From Thermococcus piezophilus (GTDB lineage Archaea > Methanobacteriota_B > Thermococci > Thermococcales > Thermococcaceae): a stretch of DNA of 64,000 nt. Position 1 is the first letter of the stretch. Every line of letters begins with the position of its first letter. This document shows positions 1 through 64,000 of this stretch, piece after piece. The notes beneath the pieces were generated by a model. It was given only the letters and a program-made list of their open reading frames with translations. It ran no database searches and had not been told where the DNA came from. The position numbers and the translations under genes were made by a program. Location of the stretch: contig NZ_CP015520.1 of the NCBI RefSeq assembly GCF_001647085.1, positions 434,001 to 498,000 of the forward strand, in the 5' to 3' direction.

Positions 1-1146
1 GTTCTCCTGGAGATATTCTAGAGACCTAGCATAGTCATAGTTCACACCAAGATTCTTGAGCACCCAGACGACGTATTCTGTGTTGTAGAAGTCCTTCCAG
101 ATGCCATCCTTAGATATCTTGAGGAGGTAGCTAACGGCATCTTCATAATCCTCGCTGAGCAGGGCCTTAACTCTCGCTACTTCAGCGATCTGCCAGGGGA
201 GCAGAGCCGAGTAGTTGGTAGGGAGTTCGGGCTTCTTGCTACAGGCTATATAGTAGTCGGCGAAAATCACCTTCTCCCAGTCGTCGTTGGGTGTTATCTT
301 GTCAATATAAGGGCAGGCTATCGGCTTTAAGTCCTCAAAACCACTTATCTTCGAAGCGCTCAACAGGTCGAGGACACGATAGTGAAGAACTCCCCAGAAG
401 CCGAAGTGTTCTTTCTTGAGGAGTTCCTCGCGGTATTTTTCACTACCGGTAGCGTAGAGGGCCATTGCTATTGCTACCGTGCTCTGAAAGTCCTCAGTCA
501 ACTCAATCCTCTCACCCATATAGGCGAGTGCAAATGCTCGGTATGCTGCCAGTTCACCGTCAACTTCCATCCTCTTCAGATCTTCCTTTTTCCCTAGAGC
601 CATATAGCCTAATACTCTCTCGACGTCGTTCTTCGGCTGTGCAGCCATAAGCCAACCCTGGGCCCTGTCTATTGCCCCCTGAACCTGCTTCCTAAACCCT
701 GGGAGCTTTTCGTTGAGATAGCCGCTATTGAGGAACTCCCTGAGGGCAATAAGTGCGAGGGCAGTGTCGGTATAGTCCTGCCAGGAGCCGTCTGGATTCT
801 GCTTGTAGATGAGCCAATAAGCGGCGCTGTTTATGGTGGTGTTGTACCTTCCACTAGCTATCCTCTCGCCTCTTAGGAGCGCGAGTATCGCCATCGCGGT
901 GTACTTGGCTTCGTAGTCTTCGCCGTATGCGAATCCCCATGAGTCAAAAGGTGTCCTGAGCATCATCAGCCACTCGCAGCCCTCGAGAACCTTCGCATAG
1001 TCACCAGTTTCATAGAGGGCAAGAACTGAAAAGGCCGTGTCAGGGACGGTCGGCTTGTATACGTAGGGCTCGATTTTAGCGTTTGCGAGAGGAACAGATG
1101 ATACGATGATCACAACAAAGAACACTGCTGCGAGAACTTTTCTCAT
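1..1146 (-). CDS. Secreted alpha/alpha-toroid-like protein (partial, 3' end outside window)
   Basis: An open frame of 382 codons runs from ATG at 1146 to the window edge without a stop. The N-terminus is a typical signal peptide (MRKVLAAVFFVVIIVSS, then cleavage near ANA). The body has repeated helical segments with motifs such as GSWQDYTDTALALIAL and DSWGFAYGEDYEAKYTA, the pattern of prenyltransferase/squalene-cyclase-type toroid repeats. Function is unknown; in secreted archaeal proteins such repeats may be structural or bind ligands. GAGGTGAT lies just upstream of the start, and a TATA-like GATTTTTAAGCC overlaps the end of the subtilase gene, so it may have its own promoter. The C-terminus is missing. 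Confidence 0.8.
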   Translation of the reverse strand, partial: MRKVLAAVFFVVIIVSSVPLANAKIEPYVYKPTVPDTAFSVLALYETGDYAKVLEGCEWLMMLRTPFDSWGFAYGEDYEAKYTAMAILALLRGERIASGRYNTTINSAAYWLIYKQNPDGSWQDYTDTALALIALREFLNSGYLNEKLPGFRKQVQGAIDRAQGWLMAAQPKNDVERVLGYMALGKKEDLKRMEVDGELAAYRAFALAYMGERIELTEDFQSTVAIAMALYATGSEKYREELLKKEHFGFWGVLHYRVLDLLSASKISGFEDLKPIACPYIDKITPNDDWEKVIFADYYIACSKKPELPTNYSALLPWQIAEVARVKALLSEDYEDAVSYLLKISKDGIWKDFYNTEYVVWVLKNLGVNYDYARSLEYLQEN

Positions 1147-1186
1147 GGCTATCACCTCAAATGAAAAGAGAAAAGAGGCTTAAAAA

Positions 1187-3157
1187 TCAACCGTAGTAGA
1201 CAACGACGTCAAGCTGGTAGCTGGCCCAGCCGTAGGTGTTGTAGGCGTAGACTATGAACTTCCATGTTCCAGGAGCCGGGTTAAGGTACTCGACGTGCTC
1301 GTAGCTGGTGGAGGTCTCGGAGCGGTCGACGAGGTTGCCGTTCGGATCGTAGAGATAGAGGTCAAGGTCGTGGAGTGAAGTGTCAAAGGTGAGGTCACCA
1401 GTTATCTTGGTAGCTCCGCTGTTGACGGTCATGGTGAAGCTGTCGCTCTTGTCGTACCAGTCGTGGACATAGCCAGTGAAGGTCTGGCTGTCGGTGGTGG
1501 GAGTTGGGGTAGGAGCGGGCGTCGGAGTGGTTCCGGTAGACTGGCTGAGAGTTCCATCACTGACGACGTCGACCTGGTAGTTGGCGGCACCGCTGTAGCT
1601 GACAACCTTAACCGTCCAGGTTCCAGCGGTCGGATTGTAATAACCAACCTTCTCGAATCCGTAGTAGGAGGTGTAGGAGTAGTCGACCTGGTTGCCGTTC
1701 GGGTCGTAGAGATAGAGGTCAAGGTCACTGGCGCTGTTGTCCCAGTAAAGGGTAGCGGTGACGAAAGTCGCGCCGCTTATGTCGAAGGTGTGACTGACAC
1801 TTCCCTTATCCGCGACGGAGCCGGTGAAGACAAGCTTGGCGTAGTTGTCGTAGTTGAGGGCCTTGTAGACATTGACCCTACCTGCACCGTATGCGATGTC
1901 GGCTATTTCAGCTGGGGCCACTATTTCGGCGGTCTCAATGAGGGCAGTCTTGATCTTGCTGTTGGTCCAGTCCGGGTGAGCCTGGAGGAGCAAGGCGGCA
2001 ACTCCAGCGACGTGCGGGGTGGCCATGCTGGTTCCGGAGGCCTTGGTGTAGTAAGTGTCAATCGGGGTTCCCATGCTGGTTCCGGCGGCCCTCGGGGCAA
2101 TGATGTCGACACCTGGAGCGACAACCTCCGGTTTAAGCCTGCCGTCGGCAGTCGGACCCCTGCTTGAGAAGCTAGCTATAGTGTCGGTGCTATCAACGGC
2201 ACCCACGGTTATGACCTTACTGGCAGCAGCTGGAGAACCGACGGTGTAGGTGTTAGGGCCGCTGTTTCCAGCTGCGACACAGACAACAAGGCCCGCATCC
2301 CAAGCGGCGTTGACCGCCTGGCTGAGTGAATCAGTACCATCTGAGCTCTGACTTGAACCAAGGGAGAGGTTGATGACCTTAATCCCATAAGTGTCCTTGT
2401 TCTGGACTACCCAGTCAACACCGGCTATAATGTCCGATATGCTTCCAGAACCGTCGGCGGCAAGAACCTTGACGCCGACGAGCTTGGCGCCCGGAGCGAC
2501 ACCGATGTACTGGCCGTTGCTCGCAGCACCTGTTCCTGCGACAATACCCGCAACGTGGGTTCCATGACCGTTGTCATCGTACGGGGTGGTCTTTCCGTTC
2601 ACGGCATCGTACCAAGCGATGACTTTACCCTGGAGGTCAGGGTGGTTGGCGTCGATACCGGTATCGATAACCGCAACGACTATTCCAGTGCCATCGTAAC
2701 CGAGATTCCATACGGCATCGGCCTGAATCTGAGCAACTGACGTTGAGTCAGCGGCCTGAACCTTGTAGTCCTCCTGGATAAACCTCACACCGGACAGCCT
2801 GCTGTTTCCAAAGAAGCCTGGATCGATCATTCCCGCAACGAGAAGGAGATCCTTGACCTTTATTTTAACTGCAACCGCGGGTATAATCTTGTAGCTGTAC
2901 TTAATCTCAGCGCCCATTATCTTGAGAATCTGCACTGCCCTATCGCGGTCAGCTGGGCTGTTGAACATTATGACAGTGTTAATATCCTGGTTCCAGTTCA
3001 TACCCTGGATCTTCTTGAAGAGTCCCGGAGTCAAGAGTCCATAGTTCTTTTCCTGTACAGGGCTCACTGCGATTGGCTTTGTTGGCACAGCTGCTGCAGT
3101 CCCTGCAATTAGACCAACAAGAAAGAGTGCAACCACAGCTGCTTTCCAACCTTTCAT
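1187..3157 (-). CDS. Secreted subtilisin-like serine protease, Tk-SP type
   Basis: 656 residues: signal peptide (about 1-24), propeptide (to about 130), S8 catalytic domain (about 135-435) and two C-terminal beta-sandwich modules (about 443-532 and 558-653). The triad is D165 (AVIDTGID), H198 (NGHGTHVAG) and S377 (GTSMATPH), with oxyanion N298 (AAGNSG). Each C-terminal module carries [12 protein letters not shown], as in pre-peptidase C-terminal domains that bind calcium, and a Thr/Pro-rich linker separates them (538-557). The whole resembles Tk-SP of T. kodakarensis, a calcium-stabilised extracellular protease. GGGGGT precedes the ATG. Likely role is extracellular peptide scavenging. All key residues are intact. 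Confidence 0.95.
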
Positions 3158-3241
3158 TCATATACCCCCTTGTTGGATTTTAGCGCATTGAACCATCCGG
3201 GTACTCTACCCGTCATCGAGGTACTTCTCTGGACATCTGCC

Positions 3242-3255
3242 GTATAAATCTTTCG
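3242..3255 (-). promoter_or_regulatory. BRE/TATA promoter of the subtilase gene
   Basis: Read on the minus strand this is CGAAAGATTTATACG, a near-canonical Thermococcales BRE plus TATA box. Its position predicts a start of transcription near 3220 and a leader of about 60 nt before the ATG at 3157. Confidence 0.7.
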
Positions 3256-3466
3256 ATTTTAAAGCGTATTATTACATATGGTCTATATAACTGGGCAATT
3301 TAGTTATTTTACGTAAACTTAAAACACAACAGATTGTAAGTTATATTGAGCGAAAACTAACATATAATCCCCAACAGGGGACTATGTAGCACGATGTGCA
3401 CGGGCCCCTGTAGGAACCTTAAAATATTGGAGAAACAACAATATATTAAAGAAAAGACAAGAGAAT
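3256..3466. other. Intergenic region between aor 3' end and subtilase promoter
   Basis: AT-rich DNA between two genes on the minus strand. Apart from the subtilase promoter at its left edge I see no gene, tRNA or clear repeat. A run of AT-rich sequence at 3419-3465 follows the aor stop and may contain its terminator. Confidence 0.5.
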
Positions 3467-5283
3467 TCAGAACTCGTTCAGGCCGAGCTCCTCGAGCTTC
3501 TCCTTGGGAATTCTTCCATCTCGGTCCAGCCGCGGAGTGCATAGTACCTCGGAAGCATCTCCTTGAGCCTGACGACCCTTCCCTTGTTCGGACCCTGCTT
3601 GACGGGCTCCTCGAGGAGCCTCTTGGGCAGGGTGTCCTCCTTGAGTGGATCGAGGCCAGCCTTGAGGTTGAAGAGCCTCTCTGCGTTCCAGATGCGCTCT
3701 CCGATCTTGAGGTACTCCTCGGTAGTGAGGTCCCATCCGAGAGCTGCATTAAGCATGTCGCGGTAGTCATCTGCACCGAGTCCGAAGGTTGTGAATACAC
3801 ACAGGCCCGCGGCGTCTATCAATGCGGTGAGGTCCTGGAAGGTTATGACCATCTTAACCTTCTCGTCGCTGATGTCGTGCGGATCCATCTTGTACGGGTA
3901 GCCGAGAATCTCCGGGCTTATCATGTACTGCTTGATGTGGCAGCCACCGCGGTTGTTGGTGGCGTAACCGAGGCCGTGTCCCTCCGCACCCCTCGGGTCG
4001 TAAGCCGGAAGCTCCTGCTTCTTGACGCCCATGAAGTACTCGGTTCCGTTGTACATCTCGGCAAGCCTGTAGCCACCCTCGGCGAGCTTGTCACCGAAGC
4101 TCTCTCTCCTCGCTATCTTCTCGATGTAGTAGTGCAGAACCTCGGTGTTGCCCCACCTGAAGGGCGGAGCATCCTCACCAATGTCCTCCTGCTTGAGCAA
4201 TCCTTTCTCGTAGAGCTCCATGGCGGTAGCAAGGGTTCCACCGGTTGAGATGGTGTCCATACCGAGCTCGTCTATCAGGTGGTTGGCCTCTATGATGCTT
4301 GCCAGGTCGTTTATTCCGAGGTGCGCTCCGAGCGCCCAGATGCTCTCATACTCTGGACCTTCAGTGACGCCGACGGTTGGAAGCTTGTTGACCCTTCCAC
4401 AGCCGATCGGACAGGCGTAACAGGGCTTGTTCCTGATGAGGTATTTGGCGGTCATGGCCTCACCGCTCTGTTCTTCGGCGTACTCAAACTGGCTTTCCTG
4501 GAAGTTCCTAGTCGGGTAGAGACCGTTCTGGTTGATTATGTTGACAAGAACCGCGGTACCGTAGTTCGGCAGCCCACCGCCGGCAGTTGGGTCTTTCCTG
4601 AGTTTATCGGTCTTCTCCTTGACGACGGTGGTAAACTTGGCCCTGTCGGCGACCTCAACCCTATTGTGGCCGCGAACGACTATGGCCTTGAGGTTCTTGC
4701 TTCCCATTACAGCCCCGACACCGCCCCTTCCAGCGGCGCGGTGCTCGTCGTTCATGACCGCGGCAAAGCGGACGAGGTTCTCACCCGCCGGACCGATTGA
4801 GGCTATGCGAACTCTCTTGTCGCCGATTTCTTCCCTGAGTTTCTCTTCAGTCTCGCTCACGAGCTTGCCCCAGAGGTGGCTCGCATCCCTGATTTCAACC
4901 TGGTCATCGTTGATGTATATGTAGACCGGGTGATCAGCCTTGCCCTCGACTATTATAGCGTCCCAGCCAGCGAACTTCAGCTCGGCTCCGAAGAAGCCAC
5001 CGGAGTTAGCCATGGCTGTATAGCCAGTCAGCGGGCTCTTAGTTATAACCATATATCTGCCGCCAGTTGGGGCAGTGGTTCCGGTCAGGGGACCGGTGGC
5101 GTAAATTATTTTGTTTTCTGGGCTGAAGGGATCCACCGTGGGATCCATCTCCTTCAGAAGACAGTAGATACCAAATCCTCTGGTTCCAAGCCACTTCTGG
5201 GCAAACTTCTCGTCGAATTTCTCCTCACTTATTTTGCCCGTACTCAAATTTACCCTCAAAATCTTTCCCCAGTACGCAAACAT
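3467..5283 (-). pseudogene. aor: Tungsten aldehyde:ferredoxin oxidoreductase (AOR), one-base frameshift near the C-terminus
   Basis: AOR oxidises aldehydes from amino-acid fermentation to acids with ferredoxin as acceptor; it binds a bis-pterin tungsten cofactor and a 4Fe-4S cluster. The frame from ATG 5283 (MFAYWGKILRVNLSTG) shows AOR family signatures: PTGGRYMVITKSPLTG, AAGRGGVGAVMGSKNLKA, the cysteines of NKPCYACPIGCG, PAYDPRGAEGHG and the late cysteine in DAAGLCVFTTFG. Near 3518-3523 the frame runs into MEEFPRRSSRSSA, while the shifted frame gives DGRIPKEKLEELGLNEF, the expected end. Adding one base restores a 605-residue protein, the usual length. The frame stays open upstream of 5283, but the AATTTATTAG TATA box at 5331-5340 places the mRNA start near 5310 and fixes the start at 5283. 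All catalytic parts lie before the lesion, so the product may still work. Confidence 0.88.
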
Positions 5284-5330
5284 GTTTCGACTCCCCAGAT
5301 AGTTGTCGAAGGAATTTTTGTACATTAGCA

Positions 5331-5347
5331 CTAATAAATTTGACGAA
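5331..5347 (-). promoter_or_regulatory. BRE/TATA promoter of aor
   Basis: The minus strand reads TTTCGTCAAATTTATTAG. Predicted transcription start is near 5310, about 27 nt before the MFAYWG start codon. A short inverted repeat (ATTAG-TG-CTAAT) overlaps the downstream edge of the TATA box. Confidence 0.6.
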
Positions 5348-5516
5348 AGCAAAAAGAGAAGCATGAAATAGGCAAGATAATTACATTTGTTTAACATAAC
5401 CATAGTGGCAAAATAGCCAGACCCTTTTCCGAACATTTAAGTTAGAGAAACACACTGCCAATTTCCAGAATATATGTAAATACATGATATTGAAATTGAA
5501 AAATATATTTGGAAAG

Positions 5517-6644
5517 TCACCAGAAGCCCTTCATGCCTTTCTCTGGTATCGGGCAGAGGACTATGCGTCTTGACCAGAGGCAGTCGGCACAGCTTGGGAT
5601 GTTGCCCCAGCAGTCAGACTGCGTATCTTGTACAAAGGAGCAGGACTCGTTGAGCGAGCAGTCGGTACAGCTTGGATAGAGGGAGTTCTTGACCACAAAA
5701 CGGAACCAGGAATAATCCCTGCTCGTCCATATGTCAGCTATGCTCCTCTCCCGGACGTTGCCGAAAGAGTAAGCGAGGACCATTTTCTCCCTGCCGAAGA
5801 CTATCTCTGGGTATGTGTGCAGGAAACGGTAGCAGGGGGCAACCTCTCCGTCCCAGCGTACGACGGCGACTTTCTTTTCCACGAACTCGCAGTGACGCTC
5901 GGTTTTCAGCGAGAATTCGGCCGTCTTGTGCAGGTAGCCATGGTATATGGCCTGGAGCTTGTTCACTATCGGCTTCATATCTACGCTGCCGTTATAGACT
6001 ATCATATCAGCATGCTCCTTGGCTATGGGAATGATGTTCGAGATGAGCAGGGTATCTATGCCCAAAGAGCCAACGTAGTGCGCTATCTCGGGGAGCTCTT
6101 TGTAGTTCTCCTTTGTCGCCACAATCTCAACGCCTATGTGGGGAACATCACTCCCAAGCTTTTTCTTGACCTCCAGTATCTTCTTTATCCTGGCGCCCGT
6201 GTAGTCTGGCTTTATGTGACCGATGTCAACCGGCTGGGTTGGCACAGAGTCCATCGAGAAATATATCAAATCCACCCCAAGCTTTACAAGTTCCTCTATG
6301 CGCTTATCCGTGAGTAGAAAGCCGTTGGTGCTTATACCAAGGGCGAAGCCGCGCCTCTTGACTTCCCTGACCATGTCCATGAAGCGGGGATGGATGGTGG
6401 GCTCGCCTATGCCCCCAAAGTATATCATCTCGAGCTCTGGGAGTTCCTCGGCGTCATCGAGTATCTTGATGAAGAGACCCCAGTCCATGTCTCCTTCTCT
6501 GTCCTGCCAGTACTGCTTGAAGCACATCTCACAGCGGAGGTTGCAGCGGTTGGTTATCTCAATGTATAGGTATCTCAAATCCGGTTTTTTGGGAATTAAA
6601 ACGAATGCACCATTAAGGTCGAACTTATGAGCGTTGTTCTCCAA
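5517..6644 (-). CDS. cmo: Radical SAM maturase for tungsten aldehyde oxidoreductase (Cmo family)
   Basis: 375 residues starting at TTG 6644, with GGGTGAT a few bases upstream. The radical SAM cluster motif is C34-x3-C38-x2-C41 (NRCNLRCEMC), followed by FGGIGEPTIHP and SMDSV elements of the partial TIM barrel. The C-terminal part is cysteine-rich (CTDCSLNESC, then CADCLW), like a SPASM or twitch domain holding extra Fe-S clusters. In Pyrococcus furiosus a gene of this type (cmo, cofactor-modifying protein) lies directly upstream of aor, as here, and tungsten oxidoreductase maturases of this family are thought to modify the cofactor or its enzyme. The exact reaction is not established. It has its own promoter with a palindrome. 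Confidence 0.85.
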   Translation of the reverse strand: MENNAHKFDLNGAFVLIPKKPDLRYLYIEITNRCNLRCEMCFKQYWQDREGDMDWGLFIKILDDAEELPELEMIYFGGIGEPTIHPRFMDMVREVKRRGFALGISTNGFLLTDKRIEELVKLGVDLIYFSMDSVPTQPVDIGHIKPDYTGARIKKILEVKKKLGSDVPHIGVEIVATKENYKELPEIAHYVGSLGIDTLLISNIIPIAKEHADMIVYNGSVDMKPIVNKLQAIYHGYLHKTAEFSLKTERHCEFVEKKVAVVRWDGEVAPCYRFLHTYPEIVFGREKMVLAYSFGNVRERSIADIWTSRDYSWFRFVVKNSLYPSCTDCSLNESCSFVQDTQSDCWGNIPSCADCLWSRRIVLCPIPEKGMKGFW

Positions 6645-6653
6645 CTTAAATCA

Positions 6654-6676
6654 CCCGACTGCGAAGTACAGTCGGG
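6654..6676. promoter_or_regulatory. Perfect inverted repeat next to the cmo TATA box (possible operator)
   Basis: CCCGACTG - CGAAGTA - CAGTCGGG: two perfect 8-base arms separated by 7 bases. It starts right after the TATA box at 6677-6688 in the direction of transcription and spans the predicted start near 6658. The left arm also touches the GGGTGAT ribosome site. Position and symmetry fit a repressor operator better than an RNA hairpin, because one arm would lie before the transcript start. Confidence 0.55.
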
Positions 6677-6694
6677 AACTTTATAACCTTTAAT
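6677..6694 (-). promoter_or_regulatory. BRE/TATA promoter of cmo
   Basis: Minus strand CATTAAAGGTTATAAAGTT, with TATA at 6679-6686. The predicted transcript begins near 6658, leaving a very short leader with the GGGTGAT site before the TTG start at 6644. Confidence 0.6.
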
Positions 6695-6699
6695 GGGCA

Positions 6700-7110
6700 T
6701 TATGGGATAATAAAGAAGTGAGTCATTCAGGGACACCAAGTTTGAGTGGACTCTCGTCAACGGGCTGTTTAGAAACGAGCATTTTCATTTCAGCACTCGG
6801 AGAACGCCACCAGTGGCAAACACTATAAGGACAGCACGCCAAAAACAGGTTCACCCCAAATTAACGATTTAACAGGACATACGAGCCCTGATCAAACTTG
6901 CCTTGCAAAGTTTGGCCTGTGCAAAGTTTTGATTAAAGGTTAGTTACTGTAAAGCCAAATGGATTATTGGCAGGTATCCTCCATTAAGCAAAGAGCTCTT
7001 TTGGAGGGTTTGACTCACAATCGTGCCCCAAGTGGGGGTACTTACAAGGCAAACCTCTCAAAGGAAGCCATTTCCCATGGAATTCAATCGCCAGTCTTTA
7101 ATTGCGTAAA
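6700..7110. other. Intergenic region without a recognisable gene
   Basis: About 410 bases between cmo and tRNA-Arg. No convincing ORF or RNA gene. At 6890-6938 there is a short cluster of related words (ATCAAACTTG, GCAAAGTTTGG, GCAAAGTTTTGAT) in direct and inverted orientation, resembling an AT-rich degenerate repeat. TTGGAGGGTTTGACTCACAATCG at about 7000 is not part of an obvious array. Confidence 0.4.
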
Positions 7111-7116
7111 GGCTGC

Positions 7117-7194
7117 TGGCGGGCCGGGCGGGATTTGAACCCGCGACCTTCGGCTCCGGAGGCCGACGCTCTGTCCTAGCTAAGCCACCGGCCC
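7117..7194 (-). tRNA. tRNA-Arg (anticodon CCG)
   Basis: Acceptor GGGCCGG pairs with CCGGCCC, the discriminator is G and CCA is encoded. The anticodon stem TCGGC/GCCGA encloses loop CTCCGGA, so the anticodon is CCG, reading CGG arginine codons. The T arm is GCGGGTTCAAATCCCGC. No intron. A TATA-like GGTTTTTAAATCC lies at 7219-7231. Confidence 0.95.
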
Positions 7195-7218
7195 GCGCCC
7201 ATAATTACTCGAGGGGTG

Positions 7219-7231
7219 GATTTAAAAACCT
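7219..7231 (-). promoter_or_regulatory. TATA box of tRNA-Arg
   Basis: Minus strand GGTTTTTAAATCC, about 30 bases before the tRNA 5' end. Confidence 0.55.
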
Positions 7232-7280
7232 AATTCCAAAATACGCGGAACTAAAGAGTACATGGAGGTACTACAACGCA

Positions 7281-7296
7281 CAAAAACTTTTTAGAC
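7281..7296 (+). promoter_or_regulatory. TATA-like promoter of the blaI-M48-deaminase operon
   Basis: CAAAAACTTTTTAGAC lies about 45-55 bases before the ATG at 7339. Predicted start of transcription is near 7316. Confidence 0.45.
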
Positions 7297-7338
7297 TGAG
7301 CACCCTACATAGAGTAAGGGATTAGAAAGGTGGTACCT

Positions 7339-7704
7339 ATGGAGCCCCACGAGTTCAAGCTCACCGAGGAAGGAATAAAGGCTGTTCTGCCACCTCTCGA
7401 GGCGGAGATAATGGAGCACATGTGGAAGGTTAAAGTCGCCACGGCTGGCCAGGTCTATGAGTACATGAAGGAAAAGCACCCCGACATAAGGCGCTCCACC
7501 ATAAGCATCCTCATGAACCGTCTCTGCGAGCGCGGTCTCCTCAAGAGGGGGGTCGAGAAGGGAAGGGGTGGTATGAGATATGTCTACTCAATAACCACCA
7601 CGAAGGAGGAGTTCGAAAAAAAAGTGGTGGAAAGCATTCTCGACGCCCTCATGACGAACTTCAGGGAGGCAACATACGCTTACCTCTCCAAAATTAAGAA
7701 GTGA
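7339..7704 (+). CDS. BlaI/MecI-type winged-helix transcriptional repressor
   Basis: 121 residues with the winged-helix pattern of BlaI/MecI/CopY repressors: LEAEIMEHMWKV, then a recognition helix in RRSTISILMNRLCERGLLKR and a wing in GRGGMRYVYS, then a dimerising C-terminal helix. GGTGG at 7329-7333 points to ATG 7339 rather than the in-frame GTG at 7330. The next gene, six bases on, is an M48 metalloprotease. In bacteria BlaI is paired with the BlaR1 membrane protease that inactivates it; a comparable pair here is an inference from gene order. Possible targets are its own promoter and those of its operon. Confidence 0.8.
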   Translation: MEPHEFKLTEEGIKAVLPPLEAEIMEHMWKVKVATAGQVYEYMKEKHPDIRRSTISILMNRLCERGLLKRGVEKGRGGMRYVYSITTTKEEFEKKVVESILDALMTNFREATYAYLSKIKK

Positions 7705-7710
7705 TGAAAG

Positions 7711-8487
7711 ATGCTCTTCATCATAATATCCCTTGAGGTCCTGCTGGCAGTCATAGCCTTAAAGGAACTGGGTCTCAAGGTAGCGCTGGCAGCGTTCGGC
7801 ATCATCTTCGCCTTCTACCTCTGGGTCTCGACCCACGAGATCAGGGGCAACTATATCACCCTTGAGAGGAGCGAGATCCCCTGGCTCTACGACGGCATAG
7901 CCAAGATGGCAAAGAAGGCAAAGCTCTCAATGCCAAGGGTGTACATCCTCGACGACTACATACCCAACGCATACTCCTTCAAGGACACCATAGTCCTATC
8001 CCTTGGGCTGTTTGAGGTTCTCGACCAAGACGAAATTCTCGCGGTTGCCGCTCACGAGCTCGGCCACATAAAGAATGGCGACACCAAGACCTTCCCGCTC
8101 ATAGCTTACGGAAGGTACCTGATGATAGTCTTCACAGCAATCTTGATCCTGCTTGCCCACAGCATAGGAATGACGATAGCCGCGCTGGGTCTTTACGTCC
8201 TCTACGAGGTCACCCGTGTCGATTTCCTCAAAAAGAGGGAGTTCCAGGCAGACGAGACGGCACTCAGGTTGCTGGATATCCCAATGAGTCTGAAGCGCGC
8301 CCTCGAGGAGCTAAAGTACTACGAAGACCTTAGAATAGGAGTCAGGCACACCTCTCTGCCGAGCATCGAGCCTGCCATAGAGAGAAAGCAGAGAGTAACG
8401 CTTATAGACACCCACCCGAGCTACGATGAGAGGATATTAAGAATTCTCGCTGAGATAAACGGCAACATGTTCAACAAGAGTATATAG
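7711..8487 (+). CDS. M48-family membrane zinc metalloprotease
   Basis: 258 residues. Two N-terminal membrane segments (about 1-18 and 25-45) are followed by a cytoplasmic protease domain with HELGH (zinc ligands and catalytic Glu, near residue 116), two further membrane segments (about 135-170) and the third zinc ligand region KREFQADETA. This is the HtpX/Ste24-like arrangement. It follows the BlaI-type regulator by six bases and precedes the dCMP deaminase by nine. HtpX proteins degrade damaged membrane proteins; here it might also cleave the adjacent repressor, which is untested. Confidence 0.85.
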   Translation: MLFIIISLEVLLAVIALKELGLKVALAAFGIIFAFYLWVSTHEIRGNYITLERSEIPWLYDGIAKMAKKAKLSMPRVYILDDYIPNAYSFKDTIVLSLGLFEVLDQDEILAVAAHELGHIKNGDTKTFPLIAYGRYLMIVFTAILILLAHSIGMTIAALGLYVLYEVTRVDFLKKREFQADETALRLLDIPMSLKRALEELKYYEDLRIGVRHTSLPSIEPAIERKQRVTLIDTHPSYDERILRILAEINGNMFNKSI

Positions 8488-8496
8488 TGATGGGCT

Positions 8497-9036
8497 ATGG
8501 GGGTTGAAATATTCCTCGACAGGGAAAAGGCGGAGCGCATAAAGCAAATCAGGCCAACCAAGGACGAGTACTTCATGTTAATAGCAAAGCTCGTGAGCCT
8601 TAGAGCGACCTGTCCGAGGCTCAGGGTCGGGGCAGTTGCTGTTAAGGACGGATACATCCTTGCGACAGGCTACAACGGCGCCCCCAGGGGCATGGAGCAC
8701 TGCATAGATGTAGGCTGCCTCATAGTTGACGGCCACTGCCACAGAGCGGTTCATGCCGAGCAGAACGTCATAGCGATGGCTGCCAGAAAGGGCATAAGCC
8801 TCGAGGGGGCAACGCTCTACGTCACCCACTTCCCCTGCGACACCTGCTTTAAGTTAGTCATCAACGCCGGAATCAGGGAGATAGTCTACGAAGAGATGTA
8901 TCCCAACGAGGCCACGGAAATTCTCCTGAGGGAAGCGCAGGAAAAGGGAATTGTCAAAATAAGACAGTTCAAGCTCCCGAAGGAGCGCGTCAGGCTTTTC
9001 CTAGAGGAGCTCTTTGGAGAGTTCGTGGAGGATTAA
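8497..9036 (+). CDS. Deoxycytidylate (dCMP) deaminase family protein
   Basis: 179 residues of the cytidine/deoxycytidylate deaminase fold. Zinc-binding motifs are clear: HAEQN (histidine and catalytic Glu) and PCDTC (two cysteines). An additional N-terminal Cys and CIDVGCLIVDGHCH resemble the second metal site of dCMP deaminases. The reaction would be dCMP to dUMP in the cytosol, feeding thymidylate synthesis. GTGATGG precedes the ATG. It ends four bases into the convergent DUF2304 gene. Substrate is inferred from family; a related role on another cytosine nucleotide cannot be excluded. Confidence 0.8.
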   Translation: MGVEIFLDREKAERIKQIRPTKDEYFMLIAKLVSLRATCPRLRVGAVAVKDGYILATGYNGAPRGMEHCIDVGCLIVDGHCHRAVHAEQNVIAMAARKGISLEGATLYVTHFPCDTCFKLVINAGIREIVYEEMYPNEATEILLREAQEKGIVKIRQFKLPKERVRLFLEELFGEFVED

Positions 9037-9398
9037 AGCTTCTCCTCTATTTTTTCCAACCTCTTGTTCATTTCCTCAAGCTCTATGGCGAGTTTCCTAG
9101 TGAGTTCCGTTATCTCACGCTCGGTCTTGTCAACGGCCAGGTAGACCCTGAAGATGAGGATGTATCCTAGGCCGATACCTATAACGAAGAGGGCGTCAAA
9201 ACCTCTTCCAAGGCCAAGGATGCGCTTTATCTCGTTGGCTATCTCCACGGGAAATATCGCGACTATCATGAGGCCAAGCAAGAGTGCCTCCCAGAAGAGA
9301 AAGTCTTCCCACTCAAACTCCCTGCGCCCGTACCTGCCGAGCACATAGACCATCAAAGCCAGGACAACAACTATCGTTATGTACTGAACCGCGTACAT
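9033..9398 (-). CDS. DUF2304 small membrane protein
   Basis: 121 residues with three hydrophobic segments (about 3-20, 36-55 and 70-92) and a charged C-terminal coiled coil (TEREITELTRKLAIELEEM). This matches DUF2304 proteins, which are often encoded next to GT2 glycosyltransferases, as here; they may anchor or assist the polyprenyl-phosphate sugar transferase. GAGGTG at spacing seven favours ATG 9398 over upstream codons at 9404 and 9407. It directly follows the HAD-GT2 gene, probably in one transcript. Confidence 0.7.
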   Translation of the reverse strand: MYAVQYITIVVVLALMVYVLGRYGRREFEWEDFLFWEALLLGLMIVAIFPVEIANEIKRILGLGRGFDALFVIGIGLGYILIFRVYLAVDKTEREITELTRKLAIELEEMNKRLEKIEEKL

Positions 9399-9403
9399 GT
9401 CCA

Positions 9404-10726
9404 TCACCTCAGTTTGTCAAACAGCAGGTTAAGAGCTATCTTAACCCCCTCCAAAATGTTCGTACCCTTCTTCATGGAGTACTCGGTATAGACGGCCTTT
9501 ATAGGAACCTCCACAATCCTGCAGCCGTTCTTCGAGACCTCTATGATTATCTCGCTCGAAACCGCATAGCGATCGCAGGTTATCGTTATTTTTGACGCAC
9601 ACTCACGGTTGAAGCACCTAAGCCCGCTCTGGCTGTCGCTGACGTACTTCCTCGCGAAGACCGCGGTTATGGCGTCGAGAACGAAGTTGCCGAAGCGCTT
9701 GACGAATGGCATCTGACTTGTATCGCCCTTGAGTCTTGAACCCACCGCAAAGTCCGCTTTGCCTTCAGCGACTGGCTTCATAACGCGAAGAGCATCACTA
9801 ACAAGATGCTGGCCGTCGGCGTCGAAAGTTAGGATTAACCTCGCGCTCCTTCTGAGGGAGTATTTAATGCCCGTACCTAATGCCCCTCCGAGTCCGCGGT
9901 TGACGAGATGAGTGAGCACGTGGACATTCTTTGAGCGGGCTATCTCGGCAGTCCTGTCCCTGCTACCGTCGTTGACGACGACTATCTCCTCTGCCCGGAA
10001 GTAGCGCAAAAGGTCGTCGAGAACCACGCTGATGGTTTTTTCTTCGTTGTAGGCCGGAACTACGATGTAGGTGCTTAACAGGTTCTCCAGCAGTCGAGGG
10101 AGCTCTTTAATCGTTTCAACCTCAAAGCTCGGCTCTGCCTCGACGCTGAAGCTCATCCTTCCGGCGTTGTGGCCAGTTATCATAACGCTCAGGGCACCGA
10201 GCTCATTAGCGGGGATTACATCGTAACCGTGATCCCCAACGACGAGAACCTTAGTTGGCTCGACGCCGAAGGCGGTAATTATCCTCTCAAGCTGGCCAGC
10301 ATTTGGCTTGACTTCCCCGACCGGAACATCGTCTCGGGTGGATATCAGCGAGAAGTAGTCCTTAATGCCGTGCATCTCGAGGGCCTTCATCGTTGCCTCA
10401 CGGGAACTCCTCGTCATTATCGCCATAGGAATACCCTTTGCCCTTAGGAACTCCAGAACATCCATGACTCCCTTGAAGAGAAAGCTCCTCTCCATCCGCT
10501 CCACTTCAAGCTCAACCATTATTGAGTAAAGCTCCTTAAAGCTCCCCCCGGTTTCCCTCGCTATCCTATGGAGATTCTCGTACATTGGGGTTAGATTCCC
10601 CATTATCTCCTTTGGGATGCCCATCTGGAGCAATCTTGATTTCAGCTCCTCCTTCACCTCAGAGAAGGGCTTTGGGGCTCCTATTAGCGTTCCGTCCAGA
10701 TCAAAGACCACCAGCCTTATGTCCAT
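9404..10726 (-). CDS. Fusion of HAD hydrolase and GT2 (DPM1-like) glycosyltransferase
   Basis: 440 residues with two enzymes in one chain. Residues about 1-215 are a HAD-superfamily phosphatase: FDLDGTLIG (nucleophile and acid Asp), a Thr/Ser motif in IMTRSSRE, Lys in EVKPNAG and GDHGYDV. Residues about 217-440 are a GT-A glycosyltransferase: YIVVPAYNEEKTI, VVNDGSRDRT, DADGQH and SDSQSGLRCF, typical of dolichyl-phosphate mannose/glucose synthases. GGTGG precedes ATG 10726 (MDIRL). The fusion suggests the phosphatase acts on a sugar phosphate, nucleotide or lipid phosphate linked to the transferase reaction. Neighbours (DUF2304, GT4) support a role in lipid-linked sugar or protein glycosylation pathways at the membrane. 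Confidence 0.85.
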   Translation of the reverse strand: MDIRLVVFDLDGTLIGAPKPFSEVKEELKSRLLQMGIPKEIMGNLTPMYENLHRIARETGGSFKELYSIMVELEVERMERSFLFKGVMDVLEFLRAKGIPMAIMTRSSREATMKALEMHGIKDYFSLISTRDDVPVGEVKPNAGQLERIITAFGVEPTKVLVVGDHGYDVIPANELGALSVMITGHNAGRMSFSVEAEPSFEVETIKELPRLLENLLSTYIVVPAYNEEKTISVVLDDLLRYFRAEEIVVVNDGSRDRTAEIARSKNVHVLTHLVNRGLGGALGTGIKYSLRRSARLILTFDADGQHLVSDALRVMKPVAEGKADFAVGSRLKGDTSQMPFVKRFGNFVLDAITAVFARKYVSDSQSGLRCFNRECASKITITCDRYAVSSEIIIEVSKNGCRIVEVPIKAVYTEYSMKKGTNILEGVKIALNLLFDKLR

Positions 10727-10734
10727 AGCTTCCA

Positions 10735-10748
10735 CCGAAGGATTTATT
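10735..10748 (+). promoter_or_regulatory. BRE/TATA promoter of the GT4 gene
   Basis: CGAAGGATTTATTTC on the plus strand predicts transcription from about 10770, with a short leader carrying GGGTG before ATG 10784. It lies just upstream of the divergent HAD-GT2 start. Confidence 0.55.
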
Positions 10749-10783
10749 TCTAGGCAGCCGTAACACCTGTGGGTGTGCTTAGT

Positions 10784-11692
10784 ATGATGTGGGCCGCTCC
10801 TCTTATAGGTTTAACCCTAACTCTCATCCTCACGCCGTACGTTGCCAGGAGAATGAAGAAGGCAGGGATAACCGGACGGGATATCCACAAACCCGATCAG
10901 CCAGACGTAGCCGAGATGGGGGGAATCACTATCCTTCTGGCGCTTCCTGTGGCGCTCTCGCCCTTCATGAACGAAGAGCTCGCAATGGCCTTAATTGTTT
11001 TCCTTCTCTTCGGGATCGTTGGAGTTATAGATGACCTGACGAACCTCAGACAGCTCCACAAGGTAATCCTCTCGCTCTTCGTCTCCATCCCCGCTATGTT
11101 TCTTGGGGTTTCATCGGAGATTGATGTCTTCGGCTTTTCGCTCAACCTAGGGGTTCTTTATCCAATCTTCACGGTGCTCTTCGTAACCGGTTCCGCGAAC
11201 CTTGTGAACATGCTCGCCGGATTCAACGGGCTCGAGATTGGCGCTTCGGCGGTAGCACTCTTCTTTCTATCCCTAATAACCGAAGGAAACGCTAGACTGC
11301 TCGCACTAGCTGGAATGGGTGCTGCTCTCGGCTTCCTGTGGTGGAACAGATACCCCTCAAGAGTCTTTCCCGGCGATACTGGAACACTGAGCGTCGGGGC
11401 TCTTATAGGATTAATAGGAATTATAGGGAAAGTCGAGGCTTACGCAGCGGTACTCCTTATACCTCATTTCCTCGACTTCATCATAAAAGCGATGGGGGTA
11501 CGTTTTGGAGTCCGCAGGCACGGAAGAACGACCGTCCGCCCCGATGGGACCCTTCAGGCTCCCCCGTATCCAAGCTTTTTGGGGATGATAATGAGAAAAG
11601 TCAAAGTAACAGAGCCAAAGCTGGTCGCTATAGTATGGTTCATTGAGGCTATTCTTGGTCTTCTCGTCTTGGTTTTTCGTCTATCACTTTAA
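10784..11692 (+). CDS. GT4-family (WecA/MraY/AglH-like) polyprenyl-phosphate sugar-phosphate transferase
   Basis: 302 residues with about nine membrane segments. Family motifs are HKPDQPDVAEMGG, the Asp pair in GVIDDL, NLVNMLAGFNGLE and FPGDTGTLSVGA, and the conserved basic loop VRRHGRTT. Such enzymes transfer a sugar-1-phosphate from UDP-sugar to dolichyl (polyprenyl) phosphate, the first step of N-glycan or surface glycan assembly. Start is ATG 10784 (GGGTG upstream); an upstream GTG at 10769 lies at the predicted transcript start. Its 3' end overlaps the convergent Cas6-like gene by 44 bases. Sugar specificity cannot be read from sequence. Confidence 0.85.
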   Translation: MMWAAPLIGLTLTLILTPYVARRMKKAGITGRDIHKPDQPDVAEMGGITILLALPVALSPFMNEELAMALIVFLLFGIVGVIDDLTNLRQLHKVILSLFVSIPAMFLGVSSEIDVFGFSLNLGVLYPIFTVLFVTGSANLVNMLAGFNGLEIGASAVALFFLSLITEGNARLLALAGMGAALGFLWWNRYPSRVFPGDTGTLSVGALIGLIGIIGKVEAYAAVLLIPHFLDFIIKAMGVRFGVRRHGRTTVRPDGTLQAPPYPSFLGMIMRKVKVTEPKLVAIVWFIEAILGLLVLVFRLSL

Positions 11693-12398
11693 CCATGCCA
11701 AAGCCATACCTCGTTTTCTCCCCAAAGCCATTCTCGTAGCCAAAGCGAGCTATTTCAAGGGAACCGCGGTAGCGGAATATCATCAGAGAGCCGCGGTAGT
11801 AGGTATCCTTGACGAGTATCCTAACGGGTTTGAACTTGATGACATCTATTGTGAAATCTTTATCCTCAGGCATCGCCCCCATTATGGCCGAATAGCGCAT
11901 CAGCATAACCTTCCTGAGCTTCTCGAAGAAGGCCCTCTCATTTGGATAAAGATCCCATATCTTCATATTGTTACTGCCCAACTTGACCGTCCTGACCATG
12001 ATTGGGCTGAGAGTAGAAAAAAGAGCTTCATTCTTTATTTTAGGCTCCTTAAGCATCTTTATATCATCAGCTATGAAGGCAGCATCTCCTATTTGAAGAA
12101 TGGGACTATCAATGAAACCCACAACCACTGCCTTTATAATTTCACTCGACGAAGAGGATATGTAGAGTGAGACATCATCTGAGAGAACTCTTATTCCCTT
12201 GTCAGGTATCAGCTCGCGCTTTCTCACCATTATGCGGGAGAAGGTGAGATAGTCAACATGACTGACCCTGGCCTCACGAGCAAGCTCAGGAGAAACTACT
12301 GCCATTTTTTCGATGAGCTGAGTGTAAACATCATAGTTGTAGTTGAACGGAAGAACAGTGCCTTCTTCAGCGGGCCTGAATTTTATCTCAACCCTCAT
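11649..12398 (-). CDS. Cas6-like RAMP protein, probably non-catalytic paralogue
   Basis: 249 residues with the double ferredoxin-like RAMP layout and the C-terminal glycine-rich loop GYENGFGEKTRYGFGMVKV that defines Cas6 proteins. Cas6 cuts CRISPR precursor RNA within repeats. By my alignment to P. furiosus Cas6, whose triad is Tyr31, His46 and Lys52, the corresponding positions here are Ile29, Arg44 (a His lies at 47) and Asp49, so catalysis is doubtful. A non-catalytic Cas6 paralogue is known in Pyrococcus. No cas neighbours and no repeat array occur in the window. GGGGTGATGTA precedes the ATG; a TATA-like ATTTTAAGTG lies near 12445. Confidence 0.82.
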   Translation of the reverse strand: MRVEIKFRPAEEGTVLPFNYNYDVYTQLIEKMAVVSPELAREARVSHVDYLTFSRIMVRKRELIPDKGIRVLSDDVSLYISSSSSEIIKAVVVGFIDSPILQIGDAAFIADDIKMLKEPKIKNEALFSTLSPIMVRTVKLGSNNMKIWDLYPNERAFFEKLRKVMLMRYSAIMGAMPEDKDFTIDVIKFKPVRILVKDTYYRGSLMIFRYRGSLEIARFGYENGFGEKTRYGFGMVKVIDEKPRREDQE

Positions 12399-12548
12399 TA
12401 CATCACCCCTAGGTATAACCTACCACTAACAAAATTAACACTTAAAATTAATAAGAATTTCGTAGAGAAGTTCCTGCATATCGTTTTGAATCACCATCAA
12501 ATCAAAAAGTATATGAAATAGTACATCCAATATAACCCCACAATGGAT

Positions 12549-12561
12549 AGAGTTAAAAAGG
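12549..12561 (+). promoter_or_regulatory. TATA-like promoter of pan
   Basis: AGAGTTAAAAAGG lies about 45 bases before the ATG at 12600. The leader then carries GGAGAGAGGTGA. Confidence 0.5.
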
Positions 12562-12599
12562 CTCTTCTACACAATTGAACCCGGAGAGAGGTGAAACTT

Positions 12600-13796
12600 A
12601 TGAGTGTTGAAGACGTTGAGATTAAACCCTCAGAGGAGTACGATGACTACGTCATGTATCTCAAGCGCAGGATTAGGCAGCTTGAGCTCCAGGTGAGAAC
12701 GCTTGAGGCCGACAAGGAGAGACTGGAGAGGGAGCTTTCACGCTTACGTATGGAGATGTCGAGGTTAAGGCAGCCTCCTGCCTTCGCGGGGACGCTGATA
12801 GAGCTCCTCGATGAAGATAGGGCAATAGTCCAGAACTACAACGGACCCCGCTTCGTCGTTAGAATCGCTCCGTGGGTGGAGCGGGAAAACCTGAAGCCTG
12901 GAGCGAGAGTTGCCCTTGACCAGAGGACAATGGCCATCGTAGAGCTCCTTCCAAGCCAGAAGGATCCAAGCGTTCTCGGCTTCGAGGTCATCGAAAGGCC
13001 AACGGTCAGCTACAATGACATAGGCGGCCTCGAGAAGCAGCTCCAAGAGCTGAGGGAGGCTGTAGAACTCCCACTCAAGCATCCGGAGCTCTTCGAAAAG
13101 GTCGGAATAGATCCACCTAAGGGCGTTCTCCTCTATGGCCCGCCGGGATGTGGAAAGACCCTCCTGGCAAAGGCCCTTGCCCACGAAGTCAACGCGACCT
13201 TCATCCGCGTTGTCGGAAGCGAGTTAGTAAGAAAGTTCATTGGAGATGGTGCAAGGCTTGTCCACGAGCTCTTCGAGCTGGCCAAGGAGAAGGCTCCAAC
13301 TATAATATTCATCGACGAAATAGATGCCATTGGAGCAAAAAGGATGGACGAGACCACCGGTGGCGAGAGGGAGGTCAACAGGACTCTCATGCAGCTCCTT
13401 GCAGAAATGGACGGCTTCGATCCGAGGGGCAACGTCAAGATCATTGCAGCGACCAACAGGCCAGATATCCTTGACCCAGCACTGCTCAGGCCAGGAAGAT
13501 TCGACAGGCTCATAGAGGTTCCGTTGCCAGACTTCAAGGGCAGGCTCGAGATACTCAAGGTGCACACGAGGAAAATGAGCCTCAAGGACGTTAGCCTTAG
13601 GACAATCGCGGAGATGACCGAAGGGGCGAGCGGTGCAGACCTGAAGGCCATAGTCACTGAAGCGGGAATGTTTGCCATAAGGGACAGGCGCGAGTACGTT
13701 ACTCAGGAGGACTTCCTCAAAGCTATCGAGAAGGTCTTTGGCTCGGAGCAGAGGCTCGCCCAGCAGATAGCCATGCACGAGGTCATGTACGGCTGA
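12600..13796 (+). CDS. pan: Proteasome-activating nucleotidase (PAN), AAA+ ATPase
   Basis: 398 residues. N-terminal coiled coil (about 15-65), OB domain (about 70-140) and AAA+ module: Walker A GPPGCGKT, Walker [15 protein letters not shown], arginine fingers in RPGRFDR, and sensor 2 region [10 protein letters not shown]. The C-terminal MYG fits the hydrophobic-Tyr-X motif that docks into the proteasome and opens its gate. PAN unfolds substrates for the 20S core; a beta subunit is encoded at 58443. GAGAGGTGA favours ATG 12600 over the GTG at 12591. The 3' end overlaps the convergent MFS gene by 14 bases. Confidence 0.97.
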
Positions 13797-14916
13797 CGCC
13801 GCTTTCTTCCATTTTCTCCAGTTTTCCTCCCACTTTGATTATCGCCCAGGCGAGAAGATACATGATCGGGATCGAAAGAAAAGCATTCTCATAGCCGAAA
13901 CTATCGATTAACCGGCCAAAGAGATAAGGACCCACCGTCGCTCCAAAGAAGCCGACCATGTTAACAAAGCCCATCACTGAGCCCATGTTCGCCCCACTGG
14001 CCTTTTCGGATGTGTACGCGGTGACTATCGCCCCCACGGAGTAGAAACTCAACCCAAGAGGAAGTACAACCCAGGGGGATGCCGTAATGGCTAGGATGAA
14101 GGTTAAGAGGGCGTTGAGACCGAACACTATTTCAATACTCCTCTTTCCAACTCTGTCGTAGAGCTCACCACCAAAAAGCGAGCCGGCTATTCCAACAACA
14201 GACAGCAAGGAAAAGAATAGTGAGGCTGTCTCAAGCGAAACACCAGAGTTTATGAAGAATGAGACGAGAAATGTGAGCAGGCCAAAGAAAGCCGCGAGGA
14301 CTATAAAGTTCGCCACACTGAGAAGGGAGACGTTCTTGGGGATAGAGAAACTGACCTTGCTCGGCCTTGAGACTTCACCCTTAATAGCAAAAGCCAGGGC
14401 GAGACCGACGGCGAAGCTCATAGCCGAGAGGACAAGGAACGCATAGCGCCACTCTAGGTTAATGGCTATGGGAACGACTATCAGGGGTGCCATGCCGCTC
14501 CCGATGGGTGGGCCCACCATAAAGACTCCCAAGGCAGACCCCTTCCTCTCGCGGTAGACCTCACTTATCAAAGCTGTAGCTGGGGCGTAGTAAAGGCCGG
14601 AGAAGAAACCGTAGACCGCCCTAACCGCGAGAAGTTCCCAGTAATGCTTGGCAAAGCTTATGAGTGCGGACGAGACAGAGTAGCCGATTATGCTTATCAC
14701 GAGGAGGCGTTTCCTTCCGATTTTGTCACCGAGGTAACCGGCCGGAACCTGGATGAGGGCATAGGGAAGAAGTAGGGAGGTCATCAGAAGGCCAACCTCG
14801 GCGTTGTTTATCCCTAATTCTCCTTTTATCATCAGTATGAGGGGCGAAATTGCCATTCTGTGCGCGTAGTTGAATATCCAGCCAAGGGATAGGAGGAGCA
14901 AGAGCCTTCGGCGCAT
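13783..14916 (-). CDS. MFS transporter
   Basis: About 377 residues and 12 predicted membrane segments. The loop after helix 2 has [13 protein letters not shown], the signature of the major facilitator superfamily, and a similar [12 protein letters not shown] occurs in the second half. The TATA-like TCTTTTAAG at 14939-14949 predicts a transcript start near 14918, so the ATG at 14916 (MRRRLLLLL) is the likely, nearly leaderless, start; the open frame extends further up without a ribosome site. Substrate is unknown. Convergent with pan and divergent from rio2. Confidence 0.82.
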
Positions 14917-14937
14917 GGTTTCGATAAAGAACTGAGC

Positions 14938-14949
14938 GCTTAAAAGATT
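14938..14949 (-). promoter_or_regulatory. TATA box of the MFS gene at 14916
   Basis: Minus strand ATCTTTTAAGCG; distance to ATG 14916 implies a leaderless or nearly leaderless mRNA. Confidence 0.5.
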
Positions 14950-14990
14950 GTCGGCAGAATTGCCCACTCAATGGACGGAAATGCCGACTA

Positions 14991-15002
14991 ACGTTTATAA
15001 AG
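14991..15002 (+). promoter_or_regulatory. TATA box of rio2
   Basis: ACGTTTATAAAG, about 35 bases before the ATG at 15034; GGGAGAAGAG follows in the leader. Confidence 0.65.
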
Positions 15003-15033
15003 TCCTGTTCCCGAGCGATTTTAGGGAGAAGAG

Positions 15034-15966
15034 ATGGTAAGCAAACTGTTGGCACTTGAGGCTTATCCGAACCTGCGAGACCTAGACTTCCGCATACTCA
15101 GAGGGGTAGAGCTGAACATGCGCCATCACAAGTGGGTGCCGCTCGAGGACGTGGCAAGGTTCGCTAGGGTGGATGCAGAAACTGCGTCCTTCCGCCTCGG
15201 AAAGCTCGACAACTGGGGGCTGGTGAGGAGAAGGAGCGACATAGGTTACATCGGCTACCAGCTCACGATCCACGGCTACGATGTCCTAGCCATCAGAACT
15301 TTTTCGAAGAGGGGAGTTATCGAGGCCATCAGCACAACGCAGATAGGCGTTGGAAAAGAGGCCGACGTTTACGTAGCCCTAACCCCGAGCGGCGAGAAGG
15401 TTGCCGTAAAGTTCAACAGAATTGGAAGAACGAGCTTCACGAGAGTAAAGCTCTACCGTAGGGACTTCATAGACAAGCACCACATAAGCTGGCTCTACGT
15501 TTCGCGCCTCGTTGCCCAAAGGGAGTATGAAGCTTTGCAGCTCCTCTCGCCAATCGCAAGGGTTCCACGTCCCATAAGCTGGAACAGACATGTCATAGTG
15601 ATGGAGTTCATCGAGGGAACCGAGCTGGCCGAGCTGAGAGACACTGATCTGACCACCGAGGAAGCCTCACGTATACTCGACCGGGTTCTAGGGGAATACC
15701 TCAAGATAGTCCGCTTCGGCATGGTGCATTCAGACATGAGCGAGTTCAACATAGTTTTAACCAACGATGACGACATCCTAATCATAGACTGGCCGCAGTA
15801 CCTGCCGACAGCCTATCCAGAGAGCCTTGAATACCTAAAAAGAGACATAACCGTACTGCTCAACGCCTTCAGAAGGAGATGGCGGGTTGAGAGGGATTTT
15901 GGCGAGATATGGAGAGAATTTTATGAAGCATGGCTCATGAGCAGAGGTGGTAAAAATGGCAATTAA
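15034..15966 (+). CDS. rio2: Rio2-type serine/threonine kinase
   Basis: 310 residues. An N-terminal winged helix (about 1-90) specific to Rio2 precedes the RIO kinase domain. Key elements: the nucleotide loop GVGKEADVYV, the lysine in VAVKFNRIG, the hinge VIVMEFIEGTEL, the catalytic loop HSDMSEFNI and the metal-binding IIDWPQY. Rio2 acts in late maturation of the small ribosomal subunit. The next ORF overlaps its 3' end, suggesting co-expression. Preceded by TATA and GGGAGAAGAG. Confidence 0.95.
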   Translation: MVSKLLALEAYPNLRDLDFRILRGVELNMRHHKWVPLEDVARFARVDAETASFRLGKLDNWGLVRRRSDIGYIGYQLTIHGYDVLAIRTFSKRGVIEAISTTQIGVGKEADVYVALTPSGEKVAVKFNRIGRTSFTRVKLYRRDFIDKHHISWLYVSRLVAQREYEALQLLSPIARVPRPISWNRHVIVMEFIEGTELAELRDTDLTTEEASRILDRVLGEYLKIVRFGMVHSDMSEFNIVLTNDDDILIIDWPQYLPTAYPESLEYLKRDITVLLNAFRRRWRVERDFGEIWREFYEAWLMSRGGKNGN

Positions 15967-16447
15967 ATTCGAACCGCTGAACCGGCGGGAGAAGATAGTT
16001 AAACTCTTCCGAGAGGCCATAGAAGCCGAGAACGCTAGGGATTTGAAGACCGCCAAAAGAAAGCTGGATGAGATAATGGAGCTGGCTCGCAAGACCGAGC
16101 CGGAGTTCTACTTCGAGGCCTGCTTCAGGATGGCCGACGTATTCATCCAGGAGAACAACTACCGTGGAGCCGTTAAGTGCGCGATAAGGGGAATATACAA
16201 CGCCCCAAATAGGGACCTTTACCTCTCCGGTATCAAAAGGCTTGGGGATATCCTCTTCATCATGAAGAGGCAGAACCGCCTGGGGGAACTCCCCGAGAAT
16301 ATGGACATTACCCTCAGCCTCGTGAAAGACGATGAAGAGCTCCACTCCTTCGTGAGTGCCCTCGTGAGGCTCGCGAGGGGCGAAGAAGTGAAGGAAGACT
16401 TCAAGCTGAAGGAGTTCAGAGAGATAATTGAGGCCCTCAAAGAATAA
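15956..16447 (+). CDS. Conserved helical (TPR-like) protein of unknown function
   Basis: 163 residues, almost wholly helical, with two TPR-like helix pairs around ARDLKTAKRKLDEIMEL and QENNYRGAVKCAIRGIY. No membrane segment or catalytic motif. GAGGTGG lies just upstream of ATG 15956, inside the rio2 3' end, so it is probably translated from the same mRNA and may act with Rio2 or in ribosome biogenesis; that link is positional only. The 3' end overlaps the convergent radical SAM gene by 11 bases. Confidence 0.7.
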   Translation: MAIKFEPLNRREKIVKLFREAIEAENARDLKTAKRKLDEIMELARKTEPEFYFEACFRMADVFIQENNYRGAVKCAIRGIYNAPNRDLYLSGIKRLGDILFIMKRQNRLGELPENMDITLSLVKDDEELHSFVSALVRLARGEEVKEDFKLKEFREIIEALKE

Positions 16448-17390
16448 TGTCCAGGGATCTCTTCACGTACTCCATTTCCGGAATGAACGGGAAGTTGTAG
16501 GGCTCTTTTTTCGGCCTCTCGTTGTAGTAGGGCCTGTTGCAACCGGGGCAACCGTGAGTAGTGAAAACTTCCACCGGAAGGATCTCAGCCAGTTCACCCT
16601 TTGAGATTCCAAAACCTATGAGGCCACCATCTCGATCAAATTCAAGGTCATGAAACTCGACTATTCCTTCCTTCAGAAGGTAGTGGACCACTTGAATGCG
16701 TCTGTAACGCTTGAAGTTCGGCGGTTCAACCTTTTCAAGGCGCGTCCCCCTGATGGGTGTGAATGCAAAAAGGGAAACCTCCGCGTCCATCGAATAAGCC
16801 CTTGCTATCGTCTCAAGGGCTTCCCTATCCGTCTCACCAAGGCCTACAATGATGTGCACAAAAGCCTTGCCCTCGCCGAAGATACTTATGACATCCTTGG
16901 TAAAGCGCCACATATCGTCCCAGGAATAGGTGGAGTCCTTTATCTCAGGATAAAGCCTCTCGCTCGCGACGTCGAGGCCGACGCCGATGTAATCGACTCC
17001 GAGCTCCCTAAACCTCTCAAGGGTTTCTTTATCAACGGGCGTTATCGAGAGGGAAATCGGAAGGCCGAGGGGCTGGAGACCTTCGAGGATTGTAAAAACG
17101 TCATCGACCAAACCGGGATAGTCAATGGTCTGGAGGCATATTCGAGCGAAGTTTCCATCGCGAAGTTTTTCCACAATGGTTTCCAGCTCAAAGGCTGGCC
17201 AGGTCACGCGGGAGAGCCTGTTCAAATCTGCATTACTTTCCCTCGCCTGGGGGCAGAAGGCGCAGTTGTTTCTGCAACGGCCCTCGTGATACGTCATCAG
17301 ATAAGCAGTATGAGGCCTTGCAAGCATTTTAGCCTTGATTAAACCCATAGCTACAGCCGTGCCGTACGAGACCCTTATCAGCATGCTCAT
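16437..17390 (-). CDS. lipS2: Radical SAM protein, LipS2-like subunit of archaeal lipoyl synthase
   Basis: 317 residues with a radical SAM motif C-x3-C-x2-C (GRCRNNCAFCPQAR) and biotin-synthase-like barrel elements (CLQTIDYPGL, SITPVDKETLERF, IIVGLGETDREAL). A C-terminal cysteine pair (GCPGCNRPYYNERP) may bind a second cluster. In T. kodakarensis two radical SAM proteins, LipS1 and LipS2, together make lipoate; by fold and by remembered gene order (two genes after rio2) this is the LipS2 partner. No LipS1 is in the window. Its start overlaps the MFS stop, so asparaginase, MFS and this gene look like one transcript. Confidence 0.7.
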   Translation of the reverse strand: MSMLIRVSYGTAVAMGLIKAKMLARPHTAYLMTYHEGRCRNNCAFCPQARESNADLNRLSRVTWPAFELETIVEKLRDGNFARICLQTIDYPGLVDDVFTILEGLQPLGLPISLSITPVDKETLERFRELGVDYIGVGLDVASERLYPEIKDSTYSWDDMWRFTKDVISIFGEGKAFVHIIVGLGETDREALETIARAYSMDAEVSLFAFTPIRGTRLEKVEPPNFKRYRRIQVVHYLLKEGIVEFHDLEFDRDGGLIGFGISKGELAEILPVEVFTTHGCPGCNRPYYNERPKKEPYNFPFIPEMEYVKRSLDIIL

Positions 17391-18571
17391 CCCCCACTGG
17401 CCTCTTCACCAGTCCTTAAAAACCTTGGTAGCTGGGCTATGAGGAGGGACAGCAACATTATGGGCGGCAACAGCGGGAAGATCGCGGCGTACCCTTTGAG
17501 CTGGGCGATGTAGCCGAGGACTATCGGGCCGGTAAGGTAGCCGAGGTCAAAGAACATCGTGTAGATACCAGAGCCAAAGGTCCTTATCCTCCTCGGCAGG
17601 CTCGCGAGAGCCATCATCTGGAGTGAGGGGACCGCCAGGCCAAACCCCGCGCCGAGAAGGGCAGCGCTGACGTAAGAAACGGGGGGGCTAGTGTAGAAAG
17701 TGAGGATGACGTACGCAACAAGAACACCGCCGAGACCAACGGCCGTCACGGGAAGAGGACCGCGTCTGTCGGCCTCTTTGCCCCCGATGACTCTCGTCAG
17801 AAGGCTAGCGCCACCCATTATACTGGCGTAAATGCCAAAGACGCGAGTTCCAAAGCCGAGGGACTTGTAGAGAGCGGGAAGGAATGTGTTCAGCCCGCCG
17901 TAGGCAAGAGACATGAAAAACAGGGCAAGCGAAGCCGCCACGAAGAAAGGCCTTAGGAGAGCCCTGTAGCTCGGCTTATCATACCTCTCGTGGAACCTTA
18001 GACTTACCTCTCCCTTGATCCGAGAGTGGGCGATGAGAACAAACCCAATAGCGAGGAGAGAGAGGATTACGGTCAATACGAAAGCCACCTGGAATCCAAG
18101 TAAATCAGCGACAAAGCCACCCAATGCCGGCCCCATGAGGTTGCCAAAGGAGAACATCATTCCACGCCAACCAAGGGTCTCGCCAACCCTGCCCTCTGGA
18201 GCCATGTCTATGGCGGTGGATAGGGAAGAGGGGAAAAAGAGGGCCATTGCAAAGCCGTGAAGAGCCCTACCGAGGGCGAAGATCGTTAGGCTGCCCAAGA
18301 AAATGGAAGTGACGTAAAAACCGCCAGCGAGCGCCCCAAAGAACGATCCGAGCGCCATAACCTGGAAGCGCAGTCCCCTATCACCCAAAACTCCCCCAAA
18401 GGGCTTGAAGACGAGCGCCACTATCGATGAAATTGCCGCTAGGGTTCCGACGATGAAAGGATCCGCACCGAGGTTGATGGCGAGGGGCGAGATTAGAGGG
18501 TTCACTACCGCCATGCCGAGGAAGAAGAAAAACGTCGAAGCGTGGAGGAACCAGATGTCCTGCTTTCCCAT
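17387..18571 (-). CDS. MFS transporter
   Basis: 394 residues, about 12 membrane segments. MFS loop motif GGVLGDRGLRFQ after helix 2 and GGKEADRRGPLP in the second half. GGGGGTCTGA lies upstream of the ATG at 18571, immediately after the asparaginase stop at 18572. Transport of an amino acid or peptide breakdown product would fit the neighbour, but substrate cannot be read from sequence. Confidence 0.82.
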   Translation of the reverse strand: MGKQDIWFLHASTFFFFLGMAVVNPLISPLAINLGADPFIVGTLAAISSIVALVFKPFGGVLGDRGLRFQVMALGSFFGALAGGFYVTSIFLGSLTIFALGRALHGFAMALFFPSSLSTAIDMAPEGRVGETLGWRGMMFSFGNLMGPALGGFVADLLGFQVAFVLTVILSLLAIGFVLIAHSRIKGEVSLRFHERYDKPSYRALLRPFFVAASLALFFMSLAYGGLNTFLPALYKSLGFGTRVFGIYASIMGGASLLTRVIGGKEADRRGPLPVTAVGLGGVLVAYVILTFYTSPPVSYVSAALLGAGFGLAVPSLQMMALASLPRRIRTFGSGIYTMFFDLGYLTGPIVLGYIAQLKGYAAIFPLLPPIMLLSLLIAQLPRFLRTGEEASGG

Positions 18572-19492
18572 TCAGACCCCCGCTTGAGGTTCGTTCATGC
18601 CATCCTTTATGAAAGCGTAGCTCATGTGTTTGGTGTTCTTGGTGAAGCCAATATTTCCGCGGGAATCAACCATTATGATGCCCATAGTATCAGCGCCGAA
18701 ATATTTCGTGGCGAGGCTTATAGCGGCATCGCTGGCGGCCTGAGCGTTCATGCCGAGGCGGACGAAGTCGGTGGCGCTTTTGGCCAGGGCGAGCTTTATT
18801 GCCACCTCCCCGAGGCCGGTGCACGAAGCCCCAGCGACCTCGTTGGCGTAGGTTCCACCGCCGATTATAGGAGTATCCCCAACGCGGCCAAACATCTTGA
18901 GGAAGATCCCACCCGTTGAAGTCCCCGCAACTACCTCATCTCCGTCGAAAGCGACGGCACCAACGGTGCTCCTCAGCACCTCAGGGTATCCCTTGATGAG
19001 CTCGCCCAGCTTCTTCCAGTGCTTAACTTCCCCAGTCTCGAGGAGCTTCTTCTTCAGCTCCTCCCACTGCTTCAGCCTCTCGTCGGTTCTTGGATCGTAC
19101 TCCTCGAAGCCCATAAGGCGGGCAAATTTGACTGCCCCCTCTCCACTGAGGATGACGTGGTCAGTCTTCTCCATGACCTTCCTCGCGACGCTTATCGGGT
19201 TCCTGACTCCCCAAATCCCAGCGACGGCACCGGCTTCGAGAGTCTTCCCACGCATTATTGCAGCGTCCATCTCGACCTTTCCATCGAGGGTCAGAACGGA
19301 GCCGGTTCCGGCGTTGAAAATCGGGTTGTCTTCGAGGGCCTTAACCGCTTCCTCAACGGCATCGAGGGCAGAGCCGCGCTTGAGCTCGCGCCAGCCAGCA
19401 AGAACAGCATCTCTAACACCCTCGATGACCCTTGGGATACGATCTTCCTTCTTAATCGTACCGGCACCGCCGTGAACTATTATTGCGACCAT
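18572..19492 (-). CDS. Plant-type L-asparaginase / isoaspartyl peptidase (Ntn hydrolase)
   Basis: 306 residues from ATG 19492 (MVAIIVHGGAG), with GGTGG upstream. Family features: NAGTGSVLTLDGKVEMDA, then the autocleavage site in STVGAVAFD with nucleophile T176, and TSTGG (191-195) of the active site. The precursor cleaves before T176 to alpha and beta chains. It hydrolyses L-asparagine and beta-aspartyl peptides, which arise quickly at high temperature. A homologue has been studied in T. kodakarensis. First gene of a probable asparaginase-MFS-LipS2 transcript. Confidence 0.92.
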   Translation of the reverse strand: MVAIIVHGGAGTIKKEDRIPRVIEGVRDAVLAGWRELKRGSALDAVEEAVKALEDNPIFNAGTGSVLTLDGKVEMDAAIMRGKTLEAGAVAGIWGVRNPISVARKVMEKTDHVILSGEGAVKFARLMGFEEYDPRTDERLKQWEELKKKLLETGEVKHWKKLGELIKGYPEVLRSTVGAVAFDGDEVVAGTSTGGIFLKMFGRVGDTPIIGGGTYANEVAGASCTGLGEVAIKLALAKSATDFVRLGMNAQAASDAAISLATKYFGADTMGIIMVDSRGNIGFTKNTKHMSYAFIKDGMNEPQAGV

Positions 19493-19558
19493 GAAAACCA
19501 CCGTAGGTAATGGGCCTCGAACGGTTAAAAGGGTTATGGAAACGAAAAGATTGAAACC

Positions 19559-20473
19559 TCAGCTCAGGGCCATGTTGATTATCGTTTCCCCTATGTTCTC
19601 AAGATATTCGAGGATCCTGCGGTAGCTCTCGAGGGCTATGGACTGATGGTGGTCGATGGAACTTATTTCCTCCTTCAGCTCAAGCATCAGCTTGTCTATC
19701 TTGCCTAGGTCCCTCTCCTCGATCTGTGCCATCATCTGGCTGAACTTCTCTTTCAGGTAAGGAACGTTGATTTCACTGGGGTTCTCCGCTATGCGCATTA
19801 TGTGGTCGCCTATGCGCTCGATGTTGCGAACTATGAAGAGTATGCCAAGCAAATCGAAGGTGCGCTTGATTATGCCGCTCTCCTCAGTGACGCCGCGCTT
19901 CGTGAGGATTCTGTTCACTGCGCGTATTATGAGGAAGTAAAAGCGATCTAGCTCGTTCTCCAAATCGTTTATGTCCCTCAGGATCTCTTCCTCGCTGGGG
20001 GAAGATATTAGAAGCTCGAGGTCTCCAAGCATTGAGATTATCAACGAGCGAATCCTGCTAAGCAGTTCCGCAAGGTTAACCTCTTCCTCATCGAGCAGGC
20101 TCTTGGCGACCATCTTCTGGGGCTCGTCAAGGATTATCTCAACCCCTGGAAGGCTCTGGAGCACTTTCCTTATCTTGACCTTGTAGATGGGCATCTCCTC
20201 GGCGAAGTGAATCTCAAGGATATCATAGCCTTGAATGTAGGCAGAGATGACCAAACGAACGGCCATGTCAGGGGAGTATTCTTTGGATATGTATAAGATT
20301 TTCTTCTCACTTACCTCCTTTGGCTCCTTTGGAAAGATGGTTATGCTGCCGTCAGGATTCAGAGCAAGGGGAACGACATCGCCCTGCTTTAGACTGTGTT
20401 CTTTAACCCACTTCTTTGGCAGCGAGATTATGTATGAGCTCCTGCCGGTAAATTGAATCTTTCTGAACTCCAT
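19559..20473 (-). CDS. PhoU-domain regulator with N-terminal AbrB/SpoVT-like DNA-binding domain
   Basis: 304 residues from ATG 20473 (MEFRKIQFTG), which has AGGTGAT upstream. Residues about 1-45 (SSYIISLPKKWVKEHSLKQGD) form a swapped-hairpin AbrB-like DNA-binding module; the rest is all-helical, with PhoU-type segments such as VRNIERIGDHIMRIAEN. Such proteins are linked to phosphate homeostasis in archaea, but no phosphate transporter is adjacent, so its target is unknown. It is divergent from an MFS gene, sharing a short promoter region. Confidence 0.8.
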   Translation of the reverse strand: MEFRKIQFTGRSSYIISLPKKWVKEHSLKQGDVVPLALNPDGSITIFPKEPKEVSEKKILYISKEYSPDMAVRLVISAYIQGYDILEIHFAEEMPIYKVKIRKVLQSLPGVEIILDEPQKMVAKSLLDEEEVNLAELLSRIRSLIISMLGDLELLISSPSEEEILRDINDLENELDRFYFLIIRAVNRILTKRGVTEESGIIKRTFDLLGILFIVRNIERIGDHIMRIAENPSEINVPYLKEKFSQMMAQIEERDLGKIDKLMLELKEEISSIDHHQSIALESYRRILEYLENIGETIINMALS

Positions 20474-20508
20474 AGAGATCACCTGCCAATATATAGTCGG
20501 CTGGATAT

Positions 20509-20543
20509 GTATAAAACGCTTCACTTCGATAATCTTATAAACG
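20509..20543. promoter_or_regulatory. Divergent promoters of the PhoU-like and MFS genes
   Basis: Minus-strand TATA AGCGTTTTATAC (20509-20520) serves the PhoU-like gene. Plus-strand TATA ATCTTATAAACGC (20531-20543) serves the MFS gene and predicts a leaderless start at 20564. The two boxes are only about ten bases apart, so binding at one is likely to affect the other. Confidence 0.6.
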
Positions 20544-20563
20544 CTAAGATTCACATTTCGACC

Positions 20564-21733
20564 ATGCTCAAGGGATACAGCAGGGACGCAAAGATACTCA
20601 TAGGAGCCAACGCGGCTGGACAGCTGTTCCTACAGTTCTCGATTTTCATAATGCCTTTTTACTTAGCGGCACTTGGGTATGACATGGCACAGATGGGAAC
20701 GTTCTTTTCGATCCAAACGCTGGTCGGGGGGCTTTTCTTCCTCACTGCCGGCCAGATTTCATTAAGATTGGGCTACAAGAAAACCCTCATATTGAGCGCC
20801 ATCCTTGGATTAGCGGGGCGGCTTCTCCAGGTGCTTGCAATTAACTATTACGTACTCGCCCTCGGCTTTTTCTTGGTTGGCGCCAACATGGGTCTCAGAC
20901 AGCCCAACTTCTCAGCACTCCTAAGCGAGGAGGTAAGCGATGAGCAGAGGCACCACGCATTCTCCATAAGCTTTGGCCTGGGAACCCTCTTCAACGCAGT
21001 GGGAGTTTTGATAGCGGGATTTGCTCCAGATTTTCTCATTAACAGCCTTGGCATAACTGAGGACATCGCCTACAGACTTGTGGTTTCCCTCGCGCTCCTG
21101 CAGTTTGTACTCGTCATACCAGCACTCGTTATTATTCACGACGTTCCCGTGAGGAACCCCAAGATAAACTGGAACCGCGAGCTGGTCGTCAAAATACTCA
21201 AGTTTTCCCTGCCCAGCGCCCTGATAGGCCTTGGCGCAGGAATAACAATTCCCTATATGAGCCTGTACTTCAAGCTCCGCTTCGGGACAACACTCACATC
21301 AATAAGTGGGGTGTTCTTCATCCAGCAGCTCACCATGAGCCTTGGCTCCTTCGGACTGCCGAAACTCGTTGAAAGGATAGGTCCGGTAAAGGTCATAAGC
21401 CTCTTTCAAAGCACGGCAGCCTTTCTGTTCATCATATTCCCTTCAATAGAGACGTTCCTCCTGGCAGCGTCACTCTACATCCTCCGTTCCATACTGATGA
21501 ACATAGTCTGGCCGATAAACGACTCCTTCATGATGGGCTTTTTCAACACCGAAGAAAAAGCCACCGCTTCGGGCATAAGGAGGGCTTTCTCCACGTTCAT
21601 GAGAGGAAGTGGGAATTACTTAGGAGGCATTTTATTCGGCATGTCGTTAAGCTATCCTTTCTACGCTACAGCTTTCCTGTACATCGTTGCAACGGCAATC
21701 TTCTACTCATTCTTCATCAAGCACAATAAGTAG
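20564..21733 (+). CDS. MFS transporter
   Basis: 389 residues, 12 predicted membrane segments. The loop after helix 2 (GQISLRLGYKKTL) is a degenerate MFS motif. Start ATG 20564 (MLKGYSRDAK) is supported by the TATA box 25-30 bases upstream; the frame is open further up but lacks signals. No ribosome site is visible, consistent with a leaderless mRNA. Substrate unknown. It ends five bases before the convergent iorB. Confidence 0.82.
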   Translation: MLKGYSRDAKILIGANAAGQLFLQFSIFIMPFYLAALGYDMAQMGTFFSIQTLVGGLFFLTAGQISLRLGYKKTLILSAILGLAGRLLQVLAINYYVLALGFFLVGANMGLRQPNFSALLSEEVSDEQRHHAFSISFGLGTLFNAVGVLIAGFAPDFLINSLGITEDIAYRLVVSLALLQFVLVIPALVIIHDVPVRNPKINWNRELVVKILKFSLPSALIGLGAGITIPYMSLYFKLRFGTTLTSISGVFFIQQLTMSLGSFGLPKLVERIGPVKVISLFQSTAAFLFIIFPSIETFLLAASLYILRSILMNIVWPINDSFMMGFFNTEEKATASGIRRAFSTFMRGSGNYLGGILFGMSLSYPFYATAFLYIVATAIFYSFFIKHNK

Positions 21734-21738
21734 AAAGC

Positions 21739-22320
21739 TCAGCGGGAGAGTTCTATACCCCTTTTGAGAGCCTTGAAGTTTATCTCCCAGAGCCTCTCCC
21801 TGAGGGTCTCCCTTATTCCGTCCATGATGCTCTCCTTCTTGAGGGGAATCAGGCCCTTTCCGTAAGCGTAGCCGAGCATTAGGACGCCAAGGGTTCTCGG
21901 GTTGATTTTGTCAGCTTCCTCCTGAAAGTTCCTCACGTCTACTGGGCATACCCTTCTTAGGGCAGCCTCTATCTCCTCAAGGGAGGGATACTTCTCCTTG
22001 CCTACGAGGGTTGTCGCGGTGTGAATCGGGTGGGCGTTGATTATTGCGTAGCTCTCTTTACCGAGGAAGCGGGCGTTCCTCAAAGCTTCGGCCGGCTCAA
22101 GGGCGAGCATGAGGTTGGCATTCCCTTCTTCAATTAAGGGGGAATAAACTTCCTCACCAAAACGCAGGTATGAGAGAACGCTACCATAACGCTGGCTCAT
22201 TCCAAGGGTTTCTCCAATTCTAACGTTATAGCCTTCTTTCATCGCGGCGTTTCCAATTATGCGCGAGAGGGTCAATCCCCCCTGACCGCCCACGCCAGTA
22301 ATTATAAGGTTGAACTCCAT
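21739..22320 (-). CDS. Indolepyruvate:ferredoxin oxidoreductase beta-subunit-like protein (orphan)
   Basis: 193 residues of the gamma/beta pyruvate-ferredoxin oxidoreductase domain: ITGVGGQGGLTLSRIIG, ETLGMSQRYGSVLSYLRFG and ALEPAEALRNARFL. IorB works with the large TPP- and cluster-bearing IorA to oxidise aryl pyruvates, but no iorA is next to it; the neighbours are MFS and lysS. It may serve an IorA encoded elsewhere or another 2-oxoacid enzyme. GGTGG precedes ATG 22320 and a TATA-like CTTTAAAAAC lies near 22357. Confidence 0.82.
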   Translation of the reverse strand: MEFNLIITGVGGQGGLTLSRIIGNAAMKEGYNVRIGETLGMSQRYGSVLSYLRFGEEVYSPLIEEGNANLMLALEPAEALRNARFLGKESYAIINAHPIHTATTLVGKEKYPSLEEIEAALRRVCPVDVRNFQEEADKINPRTLGVLMLGYAYGKGLIPLKKESIMDGIRETLRERLWEINFKALKRGIELSR

Positions 22321-22447
22321 TTGGACCACCTAATGCTGTACTATCTTGATGTTTTTAAAGATTAAGAAGGGCAATGTTGGCGGTCAAACAGTCCCAGCGC
22401 AGGAAAGCAGTAGAAAAGTGGCGGGACTCAATAAAAGGGGAGAAAAA

Positions 22448-24028
22448 TCAGGCCTCCATACGGAGGCGCCTAATCACGAATTGTCTGTCGAGTGAAGCTA
22501 GGAAGCTGGCAAGTCTGGGACCGCGATCCTTACCGATGAAAACGTTGTAGAGCGCCTTGAACCACTCCTTGCTGTTTATGTTCCTCTTCTTAGCTACATC
22601 GAAGATGACGTTGTTAAGCTCGTCGACGGTGAACTCCTCGTGGGCTTCGAGCCATGCAGCGACTTCCTCCATCGCTTCAAGGATATCCTGGTTAAGATCA
22701 AGCTCGGGGACTTTTTTGAGGATTGAGAACTTAACGTTCCCCGGCGCGTACTTCTCGACCCAATTCTTAGCCAAGCAGATTCTGAGTCTAATTCTCTCGA
22801 GGTCTTCCTCGGTGAGCTTATCCGGGAGATGGCCCTGCTTCTTGAGGACCTCGATAATACCGCTTTCGTCGAGATGTGGCATTTGAACAAGGTTAACGAG
22901 GAACCTGAACGGTGCCTGCGCGACCAGCCTCTTGGGAACCTTCGGCATCGAAAGCTCGTAAGTTCTCTTTAGCTCCTCCTCTTCCTCAGGATTCTTGGCC
23001 TTCCCAAGGCCGAAGTAGATACGCTCAACCTTGTCGAACTCGTCGTAGAGGTTGAGCAGACCGAGGCCAAGGTCTATCTTGAGCTCCTTGTTGGGTCTGT
23101 GCTTGGCGTAGATAAAGCGAATTATTCCTGGCTCGAGCACCTCGTAGAGGTCGCTAAGGAGGATAACGTTGCCCTTGCTTCCACTCATCTTGCCCTTCTG
23201 ACCCTTTATGCCCACGAACTCGTACATTAGCGTTAGGGGGGCAGGCTTTCCGAAGACCTTCTCCATTATTTCGCTGCCCGTGTCGTAGGAGCTCCCAGCC
23301 GCAAGGTGATCCTTCCCAGCGGGCTCAAAATCAACGCCAAAGTGGGCCCAGCGCATCGGCCAGTCAACGCGCCAGCGGAGCTTGACGTTGCCCTCGCGGA
23401 TGTCCGTTTCTCCCTCGCTTCCGCAGTGGGAACACTTATAGGCTACCTTCCACTCGCCGTCCCATGAAACGAACTCAGCCTCCTTTCTGCACTTGGGACA
23501 GTAAACCATGACAGGCTGCCAGCTCTCTTCGAGAGGCGGCTGCTTGGCCCTCTCGCGGTACTTGTCGAGTATGGCCTTTATCTCGCCGCGCTTTTCAAGG
23601 GCCAGGCGTATGTCCTCGGCGTACTCGCCGGACTTGTAGAGGTCGCTGGCGTATAGGAAATCCACCTCGATGCCCATCCTGGCCACCTCTTCCTCGAAGA
23701 GGCTCATGAAGTGCTCGGCATAGCTGTCGTGGCAGCCCCAGGGGTCTGGAACCTCACGGACAGGCATGGTGAGGTATTCCTTCCACTCGCTCGGAACGTT
23801 CTTGGGAACCTTCCTAAAGCGGTCGTAGTCGTCCCATATGTGAATGTGTCTGACCTTCTTTCCCCTGTCCCTGAGGGCATGACCAACAATGTAGGCGGTG
23901 AAAAACTCCCTGAAATTGCCTATGTGAACGTAACCGCTCGGGGTTATGCCGCTCTCTACCACGTACTCCTCCTTGTCTCCCATCTCTTGGATAATCTTTT
24001 CAGCCATGTAGTCAGCCCAGTGCACCAT
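22448..24028 (-). CDS. lysS: Class I lysyl-tRNA synthetase
   Basis: 526 residues from ATG 24028 ([12 protein letters not shown]), preceded by GGGTGA. Rossmann catalytic motifs of class I synthetases: HIGN (HIGH box, residues near 35-40) and KMSGS. A zinc ribbon (CPKC ... CSHC) lies around residues 175-200. The C-terminal helical domain recognises the anticodon. Archaea commonly use this class I form rather than bacterial class II LysRS. TATA ACTTAAAAG at 24060-24068. Confidence 0.96.
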
Positions 24029-24059
24029 TTTTTTCACCCGAGATAGCTTGGTGGAGGGG

Positions 24060-24069
24060 CTTTTAAGTT
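24060..24069 (-). promoter_or_regulatory. TATA box of lysS
   Basis: Minus strand ACTTAAAAGC, about 30 bases before the ATG at 24028. Confidence 0.5.
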
Positions 24070-24105
24070 TAAGTTCGCCAGATAATAATAACTTCACGAC
24101 GGAAA

Positions 24106-24117
24106 AATTTAAAAACT
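24106..24117 (+). promoter_or_regulatory. TATA box of the hypothetical pair at 24166
   Basis: AATTTAAAAACT, about 50 bases before ATG 24166; GGGGGGTC follows in the leader. Confidence 0.5.
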
Positions 24118-24165
24118 TTGGTAGTAAACAACTTTGGGACGTAAAAATAATGGGGGGGTCTTTAG

Positions 24166-24516
24166 ATGGAGTTTGGGCTGGAAAGGATGCAGGTTTTCTT
24201 TCCGGCCTCGTTGGAGAGACAAGAAGAACTGCTCAAAGCAGGATTCAAGGTGCCCTACGATAAAGAGAGCGGCATAAGAACACCCCTTCCTGTTGCGTCA
24301 GATTTTTCCAGGGGAAGAAAGATCAGGAAGTCCAGGCTCCTCATGGCGAAGGAGTTTCCTGGGGATGGAAAGTTCGTGGAGCTTCCGCCCGAGAGGAGCA
24401 TCTTAGGGGTGGGCGTCAACGAAAAGGGCTTTGTCAGGATGACGGTAAAGCCGCTCGAATACCACCTGGAGGACATGGGTTTCGTCTCAGTGCCCCCTAG
24501 AGTATGGGGGATGTGA
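24166..24516 (+). CDS. Hypothetical protein, 5' part of a possibly split gene pair
   Basis: 116 residues, no membrane segment, rich in charged residues ([32 protein letters not shown]). Not recognised. TATA and GGGGGGTC upstream support expression. Its TGA at 24514 is in the same frame as the next ORF, four codons before that ORF's first ATG. Either two adjacent genes or one gene with a nonsense codon. An ATGTGA overlap at 24511-24516 offers a third option: normal coupling to a GTG start of the next gene. Confidence 0.6.
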
Positions 24517-24996
24517 GCAAGCTTTTCAATGCCGTTCTCAGCCTGCGAGGAGCTCATGGAGTTTCTGGGGGAGTTCAATGGTGAGGAGCCGAAAGGGTTC
24601 TACCTGGCGTCAAAGGGTTCAGGAAGGAGAATAGAAGTCTACGCCTACAAGGGGAGAAGCCGAAAAGACATCGGAATTCCCGTCTTCGGCTACGCCCTCG
24701 GCCTCCACGGGCTAACCCTGGCGGAGGAGTACCTCCGGGAGAAGGCAGAAGAAAACGGCGTGGATTCCGAGAGGCTGCGCTATCTGAAGCTCGGCCTCAA
24801 AAAGAGGAAGGAAACGAAGGCAGGTCTAAAAGTCGGAATAGTCTGGGAGGATGGGAAGCCCGTGGAGATAGCGATGAAACTCTCAACGACTGCACCTCGA
24901 GTCAAGATTCAGGGACTCTACGATGAGCTGGTAGGAAAATCTAGAGGAGATATTGGGGTCTCAGAAGAGTCCGCTCGGCTTTCGGCAGCTAGCTAA
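24513..24996 (+). CDS. Hypothetical protein, start uncertain (possible frameshift near 24540)
   Basis: The open frame from ATG 24529 encodes 155 residues (GFYLASKGSGRRIEVYAYKG, then a Lys-rich stretch KLGLKKRKETKAG). No known family. The first ATG has no well-spaced ribosome site. A GTG at 24513 overlaps the upstream stop (ATGTGA) and reads [10 protein letters not shown] before leaving frame; inserting one base near 24542 would join [10 protein letters not shown] to ACEELMEFLGEF, a natural-looking helix. I therefore mark the start as unresolved. Confidence 0.55.
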
Positions 24997-25062
24997 AAAC
25001 ACTAAGGCATTGAGCGAAAAGCATATTAACATTCTTTCATTTTTAACTTCAGGTGGAATCAC

Positions 25063-25671
25063 ATGGTCCCATGGCTCATCTACACAGTAATCGCCGCGAC
25101 GTTTATACTAGCCGCGATATGGATAACACGGCATCTCGGAGAAGACTATGCATGGATCAACAGGAAAATCATCCACTTCAGCATCGTTCCAGCTGTCCTG
25201 ATGTACTACCCGGGCTTGATCCCGAAGGAAGTCTTTAGTGCCGCAGCATTTATCTTCGGCGCCGTTCAGCTCTGGCCACACCTGAAGAACAGTGAGTTTT
25301 CGTGGTACCAAATCAAGCACAACTACGGGGAGGTCTTCTTCGCATTCTCCGCTTCAGCTGTTGCGTTTTTCCTGCCCCAAGAGTATGCAACGGCCCTGCT
25401 TTTGGCCATGGCAGTAAGTGACGGGGTTACAGGAATAATCAGGCATCACTATTTCAAACGGCATGGTTTCAACGTCAAGCTCAAGAAGCACTGGACCGGA
25501 AGCCTCGGCTACATAGTAACTGCCGCGATAATAGCCTTCGCACTGCTCGATGCGGGAGCAATAATGAAAATAGCATGGGCGGGAATTCTGATGCTTGCAG
25601 AGTACCAACCCTACGTGGATGACAACTTGGCCGTTCCACTCGTGGGAAGCGTCCTCTTTTTAGCGTTTTAG
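25063..25671 (+). CDS. Dolichol/phytol kinase-like membrane protein (SEC59/VTE5/DGK1 family)
   Basis: 202 residues with about six membrane segments. Family landmarks: RKIIHFSIVPAVL, the acidic/aromatic GEVFFAFSASAV, AVSDGVTGIIRH and KKHWTGSLGYI. These occur in CTP-dependent kinases of polyprenols such as dolichol and phytol. A role in making polyprenyl phosphate, the carrier used by the GT2 and GT4 enzymes at 9.4-11.7 kb, is plausible. The ATG follows the AATCAC segment without a strong ribosome site. Its stop overlaps the convergent DUF366 gene by four bases. Confidence 0.7.
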   Translation: MVPWLIYTVIAATFILAAIWITRHLGEDYAWINRKIIHFSIVPAVLMYYPGLIPKEVFSAAAFIFGAVQLWPHLKNSEFSWYQIKHNYGEVFFAFSASAVAFFLPQEYATALLLAMAVSDGVTGIIRHHYFKRHGFNVKLKKHWTGSLGYIVTAAIIAFALLDAGAIMKIAWAGILMLAEYQPYVDDNLAVPLVGSVLFLAF

Positions 25672-26234
25672 CTCGCCCACCTGACTTTTAGACTGTCCTT
25701 CTTTACCTTTTTGAACTCCTCAACGAGGGCCTTTCCAGTTCTATCCATGAAGCCATCGACATCGTTGATTCCAATCTCTTTTAGGCCGATGGCATCGATG
25801 CCCTTGGGAATCCCCTTCGCCTCGACGTTGATGCCGATGTGAATCTTGATGCTGACAGGTGAAACCGTGGCTATAGAGATGCTAAGCTTCTTACCGTTCA
25901 CGTAGATGTCATCACCTTTCCTAACGGTTTTGATGCCGTAACCACCAAGAACTTCGCATAGCTTGGCTATGAAGAGCTTCTGAAGGGTTGAGGCCAAGAG
26001 GACGTTGGGAAAGTCGAAAACCTCAATGATGTAGTGCACCATGTCGTCGCTCCTGATCTCTTTCTTTGCCCGTAAATCTTCAATATCTATCATCTCTTCG
26101 ACCTTGACGTCGCACTTCCCCCTGAAGACGACGAGTGAGTTGCCAAGTATTCCAAAGTTTCGGTAGGCCCAGTGGCTCTGGATTGCAGAGCCGTCGTAGT
26201 CAATACACTTGTCCGTAACTACGAGCAGCTCCAT
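25668..26234 (-). CDS. DUF366 family protein
   Basis: 188 residues of a conserved archaeal family without known function. Notable stretches: CIDYDGSAIQSHWAYRNFGI near the N-terminus and ISIATVSPVSIKIHIGIN in the middle, reminiscent of the biotin/lipoate ligase fold but without its lysine motif that I can confirm. The ATG at 26234 overlaps the stop of the broken HAD gene (TGATGG), so the two were once translationally coupled. Confidence 0.7.
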   Translation of the reverse strand: MELLVVTDKCIDYDGSAIQSHWAYRNFGILGNSLVVFRGKCDVKVEEMIDIEDLRAKKEIRSDDMVHYIIEVFDFPNVLLASTLQKLFIAKLCEVLGGYGIKTVRKGDDIYVNGKKLSISIATVSPVSIKIHIGINVEAKGIPKGIDAIGLKEIGINDVDGFMDRTGKALVEEFKKVKKDSLKVRWAS

Positions 26235-26645
26235 CACGAACCCTCCAACAATTTTTTCAGCTCGTCAACCCATCAACGTCCACCCACATATGGATGAAAT
26301 CAACGTTATGAACCTTTAAAAGGATTTTATCAGTGTGGAATGTTCTGTCATCTATGCAGATCGCTCCCTCGATTTCGTGGCCAATCGATGGAAGCTCTTT
26401 TGGGAAAAAGTAATCCCACAACCCGAAGCCCTCGAGAATAGACCAGACTTTTTCTTCGAGGTTCCAGCTGGCTATACTCAGAATAAAGCGCTCGCTCATT
26501 CGAGAAAATCACGGATACCATGAAACGGTAGAGTTCTTCACATGGACATCAATGAGATAATCACCATAGAACTCGCAGGGCGGATTTAGAAGAGAGACAT
26601 CTCCACGATCATGTAGCCAAGGTTAGAATCCACAGGCAAGTTTTA
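26234..26645 (-). pseudogene. Decayed HAD phosphatase of the MDP-1 (magnesium-dependent phosphatase) type
   Basis: Only an 80-codon frame survives intact (FILSIASWNLEEKV, GLWDYFFPKEL, ICIDDRTFHTD, FIHMWVDVDG). Joining fragments from other frames rebuilds an MDP-1-like protein: remnants LAC-GF-P-W-HDRGDVSLLNPP upstream (the DxDGT nucleophile is lost, with a TAA in it), then ELYRF, GIRDFLE, and DELKKLLEGS at the end. I count at least four indels, including a 4-base deletion near 26498 (GGCG) and a one-base loss near 26270. The former stop overlaps the DUF366 start. A non-functional relic. Confidence 0.75.
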
Positions 26646-26693
26646 ACGATTGCAATTGAAGTGCACAGAAGCGCGAGAAGTTAAAGACTTTGA

Positions 26694-26720
26694 GGACCGT
26701 GCATAGGCGGATTGACCTAT
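26694..26720 (-). repeat. 23S rRNA processing stem, 3' arm
   Basis: GAGGACCGTGCATAGGCGGATTGACC on the plus strand is the inverted partner of 29799-29824 (GGTCAATCCACCTATGCACGGTCCTC), one mismatch. Paired, the arms bracket 23S and give the bulge-helix-bulge substrate cut by the splicing endonuclease (encoded here at 46276). Confidence 0.8.
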
Positions 26721-26744
26721 CAAATGCCCAGCCCTCCTTTCGAG

Positions 26745-29772
<3,028 letters not shown>

Positions 29773-29798
29773 TACTTAGAGGGCTGGGCATTTTTTGG

Positions 29799-29824
29799 GT
29801 CAATCCACCTATGCACGGTCCTCA
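29799..29824 (-). repeat. 23S rRNA processing stem, 5' arm
   Basis: Inverted partner of 26694-26720, lying between tRNA-Ala and mature 23S. Confidence 0.8.
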
Positions 29825-29891
29825 TCGTGACCCCTGTTCGGAGCCTAGGACCCTTCCACCCCGAGCTGTGCTCGGGATGTGCACCTCTTCG

Positions 29892-29968
29892 TGGTGGACC
29901 GGCCGGGATTCGAACCCGGGGCCTTCGGCTTGCAAAGCCGACGCTCTCCCAGGCTGAGCTACCGGCCC
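29892..29968 (-). tRNA. tRNA-Ala (anticodon TGC) in the 16S-23S spacer
   Basis: Acceptor GGGCCGG pairs with CCGGTCC, discriminator A, CCA encoded. Anticodon stem TCGGC/GCCGA with loop TTTGCAA gives TGC. T arm CCCGGGTTCGAATCCCGG. Position between 16S and 23S is the usual euryarchaeal arrangement. Confidence 0.97.
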
Positions 29969-29974
29969 ACGGAT

Positions 29975-30009
29975 GGCAGGCCCGACATCCCTTAAACCCC
30001 CCGGACGGA
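29975..30009 (-). repeat. 16S rRNA processing stem, 3' arm
   Basis: GGCAGGCCCGACATCCC ... CCCCGGACGGA is the inverted partner of 31557-31592. Together they bracket the 16S gene and form the long precursor helix with the bulge-helix-bulge cleavage site. Confidence 0.8.
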
Positions 30010-30020
30010 TTTCCAGCGAT

Positions 30021-31507
<1,487 letters not shown>

Positions 31508-31556
31508 TAAGCAAGGAGTACGGCCGGTGGGACTTCCCATGGCGGGAAGTACCAAA

Positions 31557-31592
31557 TTCCGTCCGGGGTTTAGTCGGGATGTCGGGCCTGCC
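31557..31592 (-). repeat. 16S rRNA processing stem, 5' arm
   Basis: TTCCGTCCGGGGTTTAGTCGGGATGTCGGGCCTGCC on the plus strand (in two blocks) complements 29975-30009. Confidence 0.8.
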
Positions 31593-31800
31593 TTACCCCC
31601 GAGGGGTCCGCCTTTCGGCGTTTCCTCGGGAGCGCACCTCTTGTGACCCAGGCTGGAGGGCGGGGTTCATCTTGGGTGCTTTGCACCCTTTCCCCCCGAC
31701 GCCGCCGTCTGGCGCCTGGGTGTTCCGCGCCCTGTTTGGGCGCTCCACCCAATAGGGGCGAACTCCAACAGTGAAAAATTTTTGCAAAACCTTTGAGGGG
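31593..31800 (-). other. GC-rich structured 5' leader of the rRNA transcript
   Basis: About 200 bases of strongly GC-rich DNA between the rRNA promoter and the 16S processing stem, contrasting with the AT-rich DNA upstream. Hairpins are evident: CCCGAGG ... CCTCGGG enclosing a GCC-GAAA-GGC stem (31598-31630) and GGGTGC-TTT-GCACCC (31674-31688). GC content of this level in a hyperthermophile usually marks stable RNA. I found no SRP RNA or RNase P RNA hallmarks, so it is either leader structure or an unrecognised RNA. Confidence 0.5.
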
Positions 31801-31820
31801 GCAGATTTTTGAAAAAGAAG

Positions 31821-31838
31821 ATGTTAAAAAGCGTTTCA
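31821..31838 (-). promoter_or_regulatory. Putative rRNA operon promoter
   Basis: Minus strand TTTGAAACGCTTTTTAACAT, a BRE-like purine stretch followed by a TATA-like element, placed before the GC-rich leader. A second AT-rich run (AAAATTTTTGAATTTTTG) lies immediately upstream. Confidence 0.45.
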
Positions 31839-31863
31839 AAAATTCAAAAATTTTAACATAAAA

Positions 31864-32199
31864 ATGATAAACCATTGGGAAGCTCCCATCCACTCCCTCA
31901 ACTCCCAGAGTTATGTGGTGAAGCATCATGGCGTGAGAGAGAAGCCAGCACGTATGGCATCCATCATACTCATCCTGATGGCCGAGTTGGTAATCCTGCT
32001 GTTGCTTACCTACGGAAGCCTCGGCCACTGGATACTGGACTTTCTGGCACTCGTCCCACTGCCCCTCAAAAAATATCCTCCTGACAAACTGAACGACGTG
32101 CGTTTACGTTGAGGAGTATCTCACAGGCTACCGTTGCATACTGAAGGTTTTCGAGAGAAAATGCAAAGAGAGATTTGAAAGGGTCGTGAAGAAGAGTTA
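31864..32199 (+). other. Short ORF with possible frameshift, unknown; otherwise intergenic
   Basis: An 82-codon frame from 31864 contains one hydrophobic segment (ASIILILMAELVILLLLTYG) and ends at 32112. In the next frame a protein-like tail ([28 protein letters not shown]) continues to TAA at 32199. Joined by one frameshift near 32100 they would encode about 110 residues. No ribosome site of note precedes the ATG. It could be a relic of a small membrane protein or chance. Confidence 0.3.
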
Positions 32200-33036
32200 A
32201 AGCGCCAGTATATCAGGCACGATGCTTATCCTCGAAACCGGCGTCGGTATGGTGTTCGTAACCGCGAGCTCGTCAACGGCTCTGCTGACGCGCTCAATAG
32301 CGCCCTCGGCAAAGACACCGTGGGTTGCCGCAACGAATATCTTTTCGGCCCCCCTCGCTCTGAGCAGGTTGGCTGCCTTAACCATCGTCCCGCCCGTGCT
32401 GATGATGTCATCAACTATGAGGACGTTCTTCCCGACCACGTCTATATCCACGGGCCACATCTTCACTTCCCTCGGCGAAACGCGCTTCTTCTCAAAGTGG
32501 CTGTACTCAAGGCCGAGCTTTTCCGCCACAGCTCTGGCCCTCGCGCGCGCGCCCTTATCGGGGGCAAGGACTACACCATCGCCGAGCTTATCCTTGAAGT
32601 ACTCAGCTATTGCTCTCGCTGGAGAAAGGTTAACAGCCTTCCCAGGGAAGAACCTCAAGGTTTCGGGGTTGTGTAGGTCGAAGACGTAGAGCTCGTCGTA
32701 GTAGAGACCTATCTCCCTCATTATTGCCCTAACACTTATCGGCTCGCCCTCCTTGGTGACCCTATCCTGCCTTGAGTATGCCAAGTAAGGAACAACGGCC
32801 CTAAGCTTGGTGAACCCCCTCTCGCGGAGGGCATCACCGATGAGAAGGAGCTCGATGAGATTCTCGTCTTGGGGCTTAAAAGTGGACTGCACCACCAAAG
32901 CCTCATCGCCAGAGCCGAGGACTCTGACGTATTTTTCCCCATCTGGGAACTTCTTTATCTCAACCTCAACGAGTTCCCCGCCGAGAGCTCTAACCTCTTC
33001 CTCAAGGTGCCCCGCACCGCTTCCAACGACGATCAT
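32197..33036 (-). CDS. prs: Ribose-phosphate pyrophosphokinase
   Basis: 279 residues from ATG 33036 ([10 protein letters not shown]), with GAGGTGATTGAT upstream. Motifs: [16 protein letters not shown] (flexible ATP loop), [11 protein letters not shown], and the PRPP-binding [18 protein letters not shown]. Makes PRPP from ribose 5-phosphate and ATP for purine, pyrimidine, histidine and nucleotide salvage. Archaeal Prs of this length lacks bacterial-type allosteric additions. TATA GGGTTTATAAAGC at 33087-33099. Confidence 0.96.
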
Positions 33037-33086
33037 ATCAATCACCTCGTAACCGTGAAATCTTGCCGTTTCCATGTTTAATCTCT

Positions 33087-33099
33087 GCTTTATAAACCC
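33087..33099 (-). promoter_or_regulatory. TATA box of prs
   Basis: Minus strand GGGTTTATAAAGC, about 55 bases before the ATG. Confidence 0.6.
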
Positions 33100-33103
33100 A
33101 CCG

Positions 33104-33808
33104 TCATGCTAAAAGAACGGCAATTATTCCTGCCAGGAAGATGCCGTCGAAGGTTCCAGCACCGCCGATACTCACCATCGGTGCGCCGAGGTTCTTGATT
33201 TTATTCCAGTTCATCAAATCAGCGCCGATTAAAACTCCCATCGTTCCACTCGCGTAGGCCACCAGTGGGGGATTGCCGTCTCCCAAGAAAAGTGCCAGAA
33301 TAACTGCCATTAGTGGTGGGAACAACATCGGCATCGCTATTCCAAGACCCTTAACCGGTTTTGCAACGGCGTTGCTGAACAGCGAGGCGATTGCTATGGC
33401 GACTAACGTGTTGAAGAGTAGCCCGAACTGGCCGAGGTAAATAGTCCTTAGCAGCCCGTATATGACGACGCTTAGAGGAACCAAGGCGCCGCCGACGTTT
33501 ACCGCTATTATAACCTTTCGCTCCTCCCAATCGAAGTACGGAACTGGGTAGGGTATCCCAAAGAACCTGACCTCCCTCACCCTCAAGACGGGCTCGTGGG
33601 AGATCTTTTCAGCTATGGGGATGTTGATGAAGCTGCCAAAAAGGGCAAAGAGAAAGAGAGCATAGGCCACCTGCGGCGGGATTCCCAGCCTCTCAAAGGC
33701 GGCCGTAACGATGCTCGAGAAGAACACGAAGAGAATCACAAAGAGGAGGAACATCACGATAAGTACGGGAATCGAGACAGGCGGAACTATAAGGCGGCGG
33801 CTATTCAT
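33104..33808 (-). CDS. DUF1614 membrane protein
   Basis: 234 residues with about seven membrane segments (first at about 12-38). Conserved features of DUF1614: [24 protein letters not shown] and the C-terminal [28 protein letters not shown], a glycine-rich loop that may line a site. Function unknown. GGGTGG supports ATG 33808 (MNSRRL) just inside the 3' end of the ASCH gene, with which it is probably co-transcribed. Confidence 0.75.
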
Positions 33809-34181
33809 CTTCATCCACCCTCACGTTGGCCCAGACCTGGGCCCCTTTGGCAATGTATACCTTAATGGGCTTCTCAAACTTCTCTGCATTGCGGAGAACC
33901 CACGCGTAGAGGGCTTTTCCGTTTGAGTAATCCACTAGGAAATCCAAATCAACGAGATGCTTGTCCCTGTGCTCAGCGAGCTCTTCGGGTGTGAAAGGCC
34001 CGAGAACCTCGACGAGTTCAGCCTTTCCCAAAGCCCTTCCTCTGTTGAGAATGAGAATCTCACCCCTCACCTTGGTTCGAGACTTCCGTATCTCCCATGT
34101 CTTCTTCCCTTCAACGATTAAGCTCGCGAAGGGCTCCTTTACTATGAGACCTTTCTTGAGGTCCGGCTCCCCCATAGGCAT
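33801..34181 (-). CDS. ASCH-domain protein
   Basis: 126 residues. ASCH features: LIVKEPFASLIVEGKKTWEIR (conserved Lys and the WEIR strand) and RGEILILNRGRALGKAELVEV. The fold is related to PUA and YTH-like domains, suggesting RNA or modified nucleotide binding. The TATA box GGTTTTATAAACTGC at 34201-34215 puts the transcript start at the ATG 34181, so the mRNA is nearly leaderless. ATG 34175 is an alternative start. Overlaps DUF1614. Confidence 0.8.
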   Translation of the reverse strand: MPMGEPDLKKGLIVKEPFASLIVEGKKTWEIRKSRTKVRGEILILNRGRALGKAELVEVLGPFTPEELAEHRDKHLVDLDFLVDYSNGKALYAWVLRNAEKFEKPIKVYIAKGAQVWANVRVDEDE

Positions 34182-34200
34182 CCAAAGGAATAGCGAAGCG

Positions 34201-34215
34201 GCAGTTTATAAAACC
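34201..34215 (-). promoter_or_regulatory. TATA box of the ASCH-DUF1614 transcript
   Basis: Minus strand GGTTTTATAAACTGC; predicts a leaderless mRNA starting at about 34182. Confidence 0.6.
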
Positions 34216-34304
34216 AACGTCAACCCTTGAAATTCCCAAAGAAAAGTGAACAATGAAAAACTTTAAGTTTACCTCACCGAACCCACTCTCTGGAGGTATT
34301 ACCG

Positions 34305-34940
34305 ATGAGGATCATCTGGTACGGACACGCGTGCTTTTGGGTCGAGACCAACGGCGTGAGACTGCTCATCGACCCCTACCCTGAGGTTGACGATGACCGA
34401 ATTGGTGAGGTTGACTACATCCTCATAACCCACGAGCACAGTGACCACTACGGAAAGGTCGAGCTGCTCTCAAGGCTCCGCAATGCGACGGTCATAGGGC
34501 CAAAGCCAGTCTACCTTATGGCTATCAGCGATGGCGTAACCAGGGTAAAGGAGATTGAAGAGGGTCAAACCCTCGAACTTGACAACGGGGTTAAAGTTAC
34601 GGCGATCTACATGGAGCACCCCTCGAGCCAGTACCCGCTTGGATACCTGATAGAGGGCGACAAGACGGTATTCCACACCGGAGATACCTATTCAGCTCCG
34701 GCCCTTCAGAGGCTCCGAGGAAATATCGATGTGCTGATGGTGCCCATAAGCGGCCGTTCAACGGCAAATGAGCGAGAGGCCACACAAATCATCGAGGACA
34801 TCAGGCCAAAGATAGTTATTCCAATGCACTACGGGGTTTACGGCGGGGGCAGCGTCGAGAAGCTCCAGGACGAGCTGAGAAAGAGGCGTGTTTGGGCTGT
34901 GGTAAAACCCCTCCAGTTCTACGAGGAGCTCTCACTTTAG
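34305..34940 (+). CDS. Metallo-beta-lactamase-fold hydrolase, UPF0173 family
   Basis: 211 residues. MBL metal motif THEHSDHYG (HxHxDH), further ligands HTGDT and PMHYG. The N-terminal [11 protein letters not shown] is typical of UPF0173. Physiological substrate unknown. GGAGGTATTACC precedes the ATG and AAAACTTTAAG at 34257-34268 is a likely TATA box. radB follows after 11 bases, suggesting an operon. Confidence 0.85.
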
Positions 34941-34951
34941 CGGTGACCCTG

Positions 34952-35656
34952 ATGCTGACCACGGGGGTCAAATCACTCGACGAGCTATTAGGAGGCGGCA
35001 TAGCCTCCGAGGTTCTAACACAGGTTTATGGTAGCTTTGCAACTGGCAAAACTACGCTGGCGCTCCAGGTCGGACTTCTGAGTGGAGGGAAGGTCGCATA
35101 CATTGATACAGAGGGAAGTTTTTTTCCAGAGCGGCTCGCTCAAATGGCCTCAGCGTGGGGTCTTGATCCCGGCGAGACTCTTCATAGATTCATCCTCTTC
35201 ACACCGAGTGACTTCAAGGAGCAGAGACGAACGATAGGCAGCCTAAAGAGGATTATTGACAAAACGTTTTCCCTCATCGTCGTTGATTCTATAACCGCCC
35301 ACTACCGCGTCGAGGAGCAGAGGAAAAACCTGACAGCTGAATTAGGGAAGCAGTTACAGGTTCTCCTCTGGCTCGCGAGGAAGAACAGAATTCCAGTCAT
35401 CGTCATAAACCAGGTGCACTTCGACTCCCGCGCCGAGAGGCTCAAGCCGGTGGCCGAGCACACCCTCGGTTACCGCTGCAAGGACATACTGAGGTTGGAC
35501 AAGCTGAACACGCCGGGGCTAAGGGTTGCAATCCTTGAGAGGCACCGTTTTAAGCCAGAGGGCGGAATAGTCTACTTCAGGATAACGGAGAAGGGCATAG
35601 AGGACGCGCTTGAAACTGGGGAAGTCAAGAAAGAGGGCAACCTCACTCCATTCTGA
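34952..35656 (+). CDS. radB: RadB, RecA/RadA-family recombinase paralogue
   Basis: 234 residues from ATG 34952 (MLTTGVKSLDELLGGG), with GCGGTGA upstream. Walker A GSFATGKTT, Walker B in FSLIVVDSITAHYR, and RecA-core VIVINQVHFDS. It lacks the N-terminal helix-hairpin-helix domain of RadA, as RadB does. RadB has weak ATPase and no strand exchange alone; it modulates RadA and binds the Holliday junction resolvase Hjc in Pyrococcus. Follows the UPF0173 gene closely. Confidence 0.94.
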   Translation: MLTTGVKSLDELLGGGIASEVLTQVYGSFATGKTTLALQVGLLSGGKVAYIDTEGSFFPERLAQMASAWGLDPGETLHRFILFTPSDFKEQRRTIGSLKRIIDKTFSLIVVDSITAHYRVEEQRKNLTAELGKQLQVLLWLARKNRIPVIVINQVHFDSRAERLKPVAEHTLGYRCKDILRLDKLNTPGLRVAILERHRFKPEGGIVYFRITEKGIEDALETGEVKKEGNLTPF

Positions 35657-35740
35657 CTTCATGAATCCTTACCATCGCCATTTCTGGGAATTATTACTTG
35701 CACTGCGGTTTATAATAAGAGAGACATAAAAAGACCACGC

Positions 35741-37156
35741 TCAGACCTTCTCAAAGACCTCCTGCGTTATCCTCAGAACGGCCCGATAGAGCTTCTCCGT
35801 GATAATGCCCTCCTCGTAGTGCTCCGTGAGCTTCTCCTTGTCTATTATTTCCTTCTTGCCGTCGGGCCACTTGACGATGTCCACCTCGAGGTCCACGTAG
35901 CGCGCCCTGTCCGGGTAAATCTCAACTGGAGTGTTGATGTTGTAGTACTCGCCCTTCAGGTTGCCGTTCCTGTCGTAGTACCTGTGGACGAACCACCACT
36001 TTCCGGCCTCTATCTCAGTGATCACGTAGTCGCCGAACTCTATCGGCAGGTCTAGGCCGTCGTAGACCTTACCCGGCTTTAGATGGCGCTTCATGGTCAC
36101 CTTCAAGGGGTTCATTGAGACCTCCATTATCTCGCCAGGTCCGATTCTTATCCTCTGGCCGTCGGGTTTGTAGTGTTCAAGGCTGAAGAGCCAGCCCTTC
36201 CTTGGACCCTTGTTGGCTATCAGCGCCTCCCAGAGGCCCTGCTTCACCTTCTCCCTCTGGGACGGGACTTTGCTCAGAATACCCTCAGCTATCTCGACGG
36301 CGAAGCTCAGCTCGGGATCGTAGGCCTTGAGCTGGTGGTGGCCCTCGACCGTCGGAACGATCTTGTTCCTTATCTCGTCCAGCTTTTTCTTGGCTCCTCC
36401 ACCGAACTCGACCTCGTAGATGTTCCTTCCCTCGATTATAACGGACGGAGCTGTGTATGAATCGGCCTTCTTGAGCCTGTCCGCGAGCTTTGAGAGCCTT
36501 ATTATCTCGTCCCTGAGGGTGTTCCAGTCTTTGTAGGCAGCGGCCGTCCTCCAGAGGATACCCCACTCACCGAGGCCTATGCTCAGCCCGAGAATCCTCA
36601 GCCTCTCCCTCTCACCCTGGTCGCGTATTTTCCTTGAAATCTTGACGTGCCTCTGCGCCCCTATCGGCTTTGGAATCAGCACGGCGTAGTCGCCGGGGAT
36701 GGTCAGTGTAACGCTCAAGTGCGGCAGGAGGTTGTGCTTCTTCACTTGAACGAGAACCTCATCGCCCTCCATAACGTTCGGAAGTTCCTCTGCAACGACG
36801 GTTCCGATAGCACTCCCTATGTCGATATAGACGTAGCGCTCATCCCGTTTAACCACCATGCCCTTGTAGATACCGTAGATCTGATAGGGAAGCCTTCTAA
36901 AGAAAACGTCTATTAGTTCCTCCTCCAGAACTTTCCTAACTTCCTCAACCTTTGTTCCGACGAGAATAACACCATGGTGATCCTTCTTGTCGTATATGTC
37001 AACATCAAACTCGTCGTAGGTTCTGTCGAGGTTGAAGCGCTCGACGATCTTCTGGCTCGACTGGACGATACCAAAGCCCCTGTCAAGGAGCACTTTGGTC
37101 AAGGCTGTGCTGTAGATGCCCCTAACCCGAACTGAAACTCCTGTGTCTGTAGACAC
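35741..37156 (-). CDS. fau-1: FAU-1-type RNA-binding protein / ribonuclease (RNase E/G family)
   Basis: About 471 residues. The N-terminal region carries an S1-like fold typical of RNase E/G ([23 protein letters not shown]), followed by a DUF402-like C-terminal half ([36 protein letters not shown]). P. furiosus FAU-1 binds AU-rich RNA and has been implicated in 5S rRNA processing. GGTGGTGA favours GTG 37156 (SVSTDTG region) as start; an in-frame GTG at 37165 overlaps that site. It overlaps the 3' end of the upstream coiled-coil gene. Confidence 0.9.
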
Positions 37157-37868
37157 TTTCACCACCCCTCATCTTCTTTTCCACTATCCCAATGAGTGTG
37201 AGTCCCTCGAGTATCTCTCCAGCGTTCACGACGCCGCTGAGCTTCTCAACGTTTCTCGCCTCAACCCAGAGCAGGCCCCTCAAATGCCAGTCCTTCAGGG
37301 CCTCTTCAACCTTATGAACGTCACCAGGATGATAGTAAAGCCGAAATATGAAGCGCCTCATGACTCCGAGCTCAACCTCAAGCTCCTCAATTTTCCTAAG
37401 CTTGTCCATTATACTCATAGGCACCTTTTTCTCTTTTTCGCCTTCGGTTAGAAGGGTCAGTCCCTCAACCTCGGTAGCAAGTTCCTGGAGCGCTTTGCTC
37501 ACCGCGTAGTCATAAATCCTATGAAAGTGAACCAGCCTGTCCAGAACAGTGTTCAATCTAAGCCTGGCGTCATAATCGGTTGTTTTCGCCAGTAGCGACA
37601 GAACCTCCTCGAGGCGAAACTTCATCTGGTGCTCGTTCCTGTGAATCTCCTTTGCCAGCTCTTCGGCATTTCCACCAATGTATGCAAGCTCACGGTAGAG
37701 TGCCGAGGCTATCTCCCGCTTCTCTCTGGACAGTGCGTAGAGCCCCTTGATTCTCTCGAGAAGAGCCACATAATCCTTCTCCTCATAGATGGAAGGAAAC
37801 TGACGCTCAAATTCGGCGTGAAGGGCTTCAAGACGGGACAGCTTACTCCCAAGTTCCTCAACGTTCAT
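37122..37868 (-). CDS. Conserved coiled-coil protein upstream of fau-1, unknown function
   Basis: 248 residues, mainly long amphipathic helices ([39 protein letters not shown]) and no membrane segment, with a possible small folded C-terminal part ([20 protein letters not shown]). Not recognised as a named family. It overlaps the fau-1 start by about 35 bases, so the two proteins are probably made together; a role in RNA metabolism is a guess from context. Confidence 0.65.
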
Positions 37869-37998
37869 GCGGAAAACCCCCTAAGGATTATCTTCCCATT
37901 TCACCTACTTGTAGTTTTCGATGAGAGTTTATTAAACGAAAGTACTTACCCAAAATCTTTTTTTAAGCCAGATGGTTAATTATCCCGGGTGCTTAAAG

Positions 37999-38925
37999 AT
38001 GGTGCTCTTCGACCGTTTCGGCAGGCCAGTGACTAACCTCAGGATTTCCCTCACGAAGGACTGCAACTTCCGGTGCTTCTTCTGCCATAGAGAGGGCCAG
38101 CACTTCAACGCGAGGTTAGAGCTCACTCCAGCTGAAATCGAGAGATTGGTTAGAATAGCCTCCCACCTGGGGATAAAGAAGGTGAAACTCACCGGAGGCG
38201 AACCAACAGTTAGGGACGACATCCTGGAAATAGTACGGCGCATAAAGCCCTACGTGGCCGACCTCTCCATGACAACCAACGGGAGCCGGCTTAAGGAGCT
38301 CTCGAAGCCCTTAGCGGAGGCAGGACTGGACAGGGTCAATGTCTCCCTTCACAGTCTAAGGCCAGAGGTTTACAAGCGCATAACAGGCGTTGATATGCTT
38401 GACACGGTTCTCGAGGGTATAGACGAGGCTGTAAAGTACCTAAGCCCGGTTAAGCTTAACATGACAGTGATGAAAGGCCTCAACGACGGCGAGATATGGG
38501 ATATGATAGAGTTCGCCGCCAAAACAGGGGTAATACTCCAACTGATAGAGCTGGAAGCTCCAAAGGAGATGACCCAGACGAACTTTTTCAGGAAGTATTT
38601 CTTCCCACTAAAACCAGTGGAGCAAAAGCTGGAGGAGATGGCCATTGAGACAAAGGAACGGCAGATGCACAGAAGGAAGAAATATTTCATACCAACAGAC
38701 CATGGCATCGCAGAGGTGGAAGTAGTTCGCTCGATGCATAACACAATGTTCTGCGCCAACTGCACGAGGCTTAGAGTAACTTCCAACGGAAAGTTCAAGA
38801 CGTGTTTACTTAGGAAGAACGACCTTATCGACTTCGCTACCGCCCTCAGAAACGGGGCCAGCGACGAGGAGCTCATTGAGATTTTCAAGAAAGCAATAAG
38901 ATTGAGGGAACCATACTGGAAATAG
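37999..38925 (+). CDS. moaA: GTP 3',8-cyclase, molybdopterin cofactor synthesis
   Basis: 308 residues. Radical SAM motif [10 protein letters not shown] (C-x3-C-x2-C), GGEPTVRDD, and the second cluster/GTP site [19 protein letters not shown]. Catalyses the first step from GTP to pyranopterin, needed for the tungsten pterin of AOR (3467-5283). GGGTG precedes ATG 37999. The C-terminus PYWK lacks the GG tail of bacterial MoaA. TATA-like TTTTTTTAAG near 37955. Confidence 0.94.
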
Positions 38926-38963
38926 TTTAATACTACTTCATCCCAAACTATAATGGTGACCCG

Positions 38964-39902
38964 ATGGAAGTCAATCCCCTGCCCCTCACAGTGGGGCTTT
39001 TGCTCCTGCTTGTAACCGCCTATGGGATACTCAGAGCTAGGCGTTACTATGGCCTCGCAGACAGTCCCACTAGACGATTTATTACCGGGCTTGAAGTGGC
39101 ATTGGTGCTCTTTGGGTTTGCCGGTGGGACCACGATGATCCTGATGGCTTTTCTCGGGGAAGGGCTATTTCTGCTGGTTGAACTTGTACTCATCACAGGA
39201 TTTTTGTTCTTGGTAGCTTTGTCCATTAGATACCTAGAGGAAGAAACCCAGGGTATATATGGCAAAAAACTCACTGGAGAGACAGGAATAAAGAAGTCAG
39301 ACGTTTTTCTCGTTGAAACAACTGAAGAAGCCAAACTTCTCCTGAAGGCCCTTGAGCGTGAGAACGTGCCAATCTTTGTCATCAGCAGACGACCAAAGGA
39401 CGACTGGACGCACAAATTCGGGATAAATCCCGAAAAATTCCTATGGCTCAGCGGAGTACCTCATAAGCATGCCGTTAACCCAAGCAGTTTGCACATCCTC
39501 AGAGAGGAATCCGTGAAATTCATGAGGAATCACGACAGGAGTGCAATTTACATAGATGGCATAGAATACCTAATGTTCTACGTGGAGTTCAATGCCATAG
39601 CAAAGTTTCTCTTCACACTTAGGGACTACGCACTCGTTAACGGTGCTTACATGATAGTCCTCGCCTCACCCTCAATCCTGGACAAAAAACAGTTCACCAT
39701 CCTTGCCAAGGAATTCAAAAAGCCCGATATAGAGGAAGTTGAGGAAATACTATCCAGTAAGGCGTTCTTTGGGAGCATAACCCGAGAGGACATGGACAAG
39801 TTAATTGGAAAAACAAAGGTTAAAAGCAGAAAAAGTGAGGAACAAACGGGAGAGGGGAATGCCAGCGATAGCGATTCCAAAGAGGGAAGCAGATCCGGTT
39901 AA
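38964..39902 (+). CDS. DUF835 membrane protein
   Basis: 312 residues. Three to four membrane segments in the first 95 residues, then a cytoplasmic DUF835 domain (SDVFLVETTEEAKLLLKAL ... IYIDGIEYLMFYVEFNAIAKFL) resembling a degenerate RecA-like or receiver fold seen in many Thermococcales proteins. The C-terminal tail is charged and low in complexity (KSRKSEEQTGEGNASDSD). GGTGAC precedes the ATG. The next gene starts inside its 3' end. Confidence 0.7.
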   Translation: MEVNPLPLTVGLLLLLVTAYGILRARRYYGLADSPTRRFITGLEVALVLFGFAGGTTMILMAFLGEGLFLLVELVLITGFLFLVALSIRYLEEETQGIYGKKLTGETGIKKSDVFLVETTEEAKLLLKALERENVPIFVISRRPKDDWTHKFGINPEKFLWLSGVPHKHAVNPSSLHILREESVKFMRNHDRSAIYIDGIEYLMFYVEFNAIAKFLFTLRDYALVNGAYMIVLASPSILDKKQFTILAKEFKKPDIEEVEEILSSKAFFGSITREDMDKLIGKTKVKSRKSEEQTGEGNASDSDSKEGSRSG

Positions 39903-40878
39903 ACGTAAGCTTAAACGGCTCGGTCTCTATGATGGAAAAAGACGTCCCAAAAGGGAAGGAGAGCTCGTTCTTCTACCGGTTTTGAATCCGGAAGAAGTGA
40001 GGAAGCTCGGCTACGAGGTTCTCGCTGTTGACCTTCCACTTAGGCCTGAGAGGCAGATTTACAAGAACCTGGAGAGCGTTTTAGCAGAGCGCCTGACTCC
40101 AGAGGAGCTCGCCCACTTGAGGCGCTACGACGTTGTGGGTGACATAGCCGTAACCCAAATCCCTCCCGAGCTGGAGCACCGTGTTGACGACATCGTCTGG
40201 GGCCTGAGAAAAGTCCATCCCTTCCTGAAGGTTATAGCCCGGAAGGGCTTCCACGAGGGGGCCTTTAGAATTCGCGACTACTCAATAATCTGGGGCGAGC
40301 ACCGCTTAGCCACGGTTCACAAGGAGAACAGAGTAATGCTGAGGGTAGATTTAAGCAAGGCCTTCTTCAACCCGCGGATGAAGGGAGAGAGATACAGACT
40401 GGCTCAGCTCGTCGAGGACGGCGAGAGGATTCTGATACCCTTCGCCGGTGTCCTTCCCTACGCATTGGTTATAGCTAGCTATAAGGCGGTGAAGATAACG
40501 GCCATCGAGCTGAATAAAGAGGCCTACAAGCTCGGCATTGAGAACCTCGAACTCAACAGGAAAAATCTCAAGGGAGAGATAGAGTTCATCCACGGCGATG
40601 CCTTTGAAATACTTCCAAAACTGACAACGTTCAACCGCGTTATAAGCCCAACGCCGAGGGGAGTGGATGCCCTAGCTCTAACCCTGAGCAGGGCCGAGAG
40701 ATGGCTCCACTACTACGACTTTGTCCACGAGGACGAAATCAGCGCCTTCAAGGAAAGAATCCTAAGGGAATGCGAGAAACTGGGAAAAGAATGCGAGGTA
40801 AGGATAAAGAAGGTCAGCGACTTCAAGCCCCACGTCTTCAAGGTCTGTGCAGATGTAAAAATCTTGGAGAAAGAATGA
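39859..40878 (+). CDS. Trm5/TYW2-family class I SAM methyltransferase-like protein
   Basis: 339 residues from ATG 39859, preceded by GGGAGAGGGG. N-terminal Trm5-like module, then a Rossmann domain: LIPFAGVLPYALVIA (SAM loop), ITAIELNKEAYKLG (acidic ribose-binding Glu) and IEFIHGDAFEILP. Trm5 makes m1G37 of tRNA, TYW2 acts in wyosine synthesis. The usual catalytic N-L-P-x motif after the fifth strand is replaced by VISPTPRGVDAL, so the reaction may differ. Overlaps the DUF835 3' end by 44 bases and ends five bases before convergent rfcL. Confidence 0.75.
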   Translation: MPAIAIPKREADPVKRKLKRLGLYDGKRRPKREGELVLLPVLNPEEVRKLGYEVLAVDLPLRPERQIYKNLESVLAERLTPEELAHLRRYDVVGDIAVTQIPPELEHRVDDIVWGLRKVHPFLKVIARKGFHEGAFRIRDYSIIWGEHRLATVHKENRVMLRVDLSKAFFNPRMKGERYRLAQLVEDGERILIPFAGVLPYALVIASYKAVKITAIELNKEAYKLGIENLELNRKNLKGEIEFIHGDAFEILPKLTTFNRVISPTPRGVDALALTLSRAERWLHYYDFVHEDEISAFKERILRECEKLGKECEVRIKKVSDFKPHVFKVCADVKILEKE

Positions 40879-40883
40879 AAAGT

Positions 40884-42380
40884 TCACTTCTTCAGGAAGT
40901 CGAACAGAGTCGCCTGTTTGCCCTTCTTTTTGGGCTTGTCTATCTTGTCAGATTTCTTCTCCTTCCTGAGGGGCTCTATCTCCTCCTCGGCCTTCTCAAG
41001 CTCCTCCTCGCTGAGCTCCTCAGCTTCTTCGGCCTCCTCTGGCTCCTCCGTTACCTCCCCTTTGGCTTCCTCCATGATTTCCACGGCAGCTTTGACGTGT
41101 TCCTCCAGCTCGCTCCGCGCCTCCTTCAGCTTCTTGTGGATGTTGAGGCTCTTGTCCCATATTGTCCTGGCCAGTTCCTTGTCTCCGGTCAGGAACTCAA
41201 CCTCCTTCTTGCTCAGCTCGAGGAAAACAGTAAAGTGCGCAGCCATCTCTGGGTTGCTCTGGAATATCGACTTGATGATCTCGAGCGTCTCCAGGGCCTC
41301 CATCCTGGCCATGTGCATCTCTTTCATGATTTTTTTCACTATAGAGTCCCTGAGCGAGCGTTCTTCCTTGCTCTCCGTGAGAAGCTTTATCGTCTTTGGG
41401 GGATAAATTCTGACGAAGCCCTTCTTCTTGACTCCAGCAACGGCGACTCCAGCCGTCATCATATCAGTGGCGTACTTCCAGAGCGAGTAGTTGCCCGTTC
41501 TCTGAGCCCTGCCAAGGTATATATCAGCTCTGCTGAGCGCTTTATAGGCCCTCGCGATATCTTCGGGCTTGTAGTAGACGTAGGGCAAGTTCTCGTCTAT
41601 CCACTGGAGGAGTTCGTGGGGGTACATATCAACGCCCAGAACGGCCAGCTTGGCGCGTTTAGCGTTGTCCGTTGCGAACAGCTGGGCTAAAGCCTGGAAG
41701 ACGCTCTTCTCCACGTCGCGATAAGCTAAGACCTCCTCGGCATCCTCGATTCCACCAGAGACAACCGTCTGGAGGTCATTTATTGCCGCCCTCAAGTCGC
41801 CGTTGGCGTGTTTGGCTATTTCCTGGAGGATTTCCTTCGGAACGGTTATACCCTCTGCCTTTAGAATCCTTATGAGGGCCTTCATTATGTCCCTCTGGGT
41901 CAGGCGCTTGTATTCAACGATTTGAGCCTTGTTCCTTATCCCCCTCGGGACCTCCCAGTAGTGGTTGGCCGACATGACTATAGGGTTCCTGGCTTTATCG
42001 ATGAGCTTGGCTATCTCCCTGGCCCCGCTCGGCTCTATGTTGTCGGCCTCGTCGAGGAATATCAGCTTCCTTCTCTTTCCGAGGATGTCCCTCGTGTAGG
42101 CTGCCTGGACGTAGCGCTCTATCTTCTCGTAGGTCCTCTCATCGCTCGCGTTGAGCTCGATGACCTCAAAGCCGTACTCTCTGGCCAAGGCGTAGATAGT
42201 GGTGGTCTTGCCCGTCCCCGGAGGCCCAGCGAGGATGAGAGCCTTCTTCTTCGGTGCATTACCGTGCAGCCAGTCCTCTATCCAAGCCCTTACCTGCTCC
42301 AAAGCCTTATCCTGGTTCACTATCTCGCTCAGCCTTCTCGGACGGTACTTCTCAACCCAGGGAACGTCGAAAGACGGCAT
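40884..42380 (-). CDS. rfcL: Replication factor C large subunit
   Basis: 498 residues. AAA+ domain with [14 protein letters not shown], Walker [11 protein letters not shown], Walker [11 protein letters not shown] and sensor motifs, then lid and collar domains, a long acidic/Lys-rich tail ([20 protein letters not shown]) and at the extreme C-terminus [10 protein letters not shown], a PCNA-interacting PIP box. With RfcS it loads the PCNA clamp. Starts six bases after rfcS stop, in one operon. No intein at the Walker A site. Confidence 0.97.
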
Positions 42381-42386
42381 TGGGCA

Positions 42387-43367
42387 TCACTTATCCATCA
42401 GGGTGAACTGAGCGAGCAGAGCCTCGAGCTGTATCATCTCGTTCGCACCTTCGACGAGCCGGAAGTTGTACTCGCCTATCTTGTCCGCCAAAGCGACCTT
42501 CTTGTCCTCTGGGATCGTCAGGTTGAAAACCTCCCTGTGCATCTGAATTAAAACGTCCTCACCGCTGAGGCCCTGCTTGAGGAGTATCTCCCTCAGCTTT
42601 CCCCTGGCCTTGAGGAAGTTGCCCTCCAGAGCCAGGTTCATCATCTCACGTACGTCCTCCGGTCTCGCCCTGCTCGCAACGAGGAAGACGTTCTCGTCGG
42701 TTATCTTTCTGTCTAAAGCTGCTGCCGCCTGAAGGACGTTTATTGCCCTCCGGAGGTCACCTTCAGCGACATAAAGGAGCGCCTGAAGGCCGTCCTCAGT
42801 GAGCTCAAGCCCCTCGTTCTCGGCTATGTACTTGATGCGTTTTGCTATGTCATCGTCGTTGAGCGGCCTGAAGCGGAAGATGGCACATCTCGACTGTATT
42901 GGCTCGATTATTTTGCTGCTGTAATTACAGCTGAGTATAAACCTCACGTTGGTTGAGAACATCTCCATTGTTCTCCTAAGCGCCTGCTGGGCGTCCTGGG
43001 TTAAAGCGTCCGCCTCGTCGAGGAAGATTATCTTAAAGCTTGCACCGCCTATTGGCTTAGTTCTCGCGAACTCCTTCACCTTCTCGCGGATGACGTTGAT
43101 GCCCCTTTCATCCGACGCGTTGAGTTCGAGGAAGTTATGCTTCCAGTGCTCCCCGAAGAGTTCTCTAGCAAGACATAGTGCTGCGGTTGTTTTTCCAACG
43201 CCGGGAGGACCAGCGAAGAGCAGATGCGGCATTGAACCGGTTCTAACGTAGTGCTTTAAGCGCTTGACTATATGCCCCTGACCAACTATATCATCGAGCT
43301 TAACGGGCCTGTATTTCTCAACCCACGGCTTTTCGAGGATTTTAACTTCCTGAACTTCCTCTCGCAT
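42387..43367 (-). CDS. rfcS: Replication factor C small subunit
   Basis: 326 residues from ATG 43367 ([21 protein letters not shown]), with AAGGTGGT upstream; the open frame extends 65 codons further without signals. Walker [10 protein letters not shown], Walker [11 protein letters not shown], arginine finger in IQSRCAIF. Forms the RFC pentamer with RfcL. Several Thermococcales carry an intein at the Walker A motif of this protein; here the gene is uninterrupted. TATA-like GGCTTAATAC at 43404-43414. Confidence 0.97.
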
Positions 43368-43403
43368 GGTTACCACCTTACCTAAAGGTTTAATGGGCAA
43401 CGA

Positions 43404-43416
43404 GGGTATTAAGCCT
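43404..43416 (-). promoter_or_regulatory. TATA-like promoter of rfcS-rfcL
   Basis: Minus strand AAGGCTTAATACC, about 40 bases before the ATG at 43367. Confidence 0.45.
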
Positions 43417-43518
43417 TTTGCCATAATTGCTTGAGCGTGCCAAGCACGAGGCTGATTTACCCCTCTGCTAGAGAAGTCAACTTCCCGCTGGGACCAATGT
43501 ACTGAACTGATTAGTGCA

Positions 43519-43531
43519 AAGCTTTTATACC
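43519..43531 (+). promoter_or_regulatory. BRE/TATA promoter of kbl
   Basis: AAGCTTTTATACC; predicted transcript start near 43550, with GCGGTGG in the leader before ATG 43561. Confidence 0.6.
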
Positions 43532-43560
43532 TCAATGTCCAACTTCTAGCGGTGGTTCTC

Positions 43561-44748
43561 ATGGGGAAGCTCGACTGGATTAGGGAAGAACTTCAGGAGC
43601 TTAAGGACAAGGGGCTGTACGTGACCATAAGGAAGCTCGAAAGCGCCCAGGGGCCCTGGGTTGTCATTGATGGAAAGAAAGTTTTGAACATGTGCTCCAA
43701 CAACTACCTCGGCCTTGCTGCACATCCCAAGATTAAGGAGGCCGCTATAAGGGCCATTCTCGACTACGGTGTTGGTGCCGGAGCGGTTAGGACCATAGCC
43801 GGAACTATGGAGCTCCACGTGGAGCTCGAAGAGAAACTGGCTAAGTTCAAGAAGAGAGAGGCTGCTATACTCTTCCAGAGCGGTTATAACGCCAACCTGG
43901 GAGCTATAAGTGCGCTCCTCAAGAAGGGCGAGGATGGAGTATTCATTAGCGAGGAACTCAACCACGCGAGCATAATCGACGGAATGCGCCTCAGCGGCGC
44001 TCCAAAGGTCATTTACAAACACCTCGACATGGAAGACCTCAAAAAGAGGCTGGAGGAGAACAAGGACAAGAAGAAGAAAATCATCGTCAGCGACGGTGTC
44101 TTCTCGATGGACGGAGACCTTGCCCCGCTCCCTGAGATGGCAGAATTAGCTGAGCAGTATGATGCGATACTCTACATCGACGACGCCCACGGTGAGGGTG
44201 TCCTCGGAGACAGCGGAAGGGGTATAGTGGATCACTTCAAGCTCCACGACAGGGTTGACTTCGAGATGGGTACTCTCAGTAAAGCATTCGGTGTCATAGG
44301 TGGCTACGTTGCCGGTCCGGAGGAGGCCATCGAGTACTTAAAACAGAGGGGAAGACCGTTCCTCTTCTCGAGCGCTCCGAACCCGCCTGACGTTGCCGCG
44401 GCAATAGCGGCCGTTGAGATACTCCAGAAGAGCGACGAACTTGTCAGACAGCTCTGGGACAACACCCACTTCCTCCAGAAGGGCCTGAGAGACCTCGGCT
44501 ACGACCTCGGCAACACCAAGCACCCGATTACCCCGGTCATGCTCTACGACGAGAAGCTGGCGCAGGAGTTTTCAAAGAGGCTCTACGAGGAGTACAACAT
44601 CTTCGCGCAGGCCATAGTTTATCCGACTGTTCCGCTTGGAACTGCCAGAATAAGGCTCGAGCCGTCAGCGGCCCACAGCAAGGAGGACCTGCAGTACGTC
44701 ATCGATGCCTTCGAGGACCTCGGAAAGAAAACCGGATTTTTGAAGTGA
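43561..44748 (+). CDS. kbl: 2-amino-3-ketobutyrate CoA ligase-like alpha-oxoamine synthase (PLP enzyme)
   Basis: 395 residues, fold-type I PLP enzyme. Features: [39 protein letters not shown] (Asp and His contacting the cofactor) and [13 protein letters not shown] with PLP lysine K241. The canonical reaction cleaves 2-amino-3-ketobutyrate with CoA into glycine and acetyl-CoA in threonine breakdown. Other members make 8-amino-7-oxononanoate or aminolevulinate, so substrate is a family inference. Threonine dehydrogenase is not in the window. A T-rich stretch follows the stop. Confidence 0.88.
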
Positions 44749-44776
44749 TTTTTCCTCTCTTCTTTTCTTCTTCATT
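44749..44776 (+). terminator. Pyrimidine-rich terminator after kbl
   Basis: TTTTTCCTCTCTTCTTTTCTTCTTC directly after the stop, in line with T-rich termination signals of Thermococcales. Confidence 0.45.
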
Positions 44777-44812
44777 ATAAGCGATCTGTCAGTTTTTTGA
44801 ATTTTAATAGTA

Positions 44813-44824
44813 AATTTTATAAGC
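44813..44824 (+). promoter_or_regulatory. TATA box of the secreted-protein gene at 44855
   Basis: AATTTTATAAGC, about 35 bases before the ATG. Confidence 0.6.
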
Positions 44825-44854
44825 TGACATAAAGTAATTGGCACATGACTTTCT

Positions 44855-46251
44855 ATGGTGAGTAAGAAACCTTTGCTAATAGTGTTGATCCTCCTCGGAG
44901 GAACCGCGGCAGGGGCCTTGAGCTACACCGCAGGCAACGAAGACTCCGTAACCAGAATCCTTGGTTACGATGTATACAAAATAGAAGGCTCCGGTGATTA
45001 CATCATCTACTATCCCCTCCCCAATGGGAGCATTAAAGTTCTCAGGAAAGGGGAAGCAGGAAAGCTCTTCCCAACCTTTGTGAAGGTGCCAAGGCAGGAA
45101 TGGATTAGACAACTCTCGACGGGTGAAGAGGCTCTCTACGCCCCACCAACCCCTCTGATACTCTACGTTACCAGAGACGGAAACCTGGGGATCAAAAGCC
45201 TAACATCCAGCAGGGTTGAACTCGACGGAAAGGGAATATTAAACCTGAAGGGAGAGGTTGAAGTCATCGGCTCGTGCCCAAGGGGCTGGATAGACTTCGG
45301 AGGCAGATACTGCCTTAACCCCCAATGGGATCTGTACTTTGAAAGTAGGGCAAAATCAAAAACCTTCAACGAATGGGTCTCAGTGATGGGACTAAAAATA
45401 GAGAACAGAGTCGCAGAAGAGATGAATTTCGACTGGGTTCTCGTGCTCAGCAGGAGTACCTACAGCTACTGGACGATTGGAATTGACGTTGGGCCCTTCG
45501 CGGTGCTTAGCGTATCCAAGGGACACCACTTCGAAGGCTGGGCACTGGATATAGGCTATCATTCATTGGGGCCCTTGACAGTTAATTCAGACACCTGGGA
45601 AAGGTATCTTAACATCAAGGTGGAGTACATTGTGGCTCACGCTAAGGTTCCAGCGTACGACAAGCTCACGGGGAGGTATGTGGACATAGAGATGGCACAA
45701 ACGTACCCGATCAAAATCCACAGCACCGGAAAGTATACGATAAGGGAGTCTTCCACAAGGGGCACCTACTTCACGGAGTCGCAGGGGAACAACCTTCCAA
45801 GGATCACCACAACCCCAGCATCTGGAACATCTCAAAAGAAGCGGAGTGGAAAAGGAAGTGGATAAGTGCCGGGAGTTGGGAGAGTGCCGTCTATGTTAGA
45901 CAATCCCAAAGTGAGGTCTTCTCATCGAGCTCCAGCCTGAGCATCCCAATAGGCTATGCCGCCGGAAAGTACCTTGCGGGTATAAATCCCACCCTTGGAA
46001 AACTGGCCAGCGCGCTCAGCCTAACGTTTGGATTCCACAAGTACATGAACGCAGGTTCAATGGCATTATACAATGTCGAGGTCAAGCCCAAAAAGAGCTG
46101 CTACGCAATGTACAGCGTTCTTGGGGTGAAGGTAAATAGTTACGGGCCAAAGGTCAGCGTGCCGCTTGTGTTTGGCATTATAACCGACGGCAGATCCCCA
46201 GTCCCACCCTGTAATCCAAGAACAGGCATATGCATAAATTCTGACAACTAA
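44855..46251 (+). pseudogene. Secreted or membrane-anchored protein of unknown function, one-base frameshift near 45785
   Basis: The first frame gives 336 residues starting with a signal peptide/anchor (KKPLLIVLILLGGTAAGAL) and ends at 45865 in a poor-quality tail. The other frame is open across the same point and continues smoothly (HHNPSIWNISKEAEWKRKW, SAGSWESAVYVRQSQSE) to TAA 46251. Adding one G in the GGGG run at 45783-45786 fuses both to about 465 residues. The protein has pairs of cysteines (SCPRGWIDFGGRYC; CNPRTGIC) suggesting disulphides outside the cell. No known domain recognised. Whether the lesion is real or a homopolymer read error is open. Confidence 0.65.
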
Positions 46252-46256
46252 GCTAG

Positions 46257-46275
46257 AGATCTCTTTCCTTTTTTT
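46257..46275 (+). terminator. T-rich terminator between the secreted-protein gene and endA
   Basis: A run of eight T after CTCTTTCC lies between the convergent genes and probably stops transcription from the plus strand. Confidence 0.4.
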
Positions 46276-46806
46276 TCAGAACTTCACCCACTCAATCTTA
46301 TAATACACGACATCGTTGTCCTCATCAACGATCGCCATGACCATGTTCTTCCTGACGCCATGGGCAACTCTCACGCGAGCCGTTATATCGTTAGGGCTGA
46401 AGCGGAGGTTCTCCGGGACGACCCATATCAGCCACTGGGAGTGCTCGTCCATTCCGCGCCGGTAAACCCTGAAGTGGGAGCCGAACTTAAGGGCCGACTT
46501 GACGACATAACCCCTGTCGCGCAGGTCCTTATAAACGAGGTACTTGATATCGAACTGGTCGTCTTTTTTCCGGCCGAGTTCAAAGAGCTCCTCAAAGGAG
46601 AGCTCTTTATCGCCGTCAAGAACCTTTATCTTACCCCTCTCCATCAGGTATGCCGCCTCTATGAGCGAAAGAAAGAGCTTCCCGTTGATGACCTCACCGA
46701 AATAGCGCTTATTGTGGAGCTGGTTTATTGCCTTCTCCCTCTCGCTGAAGACCCTGTCACCACTGAGCTTAAACTCTATCGGCCCCTTCAATTCCTCCCA
46801 CCCCAC
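46276..46806 (-). CDS. endA: tRNA-splicing endonuclease
   Basis: 176 residues, the homodimeric/short EndA form. The catalytic Tyr-His-Lys triad is visible: Tyr in KYLVYKDLRDRGYVV, His in FGSHFRVYRRG and Lys in AHGVRKNMVMAIVD. Cuts the bulge-helix-bulge motif of intron-containing tRNA and of pre-rRNA, such as the processing stems around 16S and 23S in this window. Overlaps the 3' end of rimI, so co-transcribed. Confidence 0.93.
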   Translation of the reverse strand: MGWEELKGPIEFKLSGDRVFSEREKAINQLHNKRYFGEVINGKLFLSLIEAAYLMERGKIKVLDGDKELSFEELFELGRKKDDQFDIKYLVYKDLRDRGYVVKSALKFGSHFRVYRRGMDEHSQWLIWVVPENLRFSPNDITARVRVAHGVRKNMVMAIVDEDNDVVYYKIEWVKF

Positions 46807-47291
46807 TCGTCGGTCGGCATGAGCATGTAGTATGCATCCTCGCCGTCGGCGTAGTAGCCTATTATCCGCTTAATCCTCCTGAAGCCGAAGCGCTCGTAGA
46901 GCTTTATCGCCTTTTCGTTGCTCACGCGGACTTCAAGCCCTATGTAGCGCGCGCCCTTCTTTATTAACCTTTCTATCGCCTCGCTCAGAAGGGTGGAACC
47001 TATGCCGTTGCCCCGATACGCTGGATCAACCGCTATGCTCATTATGTGGCCCTCCAAATCAGGCCTGAGATAGGCCATCACGTAACCTATAACCTTTCCG
47101 TGGTACTCTGCGACGAGAAATGTGTCGGGATTGTTCTCGAGGAATACTAAAAAGACACCCCTCGGGTACTGCTCACGGAAGGAAATCCGCTCTATCCTCA
47201 CTATGTCAGGCATGTCGAAGAGCTTGGCGGGCCTTATGACCACCCTTGATAGGGGGATTCTACCGCCCAGCTCCGTTGTGAAGACGCTCAT
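46788..47291 (-). CDS. rimI: GNAT N-terminal acetyltransferase (RimI/Ard1-like)
   Basis: 167 residues. GNAT core: IRPAKLFDMPDIVRIE, the acetyl-CoA loop IAVDPAYRGNGIGSTLL and VSNEKAIKLYERFGF. Archaeal members acetylate N-termini of many proteins, including Alba and ribosomal proteins. The TATA box at 47311-47322 predicts a leaderless mRNA beginning at ATG 47291. Confidence 0.88.
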   Translation of the reverse strand: MSVFTTELGGRIPLSRVVIRPAKLFDMPDIVRIERISFREQYPRGVFLVFLENNPDTFLVAEYHGKVIGYVMAYLRPDLEGHIMSIAVDPAYRGNGIGSTLLSEAIERLIKKGARYIGLEVRVSNEKAIKLYERFGFRRIKRIIGYYADGEDAYYMLMPTDEWGGRN

Positions 47292-47310
47292 GTTAGAATC
47301 TACGAGTCAA

Positions 47311-47322
47311 AGCTTTTAAGGC
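47311..47322 (-). promoter_or_regulatory. TATA box of rimI-endA
   Basis: Minus strand GCCTTAAAAGCT, positioned for a leaderless start at 47291. Confidence 0.55.
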
Positions 47323-47349
47323 TTGAGGGAACTCTAAGCGGTGGCCACC

Positions 47350-47413
47350 CGGGCGTGATGAGCACTCTCGAACCTGACCCAGGGATGATGACCGGATTCC
47401 TGGCTGATTGCCG
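47350..47413 (+). ncRNA. Box C/D methylation-guide sRNA
   Basis: All four boxes are present with canonical spacing: C GTGATGA (47355-47361), D' CTGA (47374-47377), C' ATGATGA (47385-47391) and D CTGA (47404-47407). Each guide is 12 bases, the archaeal norm. The D guide CCGGATTCCTGG matches 23S rRNA of this window: the sequence complementary to 27363-27374 pairs over 10 Watson-Crick bases plus one G-U, predicting 2'-O-methylation of the G opposite plus-strand position 27370. The D' guide GCACTCTCGAAC has no convincing partner in the rRNAs or tRNAs seen here. Confidence 0.88.
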
Positions 47414-47445
47414 CCATTCTCCTCACTTCCACTATCCCGTTGAGT

Positions 47446-47457
47446 AAAACTTATAGC
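47446..47457 (+). promoter_or_regulatory. TATA-like promoter of the herA operon
   Basis: AAAACTTATAGC, about 40 bases before ATG 47491 and its AGGTGGT site. Confidence 0.45.
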
Positions 47458-47490
47458 CTGGAAAAACCAACCTACTCGACAGGTGGTGTT

Positions 47491-49251
47491 ATGCGGATTA
47501 AAGAAGAGGCCGTTGGAATAGTGACTGGTGAAGCGACCGTCAACTCATTCCAGTTTTATGCTCAGCCCGATGCCAATTTAAAGTTCGGAGACTTCGTCGT
47601 TGCCAAGCTCTGTAAAGAAGCGAAGGAGAGAAACTGCCGCTGGAGCGATGATGTCGAGTGGGTCATTGGAACGATAAGGGGACTGAAGAACATAAACTGG
47701 CTCCTCAGCGAAGGAAAAAGCACCTACCACTCCCTCCAACTGGACATATGGGAGTACGGTGAAAGCATAGGCGAGAACGAGGCTCTGATAGTGAACGTCC
47801 GCGTGCTTGGAAGGGTCATCATAAACGGTGAGCGAGCGGAGATTGTCCCCAACCGCGTGCCGATACCGAACGGCAACACCGTCTACAGGGCCAGCTCCGA
47901 GCTCCTTAAGGCAATCTACTACGGCGGCCCTGGATTCATCGAGGTCGGGAACCTTCTCCTGCGCGAGGACGTTCCCATATACCTCAACGCCGACGAGCTC
48001 GTCTCGAGGCACTTCGCAGTTTTAGCGGTTACTGGTGCGGGCAAATCAAACACTGTGGCGGTTCTCATAGGGGAGATAACCAACAGGCTCCGCGGAACGG
48101 TTGTGGTTCTTGATCCCCACGGCGACTACGTAAAGCTAAGGCTTCCTGAAACGGGTAGAAAATACGTCAAGCTAATAGAAGCCAAAATAATGCCCGAGGA
48201 AATGGACAGCGAGGAGCTGGCTGACCTAATCGAGATAGCGAGCAACGCGACAATACAGAGGGAGTTTTTAGCTAAAGCCTGGGAGACCGTCAAGCACGAA
48301 AACCCAACTCTCGGCGGAAGGGAGCTCATAGAGGCCCTTATGAGCACGATAACCGAGTGGATAATGAACCGCGCTGCTTATTTCTGGGACGAGGGGAAGG
48401 AGAGCTACATACCCGAGGAACTCAAGAGCGAGAGGATCGAAACGCTAAGGGGTGTCGTTTACAGGATAAGGCGCTTCCTGAGAAATTACGGCTCCCTACT
48501 AACAAGTGAGGATTTGATAGCCCAGATAGAGCCAGGAAAGGCCAACGTGATTGACCTCGGCCCGCTGGATGAGGGCCAAATGAAGGTTGTAGTTGGTAAA
48601 CTCCTCGAGAAGATATTCGAAGCAAGGGTCGACTACGAACAGGCCAGAAAGAACATCCTCCGCCTGAGAGAAGACCTGAAAGAGAACCCCAACTCAAAGA
48701 CGGCGGAGGAAATTAAGAAGTTCGAGAGCACGATGAGGGCGATAGAGAACAAGAGCCCGGCTTTGGCTGAGCCTATACTCATCATAGTGGAGGAAGCGCA
48801 TATCTTCGCACCTCATGGTGAACACAACGACGCGGTGAGGATACTGAGCAGAATAGCGAGAGAGGGCAGGAAGTTCGGGGTGGGCCTTGGGATAGTAAGC
48901 CAGAGACCCAACAAGCTCAACGAGGATGTCCTCAGCCAGACCAACACAAAGATAATCCTCCGCATCGTCAATCCAAAGGATCAGGACTACGTCCTGAGGG
49001 CGAGCGAGCAGCTGAGTTCCGATTTGCTCGGAGATATAGCTTCCCTCGGCAAGGGTGAGGCCGTTATAGTAGGCCAAGCCATAAGCCTCCCGGCGCTCGT
49101 CAAGATACACAACTTCAAGGCCCTCGGTGGTGGCTATGGCGGGGAAGACATAGGCGTTGTAAGCCGCTGGAAAGAAAGGGCAGAGCGTGAGAGGCTCGAG
49201 AGGGAGAAAGAAAAGCTGTACGAAGAAGAGGAGATTGAGATAGACTTCTGA
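47491..49251 (+). CDS. herA: HerA hexameric DNA helicase/translocase
   Basis: 586 residues from ATG 47491 ([17 protein letters not shown]), preceded by AGGTGGT. N-terminal HAS barrel, then a FtsK/VirB4-like ATPase: Walker [14 protein letters not shown], Walker [12 protein letters not shown], arginine finger region [13 protein letters not shown]. HerA and NurA act with Mre11-Rad50 to resect double-strand breaks and create 3' overhangs for RadA. First gene of the four-gene repair operon. Confidence 0.96.
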
Positions 49252-49260
49252 GGGATGGGA

Positions 49261-50631
49261 ATGAAGTTCGCCCACATAGCGGACGCGCACCTGGGCTTTG
49301 AGCAGTACCGCCTTCCTTATAGGGCCGAAGAGTTCACCAGTTCCTTCAGGGAGGCAATAGAAAAGGCCGTTGAAGAGAGGGTGGATTTCATACTCATCGC
49401 TGGCGATCTTTTCCACCAGAGCAGGCCCAGTCCGGAGACGATAAAGGAGGCCATAGAAATCCTGAACCTGCCAAGGGAAATGGGTATCCCAGTCTTCGCG
49501 ATAGAGGGCAATCACGACAGAACCCAGAGGAGGATCTCCACTTACCACCTTCTCGAAAGCCTTGGCCTGCTCCATCTTGTCGGCCTGCGCGAGGAGAAGG
49601 TCGAAAATGAATACATAACCAGCGAGCGCCTTGGAAATAAGTTCCTCGTCAAGGGCATCTTTGAGAAAGGACATCAGAGCATTGAAATCCACGGGATAAA
49701 GTACATGAGCGCGGCCTGGCTCGAAAGGAATAAGCTGAGCGACATATTCAAGCCAAAGGGAGATGCAATCCTCATGCTCCACCAGGGCATCAAAGAGCTC
49801 ATCGAGAGGATGGTGGGTTTAATCCCAGAGAGCCAGCGCGACTACTTCGAGCTGAAGATGGAGGACTTACCAAAGGGCTACATCTACTACGCCCTCGGCC
49901 ACATCCACAAGAACTTCGAAACGAATTACGATACTGGAAAGCTCGTTTATTCAGGTTCACTCCAGCGCTGGGACTTCAGCGACTATGAGATAAGATACCG
50001 CTGGGATGGAAGGGCATTCAGGGCAAAGGCCGGAAGCAAGAAGGGGTTCTACATTGTCGAGGACTTCGAGCCGAGATTCATCCCCCTAGAGATAAGGCCC
50101 TTCATAGACATCAAGATAGAGGCAGATGAGGAAACTGCCAAGAAGGAGATCAAGAGGCTGGGCGCCAAGATACCGGGTGAGGCCTTCGTGAGACTTGACC
50201 TGAAGTGGGAAAGACCCTTCGATGTCTCAGCGTTCCACGAGCTCCTGAAGGTTCGCTACATCTACATCAGGACGCGCTTCGAGAGGAAGCTCAAGGCCGG
50301 AAAGCCTAGAAATCTCCCGAAGCCAGAGGAATACTTCCTTCCAGTGGAGCTTAAGGCGATAGAGCTAACTAGAGAGAAGAAGTTCGAAGCGGTTGACGCC
50401 GTTGTTGAGCTTTTCCTCGGTGAGGGCTGGGAGGAGAGACCAAAGAAAAGGGCAGTTGAAAAGCCAAAAGATAGCAGGAAGGAAAAATCTGAGGAAAGAA
50501 CCGGGAAAGTTGATAGAAAGGTGGAAGAGGGACAAGACGCACCGCCAAAGAAAGTCGAAAAGAAGGATAAACCCGTCAAAAAGCCAAAGAAAGGGGCCGA
50601 CCTTCTCGCGTGGCTCGGTGGTGAAAAATGA
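49261..50631 (+). CDS. mre11: Mre11 nuclease
   Basis: About 456 residues. Calcineurin-type phosphoesterase motifs: ADAHLG, GDLFHQ, EGNHDR, LHQG and GHIHK hold two Mn ions. The C-terminal part is Lys/Glu-rich and variable, ending KGADLLAWLGG. GAGGGATGGGA supports ATG 49261 rather than 49255. The stop overlaps the rad50 start (ATGA). Confidence 0.95.
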   Translation: MKFAHIADAHLGFEQYRLPYRAEEFTSSFREAIEKAVEERVDFILIAGDLFHQSRPSPETIKEAIEILNLPREMGIPVFAIEGNHDRTQRRISTYHLLESLGLLHLVGLREEKVENEYITSERLGNKFLVKGIFEKGHQSIEIHGIKYMSAAWLERNKLSDIFKPKGDAILMLHQGIKELIERMVGLIPESQRDYFELKMEDLPKGYIYYALGHIHKNFETNYDTGKLVYSGSLQRWDFSDYEIRYRWDGRAFRAKAGSKKGFYIVEDFEPRFIPLEIRPFIDIKIEADEETAKKEIKRLGAKIPGEAFVRLDLKWERPFDVSAFHELLKVRYIYIRTRFERKLKAGKPRNLPKPEEYFLPVELKAIELTREKKFEAVDAVVELFLGEGWEERPKKRAVEKPKDSRKEKSEERTGKVDRKVEEGQDAPPKKVEKKDKPVKKPKKGADLLAWLGGEK

Positions 50632-53282
50632 AGGTTGAGAAGATTCTAATCAAGGACTTCCGCTCGCACAAGATTACAAAGGTGACCTTCACGAGCGGGA
50701 TAAACCTCATCGTCGGCCAGAACGGCTCCGGAAAAAGCTCGCTACTCGATGCCCTACTGGTGGGTCTCTACTGGCCCGCCAAGCCCAAGGACCTCAAAAA
50801 GGACGACCTCCTCCGGATAGGCGGGACTGGAACGGAGATAACCGTCTTCTTCGAGAATGACGGGGTTAGGTATCAGGTGCACCGCAACATCACCAGGGGC
50901 ATAGCCTTCGTCAAGTACCACGACGGAAGCTCCTGGAGGCCCCTTGAAAGCGGTCAGAAGCATGTCAGGGAATGGATGGAGAATGCCATCCCCTACGATG
51001 TCTTCGTCAACGCTATCTACATTCGCCAGGGGGAGATAGACGCCATCCTGGAGAGCGACGAAAGCCGTGATAAAGTCGTGAGGCAAGTGCTCGGCCTTGA
51101 CAAGTACGAGAACGCATACAAAAACCTTCTCGAGGTCAGAAAGGAAATAGAAGGGCGGATAAAATCCATAGAGGGCTACCTCAAGAGCACCGAGAACATA
51201 GACGAGCTAATTAAAGGTATGGAGAAGGAGCTAGCCGAAACCCTTAATGCCATAAATGAACTCTCGCCGGAGATTCCAAAGCTGAGAAAAGAGCTCGAGA
51301 AAGTTGAAAAGAAACTTAAGGAGCTCGACGCCCTTGCAGAGGAAATCAACTTCTTCAGGCTGGAAGTCAGAAGAAAGGAAGGAAACGTAAAAGCCCTCGA
51401 AGCGAAGCTCCGGGAGCTGGAGAGAAGAATAAAGGAAAGCGAAGAGCGCGTTAAGGAACTCGAAGAGAAAGTCAGGGAACTCGAAGGGCTGAAGGAGAAT
51501 GCAGAGGAATACCTCAGACTTGTGGACTTCAGGAGGAGATACGCCGAAGAGAAAGCCAAGAGCGAGAAGCTGGTGGAGAGCTATAAGGCCCAGATTTCAG
51601 GCATAGACGAGCGCCTGAAAGAGCTTGGGGCTCTTAAGGAGAAGCTCAAAGAGCTCGAAGAGAAACGGAGGAATCTCGAAGAGAAGCTCAAGAGCCTTGA
51701 AAAGAGCGCCAAAGCCTATGAAGAGGTCAAAAGCCTAACTACCAACCTTGAAAGGCTAAGAAAGAGACTTAAGCTAAAGCCAGAGGAGATTAAAAAGCTC
51801 GCCGAAGAGATAGAGCGTGCCAGAGCGAGAATGGAGGAGATAGCGAAGGAGCTCGAGGGGATAAGCTCGAGGAGAGGCGAGATAAAGAGCCAAGTCAAGG
51901 AGCGCAATAATGCCATTCTGGAGCTTAAAAAGGCCCGCGGAAAGTGCCCCGTCTGCGGGAGGGAATTAACGGAGGAGCACAGGAAAGAGCTTATGGAAAA
52001 ATACACCCTCGAGCTTAAGGGGTTCTCGAAGGAGCTCCAGGCCCTCGATGAGGAGGAACTGAAGCTCAGGCGTGAGCTGGTCGAGATTGAGGTCATCCTC
52101 AGGAGGGAGCGCGAGCTCTTCTCCCAGAAAGAACTCCTGGAGCAGATTAAGGAGCTTGAGGAGAGGCTCAAAGAATACGACCTCGAAGAGCTTGAGAAAG
52201 GGGCGGAAGAATACGAGAAGCTGAAGAGCGAGCTGGACAGAATCGAAGGTGAGCTCAAGGGGATCAGGGAAGAGCTGGCAAAGGCAAGGACCCTCGAAAA
52301 GAAGAGGAGGATCATTGAAAAGAAGCTGGAAGATGTAGAAGACAGGCTCAGGAACCTCGAGGAAGGACTCGGGACACTTGGCTTTTCAAGCCTAGAGGAG
52401 CTCGACGGCAGGATCAAAGAGCTCGAGCCCGCCCACAGGAGATATTTCGAGCTGAAATCTGCCGCAAGTGAACTGATGAGGGAAAAGGAAAGGCTCGAGA
52501 GAAGCCTTAGGGAGCTCAAGATGACTAAGAAAACACTCGGGAAAGAGGCACAGGCATTGAAAGGTGCCAAAAATAAGCTCGAGGAGAAAGAAAAGCTCTA
52601 CAGCGTCAAGGAGCACACCAGGCTAAGGGAAGACTTCACAAAACTGAAAGAAAGGCTCGCAGAAAAGAGGACCCAGCTCGAAGCACTGGAGGACAAACGA
52701 AACGAGACCATGGAGAACCTGAGGAAGCTCAAGGAAGAGAAGAAAAGACGAGAGGAAAAGGTCAAGGAGCTAGAAAGGCTGAAGAAAGCTAAAGAGCGGG
52801 TGCAGAACCTCAGGGAGAAAGTGAGGCATTACAAAGCGATGCTAAAGGAGGACGCCCTGTCCAAGGTTGGAGAGCTGGCGAGTGAGATATTCGAGGAGCT
52901 GACAGAGGAGAAGTACTCGGGCGTAACGGTAAAGGCCGAGGAAAATAAGGTCAAGCTCGGTGTCGTCTATGACGGAAAGGAATACGGCCTCGGTTTTCTC
53001 AGCGGCGGCGAAAGGATTGCCCTAGGCCTGGCCTTCCGCCTGGCGTTGTCTCTCTACCTCGCAGGAGAGATTTCACTCCTTATTCTCGATGAACCTACCC
53101 CCTACCTCGACGACGAGAGGCGCAGAAGGCTGGTCGACATAATGCAGCGCTACCTGAGGAAGATTCCGCAGGTCATAGTGGTCTCGCATGACGAGGAGCT
53201 TAAAGATGCTGCCGACAGGGTGATACGGGTAAGCCTCGAGAACGGCGTTTCCGTGGCAAAGGAAGTAGAGCTGGGGGTGTGA
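50628..53282 (+). CDS. rad50: Rad50 ATPase
   Basis: 884 residues. N-terminal Walker [10 protein letters not shown], long antiparallel coiled coils with the zinc hook at C440-P-V-C443 (KCPVCGREL), and C-terminal signature [17 protein letters not shown] with Walker [17 protein letters not shown]. Forms the M2R2 complex with Mre11 to tether and process DNA ends. Overlaps mre11 upstream and its stop precedes nurA ATG by two bases. Confidence 0.97.
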
Positions 53283-53284
53283 GA

Positions 53285-54616
53285 ATGAGCTACAGGCTGA
53301 TAGACAGGGCCAGTGTGGACAGGATCAAAGCGATACTCCAAAGGGGCTACGCGGAGGCACAGAACAAGCTGAAAGATATAGAGTGGCGTGAGCTTCCCAA
53401 AGAGAAGGTCAGAAGCACGGTTTACGCCATCGATGGGAGCCAGGGAAAGCAAAGGCTCAGCGGGACTATATTCTACGCCGTCTCATCCTATGCCTTTGGC
53501 AATGGTCCTCCCTACAGGCTCGTTTATACCAACGCGATGCTCTACAACCAGGGAATTTCAGATCAGATTATCCGCCTTCAGATGGGAACGCTTGAGAACA
53601 AGCTCGGCTATTTAGCAGGGGAGCTTGGGAAGGTTGACTACATTATGATGGACGGAACGCTGACCGGCTCGCTCACGAGGCCGCCGGTTTATCCGGAGAG
53701 CGTCAAGGACATAAACGCTCTCCAAGCAATACTCGATGAAAACTTTGAGCGTCTCGTGGACGATTTCTTGACCGAGCTGGAAATGCACTACAAATCCCTC
53801 CAAGAAAAGCTGAAAAATGAAAACCGTCTCTCCGAGGGCGTTATTCTTGCGGATGACTTTGTGGAGACATTTATGAAAAGATACCTCAAGAAGGGACTCA
53901 TAGGTTACGCGAAAAAGGTCAAAATACCATCATGTGAAACCGCTCCAGAGAAAATACCAATACCTCTCGAATACCTTGAGAAAAACATAGGAAAGAAAGT
54001 GGAAGATATCCTCGAAGATGTGAAGAGGAAATTCTGTAGAACGATTGTCCTTGATGACATTAGAGAAGCCATACACGTCGTTCTGAGCTATCTCGAATAT
54101 CTTTACTCCCTCGACAGGCTTTTGGAAATGGATCTTGTCTACATTGCAAAAAGCTTCTACAACAGAAGGATAACCCAGAGACTCGGAATAGACGTCGTTG
54201 ACGTTCCGTACCTGGATGCTTACCTTCACATGAAGTTTGAAGGAGAAATAGCTGGGTATTATGCTTTCCCCGAAAAGGTCAAGGTTGAACACTCTATTCC
54301 AGACGTTTTAGAGGGTCGTTTCAAAAATATAGAAGACGCATTAGACAGGGGAGTCAACATGGCCTACATCAGAACCATGAAAGGTGGCGTCATCTACCTC
54401 CTCCAGAGCAACGAACCCATAAACGATGAGCTCCTGAGCAGAATCCTCTGGCACGAGAGCAACGGCTACTTCAGACCCCTCCAGAGAGCGCACGAGGGGG
54501 TGAAGATCGAGAAGAGGGCCTTCGAGGCCGAGCTTGCTGCCCTGCTGAACATAATCAAGAGGGAGTCACCGGAGCTTAGGGTCTTTCTCAAATACGGAAG
54601 AAGTCCGCTGGAGTAA
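53285..54616 (+). CDS. nurA: NurA 5'-3' nuclease
   Basis: 443 residues from ATG 53285, with GGGGTGTGAGA overlapping the rad50 stop. RNase H-like NurA domain with the metal-binding Asp in [16 protein letters not shown], later acidic [13 protein letters not shown], and [13 protein letters not shown]. Works with HerA in end resection. Fourth gene of the operon. Confidence 0.94.
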
Positions 54617-54631
54617 AAGCAGAAAAAGGTG

Positions 54632-56576
54632 TCAGGAAACCGCCTCGCTGAACTCCGCGAGCAGCTCAGCGTAAGCCGAGTCCAGACCCCCCAGGTAGGC
54701 TTTTATTTTTCTACTCGTTCCCCACCTGTCCTGACCAGCTAGGACTATCACGACCTGCCCGTTCTTCCAGACATTGGTCTTGATGAACATCCCGGCCTCG
54801 CCGTTTATTATCGCGTTCTGCTCCTCCAAGCTTAGAGCCTGCTGCACATAGGAACCAACGCCGTCGTAGGCCTCCGGGCCACCGAGGATTACAACTATTG
54901 GGCTTTCTTTGTATACCTCAAATTCGTTGGCAGTGACGCACTCCACAGAGAGGCCAAGGGCCTCAAGCTGGGAAGCGAGCAGGTCCCCTCTTATGTCCCA
55001 GCCTATATCGTTGGCGAGCACGACGTCCTCAGGGGCAGGAAGCGGCTGGTAGTCAATCGTCCAGTTAATAAGCTCCTCGAGGATGGAGAATTCTGCATCT
55101 CCTCCAGCTTCAAGCTCGAGGGAAGTGTAGACGGCCCGGTATTCACCATCTCTCCTCAGTATACCGCTGTAATCCTCGGTGTATGTAAGGAGCGCTGGCA
55201 GGTACTTCTTCACCGCGTGGAGGAGCCTTATGCGCTCCAAGACTGGCCTCTCAAGAGTCAGATTGACGGACGAGTCTCCAAAGCCCAGGGAAATACCGTC
55301 GTCCGAGAGGCTCATCCCGGTGAGGATTTCGGCTAGGGGCATAGATGCCGCAAAGGAGAAGTTGAACGTCAGCCTGGTCAGGTTGGCCATGCTCTGTCCC
55401 ATCTCGCACATCCTCAAGCCGTTCTCATTGGCGAAGCGCATCACGCTCCTCTTCGCTATTCCGAACTGGAGGGATGGGAGGACGTACTGCCAGCCGGCGG
55501 CAGAATAGACATTGGTCTCGAGCTTGCCTCCAGCGAACGGGCCGTCCCTCAAAAGGACGAGGAAATAGCCCGTACTGATGTAGGGAATTACAGCTGGAAC
55601 ATCAGTCAGGTTAAAGACCTTCCTGGCGCTCTCCGCTATGGGAAGAATCTCAAGACCAACCATCTTCGCAAGGCTCGGCTCTTCCCAGCTCTCGAGGCTT
55701 CCGATGTGCTGTGAGTTCAAGGCATCTAGGAGGCTTCCGTGGGTGAATATAAGGCCCGCGTGGTTGGCTTTGAGGTAGCCCTCGAGAGCAACCATCTCGT
55801 CAGCTGAGAGGCCTCACTCGGGAAGCCATAGGTTGGATGGGGATTATCACCTCGGGCTTGAACTCGCAGAGGGCTTCAATGAGCTCCCCGGGAGAGACGA
55901 TCCTGATGTTGTAATCCTCAGAAAGCATCTCCCAGTGGTGCTCGCTCAGCATCCAAGGGCTTATTTTTGTCAGAGGCTCGGCTATGGCCTCGTAGTCAGA
56001 GAGGTTGTTGTGGTAGAACTCGCTGGAGCTGTTGAACTGCTCAATGAGCGAGGGTAGAGAGCGCTCGAAAGCCATGGTCTCGACGGATGGATCAACGATG
56101 ATAATCTTTGGCCCGAAGGGATTGACTACGTAGTAGGCATAGACGGGTCTGACGGATACGTGGCCCTCGACGTCGATGACCTCTATCTTGAACTCAATCT
56201 TAGTGCCCGGTGCCCCAGCCGGAAGGTTGAACTTGCGGTAAAAAACATAGAAGTTCTGGCTCTCATCGTAGAAACGGTCTATTATAGACTGATAAATCGT
56301 CCAGTTCTCTCCGGCTGCTGTCTTTACATAAGCGGGTTTCCATCCACCCCCCGTTGATCCTGTAGTAGGCCGTGATGTTCTTGATGCCAAAGTCCTCGGC
56401 GATGTAGAATTAGACGGCGTATGTCTCGGAGGGTTCTGTGACAAAGCCCTCCGGAACGTTTCCCACGATTATCAAGGGAGGATGCGGGTGTGTGACTATT
56501 ATTAGCGGTGATGCATATAGCGAAAACGAACCAAGAAACAGCACCAACACGAGAACTGCTAGGGATGTTCTAATCA
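54632..56576 (-). pseudogene. Secreted protein gene broken by two stops and two frameshifts
   Basis: Begins at ATG 56576 with a signal peptide (MIRTSLAVLVLVLFLGSFS). Lesions in order: TAA at 56410-56412 within ETYAV-stop-FYIAEDFG; a frameshift in a six-base C/G run at 56347-56352; a frameshift in a four-base run at 55839-55842; and TGA at 55814-55816 within LWLPE-stop-GLSADEM. Between lesions the frames are open and natural (VEGHVSVRPVYAYYVV; EALGLSVECVTANEFEVY). The C-terminal third has the look of a putative cell-surface or cell-wall-binding-type domain (SPIVVILGGPEAYDG, VIVLAGQDRWGTSRKIKAYL). It lies between nurA (convergent) and a divergent metal/cofactor importer. Function unknown; full length would be about 648 residues. 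Confidence 0.7.
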
Positions 56577-56612
56577 TAGGTCTCACTAGGGTATAATTAT
56601 CGCTTCCAATCT

Positions 56613-56642
56613 ATTTATACCTAACCCGAAAGCTTTAAACGA
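56613..56642. promoter_or_regulatory. Divergent TATA boxes between the broken secreted-protein gene and btuC-like gene
   Basis: Minus strand AGGTATAAATAG (56613-56624) and plus strand CCGAAAGCTTTAAACG (56628-56643). The latter predicts a leaderless transcript starting close to ATG 56664. Confidence 0.6.
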
Positions 56643-56663
56643 GTGGACAAATAATCCAGGCTC

Positions 56664-57680
56664 ATGAGGAAGTGGCTTCCGGGGCTGATAGCCCTCTCCC
56701 TTATCGCCGGATTCCTCGGCATTTACATCGGATCAGTTAGCATCTCCCCATCCGACGTGACGGAGAGCGTGGCCTATGGGATAAAATCAATCCTGGCGCG
56801 TTTTTTCCCCTCGATAGAGCTCGGGGAAAAGCCAAAATACTTCATCATCATCTGGGAGCTCCGCCTCCCCCGGGTTCTCCTGGCTTACCTCGTGGGGATG
56901 GGTCTGGCATCCTCTGGAGTTGCCTCCCAGGCCCTCTTCAAGAACCCCCTGGCTGACCCATACATAATTGGAGTGAGCGCTGGAGCGGGCATAGGGGCGG
57001 CGCTTGCTGCCATATACGCGCCCACCCATATGGGCACATTCGCCCTCGCCTTCGCGCTTTTCTCTGTTTTTGTCGTTTACTCCGTTTCCCGCGTCGATGG
57101 TCACGTCCCCATTGATACCCTCCTCCTGGCAGGGATAGCCTACGGCTTCCTCGCCAGCGCTATCACGTGGTACCTCGTCATAAGCCAGGGAGAAAAGGCC
57201 CACGTCACCTGGATGTGGCTCATGGGGACGTTCAACGGCACGGGCTGGAAGGATGTCGGAGAGATGTTTGTCGTCGCACTCTTCGGAGTCGGGTTTCTCA
57301 TCCTGAAATGGCGCGAGCTGAACCTGCTCCTCTTCGGTGAGGAGAGTATAGCCCTAGGCCTCGACGTGAACCTCTATCGGAAGCTCGTTATTGGAGTAAT
57401 AGCGCTCCTCACGGCCTTCGCTGTCTCAACCGCTGGAATAATCGGATTCGTTGGTCTTGTCAGCCCGCACATAATGCGCCTCCTTCTTGGTCCGAACCAT
57501 AAAGAGCTCACTCCCGCTTCAGCCCTCTTCGGCGGCGTTCTCCTTGTGGTGGCGGATTTGCTCGCTAGAACCGTTGCTAGGCCGACTGAATTGCCCGTCG
57601 GAATCATAACGGCCCTCATGGGCGCTCCTTTCTTCCTCTACCTGCTGACGAAGCACAAGAGGGGGGAGCGGTACTCATGA
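56664..57680 (+). CDS. ABC importer permease, FecCD/BtuC family
   Basis: 338 residues with about nine to ten membrane segments. Family motifs: LRLPRVLLAYLVGMGLASSG, FKNPLADPYIIGVSAGAGIG, GFVGLVSPHIMRLLLGPNH and PTELPVGIITALMGAPFFLYLL. This family imports iron-siderophores, haem or cobalamin. No binding-protein gene is adjacent; the upstream divergent gene is broken and does not look like a typical BtuF. Its stop overlaps the ATPase start (ATGA). Confidence 0.92.
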   Translation: MRKWLPGLIALSLIAGFLGIYIGSVSISPSDVTESVAYGIKSILARFFPSIELGEKPKYFIIIWELRLPRVLLAYLVGMGLASSGVASQALFKNPLADPYIIGVSAGAGIGAALAAIYAPTHMGTFALAFALFSVFVVYSVSRVDGHVPIDTLLLAGIAYGFLASAITWYLVISQGEKAHVTWMWLMGTFNGTGWKDVGEMFVVALFGVGFLILKWRELNLLLFGEESIALGLDVNLYRKLVIGVIALLTAFAVSTAGIIGFVGLVSPHIMRLLLGPNHKELTPASALFGGVLLVVADLLARTVARPTELPVGIITALMGAPFFLYLLTKHKRGERYS

Positions 57681-58396
57681 TTCTTGAGGTTAAGCTCTCC
57701 TTCTCCTACAGCGGGAAGGAGGTCCTCAAGAACGTCGAGTTCACCACAGAGAAGGGTGAGCTTCTGGCGATAATCGGACCGAACGGCGCCGGAAAGAGCA
57801 CACTTCTCAAGTCGATGGTGGGAATCTTGAGGCCAACAGGCTACGTGAAGCTCAACGGGACCGACCTGCTCTCGCTGAAGCCAAAGGAGAGGGCGAAGCT
57901 GATAACCTACGTTCCCCAGAGCTCCTATCCCGAGTTCGCCTTCACAATAGAGGAGTTCGTCGAGCTCGGAACCTACGCCACGCGCAGGGACATGAGGAGC
58001 GCCCTCAAGAGGGTGGACCTCTGGGAGAAACGGAAGGAGCAGATAACGAACTTAAGCGGCGGCGAGTACCAGCTGGCTCTGATAGCCCGGGCCCTCGCTC
58101 AGGGGAGCGAGGTTATTCTCCTTGACGAGCCGACTTCACACCTCGACATTAACCACGCGCTCAGGATAATGGAGCTCCTCCGCGAGCTGAGGGAAGAGAG
58201 GATAGTCATAACGGTTCTCCACGACTTAAACCTGGCACTCCGCTACGCTGAAAGGCTCATACTTATCCACGAGGGTAGGAAACGCTGGGATGGAGCGCCA
58301 GATGAGCTGAGTCCTGCCGTTATTGGGGAGGTCTATGGAATCAACGCAAAGATAGTTGAGGTTGACGGAGAGAGGCTCCTGCTCGCAAACCTCTAG
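57677..58396 (+). CDS. ABC importer ATPase, FecE/BtuD family
   Basis: 239 residues. Walker [15 protein letters not shown]-loop VPQSSYPEF, signature [18 protein letters not shown], Walker [13 protein letters not shown] and H-loop VLHDLN. Pairs with the permease directly upstream, with which it overlaps by four bases. Likely energises uptake of an iron complex or corrinoid. Confidence 0.93.
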
Positions 58397-58398
58397 CA

Positions 58399-58412
58399 AA
58401 GGTTTAAAACCT
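58399..58412 (+). promoter_or_regulatory. TATA box of psmB
   Basis: AAAGGTTTAAAACC, about 35 bases before ATG 58443, followed by GGGGTGAGAGA. Confidence 0.55.
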
Positions 58413-58442
58413 GCCGTGAGAATCAGTCTCAGGGGTGAGAGA

Positions 58443-59045
58443 ATGGAAACGAAGAAGACTGGAACTACCACTGTGGGAATAAAGGTCAAGGACGGTGTCG
58501 TCCTAGCAGCCGATACTCAGGCTTCCCTCGACCACATGGTCGAAACCCTCAACATCAGGAAGATAGTCCCAATCACCGATAGGATAGCCATCACAACCGC
58601 CGGAAGCGTTGGAGACGTGCAGGCTTTAGCGAGAATGCTCGAGGCGGAGGCTCGCTATTACCAGTTCACCTGGGGCAGGCCGATGAGCACCAAGGCCATG
58701 GCCAACCTGCTCAGCAACATACTGAACGAGAACAAGTGGTTCCCATATCTTGTCCAGATCGTCATCGGCGGCTACGTCACTGAGCCAGAGCTGGCGAACC
58801 TGGATCCACTCGGCGGCTTGATATTCGACAACTACACCGCGACAGGCTCTGGCAGTCCATTCGCGATAGCCGTTCTTGAGGACGGCTATAAGGAAGACAT
58901 GAGCATCGAAGAGGCCAAGGAACTCGCAGTGAAGGCCATCAGGACGGCAGGAAAGAGGGACGTCTACACCGGAAGCAAGAAGGTTCAGGTGGTCGTTATC
59001 ACGAAGGACAGCATGGAGGAGGAGTTCGTCGAGTTCAAGGATTGA
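58443..59045 (+). CDS. psmB: Proteasome beta subunit
   Basis: 200 residues with a short propeptide METKKTG cleaved before [11 protein letters not shown], exposing the catalytic Thr (T8 of the precursor). Asp and Lys of the active site are in [10 protein letters not shown] and ILNIRK-type segments (NIRKIVPI), and [11 protein letters not shown] is a conserved core strand. Thermococcales carry two beta subunits; one of them is here. Works with the alpha ring and with PAN (12600). Confidence 0.95.
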
Positions 59046-59051
59046 ACCAAA

Positions 59052-59064
59052 TCCCTTTTTAACT
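59052..59064 (+). promoter_or_regulatory. TATA-like box of the HExxH protein gene
   Basis: TCCCTTTTTAACT; predicts a leaderless start near ATG 59084. Confidence 0.45.
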
Positions 59065-59083
59065 TCCTTTCCAAGTCAGTCTC

Positions 59084-60178
59084 ATGCAGGAGAGAACCCA
59101 AAGATTAATCGCCCTGGCCCTCGTGCTGCTTCTAATTCCCGCCTTTTACGCAGTCGAGAAGGTTACGGTTACTCCCAACGTTGTTCTCGAGCAGGTAAGC
59201 GAGATTCTCACCCAGGTTCAGGAGATAAGGAACTTGACCTTCAAAGAAAAGCCCCAGATAATCGTAATCACGAAGAACGAGGCCCTCGCGATGTGGAAAC
59301 CGTCCAAGGCAGACGTGGAGAGGATGAAAATAGAGGAGCTGACCTACAAGATGACCCTTCTCCTACAACCAGACTACCAGTATGCCAAGGAGGAAACCGA
59401 GCGCTCCGCCAACTGGATAGCAGCAACGGTAGGGGATAAGATATACGTCATCCAGGAGAACTTCCTGTCGAACCTCGACGTGGCCGAAAGAACAATAGCC
59501 CACGAGTCAATTCACGTCCTCCAAAAGCAGTGGTTCAACGCGAAGTACGGCGCATACACGCTCGACGGAACACTCGCGATAAGGGCCCTCGTGGAGGGCG
59601 ACGCCGACCTCATAGCCGACATCTACTGCGAGCGGGGGGGCATTCCCATCTACAAGATACGCTCGCTAAGCGGCGACTCTCTCACAGACCTCAACATTTT
59701 CTCCTACGTCTTTGGAGACCGCTTCGTGAGGCACCTCTACGAGAAGGGCGGCTGGAAGCTGGTAAACGAGGCCTACAGAAATCCCCCAGTTTCAACCCAG
59801 CAGGTTATGCACCCCGAGCTATACTTCGAGAACGTGACACCCATTAACGTGAGCCTGAGCGCTCCAGAAAACTCGCGCGTTCTCCGCGACGACAGGATGG
59901 GAGAGTTCTACATTTACATCCTCATGAGGAACCACAGCTATGACAACGAGACCGCGTGGAACATCTCGTCCGCGTGGCGCGGTGATAGACTGCTCCTGAC
60001 CCAGAACGCAAGCGGCTACACTCTCCAGTGGGCAGTCGTCTTCTCAAACAGCGCGAGTGCCATGGCTTTCGGGGAGGCGCTCGAGAAGATGACCAAGTAT
60101 AATACCTACGCGAACTACACGATAAGGATAGACGGAAACTCGGTTCTCCTGATAGCGGAAAGGAGGGAAGGTCGTTGA
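59084..60178 (+). CDS. Membrane-anchored or secreted protein with HExxH metalloprotease-like site
   Basis: 364 residues. An N-terminal signal/anchor (LIALALVLLLIPAFYAV) is followed by an extracytoplasmic domain. HESIH near residue 146 and ALVEGDADLIADIY about 30 residues on give the H-E-x-x-H ... E pattern of gluzincins. Several N-glycosylation sequons (NVT, NVS, NHS, NAS, NYT) are consistent with surface exposure. Not assignable to a named family by eye; protease activity is inferred. Overlaps the thrC start by four bases. Confidence 0.65.
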   Translation: MQERTQRLIALALVLLLIPAFYAVEKVTVTPNVVLEQVSEILTQVQEIRNLTFKEKPQIIVITKNEALAMWKPSKADVERMKIEELTYKMTLLLQPDYQYAKEETERSANWIAATVGDKIYVIQENFLSNLDVAERTIAHESIHVLQKQWFNAKYGAYTLDGTLAIRALVEGDADLIADIYCERGGIPIYKIRSLSGDSLTDLNIFSYVFGDRFVRHLYEKGGWKLVNEAYRNPPVSTQQVMHPELYFENVTPINVSLSAPENSRVLRDDRMGEFYIYILMRNHSYDNETAWNISSAWRGDRLLLTQNASGYTLQWAVVFSNSASAMAFGEALEKMTKYNTYANYTIRIDGNSVLLIAERREGR

Positions 60179-61314
60179 AGCTCAGGTGTACAATCTGCGG
60201 CAGGGAGTACGATAGGCCCGTGCAGAGGTGTGAGTGCGGCGAGCCGGTAGAGTTTGAGCTCTTTCATGGAAAACCCTACATAGGAAAGACCGTGTGGGAG
60301 CGCTTTTACGACTTCTGGCCGGTCGAACCGGATCCCGAGCTGAGCCTCGGCGAAGGGGATACTCCGCTGATTAGGTCGAAGCTCGGAAATGAATTGGGAA
60401 TAAAGCTCTATCTCAAGAACGAGACCGTCAATCCGACCTGGAGCTTCAAGGACAGGGGGACATTTTTGGCCATAAGCCACGCGGTGAAGGAAGGATACAA
60501 AGCCGTTGGAACCGTCTCAACAGGCAACATGGCCGCGAGCGTTGCTGCCTATGCTGCCAAGGCTGGCTTAAAGGCCAAAATCCTCGTCTCGGAGGAGGCC
60601 AGCAAGGAGAAGCTGAAGGCCGTTTCTGTTTATGGAGCTGACGTGATAAGGGTAAAAGGTGACTACGGGAGGCTCTACTTCAAAAGCCTTAAGCTCGGAG
60701 AGAGGCTCGGCGTCTATTTCATGAACTCGGACAACCCCCTCAGGGTGGAGGGCTACAAGGGAATAAGCTTCGAGATAGCTGAAGAGATCACGCCCGACTA
60801 CGTTCTTATACCCACTTCTTCCGGCGGCCTTTTCAGAGGAGTTGCCAAAGGCTTCATTGAGCTCTTCGTGAGCGGGCTGATAGATAGAATCCCCACACTC
60901 GTTGCCGTTCAGGCTGAAGGCTGCTCGCCGATATGCAGAGCCTTCAAGGAGGGGAAGGAAAGGATCGAGCGCTTTGAAAGTCCAAAAACGATAGCCCATG
61001 CCATAGAGAACCCATACCCACCGAGCGGGAACGCTGTCTTGAAGCTCTTCCGTGAAATGGGCGGCCTTTGCGTTACAGTGAGCGACGAGGAAATCATAAA
61101 AGCCCAAGCGGAGCTTGCAAGAGAAGGCCTCTTCGTCCAGCCGTCGAGCGCCACCGGGATAGCGGCACTGAAAAAGCTCAACCTTCCAGAGGGTGTGAAT
61201 GTCGTCTCCATACTCACAGGCTCCGGTTTGAAAGCTCTCTCAACGGCACCATTGGGTAAGGTAAGGGAGTGTTCTATCGAAAAGCTTAGAGAGTGTATCG
61301 AAAATAATTCATGA
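60175..61314 (+). CDS. thrC: Threonine synthase
   Basis: 379 residues, fold-type II PLP enzyme. Start is TTG 60175 (TTGA overlap with the upstream stop), preceded by GGAGGGAAGG. N-terminal zinc ribbon (CTICGREYDRPVQRCECG), then GEGDTPLIRSKL, PLP lysine in NPTWSFKDRGT, and the phosphate-binding PTSSGGLFRG. Converts O-phosphohomoserine to threonine. The zinc ribbon is common in archaeal enzymes. A paralogous ammonia-lyase role is less likely given the GEGDTPL start motif. Confidence 0.9.
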   Translation: MKLRCTICGREYDRPVQRCECGEPVEFELFHGKPYIGKTVWERFYDFWPVEPDPELSLGEGDTPLIRSKLGNELGIKLYLKNETVNPTWSFKDRGTFLAISHAVKEGYKAVGTVSTGNMAASVAAYAAKAGLKAKILVSEEASKEKLKAVSVYGADVIRVKGDYGRLYFKSLKLGERLGVYFMNSDNPLRVEGYKGISFEIAEEITPDYVLIPTSSGGLFRGVAKGFIELFVSGLIDRIPTLVAVQAEGCSPICRAFKEGKERIERFESPKTIAHAIENPYPPSGNAVLKLFREMGGLCVTVSDEEIIKAQAELAREGLFVQPSSATGIAALKKLNLPEGVNVVSILTGSGLKALSTAPLGKVRECSIEKLRECIENNS

Positions 61315-61365
61315 AAAATTTCCTCCCCAATCTTCTGTTTGCTTCGTTTTCTTCCTCATGAACAT

Positions 61366-61578
61366 TTAGGTCATTACCAAAGAGAAAATATAGAGCCACC
61401 CGAGAAAAACCGTAATTGCGCCATAAAAAGCAATTAAAGGCATCGCAAGACCGTTTGTAAAATAGGCCTAGAAAGTTAGAATTCCCATCAGAAAACCGAA
61501 GGTGAAGATAATCATAAACCCAAGAAGTATATTGTAGCCACAACGCTCCATGAAGAGTCCAAAGTCTACACCGCCCAC
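61366..61578 (-). pseudogene. Small two-helix membrane protein gene with in-frame amber codon
   Basis: From GTG 61578 the frame reads MGGVDFGLFMERCGYN, a membrane segment (ILLGFMIIFTFGFLMGILTF), TAG at 61468-61470, then AYFTNG and a second membrane segment (PLIAFYGAITVFLGWLYIFSLV) to TAA 61366. A strong TATA box (AAATTTATAAACTT, 61600-61613) and a perfect 18-base palindrome lie directly upstream, predicting a leaderless mRNA at this GTG. Function unknown. The overlapping 98-codon frame (61286-61582) is less protein-like. Confidence 0.55.
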
Positions 61579-61583
61579 CCAAT

Positions 61584-61601
61584 TTTTACATTAATGTAAA
61601 A
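61584..61601. promoter_or_regulatory. Perfect 18-base palindrome at the promoter of the small membrane protein (possible operator)
   Basis: TTTTACATTAATGTAAAA is its own reverse complement. It sits between the TATA box (61600-61613, minus strand) and the predicted start of transcription near 61580, the classic site for a blocking repressor in archaea. Confidence 0.6.
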
Positions 61602-61613
61602 GTTTATAAATTT
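61600..61613 (-). promoter_or_regulatory. TATA box of the small membrane protein gene
   Basis: Minus strand AAATTTATAAACTT, with CCAAAA as a BRE-like element upstream. Confidence 0.6.
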
Positions 61614-61693
61614 TGGCCATGTGTGAGCGTTCAACGACCAGAAAGGTTGGTAAGAGGTATAAGCGCTGAAACATAAAAGGCACGGTGATGAAG

Positions 61694-62485
61694 ATGCTGG
61701 TTGGGATAGGTCTCATGCCCCACGGAAATCCAGTTCTGGAACCCCCCGATGGGGAAACGAGAAAGCTCGCAGAGGTCCTCAGGAAGATAGGCGAGAAGCT
61801 CAGGGACGTTGACGCTTACATCCTCATCAGCCCCCACAACGTGAGAATGAGCGACCATCTCGGCGTCGTCTTGGCAGAGAACCTAATTTCGTGGCTTGGC
61901 TTTGAGGGGAAGGAACTGCCCGGTGAGTGGAAAACCGATAGGGAGCTTGCCGAAAAGGTTTACAGGACCGAGAAAGGGGCAGAAATGCCTGTCGTTGGCC
62001 TGAACTTCGCCGCTCTACGTGGCGAATACTCCCGCTGGCCGCTGAGCTGGGGGGAGCTCATACCTCTCCAGTTTCTCGAAAGGAAACCACTGGTTATCAT
62101 AACCCCTGCCAGAAACGTAAGCCGGGAAACGCTCGTCAAGTTTGGAGAAGTCCTCGGTGATGTCATCGATACTGACAAGAGAAGGATAGCCCTGATAATC
62201 AGCGCCGACCACGGTCATGCCCACGACGAGGACGGACCCTACGGTTACAGGAAAGAAAGTGAAGAGTACGACAGGCTCATCATGAGGCTAATCAACGAGA
62301 ACCGCCTCGAGGAACTGCTCAAAATCCCAGAGAAACTCGTGAAGAATGCCTTAGTGGACAGCTACTGGCAGATGCTGATAATGCTCGGAGCCATGAGGAA
62401 GGCGGAATTTGAGCTGGAAGGTTCAGCATACGCATGTCCAACCTACTTCGGCATGGCTGGGGCACTGTGGGTGAGGAAAAACTAA
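61694..62485 (+). CDS. Class III extradiol dioxygenase (LigB)-fold protein
   Basis: 263 residues from ATG 61694, preceded by GGTGATG; upstream in-frame starts at 61685 and 61688 overlap that site. LigB-like features: [15 protein letters not shown] with metal-type His, [12 protein letters not shown] and [17 protein letters not shown]. Members include aromatic ring-cleaving dioxygenases and MEMO-like proteins of unknown activity; no aromatic degradation genes are near, so the function is open. Its stop overlaps the convergent AlaX gene by four bases. Confidence 0.8.
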
Positions 62486-62928
62486 ATGACCTCAAAGCTC
62501 ACCTCAAGCAACCCCTTGCTTTTCCTGAACCTGACCTTTCTGATTCTTATCTCCCCGATTTCGCCCGTAGTTGCCGTGTGCTCCCCCTTACAGGCGTTCA
62601 CGTTCCAGTTTTCAATGACGACGACTCTGAGGGTTTTGATTTCCGGAGGGATTGGAAAAAGGTCGTACATATCCTCGCCGAAGCATCTCTCCGCTTCCTC
62701 GCGAGGGGAATTGTATACCTAGACAGGGACGTTCTCCTTAACCTTCTCATTGGCAAGGCGCTCTATCTCGGTGATCTCCTCTTCACTTGGCTTTCTGTTG
62801 AACTTGACGACGAGCACTCCTCGGTTCCCCTTAACGTAGGTTGAGGCCATCCACTTTGCTCTCTCTCCGGGAACCTTAACAACGGCGCCCTTGACGATGT
62901 GCAGAGCGGTGTGAGTTCTCACCTCCAT
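62482..62928 (-). pseudogene. alaX: Alanyl-tRNA editing protein AlaX (small type) with in-frame amber codon
   Basis: From ATG 62928 the frame reads [19 protein letters not shown] with the first zinc motif H-x3-H (HTALH), then VKENVPV, TAG at 62719-62721, and on in the same frame with [25 protein letters not shown] and the second zinc motif C-x3-H (NACKGEH) to TAA 62482. Without the stop it is 148 residues, normal for AlaX-S, which hydrolyses Ser- or Gly-tRNA(Ala). A GAG to TAG change would explain it. Truncation removes half of the zinc site. TATA TTAATAAATG near 62960 supports the start. Confidence 0.8.
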
Positions 62929-63049
62929 GACGATTCCCGAAACTAACTTCAAAGATCATTTATTAACATGACGGGTAATCCCGAAGCGGCGGAAGTTTGG
63001 CCTTTTCTGTGAGTTTTTCGGAATAAGGCTCAAGATTCCAAAAAGCATA

Positions 63050-63066
63050 CGTGAAAGCCTTTCACG
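63050..63066. promoter_or_regulatory. Inverted repeat upstream of the promoter of the gene at 63137
   Basis: CGTGAAAG-C-CTTTCACG, perfect 8-base arms. It lies about 10 bases upstream of the TATA-like GTGTTATAAG (63077-63087), where activators such as TrmB-type proteins often bind in Thermococcales. The sequence is not the TATCAC-N5-GTGATA glycolytic motif. Confidence 0.45.
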
Positions 63067-63073
63067 GGTAAAC

Positions 63074-63088
63074 AAAAAGTGTTATAAG
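63074..63088 (+). promoter_or_regulatory. TATA-like box of the gene at 63137
   Basis: AAAAAGTGTTATAAG; predicts transcription from about 63112 and a 25-base leader with GGGGTGA. Confidence 0.45.
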
Positions 63089-63136
63089 TCCTGACACTTG
63101 ATACACTGATGGACAAAGTTTTAGGGGTGAACAAAA

Positions 63137-64000
63137 ATGGCCGAGAAAAAAAAGAAAAGGGTTCTCATTCTTGGAGCGGCTGGAAGGGACTTCCACAATT
63201 TCAACGTCTTCTTCAGGGACAACCCCGAGTACGAGGTCGTTGCCTTCACCGCAACCCAGATTCCCGACATAGAGGGCAGGCTTTATCCGCCCGAGCTTGC
63301 CGGCGAGCTCTACCCGAACGGAATACCGATATGGAGCGAGGACGACCTTGAGAAGATAATCAAGGAGCATGACATTGATATCGTTGTCTTCGCCTACTCG
63401 GACGTCCCCCACGAGCACGTCATGCACCTCGCTTCTCGCGCTCACTCCGCTGGCGCTGACTTCTGGCTCCTCGGCCCGAAGAGCACCATGCTCAAGTCCA
63501 GCAAGCCGGTCATAGCGGTTACCGCCGTCAGAACCGGCTGTGGAAAGAGCCAGACCAGCAGAAAGGTCGCCCAGCTCCTCCAGGAGATGGGTTACAAGGT
63601 CGTCGCCATAAGACACCCAATGCCCTACGGTGACCTCAGGAAGCAGGTCGTCCAGAGGTTCGCGACCTTCGAGGACCTCGACAAGCACGAGTGCACCATC
63701 GAAGAGAGGGAGGAGTACGAGCCATACATCGAGAGAGGCATGGTCGTCTACGCGGGCGTTGACTACGAGAAGATCCTTCGCGAGGCCGAGAAAGAAGCTG
63801 ACATAATCCTCTGGGACGGCGGAAACAATGACTTCCCGTTCTACGAGCCCGACCTCTGGATAGTCGTTACCGACCCCCACAGGCCAGGCCACGAGCTCAA
63901 GTACCACCCCGGTGAGACCAACTTCAGGGCTGCTGATGTCATAATCATCAACAAGATAGACACCGCCAACAGGGACGACATCCAGAAGGTCCGCGAGAGC
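63137..64000 (+). CDS. Cyclic 2,3-diphosphoglycerate synthetase-like GTPase (partial, 3' end outside window)
   Basis: 288 codons from ATG 63137, preceded by GGGGTGA, continuing past the window. Starts VLILGAAGRDFHNFNVFF, followed by a P-loop VTAVRTGCGKSQTSRK at about residue 125 and a G-domain NKID (VIIINKIDTANRD). This arrangement is that of the COG2403-type predicted GTPases related to cyclic 2,3-diphosphoglycerate synthetase. The true substrate in Thermococcus is not known. The first ~110 residues resemble a dinucleotide-binding fold. Confidence 0.8.
   Translation, partial: MAEKKKKRVLILGAAGRDFHNFNVFFRDNPEYEVVAFTATQIPDIEGRLYPPELAGELYPNGIPIWSEDDLEKIIKEHDIDIVVFAYSDVPHEHVMHLASRAHSAGADFWLLGPKSTMLKSSKPVIAVTAVRTGCGKSQTSRKVAQLLQEMGYKVVAIRHPMPYGDLRKQVVQRFATFEDLDKHECTIEEREEYEPYIERGMVVYAGVDYEKILREAEKEADIILWDGGNNDFPFYEPDLWIVVTDPHRPGHELKYHPGETNFRAADVIIINKIDTANRDDIQKVRES

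Follow-up and report, generated by a model that had tools for sequence, protein, structure and literature searches.

An sR5-family box C/D sRNA gene of Thermococcus piezophilus with two guides predicted to direct methylation at two nearby sites of 23S rRNA

Box C/D sRNAs of archaea act in RNPs with L7Ae, Nop5 and fibrillarin. Within these, fibrillarin methylates the ribose of whichever nucleotide pairs with the fifth guide position counted from box D or box D' (N+5). Here, we describe one such sRNA gene and the predicted rRNA targets of both of its guides in the window, a stretch of 64,000 nucleotides from Thermococcus piezophilus (contig NZ_CP015520.1, positions 434,001 to 498,000) that also holds an rRNA operon. 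The gene lies between a minus-strand gene for a GNAT acetyltransferase (46788-47291) upstream and, downstream on the plus strand, herA (47491-49251) and an Mre11-like gene. Its core, read directly from the sequence, extends from the C box (47355-47361) through the D box (47404-47407) and carries the archaeal box order of C (RUGAUGA), D' (CUGA), C' (UGAUGA) and D (CUGA), invariant across 18 sequences, with a short linker between boxes D' and C' (Table 1). Both guides are 12 nt long, within the range of about 10-13 nt for rRNA-complementary guides, and form duplexes of 11 and 10 bp that run through the N+5 nucleotide. The segment 47352-47408 scores 47.2 bits with the Rfam model for sR5 (RF01304), whose gathering score is 40, and in the Rfam alignment the boxes and the D guide agree with the sR5 consensus; a model of our own, which includes this very sequence, scores it at 67.8 bits. 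Judged by sequence, the feature is thus a real box C/D sRNA, as the original prediction held in pointing to its ideal boxes and spacings, and is the Thermococcus copy of the already described family sR5. Its secondary structure is unremarkable (z = -0.5), and a fibrillarin gene is found in the genome (PF01269, 333.9 bits).

Two palindromes lie upstream of the sRNA, in the gap that separates it from the divergently oriented GNAT gene. The TATA-like CTTTTAAG could be a two-way promoter shared by both genes. The second, GGTGGCCACC, stands about where the transcript should start and could form a 5' hairpin or serve as an operator; its GTGGCC/GGCCAC core is present in 21 of 36 distinct upstream sequences, and it is no genome-wide repeat (four places in the genome). 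Here and at Thermococcus loci L076-L105 the core of this palindrome is GTGGCCAC, about 10 bases 5' of box C; the arms are as long as nine bases, and a change in one arm is matched in the other.

Table 1. Coordinates of the sRNA gene, its upstream elements and its predicted 23S rRNA targets, in positions of the window.
Feature	Position	Strand	Basis or remark
D-guide target in 23S (H84 region, presumed)	27364..27374	-	predicted Gm 27370 = 23S position 2402
D'-guide target, 3' strand of H81	27396..27405	-	predicted Gm 27403 = 23S position 2369, E. coli 2276
TATA-like palindrome CTTTTAAG	47313..47320	.	sequence; similar place in most Thermococcus loci
Palindrome GGTGGCCACC just 5' of box C	47340..47349	.	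GTGGCC/GGCCAC core
sR5-family box C/D sRNA (RF01304)	47352..47408	+	Rfam match
Box C GTGATGA	47355..47361	+	sequence; TGATGA invariant in alignment A2
D' guide GCACTCTCGAAC, 12 nt	47362..47373	+	pairs with 23S 27396-27405; co-varies with H81 across genera
Box D' CTGA	47374..47377	+	sequence; invariant in alignment
Box C' ATGATGA	47385..47391	+	sequence; TGATGA invariant in A2
D guide CCGGATTCCTGG, 12 nt	47392..47403	+	pairs with 23S 27364-27374
Box D CTGA	47404..47407	+	sequence; invariant in alignment

The best duplex of the D guide in 16S and 23S rRNA comprises 11 consecutive base pairs, with a single G-U pair at the end adjacent to box D. Its N+5 nucleotide faces 27370, which predicts a 2'-O-methylated G at G2402 of this 23S (E. 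coli 2309), in a region that we take to be H84 from general E. coli numbering; the homologous nucleotide of P. furiosus is the second G of UCAGGAAUCCG. The original prediction had already named both the 11-base pairing with one G-U and a methylated G opposite 27370, and these stand, the latter as the N+5 nucleotide of the duplex and with methylation itself being predicted, but its range of 27363-27373 is off by one base: the true range is 27364-27374, and 27363 would place a C-C mismatch against the guide. The duplex stands out only moderately from chance (34 of 600 composition-shuffled guides score at least as high somewhere in 16S and 23S), and its support is conservation. The core of the D guide is kept as an exact pattern in 59 of 94 genomes of the family and in 0 of 21 class relatives outside it, and across family loci both the guide and its 23S target are nearly constant.

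The original prediction was wrong in stating that the D' guide has no target in the window; this guide pairs with the same 23S rRNA. Its best match in 16S and 23S is a run of 10 consecutive base pairs with target UAUCGAGGGUGC at 27396-27405, including one G-U pair, and guide positions 1-2 beside box D' are unpaired in genus g1, whose D' guide form is the one found here. Opposite the fifth guide position counted from box D' lies 27403, which predicts a methylated G at G2369 of the 23S (E. coli 2276), the homologue of which in P. furiosus is the G after GGUAUC. The D' target lies about 20 bases from the D target, and the two predicted methylation sites are 33 nt apart. Anywhere in 16S and 23S, 44 of 600 shuffles reach the score of this duplex; within 100 nt of the D site, just 119 of 20,000 shuffled D' guides do so. 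Other targets of the D' guide in 16S or elsewhere in 23S were rejected (second-best score of 21.5 against 24.5, and not kept across genera), as was a 7-bp match at 27353-27359 that misses the N+5 position. A tRNA T-loop, which the GTTCGA of the guide resembles, was likewise dropped, with the near-matches falling in no tRNA gene.

Comparison among the Thermococcaceae provides the main evidence for the D' assignment. The loci compared came from 61 genomes within the genus and another 33 in the family. The D' guide takes a different form by genus, with GCACTCTCGAAC in g1, GCGCCATCGATG in g12, GCGCTTCCGATC in g13 and GTGCCCTTGATC in g14, H81 of the 23S rRNA likewise varies among these genera, and in nearly every case the guide fits the H81 of its own genome in the same register; two g12 genomes (G103 and G104) have a 13-nt D' guide that needs a one-base bulge. 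For four D' sequences of different genera the best match in the whole rRNA operon is the same, and the H81 site is the top match in six representative genomes of g12, g13 and g14 with different D' guides. Among 14 distinct combinations of guide and target, pairs form in 88.7% of cells, compared with 36-52% in slid registers, and three pairs have changed on both sides (compensatory). In six aligned operons, including that of this genome, the mean D' score is 23.75 at the H81 site versus 13.4 at the next best column. The co-variation score exceeds those of all 500 shuffles, a control that overstates independence because the guides of different genera are homologous, and in a swap matrix some foreign guide/target combinations are roughly on a par with native ones; the register result is independent of both caveats. 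In g1, g12, g13 and g14 the predicted targets of sR5 members are the same two 23S sites. Evidence of this kind, in which a guide co-varies with a variable rRNA helix, outweighs a match in a single genome. The D' guide of G094 (g11) does not fit H81. At its locus (L108) the D guide is kept, but the D' guide is an unrelated 11-nt sequence, TGGCCACTATC; the place in the rRNA operon that it matches best, position 1447 on the minus strand of L155, probably belongs to 16S rRNA.

The sRNA is very likely a double-guide member of sR5 whose D guide directs methylation of G2402 and whose D' guide directs methylation of G2369 in the same 23S rRNA. From the observed boxes, spacing, family membership, pairing, co-variation and conservation, we infer that the RNA is transcribed in this species, assembles into an RNP and directs methylation of both nucleotides, as for an ordinary dual-guide sRNA. 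L7Ae would bind the C/D and C'/D' motifs and be joined by Nop5 and fibrillarin; the D guide would then pair with 27364-27374 for 2'-O-methylation of G2402, and the D' guide with 27396-27405 for methylation of G2369. Both guides of an Rfam sRNA family are in this way assigned to two 23S nucleotides.

That no gene lies here, and that boxes and pairings of this kind came together by chance, is scarcely credible: short motifs do arise by chance and each duplex alone is no more than mildly unusual, but the Rfam match is over the cut-off, the boxes are invariant, the guides are conserved in dozens of genomes and the location is conserved. It is also highly improbable that the D guide alone acts on rRNA while the D' guide is an orphan or has its target in some other RNA, for instance a tRNA or mRNA. 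The lack of pairs at D' positions 1-2 in this genus, the one G-U pair and the one family genome with a misfitting guide would agree with an orphan, whereas the D' guide follows the changes of H81 across genera, with three pairs changed on both sides. The suggestion in the original prediction that the D' guide may act on another RNA is hence not needed, and the genome-wide search for GTTCGAGAGTGC-like targets that it proposed returned only the gene itself and eight places with one mismatch, none of them in a tRNA gene.

An unlikely reading makes the guides mainly an RNA chaperone, which would keep H81 and H84 from closing while the 50S subunit folds, methylation being a secondary role. The two targets do occupy neighbouring predicted hairpins at a distance of 33 nt, and such roles have been proposed for dual guides (PMC4644070, PMC7994747); against it, both duplexes keep the proper N+5 register and the C/D and C'/D' motifs are intact, features required for methylation and not for chaperoning. 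A broader proposal, which we regard as speculative and rather doubtful, is that the sRNA is a bridging guide, which by pairing with both H81 and H84 at once orders the folding of this part of domain V; its repeated losses in lineages would then show where heat or assembly makes the sRNA needed, and its D' guide would have kept pace, from genus to genus, with an rRNA helix that drifts.

In most Thermococcus genomes the sRNA gene stands between a GNAT gene and herA. The GNAT neighbour is kept in most Thermococcus loci and herA in many; at g12 loci neither neighbour was found, with one exception for GNAT. Beside the GNAT gene the sRNA is absent in 13 Thermococcus genomes (loci L173-L185), and in three of these (L174, L180 and L181) the GNAT gene still adjoins a herA-like start. 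In several complete genomes lacking it, our own model found no convincing copy elsewhere, in a search that at its first stage scored 150 candidates per genome and that a divergent copy could escape. These complete Thermococcus genomes have an identical or almost identical 23S target stretch, and because the sRNA is absent there while its target is unchanged, the guide appears dispensable. Modification directed by sR5 is not universal, the sRNA being missing at its usual locus in several complete Thermococcus genomes. We interpret the absences as losses in particular lineages, which accords with the turnover of guides known in archaea (PMC7994747); sR5 offers an example of how a guide can be lost while its rRNA target stays the same.

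The sRNA described here shares its box layout with the sR5 family (RF01304), its D guide is close to the Rfam consensus, and g12 members, with D' guides resembling that consensus, address the same two 23S sites; the differences are the D' guide sequence, which varies by genus and follows changes in H81, and the locus, which differs in g12. Archaeal double-guide box C/D sRNAs with close rRNA targets (PMC7994747; PMC4644070) likewise have two 12-nt guides, two nearby targets and the N+5 rule, with no notable difference from this one. Published sR5 targets were not found in the open-access literature, a scope outside which the original Pyrococcus paper (Gaspin 2000) probably falls. Public RiboMeth-seq data for P. 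furiosus are available under GSE153501 (PMC7758197). The T. kodakarensis transcriptome includes 54 reported C/D sRNAs (PMC4247193). Elsewhere in the window, an H/ACA RNA of family Pab19 (31642-31743, minus strand) lies just upstream of 16S, within the rRNA leader, and a similar arrangement has been reported in T. kodakarensis (PMC4247193).
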